From Comamonas odontotermitis (GTDB lineage Bacteria > Pseudomonadota > Gammaproteobacteria > Burkholderiales > Burkholderiaceae_C): a stretch of 64,000 bases of DNA. The stretch is from NCBI RefSeq assembly GCF_020080045.1, contig NZ_CP083451.1:3025001-3089000 (forward strand), read 5' to 3'. The notes under the pieces were generated by a model that saw nothing but the letters and a program-made list of their open reading frames with translations, had not been told where the DNA came from and searched no databases. The position numbers were made by a program, and so were the translations under genes. The number at the start of each line of letters is the position of its first letter. Position 1 is the first letter of the stretch. Of the stretch, positions 1 through 64,000 are shown in pieces.

Positions 1-702
1 GCACTGCTGTTGGGTCTGCCCGCATTTGCTGCCTTGGCGGCGTTTGCACTGCCTACATTCCGCCGTGCGATGGCTGCATTGATTGACTGGTTCACCTTGC
101 TGTTCTTCAGTGCCGCAGCCATCACCATCTGGGTCATCTGGCTGGCCGTCTACACCGGTGTACCGGCCAAGCCAGCCGCCAATGTGGCCCGTATTGCGCC
201 AGGCTTCGTAGCCAATTTCTCGCTGCCGCTTTTCCTCGTGGCCTTGCTGGCCAGCCTGGCGTGGTGTGGCCTGGTGTTCTGGCGCGCCAGGCGCAACCGC
301 CCGGAGATCTGGCGCAGCCTGGTGCTGCCCGCAGGCGGCACGGTGCTCAGTTGGATACTGCTGATGAGCATCTGGCTGCCCATGCTGGACTATGGCCGCA
401 GCTACACGGCGCAGGTCGAGGCATTGGCCAAGGTACTACCCACTCCGTCGCAGGCCGGCTGCGTCGCCATCGGAAACCTGGGCCGTGCCCAGATCGTTGC
501 ACTGCAAGCGCAAGGCGGCTGGCAACTGACTCCAATGCACACGGATACCGCCAATACCTGCCGCTGGCTGGCGCTGCCCATCGAAGGGGCAAGATCCGCA
601 CACAGCCATGGCATCGATGAAGACTGGGAGCCATACGCGGTCGTTCCGCGCCCCACGGACAAAAACGCTGAAATTGTTATTTACCAGCGCAAGCAAGATT
701 AG
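1..702 (+). CDS. Membrane glycosyltransferase, C-terminal part (ArnT/GT39-like), cut by window edge
   Basis: The reading frame is open from base 1, so the gene begins upstream and only about 234 C-terminal residues are visible. They contain at least three hydrophobic segments (around LLFFSAAAITIWVIWLAVYT, LPLFLVALLASLAWCGLVFW and GTVLSWILLMSIWLPML) followed by a soluble tail ending in IVIYQRKQD. This layout fits the C-terminal end of polyprenol-phosphate-dependent (GT-C, ArnT-like) glycosyltransferases, which modify lipid A or other envelope glycans on the periplasmic side. The catalytic N-terminus is missing, so the family call is an inference. The MATE gene follows after 8 bp, suggesting co-transcription. 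Confidence 0.55.
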   Translation, partial: ALLLGLPAFAALAAFALPTFRRAMAALIDWFTLLFFSAAAITIWVIWLAVYTGVPAKPAANVARIAPGFVANFSLPLFLVALLASLAWCGLVFWRARRNRPEIWRSLVLPAGGTVLSWILLMSIWLPMLDYGRSYTAQVEALAKVLPTPSQAGCVAIGNLGRAQIVALQAQGGWQLTPMHTDTANTCRWLALPIEGARSAHSHGIDEDWEPYAVVPRPTDKNAEIVIYQRKQD

Positions 703-710
703 GAGCAGCC

Positions 711-2093
711 ATGCTGAGCGCTGTGCGCCGCGTGTTTTCACGCCGCGATTTCGATGTGGTTGCCAAACACGCAGCAACGGTATTTGTAGGGCAGATTGCG
801 GTGATGGGTTTCGGCGTGGTCGATACCATCGTTGCAGGCCGCCATGCCGAAACGTCATTGGCCGCGCTATCCGTGGGCTCCGCCATTTTCGTGACGGTTT
901 ATGTCTCGCTGATGGGACTGCTGCAGGCGCTGCTGCCCATCTGGTCCGAGATGCATGGCGCCCGCAGGCACGCAGACATCGGGCCATCGCTGCGGCAGTC
1001 GCTCTACATCTGCGTGGCAGCAAGCGCCGCTGGCATGGCTGTGCTGTTCCATCCCGCGCCGATACTGCGCTGGACTGAAGTACCAGCAGATCTGCAGCCC
1101 CTGGTGGAAAGCTATCTCGCCATTGTGGGATGGAGTCTGCCCGCAGCCCTGCTGTTCCGGATCTTCAGCACGGTGAGCCAGGCACTGGGTAGGCCGCAAT
1201 TGGTCACCTGGCTCCAGGCCGTGTCGCTGCTCGTCAAGTTGTCGCTGTCCATCTGGTTCACCTTTGGCGGCCTGGGGTTGGCCCCCATGGGCGTGATCGG
1301 GTGCGCGTGGGCCACCTTTGCCGTCAATTTCTTCCTGTGCGGTGTGGGATGGATGCTGCTGCGCACGCAATCCTTGTACGCCCCTGCACAAATCTGGCGC
1401 AAGCTGGAGCGGCCTCACGGCCCCACATTGCTCCAGTTCACGCAGCTTGGTGTACCTGCCAGCCTGTCGATCCTGGTAGAAATCACCTCGTTCACCCTGA
1501 TGGCCCTGTATGTTGCACGCATGGGCACGGCAGCCTCCGGTGCACACCAGATTGCCGCCAACGTGACGGCCTTGATGTACATGGTGCCCCTGTCGCTGGC
1601 CATTGCCACCAGCGCGCGCGCCAGTTACTGGCGTGGCGCTGGCGACGAACTCCGTGCGCGCCATGTCGTGTTCATGGGGCTGCTCTCGGCCATGCTGCTG
1701 GCCACTGTCTTGTCTTGCGTGGTGCTGATCGGCAGATCCTGGATCGTACCGGTCTATACCCACACCCCGGAGGTGGCAGCCATTGCCGTGGGCCTGTTGG
1801 CCTGGGTCAGCGTCTACCACCTGGCAGATGCCACGCAGACCGTATCCATCTTTGTGCTGCGCAGCTACCGCATCACCTTTGCTCCATTGCTGGTGTACTG
1901 TGGCCTGTTGTGGGGCATGGGTCTGTGGGGCGGCTTTCAGCTGGCCTACAAGGGGCTGGGCAGCATGGACGCCCTGCGCTCACCCATTGCATTCTGGATG
2001 TGCGCCGCAGGCGCTCTGGTGCTGGCCGCCGCCTGCTTTGTAGCCCTGCTGCAGCAGGTTACCCGCAAGGCCGTGCAGCGCAGCATGGCCTGA
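711..2093 (+). CDS. MATE family efflux transporter
   Basis: 460 residues with about 12 predicted membrane spans in two homologous halves, as in NorM/MdtK-type cation-coupled multidrug and toxin extrusion antiporters of the inner membrane. The N-terminal half has the typical FVGQIAVMGFGVVDTIVAGR segment. The second half begins near residue 240 with FTQLGVPASLSILVEITSFT and carries the usual GAHQIAANV motif. The ATG lies 8 bp after the previous stop. Substrate cannot be read from sequence. Being joined to a GT-C glycosyltransferase may mean an envelope role, but that is only suggested by context. Confidence 0.9.
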   Translation: MLSAVRRVFSRRDFDVVAKHAATVFVGQIAVMGFGVVDTIVAGRHAETSLAALSVGSAIFVTVYVSLMGLLQALLPIWSEMHGARRHADIGPSLRQSLYICVAASAAGMAVLFHPAPILRWTEVPADLQPLVESYLAIVGWSLPAALLFRIFSTVSQALGRPQLVTWLQAVSLLVKLSLSIWFTFGGLGLAPMGVIGCAWATFAVNFFLCGVGWMLLRTQSLYAPAQIWRKLERPHGPTLLQFTQLGVPASLSILVEITSFTLMALYVARMGTAASGAHQIAANVTALMYMVPLSLAIATSARASYWRGAGDELRARHVVFMGLLSAMLLATVLSCVVLIGRSWIVPVYTHTPEVAAIAVGLLAWVSVYHLADATQTVSIFVLRSYRITFAPLLVYCGLLWGMGLWGGFQLAYKGLGSMDALRSPIAFWMCAAGALVLAAACFVALLQQVTRKAVQRSMA

Positions 2094-2118
2094 CCTGCAT
2101 CGCAAGCACCGGCTCGCG

Positions 2119-3471
2119 CTATACCAGCGCCTCCGTATCTGCGTTTCGCATCCGTGACGCCGGAAATACCACCACGAATTCCGACCCCTTGCCCAGGGTA
2201 CTGCGGATCTGCAGCTGCGCGCCATGCCGCTGCAGGACGTGCTTGACAATCGCCAACCCCAGCCCGGTGCCACCAGTGTCGCGCGAGCGGCTGCGATCCA
2301 GGCGATAAAAGCGCTCGGTCAGGCGAGGAATATGCTCCGGTGCAATGCCCGGGCCTGTATCCACCACGCTGAAGCGGCCCGTGCCGTCTGCCTGGCGCAC
2401 AAACTGCACCGTGATGTCTCCGCCTGCGGGCGTGTAGCGCACCGCGTTGTTGACCAGGTTCGACAGAGCGCTTTGCAGTTCGTTGCCTGCGCCAGCCACC
2501 TCCAGCCCAGCTTCATCGAGCGACTGCATCTGCGGAAAATTCAGACGCAGAGGCTTGTCTCCATCCTTGGCGATCATGCGTGCGAGGCCATGCGCATCCT
2601 CCTCGCAGCGGCGCATCAGGCTGCGCACCCCCACCCATTCGTTCAAGCTGGGCGGAGGATTACCCTCCAGGCGCGAGAGGGTCAGCAAATCCGCCACCAG
2701 GCTTTGCATGCGCTGCGCCTGGTTGGACATCAAGGCCAGGTACTGCGTGCGTTCCTCGCTGCTGAGCGGCAGGGTCTGCAGGGTTTCGATAAAGCCTGTC
2801 AGCACCGTCAGCGGCGTGCGGATCTCGTGCGATACATTGGCAACGAAATCGCGCCGCATGGCATCGGCCAGTTCGATCGATGTCACGTCGCGCGAGAGCA
2901 GCAGCTTGCGGTTCCCTTCGTACGGGAACATCTGCACGGACAGTTTCAGCGGGCTGGTGGCGCGCACCACCGGGCTCATCAGCACCACATCCCTGCTGAA
3001 ATCATTGGCAGCAAAATAGCCTGCGAATTCCGGAGCGCGCACCAGATTGGAGATGAGCTGCATGTGGTCGCGCTGCAGATCAAAGCCGAAATGCTCGCAG
3101 GCAGTCTGGTTGCACCATTCGATATGGCCTTGTGCATCCAGAAGCACCACACCGTTGGGGGATGCCTGCAGCGCGGTCAGCACCTGCTGCAATTGCGCCA
3201 CCGCCTGCTGCGCCTGCTTCTCATGCTGACGCAGCAGCCGGCGCGCCCGGTCCACCGCCTCTCCCCACACGCCATACAGCTGCGGAGGACGCTGCAGGTC
3301 ACCTTGCTTGAGCCAGGAAACCACCTTGTTGCCACGCCAGAGGTCTGCAACAAACCAGCACCAGGCCCCCACCAGGGTGGCAACGAGTGCACCGGGCATC
3401 TGCCCCAGCCACCAGCCCAGCGATGCGCCGACGATCTGGAACAACAGAAAACTGACAATGCGAAACAGCAT
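2119..3471 (-). CDS. phoR: Phosphate regulon sensor histidine kinase PhoR
   Basis: 450 residues. Two closely spaced N-terminal membrane helices (about 1-45) without a large periplasmic domain, a PAS-like region (about 95-200), a HisKA domain with phospho-acceptor His215 in FVANVSHEIRTPL, and an HATPase domain with the N box near 331-351, DTGPGIA near 373 and GGTGLGLAIVKH near 402. PhoR autophosphorylates under phosphate limitation, relays to PhoB, and is held inactive by the PstSCAB-PhoU complex. It is last in pstSCAB-phoU-phoB-phoR, 66 bp after phoB. The order and domain layout make this call secure. Confidence 0.96.
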   Translation of the reverse strand: MLFRIVSFLLFQIVGASLGWWLGQMPGALVATLVGAWCWFVADLWRGNKVVSWLKQGDLQRPPQLYGVWGEAVDRARRLLRQHEKQAQQAVAQLQQVLTALQASPNGVVLLDAQGHIEWCNQTACEHFGFDLQRDHMQLISNLVRAPEFAGYFAANDFSRDVVLMSPVVRATSPLKLSVQMFPYEGNRKLLLSRDVTSIELADAMRRDFVANVSHEIRTPLTVLTGFIETLQTLPLSSEERTQYLALMSNQAQRMQSLVADLLTLSRLEGNPPPSLNEWVGVRSLMRRCEEDAHGLARMIAKDGDKPLRLNFPQMQSLDEAGLEVAGAGNELQSALSNLVNNAVRYTPAGGDITVQFVRQADGTGRFSVVDTGPGIAPEHIPRLTERFYRLDRSRSRDTGGTGLGLAIVKHVLQRHGAQLQIRSTLGKGSEFVVVFPASRMRNADTEALV

Positions 3472-3537
3472 GCAGACCTAACTCAAAAAAGAAAAGCTGC
3501 GACAAGCGCAGCATACGAGAAATGGCAAGCCCGCGCA

Positions 3538-4245
3538 TCAAGCGCGTTGCAGGGCCTGCGGTTGTGCAGTGATGCGATAGCCCGCGCCCCGCACCGTCTC
3601 CACCATCACGTTCGCAACGCCCAGTGCTTCGCGCAGGCGCTTCACATGCACATCCACGGTGCGCTCCTCAATGAACACGTGGTCACCCCACACCTTGTCG
3701 AGCAACTGCGAGCGCGAATGCACGCGCTCGGCATGCTTCATCAAGTAATGCAGCAGCTTGAACTCCGTCGGCCCCAGCTTGAGCAGCTCGCCCTGGAAGG
3801 TGACACGGTGCGTTGCCGCATCCAGCACCAACTCGCCGATCGTCACGCTGTCGTTGACCTGCTCGGGAATGCGGCGGCGCAGCACCGCACGGATGCGTGC
3901 CAGCAGCTCCTGCGTGGAAAATGGCTTGGTGATGTAGTCATCCGCACCGGCATCGAGGCCCGCGATCTTGTCAGGCTCATCGCCACGGGCGGTCAGCATG
4001 ATGATCGGGATGCCTTTGACACGGGCATCGGCGCGCCATTTGCGTGCCAGCGACAGGCCGCTTTGGCCCGGCAGCATCCAGTCCAGCAAAATCACGTCCG
4101 GCAGCACGGCATCCAGCTCACGCTGGGCGGCGTCGCCATCTTCCGCCCAGATCGGCAGGCAGCCGTTGTGCCGCAGGTTCACCGCGATCAGCTCGGCAAT
4201 GGCCGGCTCGTCTTCGACAATGAGTACGCGTGGCAATTTTTTCAT
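3538..4245 (-). CDS. phoB: Phosphate regulon response regulator PhoB
   Basis: 235 residues: receiver domain with acidic pocket E11-D12, phospho-acceptor Asp55 in VILLDWMLPG, Thr85 in IIMLTAR and the conserved Lys in DYITKPFS, then an OmpR/PhoB winged helix with the typical LGPTEFKLLHYLM and RTVDVHVKRLREAL segments. PhoB~P binds Pho boxes made of 7-bp direct repeats every 11 bp. Three such boxes are visible in this window (pstS, ppx and olsB). It starts 10 bp after phoU. Confidence 0.97.
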   Translation of the reverse strand: MKKLPRVLIVEDEPAIAELIAVNLRHNGCLPIWAEDGDAAQRELDAVLPDVILLDWMLPGQSGLSLARKWRADARVKGIPIIMLTARGDEPDKIAGLDAGADDYITKPFSTQELLARIRAVLRRRIPEQVNDSVTIGELVLDAATHRVTFQGELLKLGPTEFKLLHYLMKHAERVHSRSQLLDKVWGDHVFIEERTVDVHVKRLREALGVANVMVETVRGAGYRITAQPQALQRA

Positions 4246-4255
4246 ACGTCAAACT

Positions 4256-4957
4256 CTACAAAACACTGGATTCGATTTCGTCCATCGTGGTGTGACGCAC
4301 ATCGATCCCCTTGACCAGGTAGATGATGAGCTCTGCCACGTTCTTGGAGTGATCGCCGATGCGCTCAATGGCCTTGGCCAGGAACAGCAGGTCCAGACTG
4401 GGAGAGATCTTGCGGGGATCTTCCATCATGTAAGTGATGAGTTTGCGGACAAAACCATCGAACTCGGCATCAATCAGATCGTCTTCCTTGAGGATCGAGA
4501 CGGCGGCAGCGGTATCGAGGCGCGCAAACGCATCGAGCGTCTTGCGCAGCAGGCCCGAGGCAAGATCGGCCGCCACACGCAGATCGGTCGTGGGCAGGGA
4601 GCGCGCAGCGCCACTTTCGATGATGGAGCCCACCATGCGCGCCATCTTGTGGGCCTCGTCGCCCATGCGCTCCAGGTTGGCGGTCGCCTTGGAGAACGCG
4701 ATCAGCAGGCGCAGGTCACGTGCCGTTGGCTGGCGCCGGGCGATGATGGTCGACAGTTCATAGTCGATGTCGACTTCCAGCTGGTTCACGCGCTTTTCAG
4801 CCTCGTCAACACGTTGCACGGCCTCCATGCTGAATTGCGAGAGCGCATAGATCGCCTGCTGAATCTGCGATTCCACGAGCCCGCCCAACTCCATCACGCG
4901 GGAGGAGATGTTGTTGAGTTCGCTGTCAAATTGTGAGGATAGGTGTTTTTCAGTCAT
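4256..4957 (-). CDS. phoU: Phosphate signalling protein PhoU
   Basis: 233 residues from the ATG giving MTEKHLSSQFDSELNNISSR. A TTG eight codons upstream is in frame but adds nothing typical of the family, so I used the ATG. Two repeated three-helix PhoU domains are visible, each with metal-binding E/D-rich helices (for example RDLRLLIAFSKATANLERMGDEA and LLFLAKAIERIGDHSKNVAE). PhoU couples the PstSCAB transporter to PhoR and prevents autokinase activation when phosphate is plentiful. It starts 24 bp after pstB. Confidence 0.96.
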   Translation of the reverse strand: MTEKHLSSQFDSELNNISSRVMELGGLVESQIQQAIYALSQFSMEAVQRVDEAEKRVNQLEVDIDYELSTIIARRQPTARDLRLLIAFSKATANLERMGDEAHKMARMVGSIIESGAARSLPTTDLRVAADLASGLLRKTLDAFARLDTAAAVSILKEDDLIDAEFDGFVRKLITYMMEDPRKISPSLDLLFLAKAIERIGDHSKNVAELIIYLVKGIDVRHTTMDEIESSVL

Positions 4958-4981
4958 GCGACTCTTTCCAATTCTGGCCAA

Positions 4982-5782
4982 TTAGCCGAAACGGCCCGTG
5001 ATGTAATCTTCTGTTTCTTTGCGCTGGGGCTTGAAGAACATTTGCTCGGTGGCGCCAAACTCCATCAGGCTGCCCAGATACATGTAGGCAGTGAAGTCAC
5101 TGCAGCGCGCAGCCTGCTGCATGTTGTGGGTCACGATGACGACGGTGTACTCGTCCTTGAGCTCGGCGATCAGCTCTTCCACCTTGGCGGTCGAGATCGG
5201 GTCCAGTGCCGAGCAGGGCTCGTCCAACAGCAGCACTTCTGGCTTGATGGCAATACCGCGGGCAATGCACAGACGTTGCTGCTGACCGCCCGACAGGCCG
5301 GAGCCGCTCTGGCCCAGCTTGTCCTTGACCTCGGACCACAGCGCGGCCTTGCGCAGCGCCCATTCCACACGCTCTTCCATGTCACTCTTGCTCAGGTCCT
5401 CGAACAGCTTCACCCCGAAAGCGATGTTGTCGTAGATCGACATTGGAAATGGCGTGGGCTTCTGAAACACCATGCCGACCTTGGCGCGGATCAGGGCCAC
5501 ATCCTGCTTGCTGGTGAGCAGGTTTTCGCCGTCCAGCACGATCTGGCCTTCCGCACGCTGCTCGGGATAGAGCTCATACATGCGGTTGAAGGTACGCAGC
5601 AGGGTCGATTTTCCGCAGCCCGAGGGGCCGATGAAGGCAGTCACCTTCTTTTCCGGAATCTCCAGATTGATGTTCTTGAGAGCGTGGAACTTGCCGTAGT
5701 AGAAGTTCAGGTCGCGCACCGAAATCTTGGAGTTCAGTGCACTGGCATTGGCTGCATTGGTTTTCGTCAGCATGATGTTCAT
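4982..5782 (-). CDS. pstB: Phosphate ABC transporter ATP-binding protein PstB
   Basis: 266 residues. Walker [10 protein letters not shown] at about 52-60, signature LSGGQQQR, Walker B LLLDEP followed by CSALDP, and the H-loop in IVTHNMQQA. It powers high-affinity phosphate import with PstA and PstC at the cytoplasmic face. The stop is 24 bp before phoU and the start 10 bp after pstA, so it belongs to one pst transcript. Confidence 0.97.
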
Positions 5783-5792
5783 CCATCCGTAT

Positions 5793-6674
5793 TTATTTTT
5801 GACGTGCGAAGGTGCGCGCCAGAATGTTCAGGCCGAGCACGGCGAGCGTGATCAGGAAGACGCCGGCCCAGGCCAGTTGCTGCCAGTTTTCATAGGGGCT
5901 CATGGCGAACTTGAAGATGGTCACCGGCAGGCTCGCCATCGGCTTGGACAGATCGGTATTCCAGAACTGGTTGTTCAGCGCAGTAAAGAGGAGCGGAGCG
6001 GTTTCGCCAGCGATACGCGCCACGGCCAACAGCACACCGGTGATCACACCGGCACGGGCAGCTCGCAGGGTCACCATGCTGATCACCTTCCACTTGGGTG
6101 TGCCCAGGGCATAGGCCGCTTCACGCAGGCTGGATGGCACCAGTACCAGCATGTTCTCGGTCGTGCGGATCACCACAGGAATCACGATCAGCGCCAGCGC
6201 CATCACACCGGCGTAACCGGAGAAGCTCTTGAGCTTGATCACGATCACGGTGTAGACAAACAAGCCGATCACGATGGATGGCGCAGACAGCAGGATGTCA
6301 TTGACAAAACGGGTGACCGAAGCGAGCCAGCCGGTCTTGTTGTATTCGGCCAGGTACACACCAGCCATCACACCGATGGGCGTGCCTACACAGGTCGCCA
6401 TGAACACCATCACCAGCGATCCCCAGATCGCGTTGGCAATACCGCCCGACTCATTGGGCGCAGGCGTCATTTCGGTCAGCAGGGCTACGCTCAGGCCACC
6501 AATGCCCAGGCGCAGGGTCTCCCACAGAATCCAGACCAGCCAGAACACACCAAAGGCCATGGCCGCCAGCGACAGACCGATCGCGATCTTGTTGATGCGA
6601 TTGCGGCCACGGTATTTGGCTGCGCGGATGGTTGCAAGATCCGAAGCCTTGATCAAACGTTCTCCCGTGGTCAT
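5793..6674 (-). CDS. pstA: Phosphate ABC transporter permease PstA
   Basis: 293 residues with six predicted membrane spans and the EAA cytoplasmic loop typical of binding-protein-dependent permeases ([18 protein letters not shown]). It forms the membrane channel together with PstC. Its first bases overlap the end of pstC by 4 bp, an overlap typical of translational coupling. Confidence 0.96.
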
Positions 6675-7696
6675 GCGCGGGCTCCTTCATTCTTTTGCAG
6701 ACGGCTGAGCAGCAGCTTGGAGCAGGCCAGCACAATGAACGTGATGAAGAACAGCGCCAGACCCAGGTAGATCAGCGATGCCTGGTGCAGGCCTTCGCCC
6801 GCTTCCGCAAATTCATTGGCCAGGGCCGAGGTAATGCTGTTGGCCGCCTCAAACAGTGACAGAGAATTGAGTTGGTTCATATTGCCGATCACGAAGGTGA
6901 CGGCCATGGTCTCGCCCAGTGCGCGGCCCAGTCCCAGCATCACGCCGCCGAACACGCCGGTCTTGGTGTAGGGCAATACTACCTTCCACATCACTTCCCA
7001 GGTGGTTGAACCCAGGCCGTAAGCCGATTCCTTGAGGAGCGCGGGCGTGACTTCGAATACATCGCGCATCACCGAGGCGATGAAGGGGATCACCATGATC
7101 GCCAGAATGACACCGGCGGAAAAAATGCCGATGCCCACAGGAGGGCCGGACACCAGGCCTTCCAGCACTGGAATGCCCTTGAACAGGGTTTGCAGAGGCT
7201 GCTGCACATAGGTGGCCAGCAGCGGGCCGAACACCATCAGGCCCCACATGCCATACACGATGGAGGGCACGGCGGCCAGCAATTCAATGGCCGTACCCAA
7301 TGGCCGCTTGAGCCAGACGGGCGACAGCTCCGTCAGAAACAGGGCGATGCCAAAGCTCACGGGCACCGCAATCAGCAAGGCAATGGCCGATGTGGCCAAG
7401 GTGCCGTAGATCATCACCAGGCCACCGTACTGGTTCTGCACCGGATCCCATTCGCTGCGGAAGAAGAAGCCGATTCCATACTCACGGATAGCGGGCCACG
7501 CACCCACGACCAGGGAGCCCATGATCGCCAGCAGCAAAGCCAGGGTCAGCACTGCCGCGCCGCGCGCCAGCAATGCGAACAGGCCGTCGGCGACAGAGTT
7601 GGAAAGCCAGGGCTTTCGCGAAGGAGGCTGGCTGGACTGCATGTCTGCTTTATCCCCCGCGACCGCGCTGTTTTGTACTGGAAAAGATGTCGACAC
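6671..7696 (-). CDS. pstC: Phosphate ABC transporter permease PstC
   Basis: 341 residues from a GTG start with a GGAA ribosome-binding sequence 7 bp upstream. An in-frame ATG at 7642 (19th codon) has its own GGGGGA 10 bp upstream, so the true start is uncertain. Six membrane spans and the EAA loop ([19 protein letters not shown]) identify it as the partner of PstA. It lies 60 bp after pstS, and that gap carries a terminator-like hairpin. Confidence 0.95.
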
Positions 7697-7714
7697 TTGT
7701 GAATTCCATGGAAG

Positions 7715-7742
7715 GTGGAAAAGGCCGCTACCCGAGCGGCCT
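7715..7742 (-). terminator. Hairpin with T-run between pstS and pstC
   Basis: On the minus strand AGGCCGCT and AGCGGCCT pair across a 5-nt loop (stem 7722-7742) and are followed by TTTTCC. It sits inside the operon directly after pstS. Known pst operons often have a partial terminator or RNA-stabilising hairpin here, which makes the binding protein more abundant than the permeases; that function is inferred. Confidence 0.75.
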
Positions 7743-7756
7743 GTGATGTTTGCGAC

Positions 7757-8794
7757 TTACTTGGCTACAACAGCCTTGCCGCCGCTGTCCTTGATGTTGT
7801 TCCAGGACTTGTAGATGATGTCCTTCACGCTCGCAGGCATCGGCACATAGTCCAGGCCATCTGCCGTCTGGTCACCCGACTTGTAGGCCCATTCAAAGAA
7901 CTTCAGCGAAGTGGCAGCCTGCGCTGGCTTGTCCTGGGTCTTGTGCATCAGGATGAAGGTGGCGCTGGTGATGGGCCACGAATCCTTGCCTGGCTGGTTG
8001 GTCAGAATCTGGTAGAAGCTCTTGGTCCAGTCGGCACCGGCGGCGGCGGCCTTGAAGCTGGTGTCATCGGGGCTGACAAAGTTGCCTTCTGAATTCTTCA
8101 GTTGGGCAAAGGTCATCTTGTTCTGCTTGACGTAGGCGTACTCCACATAGCCGATGGAGTTGGGCAGGCGGCCCACATACGCTGCAACACCTTCGTTGCC
8201 CTTGCCGCCGGCACCCGTAGGCCAGTTCACGGCAGCGCCTTCACCAACCTTGTCCTTCCACTCGGTGTTGACCTTGGAGAGGTAGTTGGTGAAGCCGAAG
8301 GTCGTGCCCGAACCGTCAGCACGGCGCACCGGGGCAATGGCAGCGTCAGGCAGTGCCACGCCAGGATTCAGGGCGGTGATGGCAGGGTCGTTCCACTTGG
8401 TGATCTTGCCCAGGTAGATATCGCCCAGCACTTGGCCCGACAGCTTCAACTGGCCCGGATTGATGCCCTTGATGTTGACCACGGGCACAATGCCACCGAT
8501 CACGGTGGGGAACTGCACCAGGCCCTTCTGGTTCAACTCATCGTCCTTCAATGGCATGTCGGAAGCACCGAAGTCCACCGTCTTGGCATCGATCTGCTTG
8601 ATACCAGCGCTGGAGCCCACGGACTGGTAGTTGATCTTGACGCCAGTTGCCTTGTTGTAATCGGCTGCCCACTTGGAATACAGCGGAGCGGGGAAACTTG
8701 CGCCCGCGCCAGTGGCTTCTTCCGCCTGAACCTGGGCAAATGCACCCGCAGCAACCAAACCAGCAACCAGCACTCGAATCGCGGACAGTTTCAT
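7757..8794 (-). CDS. pstS: Phosphate-binding periplasmic protein PstS
   Basis: 345 residues from the ATG at 8794, which begins a clear Sec signal peptide (MKLSAIRVLVAGLVAAGAFA, cleavage near AQVQA-EE). The longer in-frame extension upstream would bury this signal and covers the promoter, so I rejected it. Mature-protein motifs include GAGASFPAPLYSKW, the phosphate-contacting DFGASDMPL and RRADGSGTTFGFTNYLSK. It captures phosphate for PstCAB. First gene of the pst operon, directly behind a Pho box. Confidence 0.97.
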   Translation of the reverse strand: MKLSAIRVLVAGLVAAGAFAQVQAEEATGAGASFPAPLYSKWAADYNKATGVKINYQSVGSSAGIKQIDAKTVDFGASDMPLKDDELNQKGLVQFPTVIGGIVPVVNIKGINPGQLKLSGQVLGDIYLGKITKWNDPAITALNPGVALPDAAIAPVRRADGSGTTFGFTNYLSKVNTEWKDKVGEGAAVNWPTGAGGKGNEGVAAYVGRLPNSIGYVEYAYVKQNKMTFAQLKNSEGNFVSPDDTSFKAAAAGADWTKSFYQILTNQPGKDSWPITSATFILMHKTQDKPAQAATSLKFFEWAYKSGDQTADGLDYVPMPASVKDIIYKSWNNIKDSGGKAVVAK

Positions 8795-8830
8795 GAAAAC
8801 TCCTGTTGGTAATGAAACGCAATGGAGTGG

Positions 8831-8864
8831 ACTGTAAAAAACCTTTATGACATTGATATGACAT
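8831..8864 (-). promoter_or_regulatory. Pho box and -10 of the pstS promoter
   Basis: On the minus strand ATGTCAT-ATCA-ATGTCAT (8864 down to 8847) are two identical 7-bp half-sites 11 bp apart, the layout of a PhoB box. Exactly 10 bp further is TACAGT (8836-8831), a good -10. This is the class II arrangement in which PhoB replaces the -35 element. It lies 53 bp upstream of the pstS start. Confidence 0.88.
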
Positions 8865-8920
8865 ATTCCGTCATATTCCCCATGGAAATCAATCGATGCC
8901 CCTGAGCAACAAAGAGGCAA

Positions 8921-8954
8921 TTGTCATATTTCAGTCATGCAAAAGACTTAATTT
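8921..8954 (+). promoter_or_regulatory. Pho box and -10 of the ppx promoter
   Basis: On the plus strand TTGTCAT-ATTT-CAGTCAT (8921-8938) gives two half-sites 11 bp apart, followed after 10 bp by TAATTT (8949-8954) as a -10. It points away from pstS towards the exopolyphosphatase gene, so the two Pho boxes form a divergent regulatory region. The predicted start near 8961 leaves a leader of about 175 nt before ppx. Confidence 0.82.
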
Positions 8955-9134
8955 CAAAGCTTTGTCAGCATAGGGAATGGCTTTGCAATGGACAACGGTC
9001 GCGGTGCTATGCTCCCTGCCCTGGAGTGCTTTTGCTGGATCGCACATCTGGCGGACATGGTGTGCTGGTGAGGCCCGCCACGCCGATTTCCTTGCAATTT
9101 GTAAAGCGCACTCCTATTTTTGCAGACTTGATTG

Positions 9135-10655
9135 ATGACGACACCTATGCTCGATGGAACCCTGCTTGCCGCCGTGGATCTGGGATCCAACAGTTTTCGC
9201 CTGGAGGTTGGGCGCTACGCATCCGGCCATATCGAACGCGTGCAGTATTTCAAGGAGATGGTACGCCAGGGCGCGGGCCTCGACGAAGCGGGCAACCTCT
9301 CGGTGGAGTCCATGCAGCGCGGCTGGGATTGCCTGGCGCGCTTTGCCGAACGCCTGAAAGGCTTTCCGCCCGCCCAGGTGCGTGCCGTGGCCACCCAGAC
9401 CCTGCGCGAAGCCAAGAACCGCGACATCTTCATCCAGCAGGCCAACCAGATCCTGGGCTACCCGATCAGCGTGATCTCCGGCCCCGAGGAGGCCCGGTTG
9501 ATCTACCAGGGCGCCGCCCATTCGCTGCCGCCGTCCGACGAGCGCCGGCTGGTCGTGGACATCGGCGGGCGCTCGACCGAGTTGATCCTGGGCCAGCGCT
9601 TTCTGACCGAGCGTGTGGCCTCCTACCCCGTGGGCAGCGTGGCCTGGTCGCTGCGCTATTTTCCCAATGGCGAATTCACCAAGGCCAGCCTGAGAACGGC
9701 GCACATTGCTGCGCAGGCCGTCATGGAAGAGGCCGCCCTGCACTTCGCCCCCAACAGTTGGGACATGGCTTACGGCACATCAGGCACAGCCAATGCAATT
9801 GCGGATGTGCTGGCGGCTTATGGCGGTGAGCCCGATGTGGTGCGCCGCGAGCAGCTGTACTGGCTGTGTGAACAGTTGCTGGCCGCAGGCAACGCCGCAA
9901 ACATCAGGCTTGAAGGCCTGAAGGAAGAGCGCCGCGCGGTGATTGGTGGCGGCGTGACCGCGCTCTGCGCCATTTTCGATCTGCTGCAGATCGATGAATT
10001 GCGCATTGCCAGCGGAGCACTGCGCCAGGGTTTGCTGCGCGACATGGTGCAGCACGAGGAATATTCCGATATCCGCAACCGCACCATCAGCACCTTGGTG
10101 GAGCGCTACCAGGTCGATGGCGCGCAAGCGGCCCGCGTTCAACGAACCGCCGCCATGCTGTTTGAACAGGCCAGACGCTACACCGGCGTGACCGACCCAG
10201 TGAAACTGAAATCCCCCATGCTGGACTGGGCCAGCCAGTTGCATGAGATGGGCTGCCTCATCTCGCACAACGACTACCACCACCATGGCGCCTATGTGCT
10301 GAGCCACAGCGATGTGCCGGGCTTTACCCAGACCGAGCTATCGCACCTCGCCGCCTTGGTGCTGGCCCAGCGCGGCAAGCTGCGCAAGGTCGAGGGCTTC
10401 TTGCAGAACCCTGAGTTTGCACTGGAGCTGTTGTGCCTGCGCCTGGCCACCGTGCTGTGCCACGCCCGCCGCAATCCAGAGCTGGAACAGCTGAATCTGC
10501 GCGACAAGCCTGAGAAATGGTCGCTCAAGGCCCTGGCCGGCTGGTCGGAGCAGTTTCCACAATCCGCCTATCTGCTGGGCGAAGAGGTGCTCGCCTGGCA
10601 GAAGACCCCATACGTGTTCCAGTTCAAGCAGGCAGGCAGTATTCTTGCAAAGTGA
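9135..10655 (+). CDS. ppx: Exopolyphosphatase / pppGpp phosphohydrolase (Ppx/GppA)
   Basis: 506 residues from the ATG at 9135; an ATG four codons later (9147) is also possible, and no strong ribosome-binding site distinguishes them. N-terminal ASKHA ATPase fold with AAVDLGSNSFRLEVGRY, VISGPEEARLIYQG and VVDIGGRSTELILG, and a C-terminal HD-like helical domain (SQLHEMGCLISHNDYHHHGAY). The enzyme releases phosphate from polyphosphate ends and in some members converts pppGpp to ppGpp. A Pho box faces it from the pstS side, supporting the polyphosphatase role. Confidence 0.93.
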   Translation: MTTPMLDGTLLAAVDLGSNSFRLEVGRYASGHIERVQYFKEMVRQGAGLDEAGNLSVESMQRGWDCLARFAERLKGFPPAQVRAVATQTLREAKNRDIFIQQANQILGYPISVISGPEEARLIYQGAAHSLPPSDERRLVVDIGGRSTELILGQRFLTERVASYPVGSVAWSLRYFPNGEFTKASLRTAHIAAQAVMEEAALHFAPNSWDMAYGTSGTANAIADVLAAYGGEPDVVRREQLYWLCEQLLAAGNAANIRLEGLKEERRAVIGGGVTALCAIFDLLQIDELRIASGALRQGLLRDMVQHEEYSDIRNRTISTLVERYQVDGAQAARVQRTAAMLFEQARRYTGVTDPVKLKSPMLDWASQLHEMGCLISHNDYHHHGAYVLSHSDVPGFTQTELSHLAALVLAQRGKLRKVEGFLQNPEFALELLCLRLATVLCHARRNPELEQLNLRDKPEKWSLKALAGWSEQFPQSAYLLGEEVLAWQKTPYVFQFKQAGSILAK

Positions 10656-10670
10656 TTGACCATTGCATAT

Positions 10671-10718
10671 AAAAATAGCCGATGGCGCTCATTCATCAAG
10701 CGCAAGAAGCTATTATTT
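10671..10718. repeat. Dispersed palindromic repeat, copy 1 (between ppx and the dehydrogenase)
   Basis: Left arm AAAAATAGCCGATGGCGCT (10671-10689) and right arm AGCGCAAGAAGCTATTATTT (10699-10718) are imperfect inverted copies separated by 9 bp. The same arms recur elsewhere in the window (see copies near 19.4, 25.0, 36.1, 44.6, 45.5, 55.9, 62.6 and 63.6 kb). Apart from this element the gap holds nothing I recognise. Confidence 0.75.
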
Positions 10719-10768
10719 ATATAGCAAATAATGAACCATCGGGATGCAGGTGAATATGCGTTGATGCA

Positions 10769-11728
10769 TCAGCCCAGGTCTACCGGTGCCACAGCGCCAC
10801 GACCAGAGAACACCCCGGTCAGGTTGCCAATGAACTGATCCACACTGGCCTGCGTCGCCTCGGGCGACCAGCCGGCAACATGGGGCGTGATCAGTATATT
10901 GGGCAGGTCGATCAGCGGCTCGGGCCGGTGCGGTTCACTCTCGTACACATCAATGCCCGCACCTGCAATACGGCCTTCCTGCAGTGCAGCAGCCAGTGCT
11001 TCGGTATCCACCACCGAGCCGCGCGCGATATTGATCAGATAGCCCTGCGGACCCAGCGCCCGCAACACCTCCGCATTGACCAGATGGCGCGTGCCAGCAC
11101 CGCCCGGTGTCGCGCACACCAGCACATCAGCCCAGGCAGCCAGCGCCAGTACCGAGTCAAAGTACGGCTGCTGCACATCGGGCTTGGGCTTTCGGTTGTG
11201 GTAGCCCACCGGCATGTCGAAACCCGCAGCGCGTCTGGCGATCTTGAGGCCGATGTGGCCCAGACCGATGATGCCCAGCTTTTTGCCCGATACGCCCGGC
11301 GGGTGCGGAATCGTGAAACGATCCACCCCGGCCCTCGCCTGCTGGTCCAGCGAGCGGAAATTACGCATCGTGGCCAGGATGAGGCCAAAGGTGTGGTCGG
11401 CAACGCTGGTGTCGTTGGTGCCCGCCCCGGTGGCCACGACGGCGCCGCGCGCCTTCAAGGCATCCAGCGCCAGCCCTTCATAGCCCGCGCCCAGGGTGCA
11501 GGCCAGGCGCAGGCGTGGCATGCGGGCCACCTCGTCGGCGCTCAAACCGATGGAGCCGATGGTGAGCACCGCATCCACCTCGGCCCCCTGCTCTGCGACA
11601 GCCTGCGCACGTTGCGCCGCCGTGGGCGCGTAGATGACCGTCGCATGCTGGCGAATCTGGTCCAGATGCTGCTCGGCCATGGGATTGAAGACCAGCAGCG
11701 TGATCGGGGAATGCGAGGACTGGCTCAC
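10769..11728 (-). CDS. D-2-hydroxyacid dehydrogenase (glyoxylate/hydroxypyruvate reductase type)
   Basis: 319 residues. NAD(P)-binding Rossmann motif GIIGLGHIG near the middle, the catalytic Arg in INIARGSVVD, the Glu in GAGIDVYESEP, and the His in ITPHVAGWS. These define the D-isomer-specific 2-hydroxyacid dehydrogenase family; the closest functional types are GhrB-like reductases of glyoxylate or hydroxypyruvate, but substrate is not decided by sequence. Two adjacent GTG codons (11731 and 11728) could start it. AAGGAG lies 5 bp before the second, so I chose 11728. Confidence 0.88.
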   Translation of the reverse strand: MSQSSHSPITLLVFNPMAEQHLDQIRQHATVIYAPTAAQRAQAVAEQGAEVDAVLTIGSIGLSADEVARMPRLRLACTLGAGYEGLALDALKARGAVVATGAGTNDTSVADHTFGLILATMRNFRSLDQQARAGVDRFTIPHPPGVSGKKLGIIGLGHIGLKIARRAAGFDMPVGYHNRKPKPDVQQPYFDSVLALAAWADVLVCATPGGAGTRHLVNAEVLRALGPQGYLINIARGSVVDTEALAAALQEGRIAGAGIDVYESEPHRPEPLIDLPNILITPHVAGWSPEATQASVDQFIGNLTGVFSGRGAVAPVDLG

Positions 11729-11749
11729 CACAACTCCTTCATTGATAGC

Positions 11750-11787
11750 AAAAGAGCCGCTTGCAACGTATGCAAGCGGCTCTTTTG
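11750..11787 (-). terminator. Strong terminator after olsB
   Basis: Long perfect hairpin: AAAAGAGCCGCTTGCA pairs with TGCAAGCGGCTCTTTT around a short loop. It has T-runs on both strands, but the minus-strand gene olsB ends just upstream, so it most likely ends that transcript before the dehydrogenase gene. Confidence 0.9.
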
Positions 11788-11875
11788 ATTATGAAGGCCT
11801 TTTGACGACAGGGTTGTTCCCTGCCACACCATAGCCAGAGCCCCCTGGCAGGGCAGTTGCCGCATGCAGCGGCCA

Positions 11876-12697
11876 TCAACCCAGAAAGTGCTTGCGATAG
11901 CGTGCCGGCAGGCGATCAAGCTGCATCAGCATGGGCAGATCGGCAGTGTTGAAATCCGGATCCCAGGCTGGCGCGCCGATCACCTCGGTGCCCACGCGCA
12001 GATAACCCTTGATGAGTGCTGGCGGCTCCACTTCGACCTGGTCATCCAGTTGATCCAGTGGCAGCGGCAGGCGTGGCGTGACCGCGTACTCCGTCGATAC
12101 CTGCCTCTTGGCCTGCAGCTGGCGCCAGATGCTCGCTGCCGCATCGCCGCTGACGATGCCGTTGTGCCACATCGGAATGCTGGCGCAGCCCATCATGACA
12201 TCGAGCTTGTTGCGCTGCATGAAGCTGGCCAGAGCCCCCCACAGCGCCATGATGACGCCACCCTGGCGGAAATCGGCATGTACGCAGCTGCGTCCCAGCT
12301 CCACCATGCGCGGGCGCAGCGCATCGATGGCAGTGAGATCAAATTCGCCATCGGAGTATGTACGCCCGGCACGCAGGGCCTGGGCGGGCGTGAGCAGGCG
12401 GTAGGTGCCGATCACCTGCTGCGTGCTGCTGTTGCGCACCAGCAGGTGCTCGCAGTAATCGTCAAAACCATCCACATCGTGGCCGGGCGTAGTGGTTTGC
12501 AGCTGCGCTCCCATTTCACCGGCAAATACCTGGTGGCGTAGGCGCTGGGCTTCGCGCACTTCGTCCAGATGGCGCGCCCAGGAAACCTCGATATCAGCCA
12601 ATACCGCTGCAGCGGGCAAGGCAGAGGCATGCTTGGCAGCAGCCGGGCTGGAGACCAGGATGTCGGCTGCGCTGGAGAATTCGGGCTTGTTGTGCAT
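11876..12697 (-). CDS. olsB: L-ornithine N-alpha-acyltransferase OlsB (GNAT family)
   Basis: 273 residues from the ATG at 12697, which has GGAG 7 bp upstream; the 23-codon in-frame extension lacks family features. Family motifs visible are RLRHQVFAGEMGA, GFDDYCEHLLVR, VIGTYRLL and ELGRSCVHADFRQGGVI, matching the acyl-ACP-dependent enzymes that make lyso-ornithine lipid, the first step to phosphate-free ornithine lipids at the inner membrane. No OlsA partner lies next to it here. Four Pho half-sites stand upstream, which fits induction when phosphate is scarce. The alternative is another OlsB-like GNAT acyltransferase with a different amine acceptor. Confidence 0.85.
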   Translation of the reverse strand: MHNKPEFSSAADILVSSPAAAKHASALPAAAVLADIEVSWARHLDEVREAQRLRHQVFAGEMGAQLQTTTPGHDVDGFDDYCEHLLVRNSSTQQVIGTYRLLTPAQALRAGRTYSDGEFDLTAIDALRPRMVELGRSCVHADFRQGGVIMALWGALASFMQRNKLDVMMGCASIPMWHNGIVSGDAAASIWRQLQAKRQVSTEYAVTPRLPLPLDQLDDQVEVEPPALIKGYLRVGTEVIGAPAWDPDFNTADLPMLMQLDRLPARYRKHFLG

Positions 12698-12806
12698 GGC
12701 AGGGCTCCTCAATCGCTCTGCCGCCCTTTGCTGCACACCAGCCGCTATGCCGCGCCTCGTGCCCACACCGGGCTATCACAGAGCCCCGCCAGTTTCTCGC
12801 CGCCGC

Positions 12807-12846
12807 ATGACAGTGCGATGTGCAAATCATGACGCTTGCATGACAT
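12807..12846 (-). promoter_or_regulatory. Tandem Pho boxes upstream of olsB
   Basis: On the minus strand four 7-bp units follow each other with exact 11-bp spacing: ATGTCAT, GCGTCAT, TGCACAT and CTGTCAT (12846-12840, 12835-12829, 12824-12818, 12813-12807). Three fit the PhoB half-site well; the third is degenerate. No good -10 stands 10 bp beyond the last unit (GAAACT at best), so the promoter is not fully defined. The array lies about 110 bp before the olsB start. Confidence 0.78.
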
Positions 12847-12886
12847 GGCACCTATGCAACACCTTCAAAAGAGGGCTGCCTGCACG

Positions 12887-12906
12887 GGTCTGTACAGGTA
12901 CAGACC
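12887..12906 (-). terminator. Hairpin directly after glmM
   Basis: GGTCTGTAC and GTACAGACC form a perfect 9-bp inverted repeat with a 2-nt centre just behind the glmM stop. There is no T-run, so it may be an RNA 3' end stabiliser or a weak terminator. Confidence 0.5.
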
Positions 12907-12917
12907 AGTCACTCCGC

Positions 12918-14252
12918 TCAGGACTGGCGCGCTACTTCCGCCAGCTGTTCGGCGCAGCGGCTCGCCTGGGCAGCATCAAAGGCTTCCACCATCACACGCA
13001 GCAGCGGCTCGGTGCCGCTTGCGCGGATCAGCACACGCCCCTGGCCCGCAAAGCGCTCGGTGATGTCGCGCTGCAGATCGGCCAGCTTCTGGTTTCGGCT
13101 CCAGTCCTGTCCCGGCTGCAGGCGCACGTTCAGCAGAACCTGCGGGCACAGGTCGACGCCCTTGAGCTGCTCGGCAATGCCCTGCTGGCGACTCACACAG
13201 GCTTGCAGCACCTGCAGCGCGCTGATGAGGCCGTCGCCCGTGGTGTGCTTGTCCAGCGCCAGCAGGTGACCCGAGCCTTCACCGCCCAGTATCCAGTTGC
13301 GACGTTGCAGCTCTTCCAGCACATAGCGGTCGCCCACCTTGGCACGCACCAGCTCGATGCCTTGCGCACGCAGGGCCGCCTCCACGGCCAGATTGGTCAT
13401 CAGGGTGCCGACAACGCCTGCTATCTTTTCGCCACGGTGCAGGCGATCCATGGCCATCAGGTAGAGCAATTCGTCGCCGTTGAACAGGCGGCCATTGGCA
13501 TCCACCAGTTGCAGTCGGTCGGCGTCGCCATCCAGCGCCACGCCGACGTCCGCATTGTTGGCGCGCACGGCACGCACCAGTGCTTCGGGGCGGGTAGCGC
13601 CCACGCCCTGGTTGATATTGAGACCATCGGGGTTGCAACCGATGGTGATCACATCGGCCCCCAGCTCGTGGAAGACCTTGGGCGCTATCTGGTAGGCAGC
13701 GCCATGCGCCGCATCCACCACCACCCGCATCCCGTGCAGAGACAGCTGGTTGTCGAAGGTGCTCTTGCAAAATTCGATATAGCGGCCAGGGGCATCATCG
13801 AGACGGCGCGCCTTGCCCAACTGTGCAGACTCCACCCACACCGGGCTTTCGGCCAGCGCGGCCTCTACCGATTCCTCCCAGGCATCGGGCAGCTTGGTGC
13901 CTTCCGCGCTGAAGAACTTGATACCGTTGTCCTCGAAAGGATTGTGGCTGGCACTGATGACCACGCCCAGGCTGGCACGCAAGGCCCGCGTGAGGTAAGC
14001 CACACCGGGCGTGGGCAATGGCCCAAGCAGCACCACATCAACACCTGCGGAGTTGAAGCCCGATTCCAGCGCACTTTCCAGCATGTAACCCGAGATGCGC
14101 GTGTCCTTGCCGATCAGCACCGTCGGGCGATCCTCGCCCCGCCGCAGCACACGGCCTACGGCGTGACCGAGGCGCAGCACGAAATCAGGCGTAATGGGCG
14201 ATTTACCGACCGTGCCGCGAATTCCATCGGTTCCAAAATACTGGCGTGGCAT
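12918..14252 (-). CDS. glmM: Phosphoglucosamine mutase GlmM
   Basis: 444 residues, the normal length. Begins [16 protein letters not shown]; the catalytic phospho-Ser is in [18 protein letters not shown]; the metal loop is in [10 protein letters not shown]; the sugar-binding GGEGSGH and the phosphate-binding [12 protein letters not shown] near the C-terminus complete the alpha-D-phosphohexomutase set. It makes glucosamine-1-phosphate for peptidoglycan and LPS precursors. It follows folP as in E. coli. Confidence 0.97.
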
Positions 14253-14388
14253 ATTCTTTGTTTCCGTAGCAAGAAAGTAAGCACCCGCCTTGGCAATGGC
14301 AGGTTTTGGCGACCATTCAGACGCTCAGGTGAAGTGTAACGTTTGTGCCACGTTTCCAGTTGAAAGCGAGGCTCCCGCTTGTCATTCG

Positions 14389-15240
14389 TTAAAGATGCAA
14401 GGCCTCGGGCCGCCGCATGGCGCCCAGCACGGCCAGCGCATCGGCAGTTTCGCGCACATCATGCACGCGTACCACGGCCGCCCCATGCTCTGCCGCCAAG
14501 AGCGCCGCCGCAATGCTGGCAGGCATGCGCTCGCCCACCTCGCGCCCCGTGACCTTGCCCAGTGAACCTTTGCGCGACCAGCCCGCAAGCAGCGGATACC
14601 CGGCCGCAGCCAGCACGGGCTGCTGCTGCAGCAAGGCAAAGTTCTGCTCCACGGTTTTGCCAAACCCGGTGCCAGCATCCCACACAATGCGGTCCTTTTG
14701 CACACCCAACGCGCATAGTTCAAGCGTTTGCCGCTGCAAAAACTGGAGCACTTGCGCTGTCACGTCCTGTGCCGCGTCCATGTGCTGCAGGTGCATGGTC
14801 TGCGGATTGGCATGCATGTGCATCAGGCATATGCCGCAACTGGGGTGGGCAGCCACTGCGGCACGGGCTCCCGGCTGTCGCAGTGCCCAGATGTCGTTGA
14901 TGATGTCGGCTCCGGCATCAAGCACTGCCTGCATCACTTCGGGCTTGTAGGTATCGACCGAAATGGGTACCTGCAATGCCACCGCTGCCTCCACCACCGG
15001 CAGCACACGGCGCAGTTCCTCATCCAGCGGCACAGCGGGGCTGCCCGGGCGGGTGGATTCGCCACCGATATCCAGAATGTGCGCTCCATCGGCCAGCAGC
15101 TTTTCTGCGTGCGCCATGGCGGCCGCAACGCCCTGGTGGCTGCCTCCGTCTGAGAAGGAATCGGGCGTGACATTGACGATGCCCATGATCCGGGGCTCAG
15201 TCAAGTCAATCGCAAAGCGGCTGGTTTGCCAGATTGGCAT
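14389..15240 (-). CDS. folP: Dihydropteroate synthase FolP
   Basis: 283 residues. Signature motifs IMGIVNVTPDSFSDGG and ILDIGGESTRPGS near the N-terminus, GFGKTVEQNFALL, and GWSRKGSLG for substrate binding. Condenses p-aminobenzoate with dihydropterin pyrophosphate in folate synthesis and is the sulfonamide target. It lies between ftsH and glmM. The 136-bp gap to glmM shows nothing notable. Confidence 0.97.
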   Translation of the reverse strand: MPIWQTSRFAIDLTEPRIMGIVNVTPDSFSDGGSHQGVAAAMAHAEKLLADGAHILDIGGESTRPGSPAVPLDEELRRVLPVVEAAVALQVPISVDTYKPEVMQAVLDAGADIINDIWALRQPGARAAVAAHPSCGICLMHMHANPQTMHLQHMDAAQDVTAQVLQFLQRQTLELCALGVQKDRIVWDAGTGFGKTVEQNFALLQQQPVLAAAGYPLLAGWSRKGSLGKVTGREVGERMPASIAAALLAAEHGAAVVRVHDVRETADALAVLGAMRRPEALHL

Positions 15241-15262
15241 GGGTGAATCCTTTGCAAAAGAG

Positions 15263-15285
15263 AAAAGCGCTCCAGGAGCGCTTTT
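15263..15285 (-). terminator. Hairpin between ftsH and folP
   Basis: AAAAGCGCTCC and GGAGCGCTTTT form a perfect 11-bp inverted repeat with T-runs on both strands, a terminator-like element within the ftsH-folP-glmM gene order. It probably lowers read-through from ftsH into folP. Confidence 0.75.
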
Positions 15286-15327
15286 CGGTGTGGTGTTTCG
15301 ATTCAGCAGAGAATCAGGCAGGCCCCA

Positions 15328-17250
15328 TCAGGCGGCGTTGGGCGCATGGTCGGTCACCACGGAGGTACCGCCACCAGTGCTGCCACCATCGTTGTTGGAC
15401 GGCGGGTTACGCGGCGTCCAGTCCTTGGGTGGACGCGGCTCCTTGCCAGCCATGATGTCATCGAGTTGCTCGGCATCAATGGTTTCCCAGTCCAGCATGG
15501 CCTTGGCCATGGCATGCATCTTGTCGCTGTTGTCCTCGATCAGCTTGCGTGCCAGGTGGTACTGCTCGTCGATGATGCGGCGCACTTCGGCGTCGACCTT
15601 CTGCATGGTCTCTTCGCTGATGTTGCTGGGCTTGCTCATCGAGCGCCCCAGGAAAGGCTCGCCCTCCTGTTCGGCATACACCATGGGGCCCAATGCATCG
15701 GTCATGCCGTAACGCGTCACCATGTCGCGGGCAATCTGGGTTGCGCGCTCGAAGTCATTGGAGGCGCCGGTGGTCATCTGGTTCATGAACACTTCTTCGG
15801 CAATGCGGCCACCAAACAGCATGGCGATCTGGTTCAGCATGAACTCCTTGTCATAGGAGTAGCGGTCCTTCTCGGGCAGGCTCATCGTCACGCCCAACGC
15901 ACGGCCACGCGGAATGATGGTGACCTTGTGCACCGGATCGCACTTGGGCAGCAGCTTGCCGATCAGCGCATGACCTGCTTCGTGGTAGGCCGTGTTGCGA
16001 CGCTCTTCCTCGGGCATGACCATGGATTTGCGCTCGGGGCCCATGATGATCTTGTCCTTGGCCTTCTCGAAATCCTGCATCTCGACAGTGCGCGCATTGC
16101 GGCGTGCTGCCATCAGCGCAGCTTCGTTGCACAGGTTGGCCAGATCGGCGCCGGACATGCCGGGGGTGCCTCGGGCGATCACGCCTGGGTTCACATCCTG
16201 GCCAACAGGGATCTTGCGCATGTGCACATTCAGGATCTGTTCGCGGCCACGAATATCGGGTAGCGTGACATAGACTTGGCGGTCAAAACGACCCGGGCGC
16301 AGCAAGGCTGCATCCAGAATGTCGGGACGGTTGGTGGCTGCCACGACGATCACACCAAGGTTGGTCTCGAAACCATCCATCTCGACCAGCATCTGGTTCA
16401 GGGTCTGCTCGCGCTCGTCATTGCCGCCACCCATGCCCGCACCGCGCTGGCGGCCGACCGCATCGATTTCGTCGATGAAGATGATGCAAGGTGCATTCTT
16501 CTTGGCGTTTTCGAACATGTCGCGCACGCGGGCCGCGCCCACGCCAACGAACATTTCCACGAAATCAGAGCCCGAGATACTGAAGAAAGGCACCTTGGCC
16601 TCGCCAGCAATCGACTTGGCCAGCAAGGTCTTGCCCGTGCCGGGAGGACCGACCAGCAGCAGACCACGAGGAATACGACCACCGAGCTTCTGGAACTTGT
16701 TGGGATCCTTCAGGAAGTCCACCACTTCCTTGACTTCTTCCTTGGCCTCGTCGCAACCGGCCACATCGGCAAACGTGACGGTGTTGTTGTTCTCATCGAG
16801 CATGCGCGCCTTGGACTTGCCAAAGCTGAAGGCGCCGCCCTTGCCACCGCCCTGCATCTGCCGCATGAAGTACACCCACACCCCGATCAGGAGCAGCATC
16901 GGGCCCCAGCTGATCAGCAGGCTCATCAGCAGCGAACCTTCTTCGCGCTCCTTCACGTCGAACTTGACGTTGTTGTTGATCAAGTCGCCAATCAGGCCGC
17001 GATCCATGAAGGTGGCGGTGGTCTGCAGTTTGCGGTCGTCACCGGTCGTGGCCAGAATCACCGTTCCAGAAGGACTTTCCTGCAAGGTGGCGGATTTGAC
17101 GCGGCCATTGCGCACGTCCTGCAGGAATTCGGAATACGGCACCTTGGTCGCGCCAGCGCCTGCACGGTTGTCAAATTGCTTGAACACCGTGAAAAGCACC
17201 ATGGCGATGACCAGCCAAACGGCAATCTTAGAAAACCACTGATTGTTCAA
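15328..17250 (-). CDS. ftsH: ATP-dependent zinc metalloprotease FtsH
   Basis: 640 residues. Two N-terminal membrane spans (about 7-25 and 107-130) flank a periplasmic domain; AAA+ module with Walker A GPPGTGKT and Walker [10 protein letters not shown]; zinc protease motif HEAGH. Membrane-bound quality-control protease that degrades unassembled membrane proteins and, in E. coli, LpxC and sigma-32. The only good start is TTG at 17250 ([12 protein letters not shown]) with GGAG 6 bp upstream. The C-terminal tail is rich in Pro, Asn and Gly. Confidence 0.97.
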
Positions 17251-17303
17251 GGGGGCTCCAGTAGTAGGAAATCAGGGCATGACTTGCGCAAATCCGATTC
17301 AGC

Positions 17304-17332
17304 CAGGATATTTGCCCGGGGCAAATATCCTG
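17304..17332. promoter_or_regulatory. 29-bp perfect palindrome in the ftsH leader
   Basis: CAGGATATTTGCCC (17304-17317) and its exact reverse complement GGGCAAATATCCTG (17319-17332) share a single centre base. It lies 54 bp upstream of the ftsH start between rlmE and ftsH, with no T-run, so it is not a standard terminator. It could be an operator or a very stable leader stem. I do not recognise the motif. Confidence 0.6.
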
Positions 17333-17387
17333 TGTGCATCCTTGTTTGCATAAGCCTTGCAGGAAAGACACAGGAAACTGTTGTGTC

Positions 17388-17415
17388 ATGTATGCGCTAT
17401 TTTAGGACTTTCAAG
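17388..17415 (-). promoter_or_regulatory. Possible heat-shock (sigma-32) promoter of ftsH
   Basis: On the minus strand CTTGAAA (17415-17409), 12 bp spacer, then CGCATACAT (17396-17388). This resembles the sigma-32 pattern CTTGAAA with a CCCCATnT-type -10. rlmE and ftsH are heat-shock genes in E. coli, which makes it plausible. It would give a leader of about 130 nt containing the palindrome. Confidence 0.45.
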
Positions 17416-17488
17416 GGCTCAATCCCCTGTTTGCCCCTTGGCTCCAGGGCGGAATCCCGGAAATGGGGCCGTGACTGACAGTGAAAGC

Positions 17489-18145
17489 CTATTTCTTCAA
17501 ACGCATGCCAAGCAGATAAGTTTCCGACGATTTGTCGCGCGAAGCCTTGGGCTTGTAGGGTTTGACCACCTCGAAGGTCTGCTTGAACAAATCCACCAGT
17601 TGCGAATAGCCGCTGCCGTGGAACAGCTTGACCACCAGCGTACCTTCGGGCTTCATGTGTTTGATGGTGAAATCGACGGCCAACTCGATCAAGTGCGAAA
17701 TGCGCGCAGCATCCACATTTTCTACCCCGGATAAATTAGGTGCCATATCGGAGATCACCACATCCACCTTGCGCTCGCCCAGAATCTCTTCCAACTGAAC
17801 AAGCACCTCGTCTTCCCGGAAATCGCCCAGAATGAAGTCCACGCCCTCGATCGGCTCCATCGGCAGCATGTCGAGACCAATGATGGCGCCATTGAGTTCC
17901 CCCACCGCCGCGCCATCAGGCGAGAGGCGACGGCGGACGTACTGGCTCCAGGCGCCCGGAGTCGATCCCAGATCGACCACGACATCACCGGGGCGAATCA
18001 GCTTGAAATGTTCGTCGATTTCCTTGAGCTTGTAGACCGCGCGGGCGCGGTAGCCGTCTTTTTGCGCTGCGCGCACATAGGGATCATTGACGTGCTGGTT
18101 CAGCCACGCCTTGTTGATCTTCTTGCTTTTAGTACTTAATTTCAT
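17489..18145 (-). CDS. rlmE: 23S rRNA 2'-O-ribose U2552 methyltransferase RlmE (FtsJ/RrmJ)
   Basis: 218 residues from the ATG at 18145 ([18 protein letters not shown]), preferred to an upstream in-frame start that overlaps the divergent yhbY. SAM-binding [13 protein letters not shown] and the K-D-K-E catalytic set in [26 protein letters not shown] and SSETYLLG. Methylates the A-loop of 23S rRNA in late 50S assembly. Upstream of ftsH, as in E. coli. Confidence 0.95.
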
Positions 18146-18176
18146 GTTTACTCCAAGGAACCCCGATAATACGGGT

Positions 18177-18647
18177 ATGCCCCAAATACAACTCACCCCC
18201 GCCCAACGACGCGAACACCGCGCCGAAGCCCACCATCTTGACCCTGTGGTGTTGATTGGCGGCGACGGCCTGACCGAAGCCGTTCAGAAAGAGGTCGATC
18301 TGGCCCTCAATGCGCATGGTCTGATCAAGATCCGCGTATTCTCCGACGACCGTGCAGGCCGCGAAGCCATCTATGCAAAGCTGGCCGACGAGCTGAACGC
18401 CGCCCCCATCCAGCACATTGGCAAGCTGCTGGTGCTGTGGCGCCCCAAGGCCGCCAAGGAAAAGCAGCACGATGAAGACCGCAAGCCCGGCCCACGCGAA
18501 GTCAAAGTGCTCAAGTTCAGCAAGAACAGCTGGCAAAAGCCCGAGGTCAAGCAGATTCGCATCCTCGGCAACCAGCGTCTGACCTCCGGCGGCCAGATCA
18601 AGCGTGCCAAGCCCAAACAGAAGTCCGTCAAAAAACAGCAGGGCTGA
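18177..18647 (+). CDS. yhbY: YhbY/CRS1 family RNA-binding protein
   Basis: 156 residues from ATG 18177 ([20 protein letters not shown]). A CRM domain covers about 5-95 ([50 protein letters not shown]); a basic Lys-rich tail makes it longer than the 97-residue E. coli protein. Such proteins bind pre-50S ribosomal particles. It is divergent from rlmE with only 31 bp between. A good -10, GATAAT (18165-18170), ends 6 bp before the ATG and there is no Shine-Dalgarno sequence, so the mRNA may be leaderless. Confidence 0.9.
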
Positions 18648-18651
18648 TAGT

Positions 18652-19395
18652 GTGACCGATCGCCACATCCTTTGCATGAAATGGGGTACCAAATATGGCC
18701 CCGAGTACGTCAACCGGCTTTATGCGATGGTCCGTCGCCACCTTCGTGGCGATTTTCGTTTTGTATGCCTGACGGACGACACCCAAGGCATCCGCAGCGA
18801 GGTGGAGTGCTTTCCCATCCCCGATCTGAACATCCATCTGGCCCCCGGCCAGCGGGATGGCGCGTGGAAGAAACTCACCACCTTCGAGCGTGACCTCTAC
18901 GGCCTGCAGGGCCAGGCCCTGTTTCTGGATCTGGATGTGGTGGTTGTGGGCAGCCTGGATGATTTTTTTGCCCTGCCCGGCGAATTCCGCATCATTCACG
19001 ACTACCCGCGCTTCTGGCGTTTTGGCGAGCGCATTGTCGGCAACTCGTCGGTCTACCGGTTCACCCTGGGTGCGCACGCCGATGTGCTGGAACACTTTCG
19101 CAGCAATACCGACCAGCTGCGTGCCCAGTACCGCAACGAGCAGGAATACCTGTCGCACTTTCTGCACCAGCAAGGCAAGCTGCAGTACTGGCCTGCACCA
19201 TGGTGCCCGAGCTTCAAGTACTACTGCATTCCTGCCTGGCCCAGCAATTACTGGAAGGAGCCGGTGCCGCCCTCCGATGCGCGGATCGTCATCTTCCACG
19301 GCGAAGTGAATCCGCCCGATGCACTGGAAGGCCGCCGCAACAAGCGCTTTCACCATATTCAACCGGCAAAATGGATCGAGAAGGCCTGGGGTTGA
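18652..19395 (+). CDS. Putative glycosyltransferase with DxD motif
   Basis: 247 residues from a GTG start 4 bp after the yhbY stop. Contains a GT-A-like DxD motif (LFLDLDVVVVG, about 90-100), preceded by FERDLYGLQGQALF and followed by FRIIHDYPRFWRFG. The C-terminal HGEVNPPDAL resembles the HFxGxxKPW position in GT8-like enzymes. No membrane span or signal is visible, so it probably acts in the cytoplasm on LPS or another surface glycan. Donor and acceptor are unknown. Confidence 0.65.
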   Translation: MTDRHILCMKWGTKYGPEYVNRLYAMVRRHLRGDFRFVCLTDDTQGIRSEVECFPIPDLNIHLAPGQRDGAWKKLTTFERDLYGLQGQALFLDLDVVVVGSLDDFFALPGEFRIIHDYPRFWRFGERIVGNSSVYRFTLGAHADVLEHFRSNTDQLRAQYRNEQEYLSHFLHQQGKLQYWPAPWCPSFKYYCIPAWPSNYWKEPVPPSDARIVIFHGEVNPPDALEGRRNKRFHHIQPAKWIEKAWG

Positions 19396-19418
19396 GCAGC
19401 AGAACTTGCCAATTCTTC

Positions 19419-19440
19419 AAAAACCATAGCAGACAGCGCC
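19419..19440. repeat. Dispersed repeat, single arm
   Basis: AAAAACCATAGCAGACAGCGCC matches the left arm of the dispersed palindromic repeat (compare AAAAATAGCCGATGGCGCT at 10671). No clear matching right arm is present, so this is a half copy or a decayed one. Confidence 0.5.
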
Positions 19441-19541
19441 CATCTTAGAACCGTTGGATCCGCAAAAGATATTCAGGCCCCCATGAATAGCGGCAATCAG
19501 CTCTTGTTGGTTTGTTGGCATTAAAGGCGTCGATACAAAGA

Positions 19542-19575
19542 CAAAAGGCGTTGGTCTCTCGATCAACGCCTTTTT
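19542..19575. terminator. Bidirectional terminator between convergent genes
   Basis: AAAAGGCGTTGGTC and GATCAACGCCTTTTT pair around TCTC (one G-T wobble), with A/T runs on both sides. It can end both the plus-strand glycosyltransferase and the minus-strand Kdo hydroxylase transcripts. Confidence 0.88.
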
Positions 19576-19628
19576 CCATGCCAATGTGCAGCAGATACAC
19601 GCTTGGCTATGAGCCTCTCATGCGCCTG

Positions 19629-20513
19629 CTAACGCTGCGCTGCGTCTACCAGCGGGTGGCCCTTCATGCGCGTCAATATCGACAGCGGGCTGGCCGCAGG
19701 ATCGTACTCGCTGCCAGGCGGCAGGAACAGGGTCTGCTCCAGCATGTACTGGCCAGACATCACGGCATGCACCGCCTGGTCCGAAAAGCACACCCAGGTG
19801 GAGCCTGCGGCGAAGGGCACGGTTTCCTGCGGTGCATTCTTCTGGTAATCCAGATCGCCCTTCATTCCATCATGCAATTGCAGCATCAGGTGGTCGTATT
19901 CGCTGCGGTGGGACTTGGTGACGTGCAGCAACTCCAGCGCCTTGGCCTGCCAGGCACTGTAGGGCTTGGCGCGGGGCAAGAATTTCTTTGCCACATCTTC
20001 AAATGGCTCCCCTACCCGCCATACGCGCGGCTGGCCATCGGGGTTCACATTGGTGAACACGCGTAGAATCCGCTCGCCGTAATTGGGGCGTGAGGGAAAG
20101 GCATCGACATGCATGCGCTTGTCGTCTGCGCGCCAGGACTGGGCGCGTGTTTCCACCTGGGATGGGCGGTAGCTGGTGGGCGCCATTCGCACCACAGGCA
20201 TGTACGCCGGGAAAAGCCCGGCAATCAGCGCCGTAGCCTGTTCGCGAAAGCGCGCAACCATGGCGGCGACCGCTGCCTGCGTGGCGGCGTCACCGGCAAC
20301 GCCTTTAATGGAGCCATCCACGTTCAGGCTGATATTGCGGGTCTTGGGATCGCGCACATCCGGGCGCAGCAGCGTTTTCTCGTGGTCTGACAGTGCAAAG
20401 CGCAGTTGCGGGAAATACAGAACCTTGCCGGCCTCGACGGCCGCCGTCCATTCATCGCAACCGTGGACCTGGTTCCAGTCCGTTGCGTCGATTTTGAGGA
20501 TTTGAGATTGCAT
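19629..20513 (-). CDS. kdoO: Kdo hydroxylase family protein (Fe/2-oxoglutarate-type)
   Basis: 294 residues without signal peptide or membrane span. HVDAFPSRP supplies the H-x-D metal ligands, and CFSDQAVHAVMSGQYMLEQT supplies the distal His. This matches the KdoO family that hydroxylates the 3-deoxy-D-manno-octulosonic acid of Kdo2-lipid A at C-3, known from Burkholderia and Yersinia. It stabilises the acid-labile inner core link. Assigned from remembered family sequence rather than a search. It stands alone between two terminators and a membrane protein gene. Confidence 0.75.
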   Translation of the reverse strand: MQSQILKIDATDWNQVHGCDEWTAAVEAGKVLYFPQLRFALSDHEKTLLRPDVRDPKTRNISLNVDGSIKGVAGDAATQAAVAAMVARFREQATALIAGLFPAYMPVVRMAPTSYRPSQVETRAQSWRADDKRMHVDAFPSRPNYGERILRVFTNVNPDGQPRVWRVGEPFEDVAKKFLPRAKPYSAWQAKALELLHVTKSHRSEYDHLMLQLHDGMKGDLDYQKNAPQETVPFAAGSTWVCFSDQAVHAVMSGQYMLEQTLFLPPGSEYDPAASPLSILTRMKGHPLVDAAQR

Positions 20514-20559
20514 GGCGGCTCCAGTGTACCCTGGTCACCTGCCACTGTTTTGGCGCAGG

Positions 20560-21018
20560 TCAAGCCTTCTGGTCCATCGAGGCCGCCCCTTGTACACGGC
20601 CAGATACGTGCCATAGGACGATGGCAGCACACAGCCATTGCAGTGCGTACATGAGCGTGCCCAGGCTGTGCCAGAGCTTGAGGTTCTGGCGCGCCACAAT
20701 TTTGGGCGAGATGCCGTACTGCACCACCAAGGCCAGCAGCATGCCGGCCAGAACGAAACCGATGGCAGCCCGCGCCCACGGATAAAGCGCATTGGCCTGC
20801 TTGTCCTTGGCCATCACCAGAAGCAGCAAGGTGCAGGCGACCGACACCCAGGTCTGCGCCGCAAACAGTTTGGCGGCCATGAAGCCAGCCATCGCAGCCA
20901 GTGGCAAGCTGGCAAACAGCATGGGCACCGCCATGAAGCCAATGACCGACAGGCTACCCCACCACAGTGCGGCGGCAAAAATCGGCAGGCGTTCTTTCAT
21001 GCTGGCAATCATGGGCAT
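20560..21018 (-). CDS. DUF4149-type small inner-membrane protein
   Basis: 152 residues from the ATG at 21018 (MPMIASMKERLPIFAAALWW); starts at 21000 or further upstream are possible. Four hydrophobic segments are visible: LPIFAAALWWGSLSVIGF, LAAMAGFMAAKLFAAQTWV, WARAAIGFVLAGMLLALVV and LWHSLGTLMYALQWLCAAIV. Genes of this type commonly sit next to greA in betaproteobacteria. Function unknown. Confidence 0.75.
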   Translation of the reverse strand: MPMIASMKERLPIFAAALWWGSLSVIGFMAVPMLFASLPLAAMAGFMAAKLFAAQTWVSVACTLLLLVMAKDKQANALYPWARAAIGFVLAGMLLALVVQYGISPKIVARQNLKLWHSLGTLMYALQWLCAAIVLWHVSGRVQGAASMDQKA

Positions 21019-21031
21019 GGTCTGCTCTGGC

Positions 21032-21508
21032 TCAGAGGTAGCGCACGCCCACCACTTCGTAGCGACGCACGCCACCCGGTGCCTGTACTTCTGCGGTGTC
21101 GCCCTCTTCCTTGCCGATCAGCGCGCGGGCAATCGGGCTCGATACATTGATCAGGCCCTGTTTCAGGTCTGCCTCATCTTCGCCCACGATCTGGTAGGTC
21201 ACGGGGTCACCACTCTCTTCGTCTTCCAGATCCACGGTCGCGCCAAACACGACCTTGCCGCCGGCATCGAGCTGGCTGGGGTCGATGATCTGCGCTGCCG
21301 ACAGCTTGGCCTCCACCTCCTGGATACGGCCTTCGATGAAGCCCTGGCGGTCCTTGGCGGCATCATATTCGGCGTTTTCGCTCAGGTCGCCGTGCGAACG
21401 CGCTTCGGCAATCGCAGCGATCACGCCCGGGCGCTCTACGGTCTTGAGGCGCTGCAGCTCTTCCTTGAGCTTTTCTGCTCCGCGCTTGGTAATCGGAATA
21501 GTGGCCAT
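21032..21508 (-). CDS. greA: Transcription elongation factor GreA
   Basis: 158 residues, exactly the family length, from the ATG at 21508 ([20 protein letters not shown]). N-terminal antiparallel coiled coil with the acidic tip in [21 protein letters not shown] (two key acidic residues), and a C-terminal FKBP-like domain ending [11 protein letters not shown]. GreA inserts into the RNA polymerase secondary channel and stimulates cleavage of backtracked RNA. Confidence 0.97.
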
Positions 21509-21531
21509 TTCGGTCTCCACAAACATGTTCA

Positions 21532-21551
21532 ATGCCAGCATTTGCTGGCAT
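21532..21551. promoter_or_regulatory. Perfect inverted repeat in the greA leader
   Basis: ATGCCAGCA-TT-TGCTGGCAT is a 9-bp perfect inverted repeat 24 bp before the greA start. It may be an RNA stem in the leader or an operator. E. coli greA has a regulatory leader, but the elements are not comparable by eye. Confidence 0.45.
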
Positions 21552-21595
21552 GTGGCATACATACGCCCCGCACGGCGGCGGGTGGTTCAAAAGCA

Positions 21596-21672
21596 AACCG
21601 CCGCGCTGGGAGCGCGGCGGTTGCGAGTCAGTCCCTATTATGCCGATTTTTGTGCTCCGGCACAAAATCGGC
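21596..21672 (-). terminator. Two strong hairpins behind carB
   Basis: Minus-strand transcription leaving carB first meets GCCGATTTTGTGC/GCACAAAATCGGC (21642-21672, 13-bp stem with one bulged T). It then meets AACCGCCGCGCT/AGCGCGGCGGTT (21596-21622, perfect 12-bp stem, GGG loop), followed by TTTGCTTTTG. The second looks like a terminator; the pair may isolate greA from car transcription. Confidence 0.7.
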
Positions 21673-21692
21673 GCACAGGCTGGCAGCAGGAA

Positions 21693-24938
<3,246 letters not shown>

Positions 24939-24970
24939 AGGGCTCGCCTTGCAATCGCGCACGCTGGAAC

Positions 24971-25028
24971 GCTATATTTTGTATAGCTACCAGCGCTTTA
25001 TTCATACGCGGTCGGTATCTAATTTATT
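24971..25028. repeat. Dispersed palindromic repeat, copy overlapping the end of a gene
   Basis: The left arm around TTTTGTATAGCTACCAGCGC (from 24977) runs into TTTATTCAT, and the right arm ACGCGGTCGGTATCTAATTT (25006-25025) is its degenerate inverse. The element lies between carB and the 119-codon gene and supplies that gene's last ten or so codons including the stop. Confidence 0.65.
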
Positions 25029-25361
25029 CAAAATGGCTTGCACGCGGGCTTCGGGCAGGTTCTTCTGCATCAACTGCAGCAGACCATCGCCCTGCACCAT
25101 GGGGCGCAGCACTTCAGCTTCGGCTTCGTAGAACTTGGCATCCCACTCCGCCATCACCTGGTTGAATTCCTCGTCTTCCATGGTCTTGCACTTGGCCACG
25201 ATGGTGACCAGAGGCAAGGCCTTGTTGTCGAGGAAGGATTTCTTGTAGGGCTTTTGCTGCCAGCGCGCCATGAACCATTCCTTGTGGTCTGGCGACAACG
25301 TCATGATGCGCTTGCTGATGGCTTTTTCTAGCGTTGCGACTGGAAAAGAAAACAGTTTCAT
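25002..25361 (-). CDS. Small conserved-looking protein of unknown function in the carAB operon
   Basis: 119 residues, highly charged, no signal or membrane span. Begins MKLFSFPVATLEKAISKRIM and contains KEWFMARWQQKPYKKSFLDN and WDAKFYEAEAEVLRPMV, helical throughout. I do not recognise a family. It lies between carA and carB on the same strand (65 bp after carA, 63 bp before carB), where most bacteria have nothing. Codon use resembles the neighbours. The C-terminus (LNKLDTDRV) is encoded by the dispersed repeat, so its end is probably secondary. Confidence 0.75.
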   Translation of the reverse strand: MKLFSFPVATLEKAISKRIMTLSPDHKEWFMARWQQKPYKKSFLDNKALPLVTIVAKCKTMEDEEFNQVMAEWDAKFYEAEAEVLRPMVQGDGLLQLMQKNLPEARVQAILNKLDTDRV

Positions 25362-25426
25362 GGCAGCAAAATCCCTCTCTTATTCAAAATGATCAGGCCC
25401 GGCTGATTGCCTTTTTATGCCTGTGT

Positions 25427-26614
25427 TTACACCTTCTTGTGCTTGCGCATGAGGTTCACAAAACGGTCGAACAGATACGACACATCATGTGGCCCCGGCG
25501 ATGCCTCTGGGTGACCCTGGAAGCAGAAGGCAGGCTTGTCGGTACGCTCCATGCCCTGCAAGGTGCCATCAAACAGGCTGACATGCGTGGCGCGGGCGTT
25601 GGCGGGCAAGCTGGCTACATCGACCGCAAAGCCATGGTTCTGGCTGGTGATGCAGACGCGGCCGCTGTCCAGATCCTTGACCGGATGGTTGGCGCCATGG
25701 TGGCTGTTCTGCATCTTGAAAGTCTTGGCTCCCACGGCCAGGGCCATGATCTGGTGGCCCAGGCAGATGCCGAACGTGGGGACGCCGCTGTCCATGATCT
25801 CGCGCGCCGCCACGATGGCGTAATCGCAGGGCTCTGGGTCACCAGGGCCGTTGGACAAGAAGACACCGTCGGGCTGGTACTTGAGCACGTCAGCGGCAGA
25901 GGTCTGGGCAGGCACCACGGTCACACGGCAGCCGCGCTCGGCCAGCATGCGCAGGATGTTGCTCTTGACGCCGTAGTCGTAGGCGACCACATGGAATTCA
26001 TGGTTCTGCAGCTTGCCGTAGCCCGGCGTGCCGTCGGCACGGGCCAGTTGCCATTCGGTCTGCGTCCACTCGTAGGCCTCGGCAACACTCACCACCTTGG
26101 CCAGATCCAGGCCTTTCATGCTGGGCGCGGCCTTGGCTGCGGCGATGGCTTCGTCAATGCGTGCCTGCGATACGGTTTCGCCCTCCGCCAGGCCCACGAT
26201 GGCGCCGTTCTGCGCACCCTTGTCGCGCAGCAGGCGGGTGAGCTTGCGGGTATCGATGTTGGCGATGGAAACGGTCTTGGTGCGCTTGAGGTAGGCAGAC
26301 AGCGTTTCGGTGCTGCGGAAGTTGCTGGCCAGGAGTGGCAGATTCTTGATGATCAAGCCTGCAGCATAGACTTTGTCGGACTCAATATCCTCAGCGTTGA
26401 TCCCGTAGTTGCCGATGTGCGGATACGTGAGCGTCACGATCTGCTGGCAGTAGCTGGGGTCGGTAAGGATTTCCTGGTAACCGGTCATGGCGGTGTTGAA
26501 CACCACCTCACCGGTCGTGGTGCCTTGCGCACCAATCGAGTTGCCAATAAAGACCGTGCCGTCTGCGAGCGCCAGGATGGCGGGGGGAAACGCGCCCTGT
26601 TGAGACAAAAACAC
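25427..26614 (-). CDS. carA: Carbamoyl-phosphate synthase small subunit CarA
   Basis: 395 residues from a GTG at 26614 ([19 protein letters not shown]) with GGAG 8 bp upstream. The frame stays open 49 codons further, but that part is unlike CarA and covers the leader. N-terminal CarA domain, C-terminal class I glutaminase with nucleophile Cys in [15 protein letters not shown] and the His-Glu pair in [14 protein letters not shown]. Hydrolyses glutamine to feed ammonia to CarB. Its ribosome-binding site is predicted to be inside a hairpin. Confidence 0.97.
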
Positions 26615-26620
26615 TGGGTT

Positions 26621-26746
26621 CTCCGGATGGTTACGGGTCGCCCGGAGCCTTCGGCGGATCTTTGATCCGCCAATGAAGACTGTGCTTATGAGAGATTGCT
26701 TTGAGTGCAGCCGGGCGACGTGATTACTTGAAAGCCACCCATTGTA
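26621..26746 (-). promoter_or_regulatory. Structured carA leader with buried ribosome-binding site
   Basis: Going down the minus strand: a -10-like TACAAT (26746-26741); a perfect stem GGCGGATC-AAA-GATCCGCC (26671-26653); then CTCCGG (26647-26642) pairing with CCGGAG (26626-26621) across 15 nt. The last CCGGAG contains the GGAG Shine-Dalgarno sequence of carA, so the second stem would block initiation. pyrimidine/arginine control of carAB is well known in other bacteria by different means. No good -35 is visible. The rest of the 26615-26892 gap shows nothing else. Confidence 0.55.
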
Positions 26747-26892
26747 GCGTGGAAGCTGCATCCTGAGTCAGCAGAGGTGCCGATTGCAGGGGTTTTCGGG
26801 CAAAAATTACACACTCTGCGCAGTTTTTAACCTACACATTGCGTATACATCGTAATTTTAAAACGCAAAGCGCATATCCGATACTTGATGCA

Positions 26893-27678
26893 TTATTTTG
26901 CGCGCGCGGCGGCGCTCGCATGCAGGCAAATGGCTGCGGCAGCACCCACGTTCAGCGATTCCTCACCACCAGGCTGCGTGATACGGATGTGCTGATGGGC
27001 TCCTTCCTGCAGCGCGACAGACACTCCCTGCCCTTCATGGCCCATCACCCAGGTGCATGGCCAAGGCAAGGTTGCCTTGTGCAGCCAATCACCCTGGTGA
27101 GAACTGGTGACCAGCAACGGCTGCTGCAGCGCCAACACATCCTCGACGGAAGCGTTTTCCACCAGATGCAGCGCAAAATGCGCCCCCATGCCTGCGCGCA
27201 GCACCTTGGCACCCCACAGCGCCGCACTACCCTTGATGGCAATCACCTGACCAAAGCCGAAGGCCGAAGCACTGCGCAGGATGGAGCCCACATTGCCTGC
27301 ATCCTGCACCCGATCGAGCACGACAGCTGCCTTGCCATGCACTGCAGAAACAGCCTCTGCTGGCAAATCCATCAGAAACCCAAAGGGTGCAGGCGATGGC
27401 AGCGGCGACAGGCCGGCATATAAGGCGTCTTCGATGACTATGTTTTTAGGAGCAGCTCGCGTATATTCAACGGGCGCTGTCTGCCAGAATTTCTCGGAAA
27501 AGACTGCCACGGAGGGCTGCTTGCCGCGTGCCAGTGCCGCTCGGCACAAATGATCGCCTTCAATCCAGACCCTGCCCTGCTTGCGATAGGCTGCGCCATC
27601 ATCCATCAAGCGGCGCAGCTCCTTGACGAGCGCATTGTCGCGGGACTGGATGTAAGTTGCCTGTTTGTCAGTATGCAC
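26893..27678 (-). CDS. TrmH/SpoU family RNA 2'-O-methyltransferase
   Basis: 261 residues from a GTG at 27678 with AGGA 7 bp upstream. N-terminal substrate-binding part, then the SPOUT trefoil-knot motifs: 1, VQDAGNVGSILRSASAFGF with the catalytic Arg; 2, CTWVMGHEGQGVS; 3, GGEESLNVGAAAAICL. Likely modifies a ribose in rRNA (RlmB-like or TsnR-like) or tRNA; the target is not clear. It follows rnhB with a 48-bp gap at the far end of the lpx cluster. Confidence 0.9.
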   Translation of the reverse strand: MHTDKQATYIQSRDNALVKELRRLMDDGAAYRKQGRVWIEGDHLCRAALARGKQPSVAVFSEKFWQTAPVEYTRAAPKNIVIEDALYAGLSPLPSPAPFGFLMDLPAEAVSAVHGKAAVVLDRVQDAGNVGSILRSASAFGFGQVIAIKGSAALWGAKVLRAGMGAHFALHLVENASVEDVLALQQPLLVTSSHQGDWLHKATLPWPCTWVMGHEGQGVSVALQEGAHQHIRITQPGGEESLNVGAAAAICLHASAAARAK

Positions 27679-27726
27679 AGCTCTTCCTTTGACCCGGCAA
27701 GCCGGCAGGCTCGCTCAGGCATGTAT

Positions 27727-28383
27727 TCATTTGGCCAGACCGCTGGCACCTTGTTTCATGGCCAATACCTGAGCCACCGGCGCAAAGGTGCGGCGGTGCT
27801 CGGGGCATGCACCATAGGCATGCAAGGCAGCCAGGTGCAAAGCTGTGCCATAGCCCTTATGCGCAGCAAAGCCATATTGCGGATGGGCGCGATCAATCTC
27901 TTCGCACCAGCGGTCACGATGCACCTTCGCCAGAATGGATGCCGCCGAAATCGCAGGTACCAGTGCATCGCCTTTGACGATGGCCTCTGCTGGAACATCG
28001 AGTTGAGGTAGCCGGTTGCCATCCACCAGAACGCACACGGGCTTGAGCCGCAACCCAAGAACCGCGCGTTGCATGGCCAGCATGGTGGCCTGCAGGATGT
28101 TGAGGGCATCCACCTCTTCCACCGTGGCCAGAGCAATCGAGCAGCACAGCGCCTTGGCGCGGATTTCGTCGTAGAGCTTTTCGCGCTTGAGTGCCGTCAA
28201 TTTCTTGGAATCTGCCAATCCTTCAATCGGCGCGCGCTCATCCAGAATGACTGCGGCAGCCACCACCGGCCCGGCAAGCGGTCCTCGCCCGGCTTCATCC
28301 ACCCCCGCAACCAGGCCTGGCGGATGCCATGGCAAAGGAGCCTGGTCAGGCAGCAAGTATTTTCTGGATGGCATCGGTGGCAA
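27727..28383 (-). CDS. rnhB: Ribonuclease HII
   Basis: 218 residues. [20 protein letters not shown] carries the catalytic Asp-Glu pair and the GRG motif of type 2 RNases H; further acidic residues are in VLVDGNRLP and [11 protein letters not shown]. Removes RNA from RNA-DNA hybrids and single ribonucleotides from DNA. The start overlaps the end of lpxB by up to 38 bp; the fourth codon is another ATG (28374). Confidence 0.96.
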
Positions 28384-29509
28384 GCTTCGGTGTATCCCTG
28401 CGCAATTCTAGGTGCAGGTCGTAAAAACGCTGCTCCAGCAAAGCGAGTCGTGACGGATCGCGCACAGGCGCATCCAGCCACTGCGCAACCGCATCGGCCA
28501 GTGCCTGCGGCGTCGCCGCATCTTGCAGCAACTCGGGCACCACGAAATCTTGGCACAGAATATTGGGCAAGCCCACCCAGGGCTGCAATTGCTTGCGCTT
28601 CATCAGCCGCCAGCTGATGGGGTGCATGTGGTAGCTGATGACCATCGGGCGCTTGAAAAGCGCCGCTTCCAAGGTGGCAGTGCCGCTGGCAATCAGGGTG
28701 CAGTTGCAGGCTTCCAGCGCCAGGTGCGACTGGCCATCAAGAATCTTGATGCGATCCAATATCCCGCACTCAGCAGCCAGTGCGTCAATACGCGCACGCA
28801 AAGCCGGAACAGCAGGGACCAGGATTGTAAGCGAAGGGCGTGCTCGCAAAAGCATAGCCGCCGCCTGAAAAAACGGCTTGGCGATGTAGCCGACTTCCGA
28901 TGCCCGGCTGCCTGGCAGCACCGCCAGAACTTCGCCCTCTTCGGCAAGCCCGAGCTTGCGACGGGCCGCACCGCGATCAGGCTCAACCGGAATCACATTG
29001 GCCAGCGGGTGCCCCACATAGGTTGCCGCAATACCGTGCTGCGCGAGCAAGGCCGGCTCGAATGGAAAGATGCAGAGCACATGGTCTGCTGCGCGGCGGA
29101 TCTTCTCCACCCGCTCAGGCCGCCAGGCCCAAATGGAAGGGCAGACGAAGTGCACGGTCTTGATGCCATTCGCTCGCAAGCGCTCTTCAACGCCCAGATT
29201 GAAGTCGGGTGCGTCGATTCCCATGAACAGCTGTGGCTTCTGGGCCGTCAGGCGCTGCACCAGTTGCTTGCGGATGCGCAGGATTCCCCAGATGCGCCTG
29301 ATCAATTCGGCGCTATAGCCATGCACGGCAAGGCGCTCGCTCGGCCACCAGGCATCAAAACCATGGGCCACCATTCGCGGACCGCCAATACCAGCGGCAT
29401 GGAGATCGGGAAAATCGGCCTGCAGACCTTGGAGCACCAGGCTCGCCAACAGGTCACCAGAGGTTTCCCCGGCGACCATGGCCAGAAATGGATGAGACGG
29501 AGCTTGCAT
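28346..29509 (-). CDS. lpxB: Lipid-A-disaccharide synthase LpxB
   Basis: 387 residues. GT19 family features: [15 protein letters not shown] at the N-terminus, [25 protein letters not shown] and [15 protein letters not shown]. Joins UDP-diacylglucosamine with lipid X to give the lipid A disaccharide at the inner membrane. 14 bp after lpxA. Confidence 0.97.
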
Positions 29510-29523
29510 GGCAGCCTTGCGCT

Positions 29524-30324
29524 CTAGCGCACAATGCCGCGCGTCGATTGCGCCAAAAAGTCGAGCATCAGTTGCACATCGGCCTGCGCCTCAGGCTCGC
29601 AACTGCCATGCAGATTCTGCAAGGCGTCCACGGCGGCCTGCAAGGTCAGGCCGCTGCGGTACAAGACCCGATAGACCTGCTTGATGACGGCCAGGCGCTC
29701 GGCACTGAAACCACGGCGGCGCAATCCTTCCAGATTCAGCCCGCGTACAGCCAGCGGATGACCATCCACCATGGTGAAGGGCGGCACATCCTGGCTGATA
29801 TGGCTGGCAAAGCCCGCCATCACATGAGCGCCGACCTTGCTGAACTGGTGCACACCGGTCAGCCCGCCAATGATGGCCCAGTCTGCCACCTGCACATGGC
29901 CTGCCAGCGTTGCATTGTTGGCGAGGATGGTGTTGTTCCCCACCTGGCAATCATGGGCAATATGCACATAGGCCATGATCCAGTTGTCATCGCCGATGCG
30001 GGTCACACCCTGGTCCTGCATGGTGCCCGTGTTGAAGGTGCAGAACTCTCGGATGGTATTGCGGTTGCCGATTTCCAGGCGGGTGGGCTCACCTGCATAT
30101 TTCTTGTCCTGCGGTGCACCGCCCAGGGCTGCGTGCGAATGGACCTGGTTCGACTCACCGATAGTGGTGATGCCATCGATCACGCAATGGGCGCCAATGC
30201 TTGTGTGGGCGCCGATACGCACCTGTGGGCCGATAACAGCATACGGCCCAACCGTCACCGTAGGGTGAAGCTGGGCCGCAGAGTCAACAATCGCGGTGGG
30301 ATGAATGGAACTGACAGCCGTCAT
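29524..30324 (-). CDS. lpxA: UDP-N-acetylglucosamine O-acyltransferase LpxA
   Basis: 266 residues of left-handed beta-helix hexapeptide repeats ([20 protein letters not shown] onwards) with the catalytic His in the [12 protein letters not shown] region and a C-terminal alpha-helical domain. First step of lipid A synthesis, adding a hydroxyacyl chain from ACP. 6 bp after fabZ. Confidence 0.97.
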
Positions 30325-30330
30325 CGACGG

Positions 30331-30771
30331 TCATTCCACGTGACGCATGGTGCACATCAGCTCGGCTTCGGCAGCCACTTCACCGTCCACGCTGGCGACG
30401 CCTTTGAACTTCCAGATACCGCCGCGCACGCGGTCGATCGTGATTTCCAGCACGAGCTGGTCTCCAGGCACAACCGGCCGCTTGAAACGCGCCGAGTCGA
30501 TACCGACAAAGTAGTAGATATTGTTCTCGTCAGGAACCTGCCCCATGGCGTCGAACGCCAGCAGGCCTGCAGCCTGTGCCAGGGCTTCGAGGATCAGCAC
30601 GCCGGGCATGACAGGGCGGCCAGGAAAATGGCCAGTGAAAAACGGCTCGTTGAACGTGACGTTCTTGATCGCCCTGATGCGGGTGTTGCGCTCCAGCTCC
30701 TGCACACGATCCACCAGCAAAAATGGGTAGCGGTGGGGCAGTTGCTTGAGAATTCCTTGAATATCCATCAT
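30331..30771 (-). CDS. fabZ: 3-hydroxyacyl-ACP dehydratase FabZ
   Basis: 146 residues, hot-dog fold. [20 protein letters not shown] holds the catalytic His and the Glu that completes the dimer active site. Dehydrates hydroxyacyl-ACP in fatty acid synthesis and competes with LpxA and LpxD for substrate, which explains its place in the lpx cluster. The first two codons are both ATG. Confidence 0.97.
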
Positions 30772-30783
30772 AGTGAACTCGGC

Positions 30784-31770
30784 TTAGCCGTTTTTCTGTG
30801 TTTGCTCCAAGGCCTTGATGCGGTCCCTCAATGCATGGAGATGTTTTAAGGTGGCGGCGTTCTTTTCCCAGCGGCCATTGTCGTCGATAGGGAAGAAACC
30901 GGTGTAGTGCCCTGGCTGCTTGATTGAGCGGCTGACCACGGTCGCCGCCGAAATATGCACATTGTCTGCGATTTCGAGGTGACCCAGGATCATTCCAGCC
31001 CCTCCGATCGTGCATTGGCGCCCGATCTTGGCGCTTCCTGCAATGCCGACGCAGCCCGCCATGGCCGAATTCTCGCCAATCTCGACGTTATGGCCTATCT
31101 GCACCTGGTTGTCGATCTTCACACCGTTCGCAATCACCGTGTCTTGCAACGCACCACGGTCAATGCAGGTGTTGGCGCCGATTTCCACATCGTCACCGAT
31201 CCGCACGCCACCCAGCTGCTCGATCTTGACCCAGCGCCCCTTGTCGTTGGCAAAGCCAAAGCCATCGCCGCCGATGACAGCACCGGGCTGCACCAGCACA
31301 CGGCAGCCAAGCACGCAGCCAGCGCCCACGGTCACACGCGAGGTCAATACCGTCTCTTCACCGATCACGGCACCACTGGCCACATGGCACAGCGGCCCGA
31401 TGGACGCCGTTGGGTGCACCTGGGCGCCCTCTTCCACCACAGCAGAGGGATGCACGCCAGCGGGCGCGGGCCTGAGCTGGTGATGCCTGCGCCACAACTG
31501 GGTCAGCCGGGCAAAGAACAGGTAGGGATCATCCACCACCAGATAGGCACCAGGGCGCTTGCGCGCCTCTTCTTCCATACGTGGGCCGACTGCCACGCAG
31601 CCTGCACGCGATGCCTGCATTTGCAGGTGCAGCTTGGGGTTACTCAGAAAACTGATGTCCTGCGGGCCCGCATCTTCCAGCGAGGCAATGGCATCAATCT
31701 GCAGATGCCGGTCACCATTTTCCAGGCGTCCGCCCAGGGCATCAACAATCTGTCCCAGCTGCAAGCTCAC
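30784..31770 (-). CDS. lpxD: UDP-3-O-acylglucosamine N-acyltransferase LpxD
   Basis: 328 residues from a GTG at 31770. N-terminal uridine-binding domain (about 1-105; [20 protein letters not shown]), then hexapeptide repeats with the catalytic His in [12 protein letters not shown] and a C-terminal helix. Adds the second hydroxyacyl chain in lipid A synthesis. 12 bp after the Skp gene. Confidence 0.96.
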
Positions 31771-31782
31771 ACCGCCCCCTGC

Positions 31783-32304
31783 TTACTTGGCAGCAGGAGC
31801 GCCGTTCAAGGCCTTGAGAACCTTTTCGGTGATGTCGTACTTGGGATTGATGTAGACCGCCTCTTGCAGCACCACATCATACTTTTCCTGCTCGGCAACC
31901 TGCTTGACGACCTTGTTGGCGCGCTCCAGCACGGCAGCCAACTCTTCGCTCTTGCGGGCGCCCAGGTCTTCCTGGAACTCACGACGCTTGCGCTGGAATT
32001 CACGGTCCTGATCCACCAGCTGGCGCTGGCGCGTCACGCGCTGGCTCTCGGACATGGTGGGCGCTTCGCGTTCGAACTTCTCACCGGCAGCCTTGAGGGA
32101 ATTGCCTTGATCGAGCAATTCTTTTTCGCGCTTGGAGAACTCGGCTTCCAGCTTGGTCTGCGCTGCCTTGGCGGCATTGGCTTCGCGGAAGATGCGGTCC
32201 GTGTTCACAAAACCAGCTTTGAACTCTTGGGCCTGTGCTGCAGCGCCAAACGACAGGGCAGCTGCCAACACAACCAACGGAAAGGGACGAGAAAGGGTTT
32301 TCAT
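31783..32304 (-). CDS. skp: OmpH/Skp periplasmic chaperone
   Basis: 173 residues. Sec signal peptide (MKTLSRPFPLVVLAAALSFG, cleavage near AAAQA-QE), then FKAGFVNTDRIFREANAAK and a long coiled-coil hairpin, the tentacle structure of the trimeric Skp chaperone that carries unfolded outer-membrane proteins. Its start overlaps the bamA stop (TAATG). Confidence 0.93.
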   Translation of the reverse strand: MKTLSRPFPLVVLAAALSFGAAAQAQEFKAGFVNTDRIFREANAAKAAQTKLEAEFSKREKELLDQGNSLKAAGEKFEREAPTMSESQRVTRQRQLVDQDREFQRKRREFQEDLGARKSEELAAVLERANKVVKQVAEQEKYDVVLQEAVYINPKYDITEKVLKALNGAPAAK

Positions 32305-34601
32305 TAGAAGGATGTTCCGATTTGGAATTGCAATTTCTGGATTTTATCGCCGGTAAATTTACGCACCGGTTGAGCATACGCCAATCGCAGCGGCCCCAGT
32401 GGGGAAATCCAGCTCAATCCGATACCAGCAGATGCACGCATTTCATTCAGTTTCAGATCTTGTTCATCACCCCAGACGTTGCCGGCGTCCACGAATGCGA
32501 ACCAACGGAAGGTACGGTCATTGCCGGTACCAGGCATGGGGCCGATGAACTCTGCGTTCAAGGTGACCTTCTTCGGACCACCCAAGGTGGCGCCCGTCAC
32601 GTCACGCGGGCCCAGCGTATTTTGCTCGAAGCCGCGCACTGAGCCCAGGCCACCGGAGAAGTAGTTCTTGAACACAGGGAATGCCTTGCCGCCCATGCCC
32701 TTGCCCCAGCCCACCTCGCCATTGAGCGCAATCGTGTAGCGCTTGTTCAGAGGCAGGTACTGCTGGATCTGGTAATTGGCCTTGAGATAGCGGGCATCAC
32801 CGAACAGCGACCATTCTGAATTGAGCTTCTGGAAACGTCCCGAGTTTGGCGCCAGGGCGCTGTCACGGCTATCGCGCGACCACCCCACCGTCAGCGGGAA
32901 GTTCAGGCTGGTATTGCCATAGCGCATGGCGTAATCCAGGTAGGCAGCGGGCATGTTGGTGCCCAGCTTGATCTTGGTGTGTTCCAGACCGCCACCCACG
33001 TATACCGTGTCGGATTCGCTGAAAGGAATACCAAAACGCACGCTGCCACCCGTCGTCACGATCTGGTAATTGCCACCCTGCTCGTCATACGGGCGGTCGG
33101 TGCGGTAGTACAGGTCGTAGGTACGCGAGATACCGTCCTTGGTGAAGTACGGATCGGTGGTGCTCACCACCAGGGTTCGGTGGAACTTGCTGGTGTTGAC
33201 GTCCACGCCCAGGTAATTGCCGGAACCAAACACGTTTTCCTGCTTGATACCGAAGGTGAGCGAGACCTTTTCGGCGCTGGAGTAGCCAGCACCCAACTGC
33301 AGCGAGCCGGTCGGCTTTTCCTGCACGGTCATGTTCACGTCCACCTGGTCCGGCGCGCCGGGCACTTCCTGGGTGTCGACCGAGACATCGTTGAAGAAGC
33401 CCAGGCGGTCCACGCGGTCACGCGAGAGCTTGATCTTGTCCGAGTCGTACCACGAAGCTTCGTACTGGCGGATTTCGCGGCGTACCACTTCATCACGGGT
33501 GCGGTTGTTGCCTGCAATGTTCACACGGCGCACATAGGCACGGCGCGATGGTTCTGCCTTCAGCACCAACTCGACTCGGTTGTTCTCGCGATCGATCTCC
33601 GGCACCGCCTCAACGCGTGCAAACGCATAGCCAAAGCTACCAAAATGGTCGGTGAAACGCTTGGTGGTCTCGGTCACGCGGTCGGCGTTGTAGGGTTCGC
33701 CGGGCTTGATGGACACCAGCGATTTGAACTCATCGTCGCGGTCCAGGTAATTGCCTTCCAGCTTGACGCCGGAGACTACAAACTTGGGGCCTTCATGCAC
33801 CTGCAGGTTGATCGAGATGCGCTCCTTGTCCGGCGAGATCGACACTTCGGTCGAGTCGATGCGGAACTCCAGGTAGCCACGCGACAGATAGAACGACTTC
33901 AGCGTTTCCAGATCGGCGTTGAACTTGGAGCTGGAATAGCGGTCGCTCTTGGTATACCAGCTGAGCCAGCCACCGGTATCCTGGTCGAACAGATCCGTCA
34001 GCGTCGATTCCTTGAAATCGCGGTTACCCGAAATGTGGATTTCCTTGATCTTGGCAGCTTCGCCCTCGGTCACCGTGAATGTCAGGTTGACGCGGTTGCG
34101 CTCGATCGGCGTCACCGTGGTCACCACATCCGCGGCGTACATGCTCTTGTTGATGTACTGGCGCTTAAGTTCCTGCTCGGCGCGGTCGGTCAAGGCCTTG
34201 TCGTACGGGCGCCCTTCTGTCAGGCCCACATCACGCATGGCTTTTTTCATCGCGTCCTTGTCAAATTCCTTGGTACCCAGGAAATCGACGTTTGCAATCG
34301 TGGGACGCTCTTCCACCACGACCACGAGAACGCTGCCGTTGGCTTCCAGGCGCACATCCTTGAAAAGGCCGAGCGCAAACAGCGAACGAATGGCTGCCGA
34401 GCCTTTTTCGTCGTTGTAGTCATCTCCCACATGCAGGGGCATGGAGGCAAAAATGGTTCCAGGCTCCACACGTTGCAGGCCTTCGACGCGAATATCCTGA
34501 ATGGTGAACGGGTCCAGCGCCCAAGACAGCTTGGCAATCAGCATCAGCGCAGCCGCGGCAGTGGTCTTGCGAAGAAGCGATGTAGGAATGGAATATGTCA
34601 T
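32304..34601 (-). CDS. bamA: Outer-membrane protein assembly factor BamA
   Basis: 765 residues from the ATG at 34601 (MTYSIPTSLLRKTTAAAALM, signal peptide to about SWA-LDPF); a TTG five codons earlier is possible. Five POTRA repeats (FTIQDIRVEGLQRVEPGTIF begins the first) and a C-terminal beta-barrel with VRGFEQNTLGPRD near the conserved loop 6 and a terminal Phe (QFQIGTSF). Essential core of the BAM insertase. Confidence 0.97.
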   Translation of the reverse strand: MTYSIPTSLLRKTTAAAALMLIAKLSWALDPFTIQDIRVEGLQRVEPGTIFASMPLHVGDDYNDEKGSAAIRSLFALGLFKDVRLEANGSVLVVVVEERPTIANVDFLGTKEFDKDAMKKAMRDVGLTEGRPYDKALTDRAEQELKRQYINKSMYAADVVTTVTPIERNRVNLTFTVTEGEAAKIKEIHISGNRDFKESTLTDLFDQDTGGWLSWYTKSDRYSSSKFNADLETLKSFYLSRGYLEFRIDSTEVSISPDKERISINLQVHEGPKFVVSGVKLEGNYLDRDDEFKSLVSIKPGEPYNADRVTETTKRFTDHFGSFGYAFARVEAVPEIDRENNRVELVLKAEPSRRAYVRRVNIAGNNRTRDEVVRREIRQYEASWYDSDKIKLSRDRVDRLGFFNDVSVDTQEVPGAPDQVDVNMTVQEKPTGSLQLGAGYSSAEKVSLTFGIKQENVFGSGNYLGVDVNTSKFHRTLVVSTTDPYFTKDGISRTYDLYYRTDRPYDEQGGNYQIVTTGGSVRFGIPFSESDTVYVGGGLEHTKIKLGTNMPAAYLDYAMRYGNTSLNFPLTVGWSRDSRDSALAPNSGRFQKLNSEWSLFGDARYLKANYQIQQYLPLNKRYTIALNGEVGWGKGMGGKAFPVFKNYFSGGLGSVRGFEQNTLGPRDVTGATLGGPKKVTLNAEFIGPMPGTGNDRTFRWFAFVDAGNVWGDEQDLKLNEMRASAGIGLSWISPLGPLRLAYAQPVRKFTGDKIQKLQFQIGTSF

Positions 34602-34648
34602 TTGTGATAGCAACAAGAGCCGCCCATTATGCAGTAGAGCCGCGAATT

Positions 34649-36034
34649 TCAGCCCAATAGCCGAGACAAATCGTTAAAGAACGCAATGCACATCATGAGC
34701 AGCAGGACAGCGACACCGCCTTTTTGCAAGCGCTCCAGCCATTGCGCAGTAGGTGGCTTGCCGGTGATGGCTTCCCAAAGATAATACATCAGGTGTCCGC
34801 CATCCAGAACGGGCAGCGGCAGCAGGTTCAGCACACCCAGGCTGACACTGATCAATGCCAGAAAAGCAATGTATTGCGTCAAGCCGATCTGCGCAGACTT
34901 GCCTGCGTATTCGGCAATCGTCAATGGACCGCTGATGTTCTGCAGCGATGCCTGACCGATGACCATCTTGCCCATCATCTTGATGGTGAGCGCAGAAACC
35001 TCCCAGGTTTTCTGCACGCCTTTGGCAAAACCTTCCCAAGGCCCGTAGCGCACATTCACCATGGCGACGGGCGCTCCGATGTAGGCGCCCAGGCGGCCAA
35101 TCCGGGCGCCACCGTCTTCACTCTGAACCAGTTGCACCGGGACATGGATCTGCGCACCATCACGCAAGACCAACCAGTCCTGCAAGGCAGGCACCTGATC
35201 CTTACCCGAGGCACGAATCATGCTGCGCAGTTGACCACCATCTCCAACAGCCACCCCATCAATCGCCAGCACCTCGTCGCCCTTGCGCAGTTGCGATTTC
35301 TCTGCGGCACTGCCGGGCTCCAGATCGCCCAGCACCGCCTCGGTCCACGGATGGGTCAGGCCAATCTTTTCGAGCAGTTTGGCGTCCGCGTCCGCAGCAT
35401 CCAGGCGAGACAGAGGCAGCCGGTACTCACGCTGCGCACCACCAGCGCGTGGCGCAACGCCCGCCCCCATACCCGGCACAATGCCCAGCACTACATCCTT
35501 GCCGTTCAGCGCCGCCTGGGCCACAAACCAACGCAGATCTTCCAGCGAGCGCACAGGCTGCTGCTCCTCACCATCCAGAGCCATCGCCACAACCTTTTCG
35601 CCACCTTGCACGCCCGCCTGCGCCAGCAAGCTGGCAGGAGGTGGTGCACCAACGATGGCAGCTGGCTCACGCACCCCCATCCAGTTGACACATGCATACA
35701 AAACGATGGCCAGCAGCAGGTTGGCCAGAGGCCCTGCGGCAACAATGGCGGCACGCGAGCGCAGCGGCTGCGTGTTGAAAGCGAGGTGGCGCTCTTCGGC
35801 GGCCACAGGCGCTTCGCGCTCATCCAGCATCCGCACATAGCCACCCAAGGGGATAGCACCAATGACAAATTCGGTATCAGCGCCCTTCTTCTGCCAGCGC
35901 AGCAAAGGCTTGCCAAAGCCGATGGAAAAACGCAGCACCTTCACGCCGCAGGCGACTGCCACCCGGTAGTGGCCGTACTCATGCACGGCAATCAGAATGG
36001 CCAGTGCAACGACAAATGCAACAACGGTCAACAT
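34649..36034 (-). CDS. rseP: RIP zinc metalloprotease RseP (site-2 protease)
   Basis: 461 residues. Membrane-embedded HEYGH motif (His18, Glu19, His22) in the first span, PDZ-type domains in the middle (LGDLEPGSAAEKSQLRKGDEVLAIDG), and NLLPLPVLDGGH near the C-terminus giving the third zinc ligand. Cleaves anti-sigma factors within the membrane and clears signal peptides. Directly upstream of bamA, as usual. Confidence 0.96.
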   Translation of the reverse strand: MLTVVAFVVALAILIAVHEYGHYRVAVACGVKVLRFSIGFGKPLLRWQKKGADTEFVIGAIPLGGYVRMLDEREAPVAAEERHLAFNTQPLRSRAAIVAAGPLANLLLAIVLYACVNWMGVREPAAIVGAPPPASLLAQAGVQGGEKVVAMALDGEEQQPVRSLEDLRWFVAQAALNGKDVVLGIVPGMGAGVAPRAGGAQREYRLPLSRLDAADADAKLLEKIGLTHPWTEAVLGDLEPGSAAEKSQLRKGDEVLAIDGVAVGDGGQLRSMIRASGKDQVPALQDWLVLRDGAQIHVPVQLVQSEDGGARIGRLGAYIGAPVAMVNVRYGPWEGFAKGVQKTWEVSALTIKMMGKMVIGQASLQNISGPLTIAEYAGKSAQIGLTQYIAFLALISVSLGVLNLLPLPVLDGGHLMYYLWEAITGKPPTAQWLERLQKGGVAVLLLMMCIAFFNDLSRLLG

Positions 36035-36060
36035 TGCTCAAGTCCTTGCTGTCAAAGTAT

Positions 36061-36155
36061 AAAAATCATAGCTTGCTGCGCAACCCTTCACTCCATTCCA
36101 GGCATAAAACATATTGAAACCTGGAGATATCAAGCGCAAGCTGCTCTCTTTTTTA
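36061..36155. repeat. Dispersed palindromic repeat with widely spaced arms, rseP-dxr gap
   Basis: Left arm AAAAATCATAGCTTGCTGCG (from 36061) and right arm with AGCGCAAGCTGCTCTCTTTT (36132-36151) are inverted copies, here separated by about 50 bp instead of about 10. The gap also contains a pair of half-matching AT-rich words, and nothing coding. Confidence 0.68.
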
Positions 36156-36189
36156 TAGAGACGACCTCAGTCTCGTCGGGCATTCTCGC

Positions 36190-37368
36190 TCATGCCGCGC
36201 AAGCGGTGATGACACCTTCAGCGTAGGAGCGCACTTCAGCATCCAGCGCCAGCAAGCCCTCCACGCAATCGGGCGACTGCGGCTGCATACCTTCCAGCAC
36301 CTGCGCGTTGACATGGTAGATCTGGTCGAAACGCATGCGTCCACCCAGAAACGCAGCAACCGCCACTTCATTGGCAGCGTTCAATACGGTAGTCGTGCCC
36401 TCTGGAGCCCGCAATGCCTGCCATGACAGGTGCAGCCCCGGGAAACGCTGCGCGTCCGCCTCCTCAAAGGTGAGCGCTGCCAGCTTCGAAAAATCCAGCG
36501 GCGCAGCACCGCTCTCCACGCGCTCGGGCCACGCCAGGCCACAGGCAATGGGCACACGCATGTCAGGCGTACCCAGTTGCGCCAGGATCGACGCGTCATT
36601 GAACTGCACCATCGAATGCACGATCTGCTGCGGATGGATCACCACCTTGATCTGCTCGGGCCGCATGTTGAACAGCCAACGCGCCTCGATCACCTCCAGC
36701 GCCTTGTTCATCATCGTGGCCGAATCGATGGAAATCTTTCTGCCCATCGAGAAATTGGGGTGGTTGCATGCCTGCTGCGGGGTCACATCCCGCAGGCTGG
36801 AAGGCTCACGGGTGCGAAACGGTCCGCCCGATGCGGTGAGAACGATGTGATCCACGCGTTGCGGCCACACGCTGGCGTCTTCTGGCAGGCACTGAAAAAT
36901 GGCCGAATGCTCGCTGTCGATCGGCAGCAATGTTGCGCCACCCTGGGCCACTGCATCCATGAAAACCTGGCCGCCAACAACCAGAGCCTCCTTGTTGGCC
37001 AGCAGCAGCCGTTTGCCCGCCCGGGCAGCAGCCACCGCAGGCCGCAGGCCAGCCGCACCCACAATGGCAGCCATCACGGCATCAACATCGGGATGAGAGG
37101 CAATCTGCTCCAGGGCATCGATCCCGTCCAGCACCTCGGTCCGGCAACCTGCCTGGGCCAGACGATCACGAAGATCCCGGGCATGGAACGCGCTGGTCAT
37201 CACCGCAAAACGCGGCTTGAACTGTAGGCACTGCGCCAGCAGCAAATCCACCTGGGAATGCGCGCTGAGCGCAAACACCTGATAGAGATCCGGATGGCGC
37301 GCAACCACATCCAGAGTATTGGTTCCAATCGAGCCCGTCGATCCGAGGACGGTTACTTGCATGGTCAT
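36190..37368 (-). CDS. dxr: 1-deoxy-D-xylulose-5-phosphate reductoisomerase
   Basis: 392 residues from the ATG at 37368; a GTG at 37380 (overlapping the cdsA stop as GTGA) and an ATG at 37362 are alternatives. NADPH-binding VTVLGSTGSIGTNTLD, metal ligands in LPIDSEHSAIFQCL, and the substrate loop after LTASGGPFR. Second step of the MEP isoprenoid pathway, supplying undecaprenyl precursors used with the nearby UppS. Confidence 0.96.
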   Translation of the reverse strand: MTMQVTVLGSTGSIGTNTLDVVARHPDLYQVFALSAHSQVDLLLAQCLQFKPRFAVMTSAFHARDLRDRLAQAGCRTEVLDGIDALEQIASHPDVDAVMAAIVGAAGLRPAVAAARAGKRLLLANKEALVVGGQVFMDAVAQGGATLLPIDSEHSAIFQCLPEDASVWPQRVDHIVLTASGGPFRTREPSSLRDVTPQQACNHPNFSMGRKISIDSATMMNKALEVIEARWLFNMRPEQIKVVIHPQQIVHSMVQFNDASILAQLGTPDMRVPIACGLAWPERVESGAAPLDFSKLAALTFEEADAQRFPGLHLSWQALRAPEGTTTVLNAANEVAVAAFLGGRMRFDQIYHVNAQVLEGMQPQSPDCVEGLLALDAEVRSYAEGVITACAA

Positions 37369-37376
37369 TGCGGAAT

Positions 37377-38231
37377 TCACTTATCCAAAAATTGCAGCAG
37401 CATCATTGCCAGCGGCAGCGTAGGCAGCAGAGCATCAATGCGGTCCAGCACACCACCATGGCCAGGCAGCAGATTGCTGCTGTCCTTCATGCCAGCACTG
37501 CGCTTGACCAGGGACTCCACCAGATCGCCCGCCACGCTCATTCCAGCCAGAAACACGCAGGCCACCACCATCAGCCAGGGCGAGAATGCCCACAGGCGCG
37601 AATACAGGCTCGGTACTGCTGCACCAAAATGGCGATCCGCCACGCACCACAGCCCTGCCAGAACCAGCACGCCAAGCGCTCCGCCCCACACACCCTCCCA
37701 GCTTTTACCGGGGCTGATGGCCGGAGCCAGCTTGCTCCGGGTAAAGCGCAGCCCAAAAGCACGGCCTGCAAAATAGGCGCCAATATCAGCCACCCACACC
37801 AGCGCAAAGACTGACAGGAGGAAGTTGACTCCGATCCACTTGGCCTGCGCCACCGCAAGCCATGCGGCCCACAGGGCCAGTACGCCGACGACAATCCGGA
37901 CGGAGCGCGCAATATGCGGCCAACCGGCCACGCCCGCCTTGAGCAGATAGGCGGCCATCAGTACCCACACAGCGCCAGCGGCCAGCCACAGCGCAGGCAA
38001 AGCAGCCTGCGTCCAGCCCTGTTGCCAGGCAAGCCCACATAGCGCCAGACAAGCTGCGGCTACTGCATAGCTCGCCCCCCCCTTCAAGCCATTCAAGCGC
38101 GCCCACTCCCAGGCTGCAGCCCCCATGGCCAGCAACATCAGGGCGGCAAATGGCAAAGGACTGCCTGCAAAAATCGCCGGAATCAATACCAGCAAGAGAA
38201 CGATGGCGGTGATGACGCGTTGCTTGAGCAA
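37377..38231 (-). CDS. cdsA: Phosphatidate cytidylyltransferase CdsA
   Basis: 284 residues. I place the start at TTG 38231 (LKQRVITAIVLLLVLIPAIF) with GGAG 7 bp upstream; the longer in-frame extension is unlike CdsA and covers a hairpin. About eight membrane spans; signature near the C-terminus, SVAGDLVESLVKRSAGMKDS and PGHGGVLDRIDALL. Makes CDP-diacylglycerol for all phospholipids in the inner membrane. Confidence 0.94.
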   Translation of the reverse strand: MLKQRVITAIVLLLVLIPAIFAGSPLPFAALMLLAMGAAAWEWARLNGLKGGASYAVAAACLALCGLAWQQGWTQAALPALWLAAGAVWVLMAAYLLKAGVAGWPHIARSVRIVVGVLALWAAWLAVAQAKWIGVNFLLSVFALVWVADIGAYFAGRAFGLRFTRSKLAPAISPGKSWEGVWGGALGVLVLAGLWCVADRHFGAAVPSLYSRLWAFSPWLMVVACVFLAGMSVAGDLVESLVKRSAGMKDSSNLLPGHGGVLDRIDALLPTLPLAMMLLQFLDK

Positions 38232-38245
38232 ATGGCTTCTCCAGT

Positions 38246-38270
38246 AAAAAAGCGGTGGCAATCCACCGCT
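38246..38270 (-). terminator. Terminator-like hairpin between uppS and cdsA
   Basis: On the minus strand AGCGGTGG-ATTG-CCACCGCT (perfect 8-bp stem) is followed directly by TTTTTA, and then by the cdsA ribosome-binding site. It has all the marks of an intrinsic terminator although it sits inside an essential operon. Confidence 0.8.
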
Positions 38271-38283
38271 CACGATCACACTG

Positions 38284-39000
38284 TCACACTGCCTGCACCG
38301 GGGAGACTTGTTCGGAAGTCTTGCCGAACCTGCGTTCACGCTGGTTGAACTCGGCAATCGATGCATCCAGAGCCTGTTCATCAAAATCAGGCCACCACTT
38401 GTCACTGAAAATCAGTTCCGAGTAGGCCGCCTGCCACAACAGGAAGTTGCTGATGCGCATCTCTCCGCCGGTACGGATCAGCAGATCCGGATCAGGCACA
38501 TGGGCCAGGGCCATGGCCTGCGCCATGGATGCCTCGGTGATCGCAGCGCCTGCCACCTGCAGCTTGGCTGCAGCCTGCGCAATATCCCAGCGCCCGCCAT
38601 AGTTGAAGCAGACGTTGAGCACCATGCGGTCATTGCTGGCGGTGGCCGCTTCCGCCTGAACGAGACCCGCTTGCACCTTGGCGGAAAGCGAGGCTCGCTC
38701 CCCCACAAAAAACAGGCGGATGCCATCGCGCGCCAGCGAGGGAACTTCCTTTGCCAGCGCACCGGCCAGCAACTGCATCAGGCCATCGACCTCATCGGTC
38801 GGCCGGTTCCAGTTTTCCGACGAAAAGGCAAAGACCGTGAGCACCTTCACACCACGCTCTGCGCATGCCTTGGCGCAGCGGCGCAGCGACTCCACCCCTT
38901 GCTTGTGGCCGGCCAGACGTGGCAGAAACCGGCGCTTGGCCCATCGCCCATTGCCATCCATGACGATGGCAATATGGTGCGGAATGACAGCAGACTTCAT
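38284..39000 (-). CDS. uppS: Undecaprenyl diphosphate synthase UppS (ispU)
   Basis: 238 residues. HIAIVMDGNGRWAKRR carries the catalytic Asp and the first binding motif; FAFSSENWNRP and the C-terminal RTGGEMRISNFLLWQAAYSE and FSDKWWPDF complete the cis-prenyltransferase signature. Makes the C55 carrier for peptidoglycan and O-antigen. 17 bp after frr. Confidence 0.97.
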   Translation of the reverse strand: MKSAVIPHHIAIVMDGNGRWAKRRFLPRLAGHKQGVESLRRCAKACAERGVKVLTVFAFSSENWNRPTDEVDGLMQLLAGALAKEVPSLARDGIRLFFVGERASLSAKVQAGLVQAEAATASNDRMVLNVCFNYGGRWDIAQAAAKLQVAGAAITEASMAQAMALAHVPDPDLLIRTGGEMRISNFLLWQAAYSELIFSDKWWPDFDEQALDASIAEFNQRERRFGKTSEQVSPVQAV

Positions 39001-39017
39001 GCGATACGCACCAAGGC

Positions 39018-39578
39018 TTAGACCGCCATGATGTCTTTTTCTTTTTCCACCACCAACTGGTCAATCAGCACAATGTGCTTGTCAGTGATCTTCTGCACAT
39101 CGGCTTCCGAGCGTTTTTGATCGTCTTCCGACGCTTCCTTGTCCTTGACCAGCTTCTTGACGCCTTCATTGGCATCACGACGCAGGTTGCGCACAGCGAT
39201 CTTGGCGTTTTCGCCTTCGGCCTTGACCAGCTTGGTCATTTCCTTGCGGCGCTCTTCGCTCATCGGAGGCATGGGAACGCGGATCAGGTCACCCATGGCA
39301 GCAGGGTTGAGGCCCAACTCGCTTTCGCGGATAGCCTTTTCGATCTTCGCCGCCATGTTCTTTTCCCATGGCGTGACGCTGATGGTGCGGCTGTCGATCA
39401 AGGCCACATTCGCGACCTGCGACAGGGGAACCATCGAGCCGTAGTAATCGACGTGGATGGTGTCGAGCAGCGCAGGATTGGCGCGGCCAGTGCGGATCTT
39501 GGTCAGATTGTTTTTGAAGGCCGCGATCGACTGGTCCATCTTGCCTTCGAGATTCTTCTTGATTTCAGCGATTGTCAT
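39018..39578 (-). CDS. frr: Ribosome recycling factor
   Basis: 186 residues, standard length. [20 protein letters not shown], the tip [21 protein letters not shown] and [20 protein letters not shown] are all typical. With EF-G it splits the post-termination ribosome. 45 bp after pyrH. Confidence 0.98.
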
Positions 39579-39623
39579 TCTCTACTCCTCAATACCGCGC
39601 ATGTTCAGAACAGCGTACATCCA

Positions 39624-40343
39624 TTACGCGTAAACGAGCGTACCCTCATCCTCACCCATGACCACGCGCTTGAGCGCGCCGCTCTTGACGATCGAGAAGA
39701 CGCGGATCGGCAGTTTCTGGTCGCGGCACAATGCAAAAGCAGTCGCATCCATGATGCCCAGATTGCGGCCCATGGCCTCGTCAAACGTCAATTGAGTATA
39801 GCGGGTGGCCGTTGGATCCTTCATCGGATCTGCGGTGTACACACCATCGACCTTGGTGGCCTTGAGCACCAATTCTGCGCCAATTTCAGCACCACGCAAT
39901 GCCGCTGCGGTATCGGTGGTGAAAAACGGGTTGCCGGTACCAGCAGCAAACACCACCACCTTGCCTTCTTCCAGATACTGCAGTGCCTTGGGGCGCACAT
40001 AAGGCTCCACCACCTGCTCGATACCAATGGCCGACATCACCCGCGCCGTCAAGCCCTGCTTGTCCATGGCATCGGCCAGTGCCAGCGCGTTCATTACCGT
40101 GGCCAGCATACCCATGTAGTCGGCAGTTGCACGGTCCATGCCGACCGAGCCACCCGCCACGCCACGGAAGATATTGCCACCACCGATCACCACCGCCACT
40201 TCCACACCCAGGCGAGTGACTTCCGCGATCTCTTCGACCATGCGGACGATGGTGGCACGGTTGATACCGAACGCGTCATCACCCATCAGGGCCTCACCAG
40301 AGAGTTTGAGAAGAATGCGCTTGTGGGCTGGGCTGTTGGACAT
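39624..40343 (-). CDS. pyrH: UMP kinase PyrH
   Basis: 239 residues of the amino-acid kinase fold: [25 protein letters not shown], the acidic [20 protein letters not shown] and [15 protein letters not shown]. Phosphorylates UMP to UDP, regulated by GTP and UTP in relatives. Placed between tsf and frr as in most proteobacteria. Confidence 0.98.
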
Positions 40344-40388
40344 GGTGAAAGCTCCGGAAGGTGGTGGTATGCAAAAACGACAGGTGAA

Positions 40389-40412
40389 ACAAAGGGGCCT
40401 AAGCCCCTTTGT
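40389..40412 (-). terminator. Hairpin between tsf and pyrH
   Basis: ACAAAGGGGC-CTAA-GCCCCTTTGT is a perfect 10-bp stem directly after tsf. On the minus strand it ends in TTTGTTTC. It may be a partial terminator or a stabilising 3' end. Confidence 0.7.
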
Positions 40413-40420
40413 CAGGATGA

Positions 40421-41311
40421 TTACTGGCCCTTGGCAGCCGCAACCTGTGCGGCCACTTCAGCGGCGAAGTCATCAACCTTCTTCTCAATGCCTTCACCCA
40501 CCACGTACAGCGTGAACGAGCTGATCTTGGTGTTGGCAGCCTTGAGCATCTGTTCCACGGTTTGCTTGCCGTCAGCGGCCTTCACAAACACCTGGTTGTA
40601 CAGCGAGACTTCCTTGAGGTACTTCTGCACCGAGCCTTCAACCATCTTGGCAGCGATATCTGCTGGCTTGCCCGATTCCTGGGCCTTGGCCAGCGCCACG
40701 CTGCGCTCTTTTTCAATCAGGTCGGCAGGCACGTCGTCCGAGCTCAAAGCCACTGGCTTCATCGCAGCCACGTGCATGGCCACATCCTTGGCAGCCTGGG
40801 CGTCACCTTCGTATTCGACCATCACACCGATACGGGTGCCGTGCAGGTACACAGCCAAGTTGCTGCCCGAGAAACGCTTGAAGCGACGGAAGGACATGTT
40901 CTCACCGATCTTGCCGATCAGGCCCTTGCGCACGTCTTCCAGCGTAGGGCCAAAGGTGTCCTGTTCGTAGGCCAGAGCGCCCAGTGCTTCCACGTCAGCA
41001 GGATTCTTTTCCGTCACCAGCTTGGCCGCTGCGTTGGCCATGGAGATGAAGCTGTCGTTCTTGGACACGAAGTCGGTTTCGCTGTTGACTTCGATCATGG
41101 CGCCTTCGTTGCCATTTACGAACGCGGCGATCACGCCTTCTGCAGCAATACGCGAAGCAGCCTTGCCAGCCTTGGTACCCAGCTTGACGCGCAGCAATTC
41201 TTCAGCCTTGGCCATGTCGCCATCAGCCTCGGTGAGTGCCTTCTTGCATTCCATCATGGGCGCGTCGGTCTTAGCGCGCAGTTCTGCCACCATGCTTGCG
41301 GTAATTGCCAT
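40421..41311 (-). CDS. tsf: Elongation factor Ts
   Basis: 296 residues. [20 protein letters not shown] and [19 protein letters not shown] (UBA-like N-terminal domain), the core TDFVSKND motif that opens the EF-Tu nucleotide site. Exchanges GDP for GTP on EF-Tu. 110 bp after rpsB, with a terminator-like hairpin between. Confidence 0.98.
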
Positions 41312-41357
41312 TTTGATTCTCCGTATTCAGTTCAATTGGATGATTGGAAACGTAGGT

Positions 41358-41389
41358 AAAAAAAAGGGGGCCAGTGAGGAGCCCCGCTT
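41358..41389 (-). terminator. Terminator-like hairpin between rpsB and tsf
   Basis: On the minus strand GGGGC and GCCCC pair around about 9 nt and are followed by a run of eight Ts. It is a convincing intrinsic terminator shape with a short stem, most likely giving partial termination; in E. coli tsf is also expressed below rpsB. Confidence 0.65.
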
Positions 41390-41421
41390 TTCATTCGCGA
41401 CCCTGAGGGCAGCCCTGTGGA

Positions 41422-42174
41422 TCAAGCAGCGGAATTTTCCACTTCCACAAACTCGTCGCCTTCTTCGCCGGAAACAGCCTTGACCACTTCGGTCACGGCG
41501 TTCGCACGACCTTCCAGGATCGCGTCAGCGATACCGCGGGCGTACAGTTCCACAGCCTTGGCAGAGTCATCGTTACCAGGGATCACATAGTCGATGCCTT
41601 CTGGGTTGTGGTTGGTATCCACCACACCGATCAGAGGAATGCCCAGCTTCTTGGCTTCGGCGATCGCAATCTTGTGGTAGCCCACGTCGATCACGAAGAT
41701 GGCATCAGGCAGAGCGTTCATGTCCTGGATACCGCCGATGTCCTTCTCGAGCTTTTCCAGTTCGCGCGAGAACATCAGCTGTTCCTTCTTGCTCATCGAT
41801 TCCAGACCGGCTTCCTGCTGAGCCTTCATGTCCTTCAGACGCTTGATCGAGGTCTTCACGGTCTTGAAGTTGGTCAGCATGCCGCCCAGCCAGCGCTGGT
41901 CGACATAAGGAACGCCTGCGCGCTGAGCTTCAGCAGCCAGGGTTTCGCGCGCTTGGCGCTTGGTGCCAACCATCAGGATGGTGCCACGGTTTGCCGACAA
42001 TTGCTTGACGAACTTCTGGGCTTCCTGGAACAGGGGCAGGCTCTTTTCCAGGTTGATGATGTGAATCTTGTTGCGGCTACCGAAAATGTACTGGCCCATC
42101 TTGGGGTTCCAGAAACGGGTTTGGTGGCCAAAGTGGACGCCGGCTTCCAGCATCTCGCGCATCGTAACGGACAT
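41422..42174 (-). CDS. rpsB: 30S ribosomal protein S2
   Basis: 250 residues. [40 protein letters not shown] and [20 protein letters not shown] are typical. Binds 16S rRNA late in 30S assembly and represses its own operon in E. coli. First gene of the long minus-strand cluster. Confidence 0.98.
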
Positions 42175-42202
42175 AGTCTTCTCCGAAGGTTAGGTCTAAA
42201 AT

Positions 42203-42330
42203 CCCGTCCAACAATTGCATGCACCGCAAGCGGCTTAGCAACACCTTGGCGGACGGGTTTGCGATTTGTTTCGCCAAAAACACAGGCACACCATGTGCAC
42301 GGCATTCGGCAAAACCCTAGGATTCTAGCA
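42203..42330 (-). promoter_or_regulatory. rpsB promoter and structured leader
   Basis: An extended -10 TGCTAGAAT (42330-42322) predicts a start near 42315 and a leader of about 140 nt. In it CCCGTCC (42257-42251) pairs with GGACGGG (42209-42203) as a 7-bp closing stem around an inner CCGC-TT-GCGG hairpin. This could be the S2 autoregulation site. The rest of the 370-bp gap up to the plus-strand oxidoreductase (42331-42544) holds a CCTAGG pair flanking the promoter and no gene. Confidence 0.6.
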
Positions 42331-42544
42331 TATTCCTAGGAAGCGCCGAGAAGCCCGTTCCGAGCCACCCCCTTCGATTGTGAATTTCAATGAACAATCC
42401 ATCCTCGCTTGATTTGGATGACCCAAAATCTGGGCACAATCTGGTAGTGGAATGCACCAATGTTGCAATTTCTTGCAGCCGGCGCGCATTCTGAGAACGT
42501 AGGCACGCTCCCAAAAAATCGAACCGGCCGGTCTATTGGCATCT

Positions 42545-43801
42545 ATGAAAATTGCAGTCGTTGGTGCAGGCATAGCGGGTATTGCTACCGCTTTTGAACT
42601 GATGGAAGCCGGAAACGAGGTCTGCATCTACGAGCAGCACCGTACTGCTGGCGAGGAAGCGAGCTTCGCCCCGTCCGGCCTCATGTGGCCCTGTGTGATC
42701 AACCCTTGGGGCGCCACCGCCTTCCAGCACGTCTTGCGCCTGGGGCTGCACCGGCCCGTATTTGCCGAGCTGGACGTCCACGGCAACCTGCTGTCCGCGA
42801 GCCGCCGCTGGGCTCGCAAATACCAGTCCATCGCAAAGAAGCACATCGACATCGAATCCATCGACGCCCTGCAAGCGCTGGAGCTGCTGTCCATGCAGCG
42901 CCTCCAGCATGCGCAGGAACTGTTCGATATCGAAGCCCAGTTCAATGCCGGCCTGTTGCTGCCGCTGCGCAAGGAGCCCAATGCAGCCGCGCTCTATGAG
43001 CTGACACGACGCCTTTCGGCCGCGCATGTGGATTACAAGCAATGCACCGAAGCCGAAGCCCGTGCACTGGAGCCCGGGCTCGCCACCGAGATCCGCATGA
43101 CAGGGGCCCTGCACCTGCCCCAAGCCTGGGCCGGCAATGGGCGGCTGTTCTCTCAAGGCCTTCTGCAGGCGCTGCAAGGCCATGGACTGCAGTTGCTCAC
43201 GCAACATGCCATCACCCGCATCCAGCCGCAGAACCAGGGAGTGCGCCTGATCACCAGCGCTGGCGAGCACGACCATGACGCCGTGGTTCTGTGTACGGGC
43301 GAGCACACCACGCAGTTGCTGCAGGCAGTTGGCATCCGCCTGCCAGCCGCGCCCATCCATGGCTACAGCGCCAGCATCCAGATTGCCGAGCAGTCGCTGG
43401 CACCGCGCGGCTCGATCATCGATCTCGAAAACAGCATGGTATTGACCCGGCAAGGCACCCGTCTGCGCATCAGCGGCGGTGCCGAGCTGGGCTGCCAGGG
43501 CAGTCCGGAGCGCACCGAGGAAGCCCGTCACCAGCTCATCAGCGTGCTGCTCGAATGGTTTCCCGGCAGCATTCAGCGCAGCCAGTCGGTGCTGCAGATC
43601 TGGCGTGGCGCTCGCATGACCGTTCCTGACGGCCTGCCGGTGATGGGCGCCGCTGGCGCGCCAGGTGTCTGGATCAACGCAGCGCATGGCGGCTATGGCT
43701 GGGGACTGTCCATGGGCTGCGCCCACCACGTGCGTCAGCTCGTCATGGGGCAAGCGACCTCGGTCGATGCCGCGACCTTTGCACTAGGCCGTTTCGACTG
43801 A
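42545..43801 (+). CDS. FAD-dependent oxidoreductase, D-amino-acid dehydrogenase (DadA)-like
   Basis: 418 residues from ATG 42545 (MKIAVVGAGIAGIATAFELM). N-terminal dinucleotide-binding GxGxxG, then EEASFAPSGLMWP, and the C-terminal GLPVMGAAGAPGVWINAAHG and GYGWGLSMGCAHHV, all typical of the DAO superfamily subgroup with DadA. Deaminates D-amino acids with electrons passed to the respiratory chain in the studied members. No alanine racemase is adjacent, so the substrate remains open. Confidence 0.85.
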   Translation: MKIAVVGAGIAGIATAFELMEAGNEVCIYEQHRTAGEEASFAPSGLMWPCVINPWGATAFQHVLRLGLHRPVFAELDVHGNLLSASRRWARKYQSIAKKHIDIESIDALQALELLSMQRLQHAQELFDIEAQFNAGLLLPLRKEPNAAALYELTRRLSAAHVDYKQCTEAEARALEPGLATEIRMTGALHLPQAWAGNGRLFSQGLLQALQGHGLQLLTQHAITRIQPQNQGVRLITSAGEHDHDAVVLCTGEHTTQLLQAVGIRLPAAPIHGYSASIQIAEQSLAPRGSIIDLENSMVLTRQGTRLRISGGAELGCQGSPERTEEARHQLISVLLEWFPGSIQRSQSVLQIWRGARMTVPDGLPVMGAAGAPGVWINAAHGGYGWGLSMGCAHHVRQLVMGQATSVDAATFALGRFD

Positions 43802-43851
43802 AGCCTGGACGGGCTCACACCCGACCACCCGGTGCCGCGCTACGATAGTGC

Positions 43852-45468
43852 ATGGCACCCACCACACAAGCTGCCCCTTCCTGCCTTGACGGCAGTTATC
43901 CAACGCTACTGAATGCGGAGCAAACTCGCATTGCCGAGCAGGCCCTGGCAGCGCATCTGCCACCCTATACCTTGATGCAGCGTGCTGGCGAAGCCACTGC
44001 CCGCCTCGCGCTGGCCCTGGCTCCGCATGCCCGAACCATCTGGCTCGCCTGCGGCCCCGGCAACAACGGCGGTGACGGACTGGAGGCAGCAGTGCATCTG
44101 GCTGCTGCAGGCAAGGTCATTCATGTCACCTTGTTGCAGGCAGAAGGCAAGACCCTGCCAGAAGACGCCACACACGCCTTGCAACGTGCCCGCGCAGCCG
44201 GGCTGGCCATCAGCAGTGAACTACCGCCCCACTACGACCTGGCAATCGATGCCCTCTGGGGCATCGGGCTGCGCAGTGGCATGGAACTACAGCCCGACTC
44301 AACCGCCGCGCGCTGCGTGCATACCCTGCTCCACACCAAAAGCGATGTGCTGAGTGTGGACACGCCGTCCGGCCTGCTGTGCGATACCGGCGCACTGGCC
44401 CCCGCATTTGCGGCGCTTGCGCCGTCTGCGCCACGGGGGCGGCGTTTTACGCTCAGCATGCTCGGCCTCAAACCAGGGCTGTTCACCCACCAGGGCCGGG
44501 ATTGGGCAGGCGAAGTCTGGGTCGCGCCATTGCGGGGCGGCAGTAATGCTATAAAAATTGACAGCTCTTCGCCCAACAGATATGCCCCGGCGGCCGATTT
44601 GGCATGCAGCACTCCCTCTGCTTACCTAGTGACCCACAATCGGCAAAGCCCACAGGCACAGAACACCCACAAAGGCCAGTTTGGCGATGTGGGCGTGCTG
44701 GGAGGGGCTCCAGGCATGGAAGGCGCCGCCCTGCTGGCCACCAGTGCTGCCCTGCACAGCGGAGCAGGCCGCGTGATGCTGCATCTCATTGGCAGCACGG
44801 GCGCCTGCCCAAGCACTCTGGCCCCCGACATCATGGTGCGCGGCCTGGATGGGCTGCTGGCCCAGCGCGGCGCGCTGGCCTGCGGGTGCGGCGGCGGCAC
44901 GGCCATTGCAGCCGTGCTGCCACAGGTTCTGGCGCGCAGCGGGCCTGTGGTGCTGGATGCCGACGCGCTCAACGCCATCGCGGCCTCTCCTGCGCTACAA
45001 CAGGCACTGGCGGCGCGCACCGCCCGTGGCGCCACCGTGCTGACCCCCCATCCGCTGGAATTGGCACGGCTGTTGGCCTGCACGACTGCCGCCATCCAGG
45101 CGGACCGGATCAATGCAGCGTGTCGGGCCGCACGGCAATGGCAATGCATCGTGGTACTCAAGGGCAGCGGCACCGTGATTGCCACGCCTGATGGAAGCTA
45201 CGCCATCAACCACAGCGGCAATGCCCGACTGGCCATCGGCGGCACCGGCGACGTACTGGCCGGGTGCATCGCCGCACAGCTTGCCGGCCTGGAAAGCGAA
45301 GCCTACAAGACCCAGAACCCTGCGTGGCAGCACGCCTGGCAACGGGTTCTGAATGCAGTGTGGCTGCACGGCCATGTGGCAGACACCTGGGATCTTCACC
45401 ACCCCACACAACCCACGCTGACCGCTTCTCGCTTGGCAGAGGCACTGCCCCGCCAGTCTGGATCTTGA
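43852..45468 (+). CDS. nnr: Bifunctional NAD(P)H-hydrate epimerase / ADP-dependent dehydratase
   Basis: 538 residues. The N-terminal YjeF_N domain (about 20-225) has ACGPGNNGGDGLEAAVHLA; the C-terminal ribokinase-like dehydratase (about 270-535) has GAGRVMLHLIG, VVLDADALNAIA, LTPHPLELARLL, VVLKGSGTVIATPDG and GGTGDVLAGCIAAQLAG with the catalytic Asp. Together they repair damaged NAD(P)H hydrates. The linker (about 232-252, AIKIDSSSPNRYAPAADLA) is encoded by a copy of the dispersed repeat, so that repeat was absorbed in frame between two domains. Confidence 0.95.
   Translation: MAPTTQAAPSCLDGSYPTLLNAEQTRIAEQALAAHLPPYTLMQRAGEATARLALALAPHARTIWLACGPGNNGGDGLEAAVHLAAAGKVIHVTLLQAEGKTLPEDATHALQRARAAGLAISSELPPHYDLAIDALWGIGLRSGMELQPDSTAARCVHTLLHTKSDVLSVDTPSGLLCDTGALAPAFAALAPSAPRGRRFTLSMLGLKPGLFTHQGRDWAGEVWVAPLRGGSNAIKIDSSSPNRYAPAADLACSTPSAYLVTHNRQSPQAQNTHKGQFGDVGVLGGAPGMEGAALLATSAALHSGAGRVMLHLIGSTGACPSTLAPDIMVRGLDGLLAQRGALACGCGGGTAIAAVLPQVLARSGPVVLDADALNAIAASPALQQALAARTARGATVLTPHPLELARLLACTTAAIQADRINAACRAARQWQCIVVLKGSGTVIATPDGSYAINHSGNARLAIGGTGDVLAGCIAAQLAGLESEAYKTQNPAWQHAWQRVLNAVWLHGHVADTWDLHHPTQPTLTASRLAEALPRQSGS
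44548..44603. repeat. Dispersed repeat inside the nnr coding sequence
   Basis: GCTATAAAAATTGACAGCTC (from 44548) and the arm-like GCCCCGGCGGCCGATTTGGC (44584-44603) resemble the left and right ends of the repeat copies between genes. The element encodes the epimerase-dehydratase linker without breaking the frame. Confidence 0.6.
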
Positions 45469-45495
45469 GTTGCGTCAAGCGCTATTGAGAGCATG

Positions 45496-45588
45496 AAAAA
45501 ATCATAGCTGCCAGCGCTTTCCCCACAATGATTTCAAAGGTAAAACGCACTGAATCCCAATACCAGAAAGCGCCAATAGCTCCTGTTT
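45496..45588. repeat. Dispersed palindromic repeat, nnr-SDR gap
   Basis: Left arm AAAATCATAGCTGCCAGCGC (within 45496-45522) and right arm GAAAGCGCCAATAGCTCCTG (45566-45585) are inverted copies about 43 bp apart. The gap contains no gene; convergent nnr and the SDR gene end on either side. Confidence 0.7.
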
Positions 45589-45627
45589 CAGACATTCAGC
45601 CCAGGGCTCACCCCGCCCAATCACCTC

Positions 45628-46386
45628 TCAACCACGCCCCACGAAAGGCATCTTGGTTGCCATCACGGTGTGGAAGAGCACATTGCATTCCAGCGGCAGA
45701 TTGGCCATGTACAGCACGGACTGCCCCACCACATCCACATCCATCAACGGCTCAGGCGCAATCTCGCCGTAGGCCTGCATCACGCCTTGTGTCATGCGCA
45801 TGGCCAGCTCAGTGCCTGCATTTCCCACATCGATCTGGCCCACGGCGATGTCGTACCTGCGGCCGTCGAGCGATGCAGTCTTGGTCAGCCCCGCCACCGC
45901 ATGCTTGGTCGATGTATAGGCAATCGACATGGGGCGCGGCGTGTGCGCCGAGATGGAGCCGTTGTTGATGATGCGCCCACCCATGGGCGATTGGTGGCGC
46001 ATCACGCGGAAGGCCTGCTGCAGGCAGTAGAACATGCCGTTCAGGTTCACATTCACCACATCGTTCCAGGTCTCGACGGGCAACTCGTCAATGGGAACGG
46101 CCGGTGCGCCTCGGCCAGCGTTGTTGAACAGCATGTCCACCCGGCCAAAACGCTCCACCGCAGCATCGAACAGCGCCTTCACCGCCACCGGGTCCGCTAC
46201 ATCGGTCGGCACTACCAGCACCTGATCGGCATCCTTGGCGTGGCTGGCTACCTCTTGCAGCGGCTCGGGGCGGCGGCCCGCCAGCACCACGGCCCAGCCA
46301 TCGTTCATCAAGGCCAATGCGGCAGCGCGGCCAATACCGGTGCCTGCACCGGTCACCACGGCAATCTTGCGGGTTGGGTTGGTCAT
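45628..46386 (-). CDS. Short-chain dehydrogenase/reductase
   Basis: 252 residues. Cofactor motif [20 protein letters not shown], the catalytic Ser in NNGSISAH, and Tyr-x3-Lys in [12 protein letters not shown]: a classical [11 protein letters not shown] followed by AGRRPEP (Arg-Arg after the second strand) suggests NADP(H) preference. Substrate unknown; it is alone between terminators and the repeat. Confidence 0.9.
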
Positions 46387-46425
46387 GGTCTTGTACTCCT
46401 TGTTGTTGTCTATTCAATAAAAGCA

Positions 46426-46463
46426 ATAAAAAAGCCAGGTCACCTCCAATAGGTGACCTGGCT
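46426..46463 (-). terminator. Terminator after RNase R gene
   Basis: AGCCAGGTCACCT and AGGTGACCTGGCT form a perfect 13-bp stem with a 5-nt loop, followed on the minus strand by TTTTTTATTGC. It separates rnr from the SDR gene. Confidence 0.92.
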
Positions 46464-46498
46464 CGCATCATAGTGGCGCACACGCTGCGCTCAGCGCA

Positions 46499-48790
46499 TC
46501 AGCGCCGGCCTTTGCGAGCCGCTTTTTTGGCAGCCTGCTTGGTGCCGGCATTGCGCTGATCCTGACGGCGCGCATTGCCCGCTTCGCGCGAGGCCGCCTT
46601 GGATCGCTTGACCCCGGCCCGCTGGGCGGCGTAAGCCTCGTCACTGCCGCTGCGCAGGCCACGGCCTGGTTGCCCTTCTGCAGCAGCATCGCGCTGGCGC
46701 GCCTTGGCCGATTTGGTAGATTTGGCCGAACGCGGCGCAGATGCCGCTGCGTCTTCACCCTCATGCACAAGGCGGAAGTCGATCTTGCGCGCATCCAGAT
46801 CCACACGGCTGACCTGGATCTGCAGGCGGGTGCCGATGGTGTAGCGGATGCCGGTGCGCTCACCGCGCAATTCCTGCCGCATTTCATCGAAGCGGAAGTA
46901 ATCACCACCCAGTTCGCTGATGTGGATCAAGCCCTCCACATACAGCTGATCCAGCGTGACGAACAGGCCAAACGTAGTGACTGCCGAGACCACGCCACTG
47001 TATTCCTCGCCCAGATGCTCGCGCATGTATTTGCACTTGAGCCAGGCCTCTACATCACGGCTCGCCTCATCGGCACGACGCTCGTTGGCGCTGCAGTGCA
47101 GGCCGGCCGCCTCCCAGGCCTGCGTTTCGCGCGAAACGCGCTGCGTGCGCTGTGCCAGCTGCTTGGTGGGAGCGGCCACCCGCGAGGCCAGGCGCTTGGC
47201 CAGCTTGGCTTCGGCCTCGCCCGGCGTCGGCAGCGCCGGTAACTGGTAGCGCTTGCCCGCCAGGATGGATTTGATGACCCGGTGCACCAGCAGATCCGGG
47301 TAGCGCCGGATCGGACTGGTGAAATGCGTGTACGCCTCGTACCCCAGGCCAAAGTGGCCGCTGTTGATCGGCGTATAGATCGCCTGCTGCATGGAGCGCA
47401 GCAGCATGGTGTGGATCTGTTGCGCGTCCGGGCGGTCCTTGGTGGCCTGCGCAATGGCCTGGAATTCGGCAGGCTGCGGATCATCGCTGATCGACATGCC
47501 CACACCCATGGCCTTAAGGTAGCCGCGCAGAATGTCCTGCTTCTCCGGAGTCGGGCCTTCGTGCACGCGGAACAATCCCGGCTGGCCGCTTTCCTGAATG
47601 AAATCGGCCGCGCAGACATTGGCCGCGAGCATGGCTTCTTCGATCAGGCGGTGCGCCTCGGTGCGCGTGCGCGGCACGATTTTTTCGATACGACCGCTCT
47701 CATCGCAGACGATCTGGGTTTCCGTCGTCTCGAAATCCACGGCACCACGGCGTCCGCGCGCAGCGAGCAAGGCCTTGTACACGTCGTGCAAGTTCAGCAG
47801 ATCCGGTACGCGCTCCTGGCGCTTCATGGCTTCCTGTCCGCGCGTGTTGGCCAGGATGGCCGCCACCTCGGTATAGGTAAAGCGTGCATGGCTATGCATC
47901 ACCGCCGGGTAGAACTGGTAGGCATGGATATCACCACCGGCAGTAACCACCATGTCGGCCACCATGCACAGGCGCTCCACATCCGGATTGAGCGAGCACA
48001 GACCATTGCTGAGCTTCTCGGGCAGCATCGGAATCACGCGGCGCGGAAAGTACACACTGGTAGCGCGGTCGTAGGCATCCACATCGATGGCATTGCCGGT
48101 CTGCACATAGTGGCTGACATCGGCAATCGCCACCAGAAGGCGCCACCCCTTGGTGCGGCCGATGCGCATCGGCTCGCAATAGACGGCATCGTCAAAATCG
48201 CGCGCGTCCTCACCATCGATGGTCACCAGCGGAATATCAGTCAGGTCGACCCGGTCCTTGCGGTCCGCCGCGCGCACCTTGTCGGGCAGCTTCTTGGCAA
48301 GAGCCAGGCACTCGTCCGAAAACTCATGCGGCACGCCATACTTGCGCACGGCAATTTCGATTTCCATGCCGGGGTCGTCGATCTCGCCCAGCACCTCCAC
48401 CACGCGTCCCACGGGCTGACCGAACAGCGCAGGCGGCTCGGTCAACTCGACCACCACGACCTGGCCGGTCTTGGCTGCGCCGATGGCACCGCCGGGAATG
48501 AGGATGTCCTGCCCGTAGCGCTTGTCTTCAGGGGCAACCAGCCACACACCGCTTTCCTGCAGCAGACGGCCAATGATGGGGTGCGGGGGACGCTCGATGA
48601 TTTCTACAATGCGGCCTTCCGGACGGCCTTTGCGATCAGTGCGCACGATACGGGCGCGGACCCTGTCGCGGTGCAGTACTGCGCGCATTTCGTTGGCCGG
48701 TATATAGATGTCGCTCTCGTTGTCATCCCGGATCACGAAGCCGTGGCCTTCACGGTGGCCTTGGACTACACCTTCAATTTCTTCTGACAA
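46499..48790 (-). CDS. rnr: Ribonuclease R
   Basis: 763 residues from TTG 48790 (LSEEIEGVVQGHREGHGFVI), which has AGGAG 8 bp upstream. The frame remains open upstream but runs through a tRNA on the other strand. Two cold-shock domains, the RNB nuclease core (IDGEDARDFDDAVYCE and FTSPIRRYPDLLVHR), an S1 domain (YSGVVSAVTTFGLFVTLDQL) and a long basic tail rich in Lys, Ala and Arg. Degrades structured RNA 3'-5'. Unlike E. coli RNase R, no N-terminal winged helix precedes the first cold-shock domain. Confidence 0.94.
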   Translation of the reverse strand: MSEEIEGVVQGHREGHGFVIRDDNESDIYIPANEMRAVLHRDRVRARIVRTDRKGRPEGRIVEIIERPPHPIIGRLLQESGVWLVAPEDKRYGQDILIPGGAIGAAKTGQVVVVELTEPPALFGQPVGRVVEVLGEIDDPGMEIEIAVRKYGVPHEFSDECLALAKKLPDKVRAADRKDRVDLTDIPLVTIDGEDARDFDDAVYCEPMRIGRTKGWRLLVAIADVSHYVQTGNAIDVDAYDRATSVYFPRRVIPMLPEKLSNGLCSLNPDVERLCMVADMVVTAGGDIHAYQFYPAVMHSHARFTYTEVAAILANTRGQEAMKRQERVPDLLNLHDVYKALLAARGRRGAVDFETTETQIVCDESGRIEKIVPRTRTEAHRLIEEAMLAANVCAADFIQESGQPGLFRVHEGPTPEKQDILRGYLKAMGVGMSISDDPQPAEFQAIAQATKDRPDAQQIHTMLLRSMQQAIYTPINSGHFGLGYEAYTHFTSPIRRYPDLLVHRVIKSILAGKRYQLPALPTPGEAEAKLAKRLASRVAAPTKQLAQRTQRVSRETQAWEAAGLHCSANERRADEASRDVEAWLKCKYMREHLGEEYSGVVSAVTTFGLFVTLDQLYVEGLIHISELGGDYFRFDEMRQELRGERTGIRYTIGTRLQIQVSRVDLDARKIDFRLVHEGEDAAASAPRSAKSTKSAKARQRDAAAEGQPGRGLRSGSDEAYAAQRAGVKRSKAASREAGNARRQDQRNAGTKQAAKKAARKGRR

Positions 48791-48851
48791 ATTATCTGCT
48801 CCTGTGTTGGCAGCCGTTTTTTTGATATACAATCGCATTCTTTCCTGAAAT

Positions 48852-48936
<85 letters not shown>

Positions 48937-48946
48937 AGTTTAACGA

Positions 48947-48964
48947 CAAGTAATTACTTGTTTT
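48947..48964 (+). terminator. Hairpin after tRNA-Leu copy 1
   Basis: CAAGTAATTACTTG is a perfect palindrome followed by TTTT. It is unrelated in sequence to the hairpins behind copies 2-4. The stem is AT-rich and may terminate poorly. Confidence 0.6.
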
Positions 48965-49051
48965 GTGAAAACGGTGAAATATCGGTCTTCACTTACCAAA
49001 CAAACAGCGGTTTTCAGGAAAGTTGACGAAGAGCCTGGCTCTGAATCACAA

Positions 49052-49136
<85 letters not shown>

Positions 49137-49141
49137 ACATA

Positions 49142-49173
49142 CAAGCCGTTGCACGCAAGTGCAGCGGCTTTTT
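49142..49173 (+). terminator. Terminator after tRNA-Leu copy 2
   Basis: AAGCCGTTGCAC-GCAA-GTGCAGCGGCTT followed by TTT; stem of 12 bp with one T-G wobble. The same hairpin in slightly different form follows copies 3 and 4. Confidence 0.9.
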
Positions 49174-49269
49174 CTTTACCCGCCCACACCCCGGGCCATG
49201 CCCCTGCCAGCGCAAGTTACCCGCTCGCATAATTTCCGGTTTTTCTGCTGCAGTGCCAAAAAATCACTC

Positions 49270-49275
49270 TATAAT
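49270..49275 (+). promoter_or_regulatory. -10 element of tRNA-Leu copy 3
   Basis: Perfect TATAAT 15 bp before the tRNA, embedded in a TATAATTCA word shared with copy 4. No clear -35 is visible at normal spacing. Confidence 0.65.
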
Positions 49276-49290
49276 TCAGCCTTCCTGAAA

Positions 49291-49375
<85 letters not shown>

Positions 49376-49381
49376 AACAGC

Positions 49382-49412
49382 AAGCCGCTGCACACACCGT
49401 GCAGCGGCTTTT
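49382..49412 (+). terminator. Terminator after tRNA-Leu copy 3
   Basis: AAGCCGCTGCAC-ACACC-GTGCAGCGGCTT followed by TT; a perfect 12-bp stem. Confidence 0.88.
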
Positions 49413-49524
49413 CTGCTTGTGGCACTGCTCCTTTTGACCAGTGGCGCACAGCCAGCAAGCGCCACCAGCTATCTTTTTTGAAAAATAATTGGGGTTTTGT
49501 CCAAAACCGCCTTCGGTGCACCGC

Positions 49525-49530
49525 TATAAT
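49525..49530 (+). promoter_or_regulatory. -10 element of tRNA-Leu copy 4
   Basis: Perfect TATAAT 15 bp before the tRNA, in the same TATAATTCA context as copy 3. Confidence 0.65.
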
Positions 49531-49545
49531 TCATGCATCCTGAAA

Positions 49546-49630
<85 letters not shown>

Positions 49631-49636
49631 AAACAC

Positions 49637-49669
49637 AAGCCGTTGCACGAAAGTGCAGCGGCTTTTTGT
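49637..49669 (+). terminator. Terminator after tRNA-Leu copy 4
   Basis: AAGCCGTTGCAC-GAAA-GTGCAGCGGCTT then TTTTG. Same family as the hairpins behind copies 2 and 3. The following 49670-49793 carries no feature I can support. Confidence 0.9.
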
Positions 49670-49793
49670 TTGCCCGATGCACGGCGGGAGGAAATAGCAT
49701 CGCCGGGAAAGCAAGCACTGCGCTGATGTCAAGCGCCTCAACGGCCCGCCCCACCTCGCCCCTCTTTGCAACCAGCGCCTCCCTCATGGCAAA

Positions 49794-49825
49794 GAAAAAC
49801 GCCCCGGCCATTGACGCGGGGCGTT
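49794..49825 (-). terminator. Terminator after the DUF349 gene
   Basis: On the minus strand ACGCCCCG and CGGGGCGT pair around 10 nt and are followed by TTTTTC. Confidence 0.85.
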
Positions 49826-49848
49826 TGTGCGCTCGGGCGCAGAGAGGC

Positions 49849-52611
49849 TTACTTTTTCAGGAGCGACTTCAGCGCATTCTGCAGGCGGCGGGCAGATGCC
49901 TCGTCGCTGCCTGACTGCAGCACCTTGGCCACGTCCTGCTGCCAGGTCTCCTGCGGCGACGGATCGTTGCGGCGAGTGAGCAACTGCAATTGCAGCGCGC
50001 GGCGTGCATCGATGTGGTCAGCCGGAGTGGGCACTTCGGCGGCCATTTCCAGGCGCAGCAGCGCTTCGCGTGCATCACCCGCAGCTGGCGCAGCGATAGC
50101 CTGGCCCCAGGTGGCGCGCACGGTGCCGGGCATACGACCCAACTCCTGCGCAGCCGGCAGCAAGGCAGCGTCGCGCTTGCTCCAGGCATCCATCATCTGC
50201 GTCAATGCCTGGCCATGGGCCTGGCTTGCCAGCTTGCGCAATGCGGCCTGTGCGTGGTCGAGCGCATCGCGCTGCGCACGGAAAGCGGCATCTCCCAGGC
50301 GTGGGCCACGATCTTCTCGCGACGCACGGTCAAAACGGTCGCCACGACCAAAGCGGTCGTCACCACGGCGCTCATTGCGATCACCACGCGGGGCACGGCT
50401 GTCGCGCCCATCACGTCCGTCGCGCCGGTCGCCCGGCTTGCCGCCACGGCCCGCAACCACGGGCGCATCGCGCTTCATGCCTGGGCGGTCATCGCCGCTG
50501 CGCTGGGCGATCACCGGCTTGGGAGCCGGTGCGGCAGGCGCCGGGGCTGGTGCTTCTGCAGCATCGGCACCGTCCTCTGCCGCCGCAGCCTCCGTTTCTG
50601 GAGCTGCTTGGGCGTCGGCAGGCGGAGCGTCTGCAGAAACCTCCACTGGTGCTGCTGCAGGAGCCGGTACGGCCTCTGGAGCAACCTGTGCCTGTTCGCG
50701 CTGGGCCTTGAGCGCCTGCTGCAGAGCTTCGATGGCGCTCTGGATCTGCTGCGCGTCGCCGCTGTGGTTGGCGGCTTCCAGTGCCTTGGAGGCATCCAGA
50801 ACAGCCTGGTCACGGGCACTCAGTTGCTGAGCCACGCGCTCGCGTTGCTGGGTCTTGCGTGCAAAGGCTTCGTCAAGCGGCTTGCGGAAGGCATCCCAGA
50901 GCTTCTGTTCATGGCGGCGGTCCATGGGCACGCCCTGCGCTTCCGTCTGCCATTGGCGCTGCAGCTCACGCACCGCGTCAATGTTCAGGTGCGGCGCAGC
51001 AGCCAGCTCGGTGGCCTGGGCAATCATGGCTTCGCGGCGGGCGATGCTGGTCTTTTGCGCGGTGTGCAAAGGCGCAGTGGCTTCGTGGTGCGCAGCCTTC
51101 CAGGCCGCCTGCAGCTCGGCATAGGCCTTTTCGCCCACATGGCCGCTGGCGCGCCAGCGATCGCCAAACTGGAATAGATCGCGCTGCATGGCCTTCCACT
51201 CGGTCGAGGCCTTGTGGGCTTGCGTCCACGCCTTGAGCTCGGCAATCAGCGCCTCGCGCTCGGCGCGGTGCTTGGCGCCCTCTTCGCGCACCTTGCCGAG
51301 CCATACCTCGACATGCTTGTAGGCCGCATTGCATGCGTCGTCGAACTTCTTCCACAGCGCATGGTTGGTCGGTCCGCTCTGGTCGGCCTTTTTCCAGTCT
51401 TCGCGCAGCTGGCGCAGGGTTTCCTGCAGTTTTCGGCCGCCCAGTTCCTGCCCTTCGGGACGCGCGAGCAGACCCTGGGCCTTGGCCAGCAATTCCTCGC
51501 GCACCTTGTCGGCACTCCAGCGCTGCCAGCCTTCCAGCTCGCCTGCAGCAATCAGTGCTGCGTTGACTTGCGATTCCAGTTCGGCATCGATCTGCTTGCC
51601 ATGTTGCTTGAGCACGGCACGCAGCTGTTGCGCGGCGCCCGATGCACCCTTGCCATGGCCTTCGGCAGTCTCTTCCTGCAGCTTTTTCAATGCCTCCTGC
51701 ACTGCCTGCTTGGCGCGCTTGGCCTCCTGCGGGTCGGCAGCCGGCTTGCCTGCCGGCTTGGCAGCAGCACGGGCTGCGGCCTGTTCCGCCTCGGTAGGCA
51801 GTCCTCGGGCAGCACGCAGCTCGTCTGCCCACACGGGGACAGCTGGCAATGGCGCCTGCGTGTCTTCGGCCGCCTTGAGCGTTTGCTGCAGCGCGGACTG
51901 GAAGGCCTCCCATACCACGAGCAACTGGCTCTTGGACGTGTCGAGCATCGTGGGATAGCGCGCCTCCACACTGCTCCAGCTGGCATCGCTCTCCAGGGCG
52001 GCGGCCTGGTCCTGCCAGTGCTGCACATCGGCTGCCAAGGCACTGTCGGCGGCCTGTGCGTCCTTGTACGACTTGGTGGACAGCACTTCGACGCGCTGGG
52101 CCAGCAGCACGGCCGCCTCGCGCTGCACCTGCACACGGTGCTGCAGGTCTTCGATGGTCTTGACGCGTTCGGCCAGCTGGGTCTTGAGCGACGCCAGCGG
52201 CTCCTTGGACAGGGGTGCGCCCGCCTTGGCGGCATCGCGCTGCCAGGCCAGTGCGTCGGCAATGTTCAGTTTGGATGCAGCCAGCAGCTTGCCTGCCTTG
52301 TCAGCCCATTCGGCGGCAATGGCCTCCTGGCCCTTGGCACGGCGCAGCTCTTCAATGCGCTCGCGAATGGCCTTGGCGGCGCCCTTGTCGCGGGCCGACA
52401 GTTCCTTGAAGACCTCTTGCAGCTGCTCGGCGCCCGGGTTGGTGGCCAGCCATTCGCGCACTTTGGCCGCGCGCTCGCCCGATGTGGCAGCCGAAAAGGC
52501 GCCACCCGTCAGGCCGTCAAGCGGATGCGGTGCAGCAGCAGCCTTGGCCGGTGCGGGGGTAGGCTCGGGAGTTTCGGGCGTCTTGTTGCGCGAGAGGAAG
52601 GAGGGAAACAT
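49849..52611 (-). CDS. DUF349 domain-containing protein with Arg/Gly/Asp-rich tract
   Basis: 920 residues, no signal peptide. Mostly Ala- and Gln-rich helices with several repeats of the DUF349 type (for example LWKKFDDACNAAYKHVEVWL and LWDAFRKPLDEAFARKTQQR, each an aromatic-rich helical hairpin), so probably a long coiled-coil molecule. After an Ala/Pro linker a tract rich in GDR, DGR and RGD words (about 710-790) precedes the C-terminal helices. DUF349 proteins are poorly understood. The charged tract resembles RNA-binding RGG regions by composition only. Confidence 0.8.
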   Translation of the reverse strand: MFPSFLSRNKTPETPEPTPAPAKAAAAPHPLDGLTGGAFSAATSGERAAKVREWLATNPGAEQLQEVFKELSARDKGAAKAIRERIEELRRAKGQEAIAAEWADKAGKLLAASKLNIADALAWQRDAAKAGAPLSKEPLASLKTQLAERVKTIEDLQHRVQVQREAAVLLAQRVEVLSTKSYKDAQAADSALAADVQHWQDQAAALESDASWSSVEARYPTMLDTSKSQLLVVWEAFQSALQQTLKAAEDTQAPLPAVPVWADELRAARGLPTEAEQAAARAAAKPAGKPAADPQEAKRAKQAVQEALKKLQEETAEGHGKGASGAAQQLRAVLKQHGKQIDAELESQVNAALIAAGELEGWQRWSADKVREELLAKAQGLLARPEGQELGGRKLQETLRQLREDWKKADQSGPTNHALWKKFDDACNAAYKHVEVWLGKVREEGAKHRAEREALIAELKAWTQAHKASTEWKAMQRDLFQFGDRWRASGHVGEKAYAELQAAWKAAHHEATAPLHTAQKTSIARREAMIAQATELAAAPHLNIDAVRELQRQWQTEAQGVPMDRRHEQKLWDAFRKPLDEAFARKTQQRERVAQQLSARDQAVLDASKALEAANHSGDAQQIQSAIEALQQALKAQREQAQVAPEAVPAPAAAPVEVSADAPPADAQAAPETEAAAAEDGADAAEAPAPAPAAPAPKPVIAQRSGDDRPGMKRDAPVVAGRGGKPGDRRDGRDGRDSRAPRGDRNERRGDDRFGRGDRFDRASREDRGPRLGDAAFRAQRDALDHAQAALRKLASQAHGQALTQMMDAWSKRDAALLPAAQELGRMPGTVRATWGQAIAAPAAGDAREALLRLEMAAEVPTPADHIDARRALQLQLLTRRNDPSPQETWQQDVAKVLQSGSDEASARRLQNALKSLLKK

Positions 52612-52805
52612 GGCTCAGCTCAGTGTAAATACGGCCTGCACTGCCTCGGTGCGCTTTGCAATCCTGGACAGTGCAGCCATTGGCACAAAATAAAAAAGGC
52701 GCCGGCGGCATTCCGCCCGCTGCCAGGGTTCTATTTTGACCGGGTTTGGCAAGGTCTCCAAGCAAGCAGGAGGCAGAAACCGCTTTTACCTTTGCTGACC
52801 CGGAC

Positions 52806-52835
52806 AAAAAGAAGGGCGGGATGCCATTCCCGCCC
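52806..52835 (-). terminator. Terminator after the DUF748 gene
   Basis: On the minus strand GGGCGGGA-ATGGCA-TCCCGCCC forms a perfect 8-bp stem followed by TTCTTTTT. The rest of the 254-bp gap to the DUF349 gene shows no gene. Confidence 0.9.
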
Positions 52836-52865
52836 TCGATTCACTGGTTTCAACGATGCACCCGC

Positions 52866-55800
52866 TTACCGGGGTGCCAGGCTCAGTTCTGCACGCGGCG
52901 TCCAGTCCTTGTCCTGGCCTTCGGTCTTGACATTGCCCAGGAACAGGCGGTCGAGTTTGACGCCCTGCCCGGCCAGGTAATCGCGCACCGCTACCCCGCG
53001 CGCCAGCGCCAGCTCGCGCATGGCGCTGTCAGGCACATCCACGCTGGTGATGAGCAGGGTTTCCATCTCGGCCTGCGGGATGTCCGAGGCCAGGCCAATC
53101 ATGTTGCGGGGCTTCTTGATGTCAGCGCGCTTGTAGACATCCTTGAGCAACGCCGGGTACTCGGCCGCACTGACCGCGGCCACATCGTCGGCCTTGCCAC
53201 CGACGCGGATGGCGGCGCGGCGCTTCTGCGCCAGCACCATGTCGTTGATGCGTGCCTTGCGCCAGCCGTCCTTCTCCTGGGTCAGGTCGGACTGGCCGGT
53301 CACCGTCATCTGCAGCGCAGGGCGGTCCTGCAGAGCCTTGGCAATCTTGTCCAGATTGGCCTTGCTTGCATCGTCCAGTACAGCGCTGCCAGGGGCAAAT
53401 GCCACCTGGCTGGCTTCTGCCCCGCCACCAAAAGCGCCTGAAAGCAGCGCAAAGGGCGATGTGACCGCCTTCATGATGAGGTTGCCGATCACCTTGAAGA
53501 TGATGGGAGCAAGCTTGAACTGCGGATCATTGAGCGAGCCGCTGATCGGCAGGTCCAGATCGATCACGCCATTGCGATCCGCCAGCAGGGCCACTGCCAG
53601 CTTGACGGGCAGGCTCGCCGGTGCGCCCTGCACCGCATCGCCAAACTGCAGCTGGTTCAGTACCAGCTTGTTGGTGGCGGTGAGCTGGCCGTCAGGCTGC
53701 ACGTCGTATTGCACGTCCACACTCATCTTGCCGCGCTCGATACCGTGGCCCGCATATTTGATGCTGTAGGGTGAGAGCGGCGAGAGCTCCAGATCGCGCA
53801 CCTTGCCGTGGATATTGAGCGCCAGCGGCTTGGCCAGCGGGTTGAGCTTGCCGGTGATGTCGAGCGAAGCCGTGCCTTCGGCCTTGCCGCGCAGCTCCAG
53901 ATCGGCGAGCTGCGGCGGCGAGCCAGGAGCCGCCGGCTCGGACGAGAAGGCGCTCATGCGGCCAGCCAGCTCGGACAGGTCGGCCGAGTAGTTGGGCCGG
54001 ATGAAATGGTCACTGAACTTGACCGTGCCTCCCGCCAGGGTGATGGGGCCCATGTCGATGATGGGGCCAGCCGCCGAAGAAGCGGCATCCGCAGCGGGAG
54101 CCACCACCGCAGCCGGTGCCGGAGTCGCTGATGCAGCCGCCTTGGCTGCAACAGGCTCCTTGCCATCCTTGCTGCTATCGGCGGCGGCGCCTGCAGGCGC
54201 GCCTTCGCTGCCACCCAGGTCCTGCAGATTGAGCTTGCCGTTTTCCTGCACGATCAGACGGGCATAGAAATCGGACAAGGCCGTCTCACCTACCTTGACC
54301 TTCATGCGCTGGCCGGGTGCCATCTGCACGTCCAGGCCGCGCAGGCTCAGCACCTTCCAGTTGAGCAGGTCATCGCTGGCGCCGATCAGGCCGGAGCCCA
54401 GACCGCTGCGAGTCGCTGCACCCGTTGATTTTTCAGAGGTTTTCAGGGCCTTAGCGCCCGATACATCTGCGCCATCCGCTTCCTTTTCGATAGCATCAAC
54501 AGCACCATCGCCTGCTTTCAGCGTTCTGGCAGCCGCCAGCGGCCGCACGCGCACGTCATCCAGCCCGGCATCGCCCTTGACACTGAGAACCGGCCCCTTG
54601 GGCGATTGCACGAAGTCGATGTTGCCCTTGAAACTGGCATCCGCCCGCATCAATCGCACCGGCAGCGCCGCCTCCGCGTAGGAGACAAAGGCATGCACCG
54701 GCAACTGGCTCAGGTTCAGGCGCCCTGCAGCCGACAGCGGGCTCATGCCCAGGCTGCCATCCCACACCAGCCGCCCTGGCTCGGCGCGGCCCGTGGCAAT
54801 GCGGCCCGATACCTTCAACGGCGATGGCTTGGCCTTGACCGCCAGCGGTGCGTAATCCCGCAGTTCCACATCAAAATCCGCCAGCCGCACTGCCACCTTG
54901 CGCGGTGTGGATTCGTCCTGGTAGGCAACACTGGCGCCCTTTACTGCAATGCGCGAGAGCTGCACATCCCACGGCTTGTCTGCCGTGGCGTCCTTGGCGG
55001 CGGGCTTTTTCGCGTCCTTTTCCAGTTTTTCTGATTTTTCTGCCTTGGCCGCCTTGGTGGCGGGCAGCCAGTCTTCGAACATCATGCGGCCGCTCTTGTC
55101 ACGCGACACGCCCAGTACGGGCTTGAGCAACTCCACCGAGCCCACCACGACCTGCTGCTTGGCGGTATCGAGCGTGGCGTCCTTGACCAGAAGCTGCTGC
55201 AGCTCCAGCAGGTTGTCCTTGCCCTTGAGGCCCACAGCGGGGCCGTGGAGCGCTGCGCAGTTGGCCTTGCTGTTGCATTGCAAGGCAACGTCCGACACGG
55301 TGAGTTGCGCCAGCGTCAACTGCACAGCCTCGCCCAGCCAGTGCAGCTGCATTTCGCTGTCGATACTGCCCAGCAGGCCCGGCTCGATCACGCCGGTCAG
55401 GTAGGACGCGCCCAGTTGCAACGGCAGTGCGGTGGTCTTCACCTCCACCTCGGCGGCCTGGTCGGTGGCCTTGCCGCTGAAGGCAATGTGCCCCGATGAC
55501 GGAACACCCTTGTCACCCGACAGGCCCGATTCGCCCTGGAAGGCAAACGGTTCCTTGAAGGGCCAGGCAATCTTGCTGGCCGTCATTGCAAAATCATTGA
55601 GCTGGACGCGCGCTGGCACAGGCACGCTCTCGTCCACCCACAGGCCTTGCACATGCTTGAGTTGGACCTCGTCCACCACCACATTCCATGCGGGCTTGCC
55701 TGCGCCACCCGGGGATGCGGCGGCCTTGGCTACCTTGGCAGTCTTCGACGGGCTGGCAGCTTCGCCTGCAGAACTGGCCTGCGCTGCGGGCTCTGCAGCA

Positions 55801-56999
55801 GATGTACTGGCTGCGACCGCTTCAGTGCCAACCGGCTTCTCGGTCGTACTTTTGGCATCTTTTATGCCATTTTCTCGCGTTGGCGCTGCGCCATCTGCTA
55901 CTTTTTCAGTAGCATTCTTGGACTCATTCGCCGTTGTAGCCTTGGCCTCCAGCGGCTCGCCTTGCGCATCCAGCAGGCGCAGCTTGCCATCCTTGCCGCG
56001 CTTGAGCGAGAGTTGCGCACCATCCAGCGCCACCTGGGCGATGTGTACCTGCCCGGCCAGCGGCTGCACGTCGGCCAGTTGCACATCCAGTTGCTTCCAG
56101 GCCAGCAGCTCGTCGTTGCTGGCGTCATGCACCTGCACGCCGGAGGCATGCACGTCACCACTCAGCTTGACGGCAGCCTTGTCCGTCTGTTCAAAGGCCA
56201 CTTTCAGATTGGCATTCAGCACGCCGGATACCAGCTTGACGGGAACGGAAGCCGGGATGTAGCCCAGATACGGCTTGAGATCGAGGTCCTTGATCGCAAA
56301 GCTCGCGTCGGTCTTGCGATCGTCGGTAAACGGCGTCGATTCGGCCTGGCTGGCAAACTGGCTGCCATTGAGACCAAAGGAGAGCTGCGGCACCACCTTG
56401 ATCTCACGCTTGGATTCCAGGTTGCTGACGAACGGAATGCCCAGGTGCAGGCTGCTCAGGTCATGGGTCTGGCCCACGGTGTCATCGCGGAACAGCACCT
56501 GCCCGTCCTTGAGCTCGATGTTGTAGAGCGCAAAGTGCGCGGTCTTGCCATCATCGGGGGGCGAATTCGGGTCCTTCAGCCTGGCAACGATGTCGTCAAA
56601 GTCGAACTTGCCGGGCGCTGTCTGCGCCACGCGCACCACGGGCTTGTCGATCTGGATGGCATCGAGCACGGGAGCCAGACGGAAGACCGACTGGATATCG
56701 GCATCGACATACACGCGGTCCACAGCGAACTGGGGTTCGCTGCCTGGCGCGGGCCCCGCAACCTGCAAGTCGCGCACCGTCAGCTCCAGAGACCAGGGTT
56801 TGAATTCCACCGCACCGATATGCACCGCGCGGCCCAGCTTTTCGGAGGCGATCTTTTCGCCTTGGGTGCGCAGCAGCCACGGCAAGGCCAGCCATGACAG
56901 CGCCCACAGCGCCAGAAGCGCCACCACACACCACGCGAGGCGGCGCAGCCAGCGCAGGCCTGCGCCCGTTTTCTTTTGGGATTTTTGTTGTTCGCTCAC
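52866..56999 (-). CDS. Giant AsmA-like DUF748 protein with OmpA-like C-terminus
   Basis: 1377 residues from GTG 56999 (SEQQKSQKKTGAGLRWLRRL) with AGGA 9 bp upstream; a TTG five codons earlier is weaker. One N-terminal membrane anchor (LAWCVVALLALWALSWLALP), then a very long AsmA/TamB-like region with repeated beta-strand segments (AVHIGAVEFKPWSLELTVRD). The C-terminal 130 residues resemble an OmpA-like domain (FAPGSAVLDDASKANLDKIA). Two Ala/Lys/Thr-rich linkers interrupt it. AsmA-like proteins are thought to bridge the periplasm and move lipids; that role here is inferred. Confidence 0.8.
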   Translation of the reverse strand: MSEQQKSQKKTGAGLRWLRRLAWCVVALLALWALSWLALPWLLRTQGEKIASEKLGRAVHIGAVEFKPWSLELTVRDLQVAGPAPGSEPQFAVDRVYVDADIQSVFRLAPVLDAIQIDKPVVRVAQTAPGKFDFDDIVARLKDPNSPPDDGKTAHFALYNIELKDGQVLFRDDTVGQTHDLSSLHLGIPFVSNLESKREIKVVPQLSFGLNGSQFASQAESTPFTDDRKTDASFAIKDLDLKPYLGYIPASVPVKLVSGVLNANLKVAFEQTDKAAVKLSGDVHASGVQVHDASNDELLAWKQLDVQLADVQPLAGQVHIAQVALDGAQLSLKRGKDGKLRLLDAQGEPLEAKATTANESKNATEKVADGAAPTRENGIKDAKSTTEKPVGTEAVAASTSAAEPAAQASSAGEAASPSKTAKVAKAAASPGGAGKPAWNVVVDEVQLKHVQGLWVDESVPVPARVQLNDFAMTASKIAWPFKEPFAFQGESGLSGDKGVPSSGHIAFSGKATDQAAEVEVKTTALPLQLGASYLTGVIEPGLLGSIDSEMQLHWLGEAVQLTLAQLTVSDVALQCNSKANCAALHGPAVGLKGKDNLLELQQLLVKDATLDTAKQQVVVGSVELLKPVLGVSRDKSGRMMFEDWLPATKAAKAEKSEKLEKDAKKPAAKDATADKPWDVQLSRIAVKGASVAYQDESTPRKVAVRLADFDVELRDYAPLAVKAKPSPLKVSGRIATGRAEPGRLVWDGSLGMSPLSAAGRLNLSQLPVHAFVSYAEAALPVRLMRADASFKGNIDFVQSPKGPVLSVKGDAGLDDVRVRPLAAARTLKAGDGAVDAIEKEADGADVSGAKALKTSEKSTGAATRSGLGSGLIGASDDLLNWKVLSLRGLDVQMAPGQRMKVKVGETALSDFYARLIVQENGKLNLQDLGGSEGAPAGAAADSSKDGKEPVAAKAAASATPAPAAVVAPAADAASSAAGPIIDMGPITLAGGTVKFSDHFIRPNYSADLSELAGRMSAFSSEPAAPGSPPQLADLELRGKAEGTASLDITGKLNPLAKPLALNIHGKVRDLELSPLSPYSIKYAGHGIERGKMSVDVQYDVQPDGQLTATNKLVLNQLQFGDAVQGAPASLPVKLAVALLADRNGVIDLDLPISGSLNDPQFKLAPIIFKVIGNLIMKAVTSPFALLSGAFGGGAEASQVAFAPGSAVLDDASKANLDKIAKALQDRPALQMTVTGQSDLTQEKDGWRKARINDMVLAQKRRAAIRVGGKADDVAAVSAAEYPALLKDVYKRADIKKPRNMIGLASDIPQAEMETLLITSVDVPDSAMRELALARGVAVRDYLAGQGVKLDRLFLGNVKTEGQDKDWTPRAELSLAPR
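55881..55909. repeat. Possible dispersed-repeat arm inside the DUF748 gene
   Basis: The reverse complement reads AAAAAGTAGCAGATGGCGC, very close to the arm AAAAATAGCCGATGGCGCT at 10671. It lies in one of the low-complexity linkers of the protein. A weaker match lies at 54486-54510. These may be decayed in-frame copies. Confidence 0.4.
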
Positions 57000-57159
57000 G
57001 GCGAAAGTCCTCAATCAGGGTCGACACCCGCATTGTGCCCAAAGAACCATCTAAATAGATAGCAGCACAGCGAATCAACGCCAGCGCGAGCCACCTTTTC
57101 ACAATCGTTCAAAGCATCAGGGCCCATCCTCGCCTCTCCCAGGAGAAAGCTATTCGCTC

Positions 57160-57175
57160 CTCTATATATAGAGGG
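57160..57175. promoter_or_regulatory. Perfect palindrome CCTCTATATATAGAGG upstream of the DUF748 gene
   Basis: A 16-bp exact palindrome about 160 bp before the DUF748 start. The symmetry and AT centre suggest a dimeric repressor operator, but no candidate regulator gene is adjacent. Confidence 0.45.
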
Positions 57176-57935
57176 ACGGACAAATACCTTGGGAAAGACC
57201 AGCCCTCCCGCCATGCGCCACAAGGCTCCCGCGGGCTCCCGGATTCCCACCGAACCGCTACCAACCATTTACCACTGTTACATCAGAGGCACTCCCATCG
57301 CATCTTCTGCCCATTTTTTGTCGATGAACAGCGTTGCATAAGCCATTTTTTGGACAAATGGCAGCCTTCCACCGCCCCGCAAGCCCGCCTTGATGCGTTC
57401 AAACCTTGAATTTACCCTGGCAAAATAACCTATAGACCCGAGAAGGCAACAGGTTATTGGGTATTTTTACCCATAATTTATAGCAAATATGCGCTTACCA
57501 AACATGGTTTGCAATCGCCATGGAAGGCGCTGCAAGGGCCACTCGCTGGCTACAGGCTGCTCACGAAACCTCAACCCGGTGCCGCCAGGCAACCGTGCCT
57601 CTTTTCCAACATCAACTCCGGAATACATCGGCGGGCAGGCCGTGCAGACTTTGGCCTTCACGCACTCATAACTTCATAGCATCCAAGCAAGAAACTTTAT
57701 ATGGAATATCGAGGTTTCAAATGATTGCTTATGCCAATGAAAAATAACCAATCTTATGGTTTATGGCTATGACCCGCCAAAAGCTGCCCACAACGATTGC
57801 GGCCACAGATGCGGGTTTTTACTAGGCTGTGGAGACCCAATCCACCCTGCCCTACCGTGCACATGGGTCCGCTGCGGCGGGTTGCTATACACGTTTTTTT
57901 ACTACTTTTTTGTCTTAATTTTGAATTCTATAGTG

Positions 57936-57965
57936 TTGACTGTTTATTAAGCGAGCTTCTAGAAT
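57936..57965 (+). promoter_or_regulatory. Strong sigma-70 promoter of the lytic transglycosylase gene
   Basis: TTGACT (57936-57941), 18-bp spacer, TAGAAT (57960-57965). Predicted start near 57972 gives a leader of about 215 nt, which begins with a small ACACC/GGTGT hairpin. Confidence 0.7.
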
Positions 57966-58185
57966 TCGTCCCATTGCATTTTTTGCTGAATTTTTAGTCA
58001 CACCCACGTGGTGTTTTGATCGTAGCCCCTGACACGCAAGCAGCGTGCATGAAACGACAAGGGTCGCCTGCAAAGCAGCGGGCAGCCTGATTGGTGCCAC
58101 ACAGGACGGTGTTGCGCCACCTGCCAGTCTTCAACCCCACCACGGCGGTGATCGGGACGGCAGGACAGAGAAAGGAATCATTGGT

Positions 58186-59136
58186 ATGACGGCTTCCGCG
58201 AAAGTGGCTGCCGGTGCGCGCTCTTTGGGCAGCACCTTAGCCCATGGCATTGTGGCCATGGCCCACAACAGTTTGGCATTGGTTGGTTTGTTGGTGGCGT
58301 TCTGTGCGCTCACCCTGTTTTCGCGCGCAGATCTGCGCAATGCAGGGGAAGACTACCTGCGCACCTGGCTGCAGGCACGCCAGGAAAGCGCAGCCGATGC
58401 CGTGGCCGACAGCACCGGCAGCACGGATGCCAGCATCATTGCCGCGGTGGACCGCGCTACGGCCACCAACCCACAGCAACTGCCTAAGAACCAGGCAGCC
58501 GTGGCCTACTGGCTGGCCAAAAAGTACCGTGTGGCGCCCGAGCCACTGGCAGTGCTGGTCTCCGAAGCCTTTCAGGTCGGCAAGGAAACCAAGCTCGACC
58601 CGACCCTGATCCTGGCCATCATGGCTGTGGAATCGAGCTTCAACCCCTTCGCGCAAAGCTCGGTGGGTGCCCAGGGCCTGATGCAGGTGATGACCAAGAT
58701 CCACACCGACAAGTACGAACACTTTGGCGGCCACTTTGCCGCATTCGACCCGGTGACCAACCTGCGCGTGGGCGTGAAGGTGCTGCAGGAATGCATTCAG
58801 CGCGCCGGCTCCCTTGAAGGCGGTCTGAAATACTATGTGGGCGCTGCCAACCTGCCCGACGACGGCGGCTACGCTGCCAAGGTGATGGCCGAGCACTTCC
58901 GCATCAAGCAGGTGGCCAATGGCCGCAGCAACCCTGCAGAGCCCGCAGCCAAGCCATCGTTGTCTGCCAAGGCGAGCGTACCGGCCGTCACCATGCCTGC
59001 AGTGCAAAACAAGGCCCCAGTGCCTGCAGCACCAGCAGACAGCGCTACTGCAACTGTAGCATTGGTGGACAAGGCTGGCGCCGCTACGGCACAGCCTGCC
59101 AAGACCGAGTCCACGACCGTGGCCATGGGCTCCTGA
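58186..59136 (+). CDS. Lytic transglycosylase (SLT domain), membrane-anchored
   Basis: 316 residues from ATG 58186 with AAGGAA 8 bp upstream. One N-terminal membrane span (NSLALVGLLVAFCALTLFSR), then an SLT domain of about 130-245 with the catalytic Glu in LAIMAVESSFNPFAQSSVGA and QGLMQVMTKIH, and VGVKVLQECIQRAGSLEGGL. The C-terminal 70 residues are Ala/Pro-rich. Cleaves peptidoglycan to anhydro-muropeptides in the periplasm. Longer in-frame extension upstream lacks a start signal. Confidence 0.9.
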   Translation: MTASAKVAAGARSLGSTLAHGIVAMAHNSLALVGLLVAFCALTLFSRADLRNAGEDYLRTWLQARQESAADAVADSTGSTDASIIAAVDRATATNPQQLPKNQAAVAYWLAKKYRVAPEPLAVLVSEAFQVGKETKLDPTLILAIMAVESSFNPFAQSSVGAQGLMQVMTKIHTDKYEHFGGHFAAFDPVTNLRVGVKVLQECIQRAGSLEGGLKYYVGAANLPDDGGYAAKVMAEHFRIKQVANGRSNPAEPAAKPSLSAKASVPAVTMPAVQNKAPVPAAPADSATATVALVDKAGAATAQPAKTESTTVAMGS

Positions 59137-59176
59137 TGGCCGGTGCGGCCACTGGACAGCTCTGGATATGAAACGG

Positions 59177-59199
59177 GCACCCTGCGGGGTGCTTTTTCT
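59177..59199 (+). terminator. Terminator after the transglycosylase gene
   Basis: GCACCC-TGCG-GGGTGC followed by TTTTTCTTT. Confidence 0.85.
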
Positions 59200-59226
59200 T
59201 TGCCCGGGCATTTAGTCCAGTAGAAG

Positions 59227-59254
59227 TTACAGTCTGCCAAGCCTCGGCTACACT
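59227..59254 (+). promoter_or_regulatory. glyA promoter
   Basis: TTACAG (59227-59232), 16-bp spacer, TACACT (59249-59254). The predicted start near 59259-59262 falls exactly at the 5' edge of the riboswitch. Confidence 0.75.
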
Positions 59255-59258
59255 AGCC

Positions 59259-59415
59259 GGGTACGCGACTGGCGATAGACATCTGAGCAACCAGATTGTT
59301 GACGTGGAACGCAGGCCTGCCCTGCAGCAACCACCGGGGAGCGTACCGTGCGAGGGACTACGGTGCCACGATCACCGCCTGTGTCTTGCCACGTGTTAGC
59401 CGTGCGCCTGGGCAG
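59259..59415 (+). promoter_or_regulatory. ZTP riboswitch (pfl motif) controlling glyA
   Basis: All conserved parts of the ZTP/ZMP aptamer are visible: P1 GGTACGC (59260-59266) pairing with GCGTACC (59341-59347); the core GACTGGCG (59267-59274); CCACCGGGGA directly before the P1 3' strand; and, after a linker of about 55 nt with its own hairpin (ACCGT/ACGGT), the pseudoknot segment GCGCCTGGGCA (59404-59414). The class senses ZMP/ZTP, which accumulate when 10-formyl-tetrahydrofolate is short. glyA, which feeds the one-carbon pool, is a known target of this class. Confidence 0.87.
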
Positions 59416-59424
59416 CCCTTGCTT

Positions 59425-59453
59425 TCTATCGCCAGCTTCTGGCGGGCAGGGGG
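59425..59453 (+). promoter_or_regulatory. Expression platform of the glyA riboswitch
   Basis: TCTATCGCCAG (59425-59435) is an exact 11-nt complement of CTGGCGATAGA (59269-59279) within the aptamer core, so it can unfold the aptamer. Its CGCCAG can instead pair locally with CTGGCG (59439-59444). The local hairpin is followed by GGCAGGGGG, not a T-run, so control is more likely translational or Rho-dependent than by intrinsic termination. The GGGGG lies about 25 nt before the glyA ATG. Confidence 0.6.
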
Positions 59454-59477
59454 TTACTTCTGACTCAACCGACCGTC

Positions 59478-60722
59478 ATGTACCACCGTAACATTCTTGT
59501 CGAACAGACCGACGCCGAACTCTTTGCGGCCATCCAGGCCGAAAACCAGCGCCAAGAACAGCACATCGAGCTGATCGCCAGCGAAAACTATGCATCGCCC
59601 GCCGTGATGTGGGCCCAGGGCACCCAGCTGACCAACAAGTACGCAGAAGGCTATCCCGGCAAGCGTTACTACGGCGGCTGCGAGTATGTGGACATTGCCG
59701 AGAAGCTGGCCATCGACCGCGTCAAGGAACTGTTTGGCGCAGAAGCCGCCAACGTGCAGCCCCATTGCGGCGCCTCGGCCAATGAAGCCGTGTTCCTCGC
59801 CTTCCTCAAGCCCGGCGACACCATCATGGGCATGAGCCTGGCCGAAGGCGGCCACCTGACGCACGGCATGCCGCTCAATATTTCGGGCAAGTGGTTCAAC
59901 GTGGTCTCCTACGGCCTCAATGAGAAGGAAGAGCTGGACTACGACGCCATGGAGAAGAAGGCGCACGAGACCAAACCCAAGCTGATCATTGCCGGTGCTT
60001 CGGCCTACTCGCTGTCCATCGACTTCGCTCGCTTTGCCAAGGTCGCCAAGGACGTGGGCGCCATCTTCATGGTGGACATGGCCCACTACGCCGGCCTGAT
60101 TGCCGCTGGCGAGTACCCCAACCCTGTGCCCCACGCCGATGTGGTGACCACCACCACCCACAAGAGCCTGCGCGGCCCCCGTGGCGGTGTGATCCTGATG
60201 AAGGCCGAGCACGAAAAGGCCATCAACAGCGCCGTGTTCCCCGGCCTGCAGGGCGGCCCGCTGATGCACGTGATCGCAGCCAAGGCCGTGGCCTTCAAGG
60301 AAGCGCTGCAACCCGAGTTCAAGCAGTACGCCCAGCAGGTCAAGACCAATGCCCGCATCGTGGCTGAAACGCTGACCCAGCGTGGCCTGCGCATCGTCTC
60401 CGGCGGCACGCAAAGCCATGTGATGCTGGTCGATCTGCGCGCCAAGGGCATTACCGGCAAGGAAGCAGAAGCCGTGCTGGGCGCAGCCCACATGACGATC
60501 AACAAGAACTCCATCCCCAACGACCCTGAAAAGCCGATGGTGACCAGCGGCGTGCGTATCGGCACCCCCGCGATGACGACCCGTGGCTTCAAGGACGAGG
60601 AAGCGCGCCTCACGGCCAACCTGATTGCCGACGTGCTGGACAACCCGCGCGATGAAGCCAACATCGCCGCCGTGCGCGCCAAGGTGAACGAGCTGACCGC
60701 CCGCTTCCCTGTGTATCGCTGA
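59478..60722 (+). CDS. glyA: Serine hydroxymethyltransferase GlyA
   Basis: 414 residues. [20 protein letters not shown] at the N-terminus, [20 protein letters not shown], and the PLP-binding Lys in [17 protein letters not shown]. Converts serine and tetrahydrofolate to glycine and 5,10-methylene-tetrahydrofolate. No good Shine-Dalgarno sequence lies at normal distance before the ATG, consistent with regulation by the leader. nrdR follows after 20 bp. Confidence 0.98.
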
Positions 60723-60742
60723 TTGACACACCGCCAGCGCCT

Positions 60743-61231
60743 ATGAAATGCCCCTTCTGCAACCATCCCGACACCCAGGTGGTCGAAACCCGTGTGGCAG
60801 AAGACGGCGGCTTCATCCGGCGCAGGCGTCAGTGTGGCAACTGCGAGAAGCGCTTTACCACCTATGAGCGGCCGGAAGTGAGCTTCCCCGCCATCGTCAA
60901 GAAGGATGGCCGCCGCATCGACTATGACCGCAGCAAGCTGCGCGGCTCGTTCAGCCTGGCGCTGCGCAAGCGCCCGGTCAGCATCGACAAGGTGGACATG
61001 GCGCTCGAACATGTGGAAGACAAGCTGCGCAGCCTGGGCGCCCGCGAGGTGCAGACCCATCTGATCGGCGAGCTGGTGATGACCGAGCTGCAAAAGCTCG
61101 ACAAGGTGGCCTACATCCGCTATGCCAGCGTCTACCGCAGCTTCGAGGATATTGACCAGTTCAAGTCCATCGTCGATGAGGTGACCAAGCCGGCGACGGG
61201 CAAGAAGGACACGGGCAGGAAAAAGCCCTGA
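60743..61231 (+). CDS. nrdR: Transcriptional repressor NrdR
   Basis: 162 residues. Zinc ribbon [17 protein letters not shown] with the second Cys pair in [16 protein letters not shown], followed by an ATP-cone ([20 protein letters not shown]). Represses ribonucleotide reductase genes according to ATP/dATP level. Its place after glyA is common in betaproteobacteria. Confidence 0.97.
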
Positions 61232-61255
61232 GCCCCCTGCTTTCAACCCTCCAAC

Positions 61256-61286
61256 AAAAAAGCGAACCCTCGGGTTCGCTTTTTTC
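61256..61286. terminator. Bidirectional terminator between nrdR and aroC
   Basis: AAAAAAGCGAACC-CTC-GGGTTCGCTTTTTT: long stem with A/T runs on both sides, placed between convergent genes. Confidence 0.93.
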
Positions 61287-61331
61287 ATAGCAGCAGGCGT
61301 ACAGCTGGCGGGCTTCTAAGGCTCTTTTCCA

Positions 61332-62435
61332 TCAAACCTCAGGGGCCTGCGCGGCAATCGGCCCAAAGCCCACCACCACATCGGCATTCTGCGCGCGGTG
61401 GCGCAGGACATGGTCCATCAGCACCATGGCCAGCAAGGCCTCGGCAATGGGTGCAGCGCGGATGCCCACGCAGGGGTCATGGCGGCCCTTGGTGATGACT
61501 TCGGTGCTGTTGCCGTCGACATCGATCGACTCGCGCGGGCTGATGATCGAGCTGGTGGGCTTGATTGCGATGCGGATCTCGATGTCCTGCCCGGTGCTGA
61601 TGCCACCCAGAATGCCGCCCGCGTTGTTGCTGCGAAAACCCTGGGGGCTGAGCGAATCACCATGGGTGGTGCCGCGCTGGGCCACGCTGTCAAAGCCCGC
61701 GCCAATCTCCACGGCCTTGACGGCATTGAGGCCCATCATGGCGTAGGCGATGTCCGCATCGAGCTTGTCGTACAGCGGCTCGCCCAGGCCCACGGGCACG
61801 CCGCTGGCGTTGACGCGAATCAACGCGCCGCAGGAATCGCCCGATTTGCGCAGCGCATCCATGTATTCCTCGTAGCGCGTCACATCGGCCACGGGGGCAA
61901 AGAACGGGTTGTCAGGCACATGCTCCCAGCTCTCGAACGGCAGGGCCACCTCGCCCACTTGCAGCATGCAGGCACGGAACTCGGTGCCAAACTTCTCCCT
62001 GAGCCACTTCTTGGCCACAGCGCCTGCCGCCACCGTGGGCGCGGTCAGGCGCGCAGACGAGCGGCCGCCGCCACGCGGATCGCGGATGCCGTACTTGTGC
62101 CAGTAGGCATAGTCGGCATGGCCAGGGCGAAAGCTCTGCGCAATATTGGAGTAATCCTTGCTGCGCTGGTCGGTGTTGCGGATCAGCAGCGAGATCGGCG
62201 TGCCGGTGGTCTTACCTTCGTAGACGCCCGAGAGAATCTCGACCTGGTCAGGCTCGTTGCGCTGCGTCACGTACTTGCTGGTACCGGGGCGGCGACGGTC
62301 CAGATCGTGCTGGATGTCTGCTTCGCACAGCGCCATGCCCGGGGGGCAGCCATCAATCACACAGCCAATGGCCGGGCCGTGGGATTCGCCGAAGTTGGTG
62401 ACAGTGAATAAGGTGCCGAAGGTATTGCCGCTCAT
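61332..62435 (-). CDS. aroC: Chorismate synthase AroC
   Basis: 367 residues. [20 protein letters not shown], the signature [20 protein letters not shown] and [20 protein letters not shown], and [22 protein letters not shown]-dependent conversion of EPSP to chorismate, last step of the shikimate pathway. Confidence 0.98.
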
Positions 62436-62588
62436 AGCCCGCCATTATGCGGGCGAAAGCAACGGCCACCAGAGAGACCGGGCAAGCCGCCAACGCAACT
62501 TGCCTGCATGCAGCACCATCTACGCCCTCCAAACGCAGGTTTTTTGCATGAAATGAGCCTTTCTCGCCCTGCCAATGCGCAGCAGTGC

Positions 62589-62611
62589 ATCAAAACCATA
62601 GCAATCACTGC
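62589..62611. repeat. Dispersed repeat, single arm
   Basis: ATCAAAACCATAGCAATCAC (from 62589) resembles the left arm of the dispersed repeat (AAAACCATAGC core, as at 19419). No clear partner arm is seen. It lies just beyond the end of the CoA-transferase gene. Confidence 0.4.
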
Positions 62612-62618
62612 ACACAGA

Positions 62619-64000
62619 TCAAAACCACTGCGGCGCAGCAGTGCCCGGCGGCATGGACGGGTAGCGCCACGGCATGGCCACACCACCCAGCACGCCGCTG
62701 TGGCGTACCGCAGTCAGTACGCCGAAACCGCTGGCCAGCGTTTCGAGGTAAGGCGCTACTCGGGCTGCATGCCCTCCCTCGGCCGTATCGCCAAGCCCTT
62801 GCGGCAGCACAGGCCGCTGCCCCAGTTCCCGGAGCCACTGGGCCGTGCGCGCCAGCGATACCTGCACATGCCAGCTCCCCCCTTGCGTGGCCTGGCGGTA
62901 CAGCGCGGCCTGGATGCCGAAGGCCAGCCAGAAGCCTGCGGCGTAATCCAGAATCTGCATCGGCAGCGCACGCAGGCCGCCACTGCCACCACTGGCGTTG
63001 CCGCCTGCAATGCCCTCAAAGGCCTGGCCTTCCGCCCAGTTGATGCCGCTGGCCGTCTGCACCAGCGAATCGAACCCGCGCCGGTCTGCCCACGGCCCGC
63101 TGCGCCCATAGGCCGACAGGCTGGCGTACACAATGCCGGGGCGCAACTGCACCGTCTGTTGCGGGCCAAAGCCCAACGCATCCAGGCTGCCGGGATGGTA
63201 GCCCTGCAGCAGCACGTGTGCGCCGTCCAGCAGGCTGGCAAACTGGGCCTTGCCAGCGGCGGACTTCAAATCGAGCAAGGCCGAGCGCTTGCCCCTGCTC
63301 AGATCGGCAATGGCACCAATGTTGGGCAGGCCCGGGCCGTTGATCATCAGCACATCGGCGCCATGCGCAGCCAGCGTTCGCGCGGCTACCGGGCCTGAGA
63401 GGATACGCGTCAGGTCCAGCACCCGAATGCCCGAAAGAAGCCCTGCACTCTGCAGCGCAGGCCAGGCACGCGGCGACGCTGGCTGCCCGGCATCCAACTG
63501 CGTGATCTGCACCAGCGGCTGCGCGGCCACAGCAGCGCTTTGCGGGTGGGCTGCCCATTCCTGCGGGGTGCGGGCAGCCGCCACTACCAAACCGCGCTCG
63601 GCCGCTTGCGTTTCAAAATCAATAGCATCCCACGCATTCAATGCCTGCGCTACGGCCTGTTTTGGCGTCGAGGCCCCGATGGGCAAGCCCAACAGCTGCA
63701 ATGCGCCATCACGGTGGTGGTCAAAATTGGCGTGGATGCGCACCCAACCCGGCTGACCCACCGCCGCACCGCAGGGGTACAGGCCCGAGATGGGCGACCA
63801 CAGATCGGGCTGCACCCCGTCAAGGGTGAAGTACCCCGTGGTTTCTGCCAGGGCATGCGGCACCTGCACACTGGCGCAGGCAAGCGCACTGCCACTGCGC
63901 AGGCTGCCCAACTGCGCCGCTGCCAGCGTGGCTGCTGCGACGGAAGCGCCTGCGGCCACATCTACCGCAAAGCTGGAGGGGTAGCCGCTGCCATCGCCAC
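62619..64000 (-). CDS. CaiB/BaiF family CoA-transferase, 5' end beyond window
   Basis: At least 460 residues visible; the frame is open to the last base, so the start lies outside. Family III CoA-transferase motifs: GIRVLDLTRILSGPVAARTL with the leading LDLT, GADVLMINGPGL, RGKRSALLDLKSAAGKAQFA, and LPMQILDYAAGFWLAFGIQA. Typically moves CoA between carboxylic acids via an aspartyl thioester; the substrate is unknown. A stretch before the LDLT domain (about residues 95-115 of the visible part) is encoded by a copy of the dispersed repeat. Confidence 0.82.
   Translation of the reverse strand, partial: GDGSGYPSSFAVDVAAGASVAAATLAAAQLGSLRSGSALACASVQVPHALAETTGYFTLDGVQPDLWSPISGLYPCGAAVGQPGWVRIHANFDHHRDGALQLLGLPIGASTPKQAVAQALNAWDAIDFETQAAERGLVVAAARTPQEWAAHPQSAAVAAQPLVQITQLDAGQPASPRAWPALQSAGLLSGIRVLDLTRILSGPVAARTLAAHGADVLMINGPGLPNIGAIADLSRGKRSALLDLKSAAGKAQFASLLDGAHVLLQGYHPGSLDALGFGPQQTVQLRPGIVYASLSAYGRSGPWADRRGFDSLVQTASGINWAEGQAFEGIAGGNASGGSGGLRALPMQILDYAAGFWLAFGIQAALYRQATQGGSWHVQVSLARTAQWLRELGQRPVLPQGLGDTAEGGHAARVAPYLETLASGFGVLTAVRHSGVLGGVAMPWRYPSMPPGTAAPQWF
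63613..63666. repeat. Dispersed repeat inside the CoA-transferase coding sequence
   Basis: TCAAAATCAATAGCATCCCA (from 63613) and TGCGCTACGGCCTGTTTTGG (63646-63665) match the two ends of the repeat family, about 54 bp in all. The frame runs through it and it encodes a segment around KQAVAQALNAWDAIDFET. Confidence 0.6.

Follow-up and report, generated by a model that had tools for sequence, protein, structure and literature searches.

A predicted four-half-site Pho promoter upstream of olsB, conserved in the family of Comamonas

Positions 12807-12846 on the minus strand of the window (the whole stretch of 64,000 nucleotides analysed, from a genome of 4.83 Mb), together with the hexamer GAAACT that follows them, are very probably (roughly 87%) a real and conserved phosphate-starvation promoter from which PhoB would drive olsB. 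PhoB binding, the start site, induction at low phosphate and the lipid product at this gene are what we infer from the comparisons below. The promoter seems ordinary in kind, with a conserved contrast in design to the pstS promoter. The features concerned are collected in Table 1.

Table 1. Promoter elements and phosphate-related genes in the window
Feature	Position	Strand	Remarks
Half-site 1, ATGTCAT	12840..12846	-	CA at positions 5-6 in 100/105 family regions
Half-site 2, GCGTCAT	12829..12835	-	CA at positions 5-6 in 79/105 family regions
Half-site 3, TGCACAT	12818..12824	-	weak by E. coli consensus; CA at positions 5-6 in 92/105
Half-site 4, CTGTCAT, closest to the -10	12807..12813	-	CA at positions 5-6 in 98/105
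-10 hexamer GAAACT	12791..12796	-	exactly 10 nt past half-site 4; nAnnnT register kept
GAGGAG, Shine-Dalgarno-like	12705..12710	-	ATG 7 nt downstream; from sequence
olsB-like acyltransferase gene, 273 aa	11876..12697	-	PF13444, 120.9 bits (cut-off 22.4)
phoB, presumed activator	3538..4245	-	TIGR02154, 325.4 bits (cut-off 296.2)
phoR, presumed sensor kinase	2119..3471	-	TIGR02966, 388.4 bits (cut-off 334.2)
pstS Pho box, comparison promoter	8847..8864	-	TACAGT at the same 10-nt spacing
Pho box facing ppx, comparison promoter	8921..8938	+	TAATTT at the same spacing
glmM	12918-14252	-	
pstSCAB-phoU-phoB-phoR	2119-8920	-	
ppx/gppA-type gene	9132-10655	+	

Four half-sites upstream of olsB

Read from 12846 to 12807, the minus strand is ATGTCAT GCAA GCGTCAT GATT TGCACAT CGCA CTGTCAT, exactly as the initial annotation had claimed: 7-bp half-sites in direct repeat with an 11-bp period. 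Its further proposal that these are two tandem PhoB boxes is upheld by matrix scores and by conservation. An ad hoc half-site score, with weights taken from the E. coli PhoB half-site consensus CTGTCAT, places the site first among all four-half-site runs on both strands of the window (36.9; runner-up, shifted copies excluded, 30.9). A four-half-site matrix built on relatives with the site's own sequence omitted gives 25.0 for olsB and 6.9 for the next site in the window. A two-half-site PhoB matrix, made from 29 pstS promoters of relatives and likewise omitting the genome's own, ranks pstS first in the window (24.1), followed by the box facing ppx (plus strand, 8921; 19.0), olsB (18.4) and a next site at 10.1.

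Across the whole genome, the loose exact pattern GTCAY-N6-GTCAY was not enriched (26 matches against 32 in the backward control), and a two-half-site match alone was therefore not taken as proof. The stricter TGTCAT-N5-KKTCAT, with one mismatch allowed, was enriched (44 against 8), and the four-half-site pattern, when A and T were also required at their -10 positions, matched twice in 4.83 Mb and never in the control.

Half-site 3 agrees with CTGTCAT at only three of seven positions and alone would not count. Its atypical form is explained by the same register deviating across the family and among the nearest relatives: the usual family form is nnGACAY or nnGCCAY (position 4: A 67, C 28 and T 5 of 100), and the genome itself and its seven nearest relatives carry TGCACAT (six) or TGAACAT (two). 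These column counts omit the five of 105 family regions that score 8 or less, which the -10 register counts below retain.

Since the genome holds 17 matches to PF00486, the OmpR/PhoB DNA-binding domain, another OmpR-family regulator might be thought to act on the 11-bp repeats in place of PhoB. We consider this highly improbable, as a matrix trained solely on pstS promoters finds olsB, as half-site, spacing and distance to the -10 equal those at pstS, and as PhoB itself is encoded about 8 kb from the olsB promoter. The DNA-binding domain of this PhoB can be closely aligned with its E. coli counterpart (1gxp), RTVDVH and TVRG-GYR included; our assignment of the recognition-helix residues in it is presumptive.

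Conservation in genus, family and order

The family set comprised the best 80 of 591 confirmed named loci and the best 30 unnamed places among 249 of 299 genomes. All were oriented on olsB; upstream sequence was usable in 109 of the 110 (L129, with 8 nt only, was left out), and 105 distinct regions stood after four duplicates had been dropped. The pstS matrix scores at least 10 in 73 of the 109, compared with 14 on the other strand, one in reversed sequence and one after shuffling (a single plain shuffle per region). The CA dinucleotide at half-site positions 5-6 recurs in all four registers (Table 1), and the registers flanking them are empty (CA in 3/105 before and 7/105 after). The in-register counts were helped by an alignment fitted to the half-sites; the empty flanks and the held-out -10 are unaffected by this.

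That -10 test used regions aligned on the half-sites alone, with the -10 columns held out of the score. The hexamer nAnnnT lies 10 nt past half-site 4 in 97 of the 105 family regions, as against 0-10 of 105 at each of 24 other shifts. The same register is found in 19 of 20 hand-picked regions from 19 genomes of more distant family members, the exception being one of two copies in its genome. Within the genus Comamonas, all 30 scored loci, drawn from the 41 of 53 genomes that had a match, combine nAnnnT in register with a score of at least 15 (reversed, 0/30). Outside the family, in 40 hand-picked regions representing 37 families of the order (one or two each, from 96 matched genomes), nAnnnT is present in 34; half-site scores are lower there, reaching at least 15 in 17/40, with both controls at 0/40. 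The count is 34 rather than the 35 of a wider scan because the scan range was limited, and the extra region (L238, score -10.3) is plainly a chance match. The regional sets overlap in part: L040 and L303 share one promoter, and genome G128 is represented by both L183 and L323.

Loss of the half-sites upstream of orthologues had been named in the initial annotation as an outcome that would overturn its reading; the element is conserved before olsB orthologues in genus, family and order. Conservation is not complete. The -10 is absent from 8/105 family and 6/40 order regions, and three loci of the C. koreensis type (L040, L303 and L307) have decayed half-sites 1 and 2 (TTTTAAT, GTGTAAT).

Two further observations concern individual family loci. 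Genome G127 has two olsB copies (L200 and L201), one with a four-half-site promoter (24.4) and the other without (7.9). At L058, L073, L081 and L119, a Pho-like box also lies on the opposite strand upstream of olsB (pstS matrix 17-20), and these boxes are perhaps divergent Pho promoters.

A weak but conserved -10

At PhoB-activated promoters the box replaces the -35 element and the -10 lies about 10 nt past the last half-site. A clear -10 had been described as missing at olsB; this holds only in the sense that the hexamer is weak and lacks the consensus T, for a conserved hexamer does occupy the exact register, at the same distance as at pstS. GAAACT scores below 0 by the pstS matrix, and sigma-70 promoter prediction called nothing in the olsB upstream region. 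Among the 97 family regions with the hexamer, its first base is C in 57, G in 37, A in three and T in none; in the 19 more distant ones it is C in 11, G in seven and T in one. T thus begins the -10 in one of 116 family olsB regions, compared with 29 of 29 pstS promoters. In other families of the order it does so in 27 of the 34 regions with the hexamer, seven lacking it. As a non-T first base is common to the olsB regions of the family, these alignments indicate that the olsB -10 is weak by inheritance.

The weakness of the -10 and of half-site 3 would also fit a promoter that still binds PhoB but has decayed in this strain, with olsB read mainly from elsewhere, for example by read-through from glmM, and no terminator-like site was found in 11700-13100. 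Decay is nevertheless very unlikely, because both oddities are conserved and decay would not preserve them: nAnnnT is kept throughout most of the family, and one or other of the two half-site 3 forms is present in all seven nearest genomes as well as this one.

The gap between glmM and olsB contains a perfect inverted repeat, GGTCTGTAC-CT-GTACAGACC, at 12887-12906 with no T run, which may be a terminator or an operator. A possible structured RNA in the stretch from glmM to the promoter was rejected (z -1.64; 15 of 200 shuffles fold equally well), and an Rfam scan of the olsB leader (12550-12950) gave no match.

Two promoter designs under one regulator

For comparison, the best two-half-site box was chosen by the ad hoc score in each of 30 pstS loci of the family. 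These boxes have TAnnnT, mostly TAnAGT, 10 nt downstream, and all 29 promoters of the matrix have T, A and T at positions 1, 2 and 6 of the hexamer. The pstS and olsB promoters are thus alike in their 11-bp half-sites and in the 10-nt distance to the -10. They differ in that pstS has two strong half-sites with TAnnnT, whereas olsB has four weaker ones with mostly [C/G]AnnnT. Mean half-site scores are 9.7, 8.2, 8.2 and 8.8 at olsB (104 of the 105 rows, one left out) against 10.6 and 10.5 at pstS and 3.3 for a random 7-mer, a contrast that is somewhat flattered since the pstS sites were picked by the same score. When the two registers immediately upstream of the pstS box were scored, each contained a further half-site of at least 8 in only 2/30 loci.

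The second four-half-site match in the genome (G000:C1:2136960-2137012, L243), with GATACT in the -10 register, precedes phnS2, a 2-aminoethylphosphonate-type transporter gene (502.9 bits, cut-off 392.75), such genes being expected targets of PhoB. Among the upstream regions of phnS2 in relatives and in the genome itself (30 of 37 listed matches, own included), the score is at least 15 in 6/30, against 1/30 in the reversed control, and a -10 is in register in 3/30. Together with the pstS counts, this shows that Pho promoters of the family do not in general have the four-half-site build.

Another candidate Pho target is a gene for a phosphocholine-specific phospholipase C (L016, 3-1518, minus strand; TIGR03396, 731.4 bits, cut-off 580.25), which has a Pho box followed by TAGAGT. 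Phospholipid breakdown by this enzyme may be induced jointly with olsB.

Proximity to the pst genes

The initial annotation had seen in olsB, pst-pho and ppx one local phosphate programme. Proximity to pst is indeed common, but the promoter tracks olsB and not the pst neighbourhood. In a non-random set of 44 genomes with both genes among the listed places, pstS and olsB lie on one contig in 28 and on different contigs in 16; 22 of the 28 same-contig pairs are within 20 kb (median 7.8 kb) and six are farther apart. In G128, G289, G174 and G298, olsB and pstS share a contig but are separated by 1.2-3.9 Mb in its coordinates, and the promoter is still present. The promoter is therefore not conserved simply because pst is near, and a local programme is not what maintains it.

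The other neighbour, glmM, occurs in the flanks (up to 3 kb, some shorter) of eight of the 80 named family olsB loci (best 80 of 591). Comamonas has two kinds of olsB: one, in eight genomes (83-100% identity), is adjoined by glmM in the window and in 7/7 other loci; the other, in 33 genomes (59-63% identity), is adjoined by glmM in none of the 22 loci tested. Both kinds (loci L301-L329) have the promoter, and exchange or replacement of olsB within Comamonas is possible.

On the pst side of the window, the Pho box facing ppx (8921-8954 with its TAATTT) is strong and lies nearly 200 nt ahead of the likely ppx start, which implies a long leader.

The OlsB-like enzyme and its lipid partners

The description of the product as an OlsB-type acyltransferase holds at the level of sequence. 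It is the sole PF13444 match in the genome, far above the cut-off (Table 1), and its best NCBIfam models are both OlsB; its scores of 152.9 and 143.1 bits fall below the equivalog cut-offs of 350 and 320, respectively, and we therefore term the gene OlsB-like, by its sequence. The model names, RHOCB and BRUA, suggest that the models were built for Rhodobacter and Brucella. The homologue P0001 of Comamonas odontotermitis is also 273 aa long (97% identity over 100%).

Three PF01553 acyltransferases are encoded in the genome, of which L181 comes nearest to OlsA (126.8 bits against a cut-off of 300). A Pho promoter was sought at the three genes and rejected: on the sense strand, the four-half-site model gives at most 6.5 and the pstS matrix at most 3.7 (for L180, the scan covered 111 nt ahead of the ORF).

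The promoter might be as described and yet serve a product that is not, or not only, ornithine lipid, with one or more other amino acids acylated. The scores below the OlsB cut-offs would allow this, as would a sequence search that found no OlsB relative of solved structure, and the A. baumannii OlsB makes both ornithine and lysine lipids, according to the accessible text of PMC11828411. We regard such a product as unlikely, given that the two top NCBIfam models are OlsB, that the glycine enzyme model GlsB reaches only 21.5 bits, far below them, and that an OlsA-like acyltransferase is encoded in the genome.

Discussion

For the PhoB-driven olsB promoter, we propose the following course of events. 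At low phosphate, PhoR would phosphorylate PhoB, which would occupy the four 11-bp half-sites head-to-tail as a tandem pair of dimers and recruit sigma-70 RNA polymerase from half-site 4 to the weak -10. The olsB mRNA would start near 12784, about 87 nt ahead of the ATG. OlsB would then N-acylate ornithine or a similar amino acid. The lipid would be completed by a second acyltransferase, for which L181 is the OlsA candidate and whose gene lacks its own Pho box, and the finished aminolipid would substitute for phospholipid.

Control of olsB by phosphate is known in kind from Acinetobacter baumannii (PMC11828411) and Burkholderia s.l. (PMC7814305), as far as the accessible parts of these papers report. 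Formation of ornithine lipids under phosphate limitation is likewise described for Sinorhizobium in the accessible parts of PMC7814305 and PMC12186959. In A. baumannii, olsB is PhoR-dependent, induced at low phosphate and preceded by a Pho box, and the separate olsA has no Pho box and is not phosphate-regulated, an arrangement like the one predicted here; the box is given there against the two-half-site consensus CTGTCATNNNNCTGTCAT (accessible text of PMC11828411). Control of olsB is experimental in that organism, whereas in Comamonas it is predicted from sequence. In Burkholderia s.l., which are related bacteria with the same kind of gene and regulator, Pho boxes were predicted upstream of olsB in 21/43 genomes, a number that rose to all 43 when another matrix was used (data not shown by the authors); the matrix is an 18-bp one of two half-sites, and the accessible text does not describe four half-sites, a -10, or Comamonas and its relatives (PMC7814305). 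The accessible portion of PMC4415409 presents PHO boxes as direct repeats of 11 nt to which PhoB, in contact with sigma-70, binds head-to-tail. Like olsB, E. coli ugp has multiple PHO boxes, that is, several 11-nt direct repeats for PhoB; it is a different gene, and a family-wide degraded -10 is not mentioned in that portion (PMC4415409). A search of the open-licence literature found nothing on ornithine lipids in Comamonadaceae or Variovorax, or on a Pho box in Comamonas, and the four-half-site build of olsB may be undescribed, as far as that literature, accessible in part, shows.

The comparisons made here give strong evidence that phosphate-controlled aminolipid synthesis extends to the family that includes Comamonas, Variovorax, Acidovorax and Rhodoferax.

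On the idea that PhoB promoters are induced in the order of their affinity, weak sites combined with a weak -10 would mean late induction of olsB. A tentative reading, against which we still put the odds somewhat, is that olsB has a threshold Pho promoter, in which four weak half-sites act cooperatively and selection against T keeps the -10 weak, so that onset would be steep, would come in deep starvation and would follow that of pstS. Since most families elsewhere in the order retain T as the first base of the -10, this reading would place the rise of the threshold in the home family, with perhaps independent rises in a few more (the 7/34 regions without T). If this reading is true, olsB would be silent while pstS fires early, and lipid exchange would come after uptake. 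The family thus offers two natural promoter designs under one regulator in the same genomes, with differences that are conserved and countable, and these pairs make it possible to test directly how the build of a promoter relates to its place in the order of induction.
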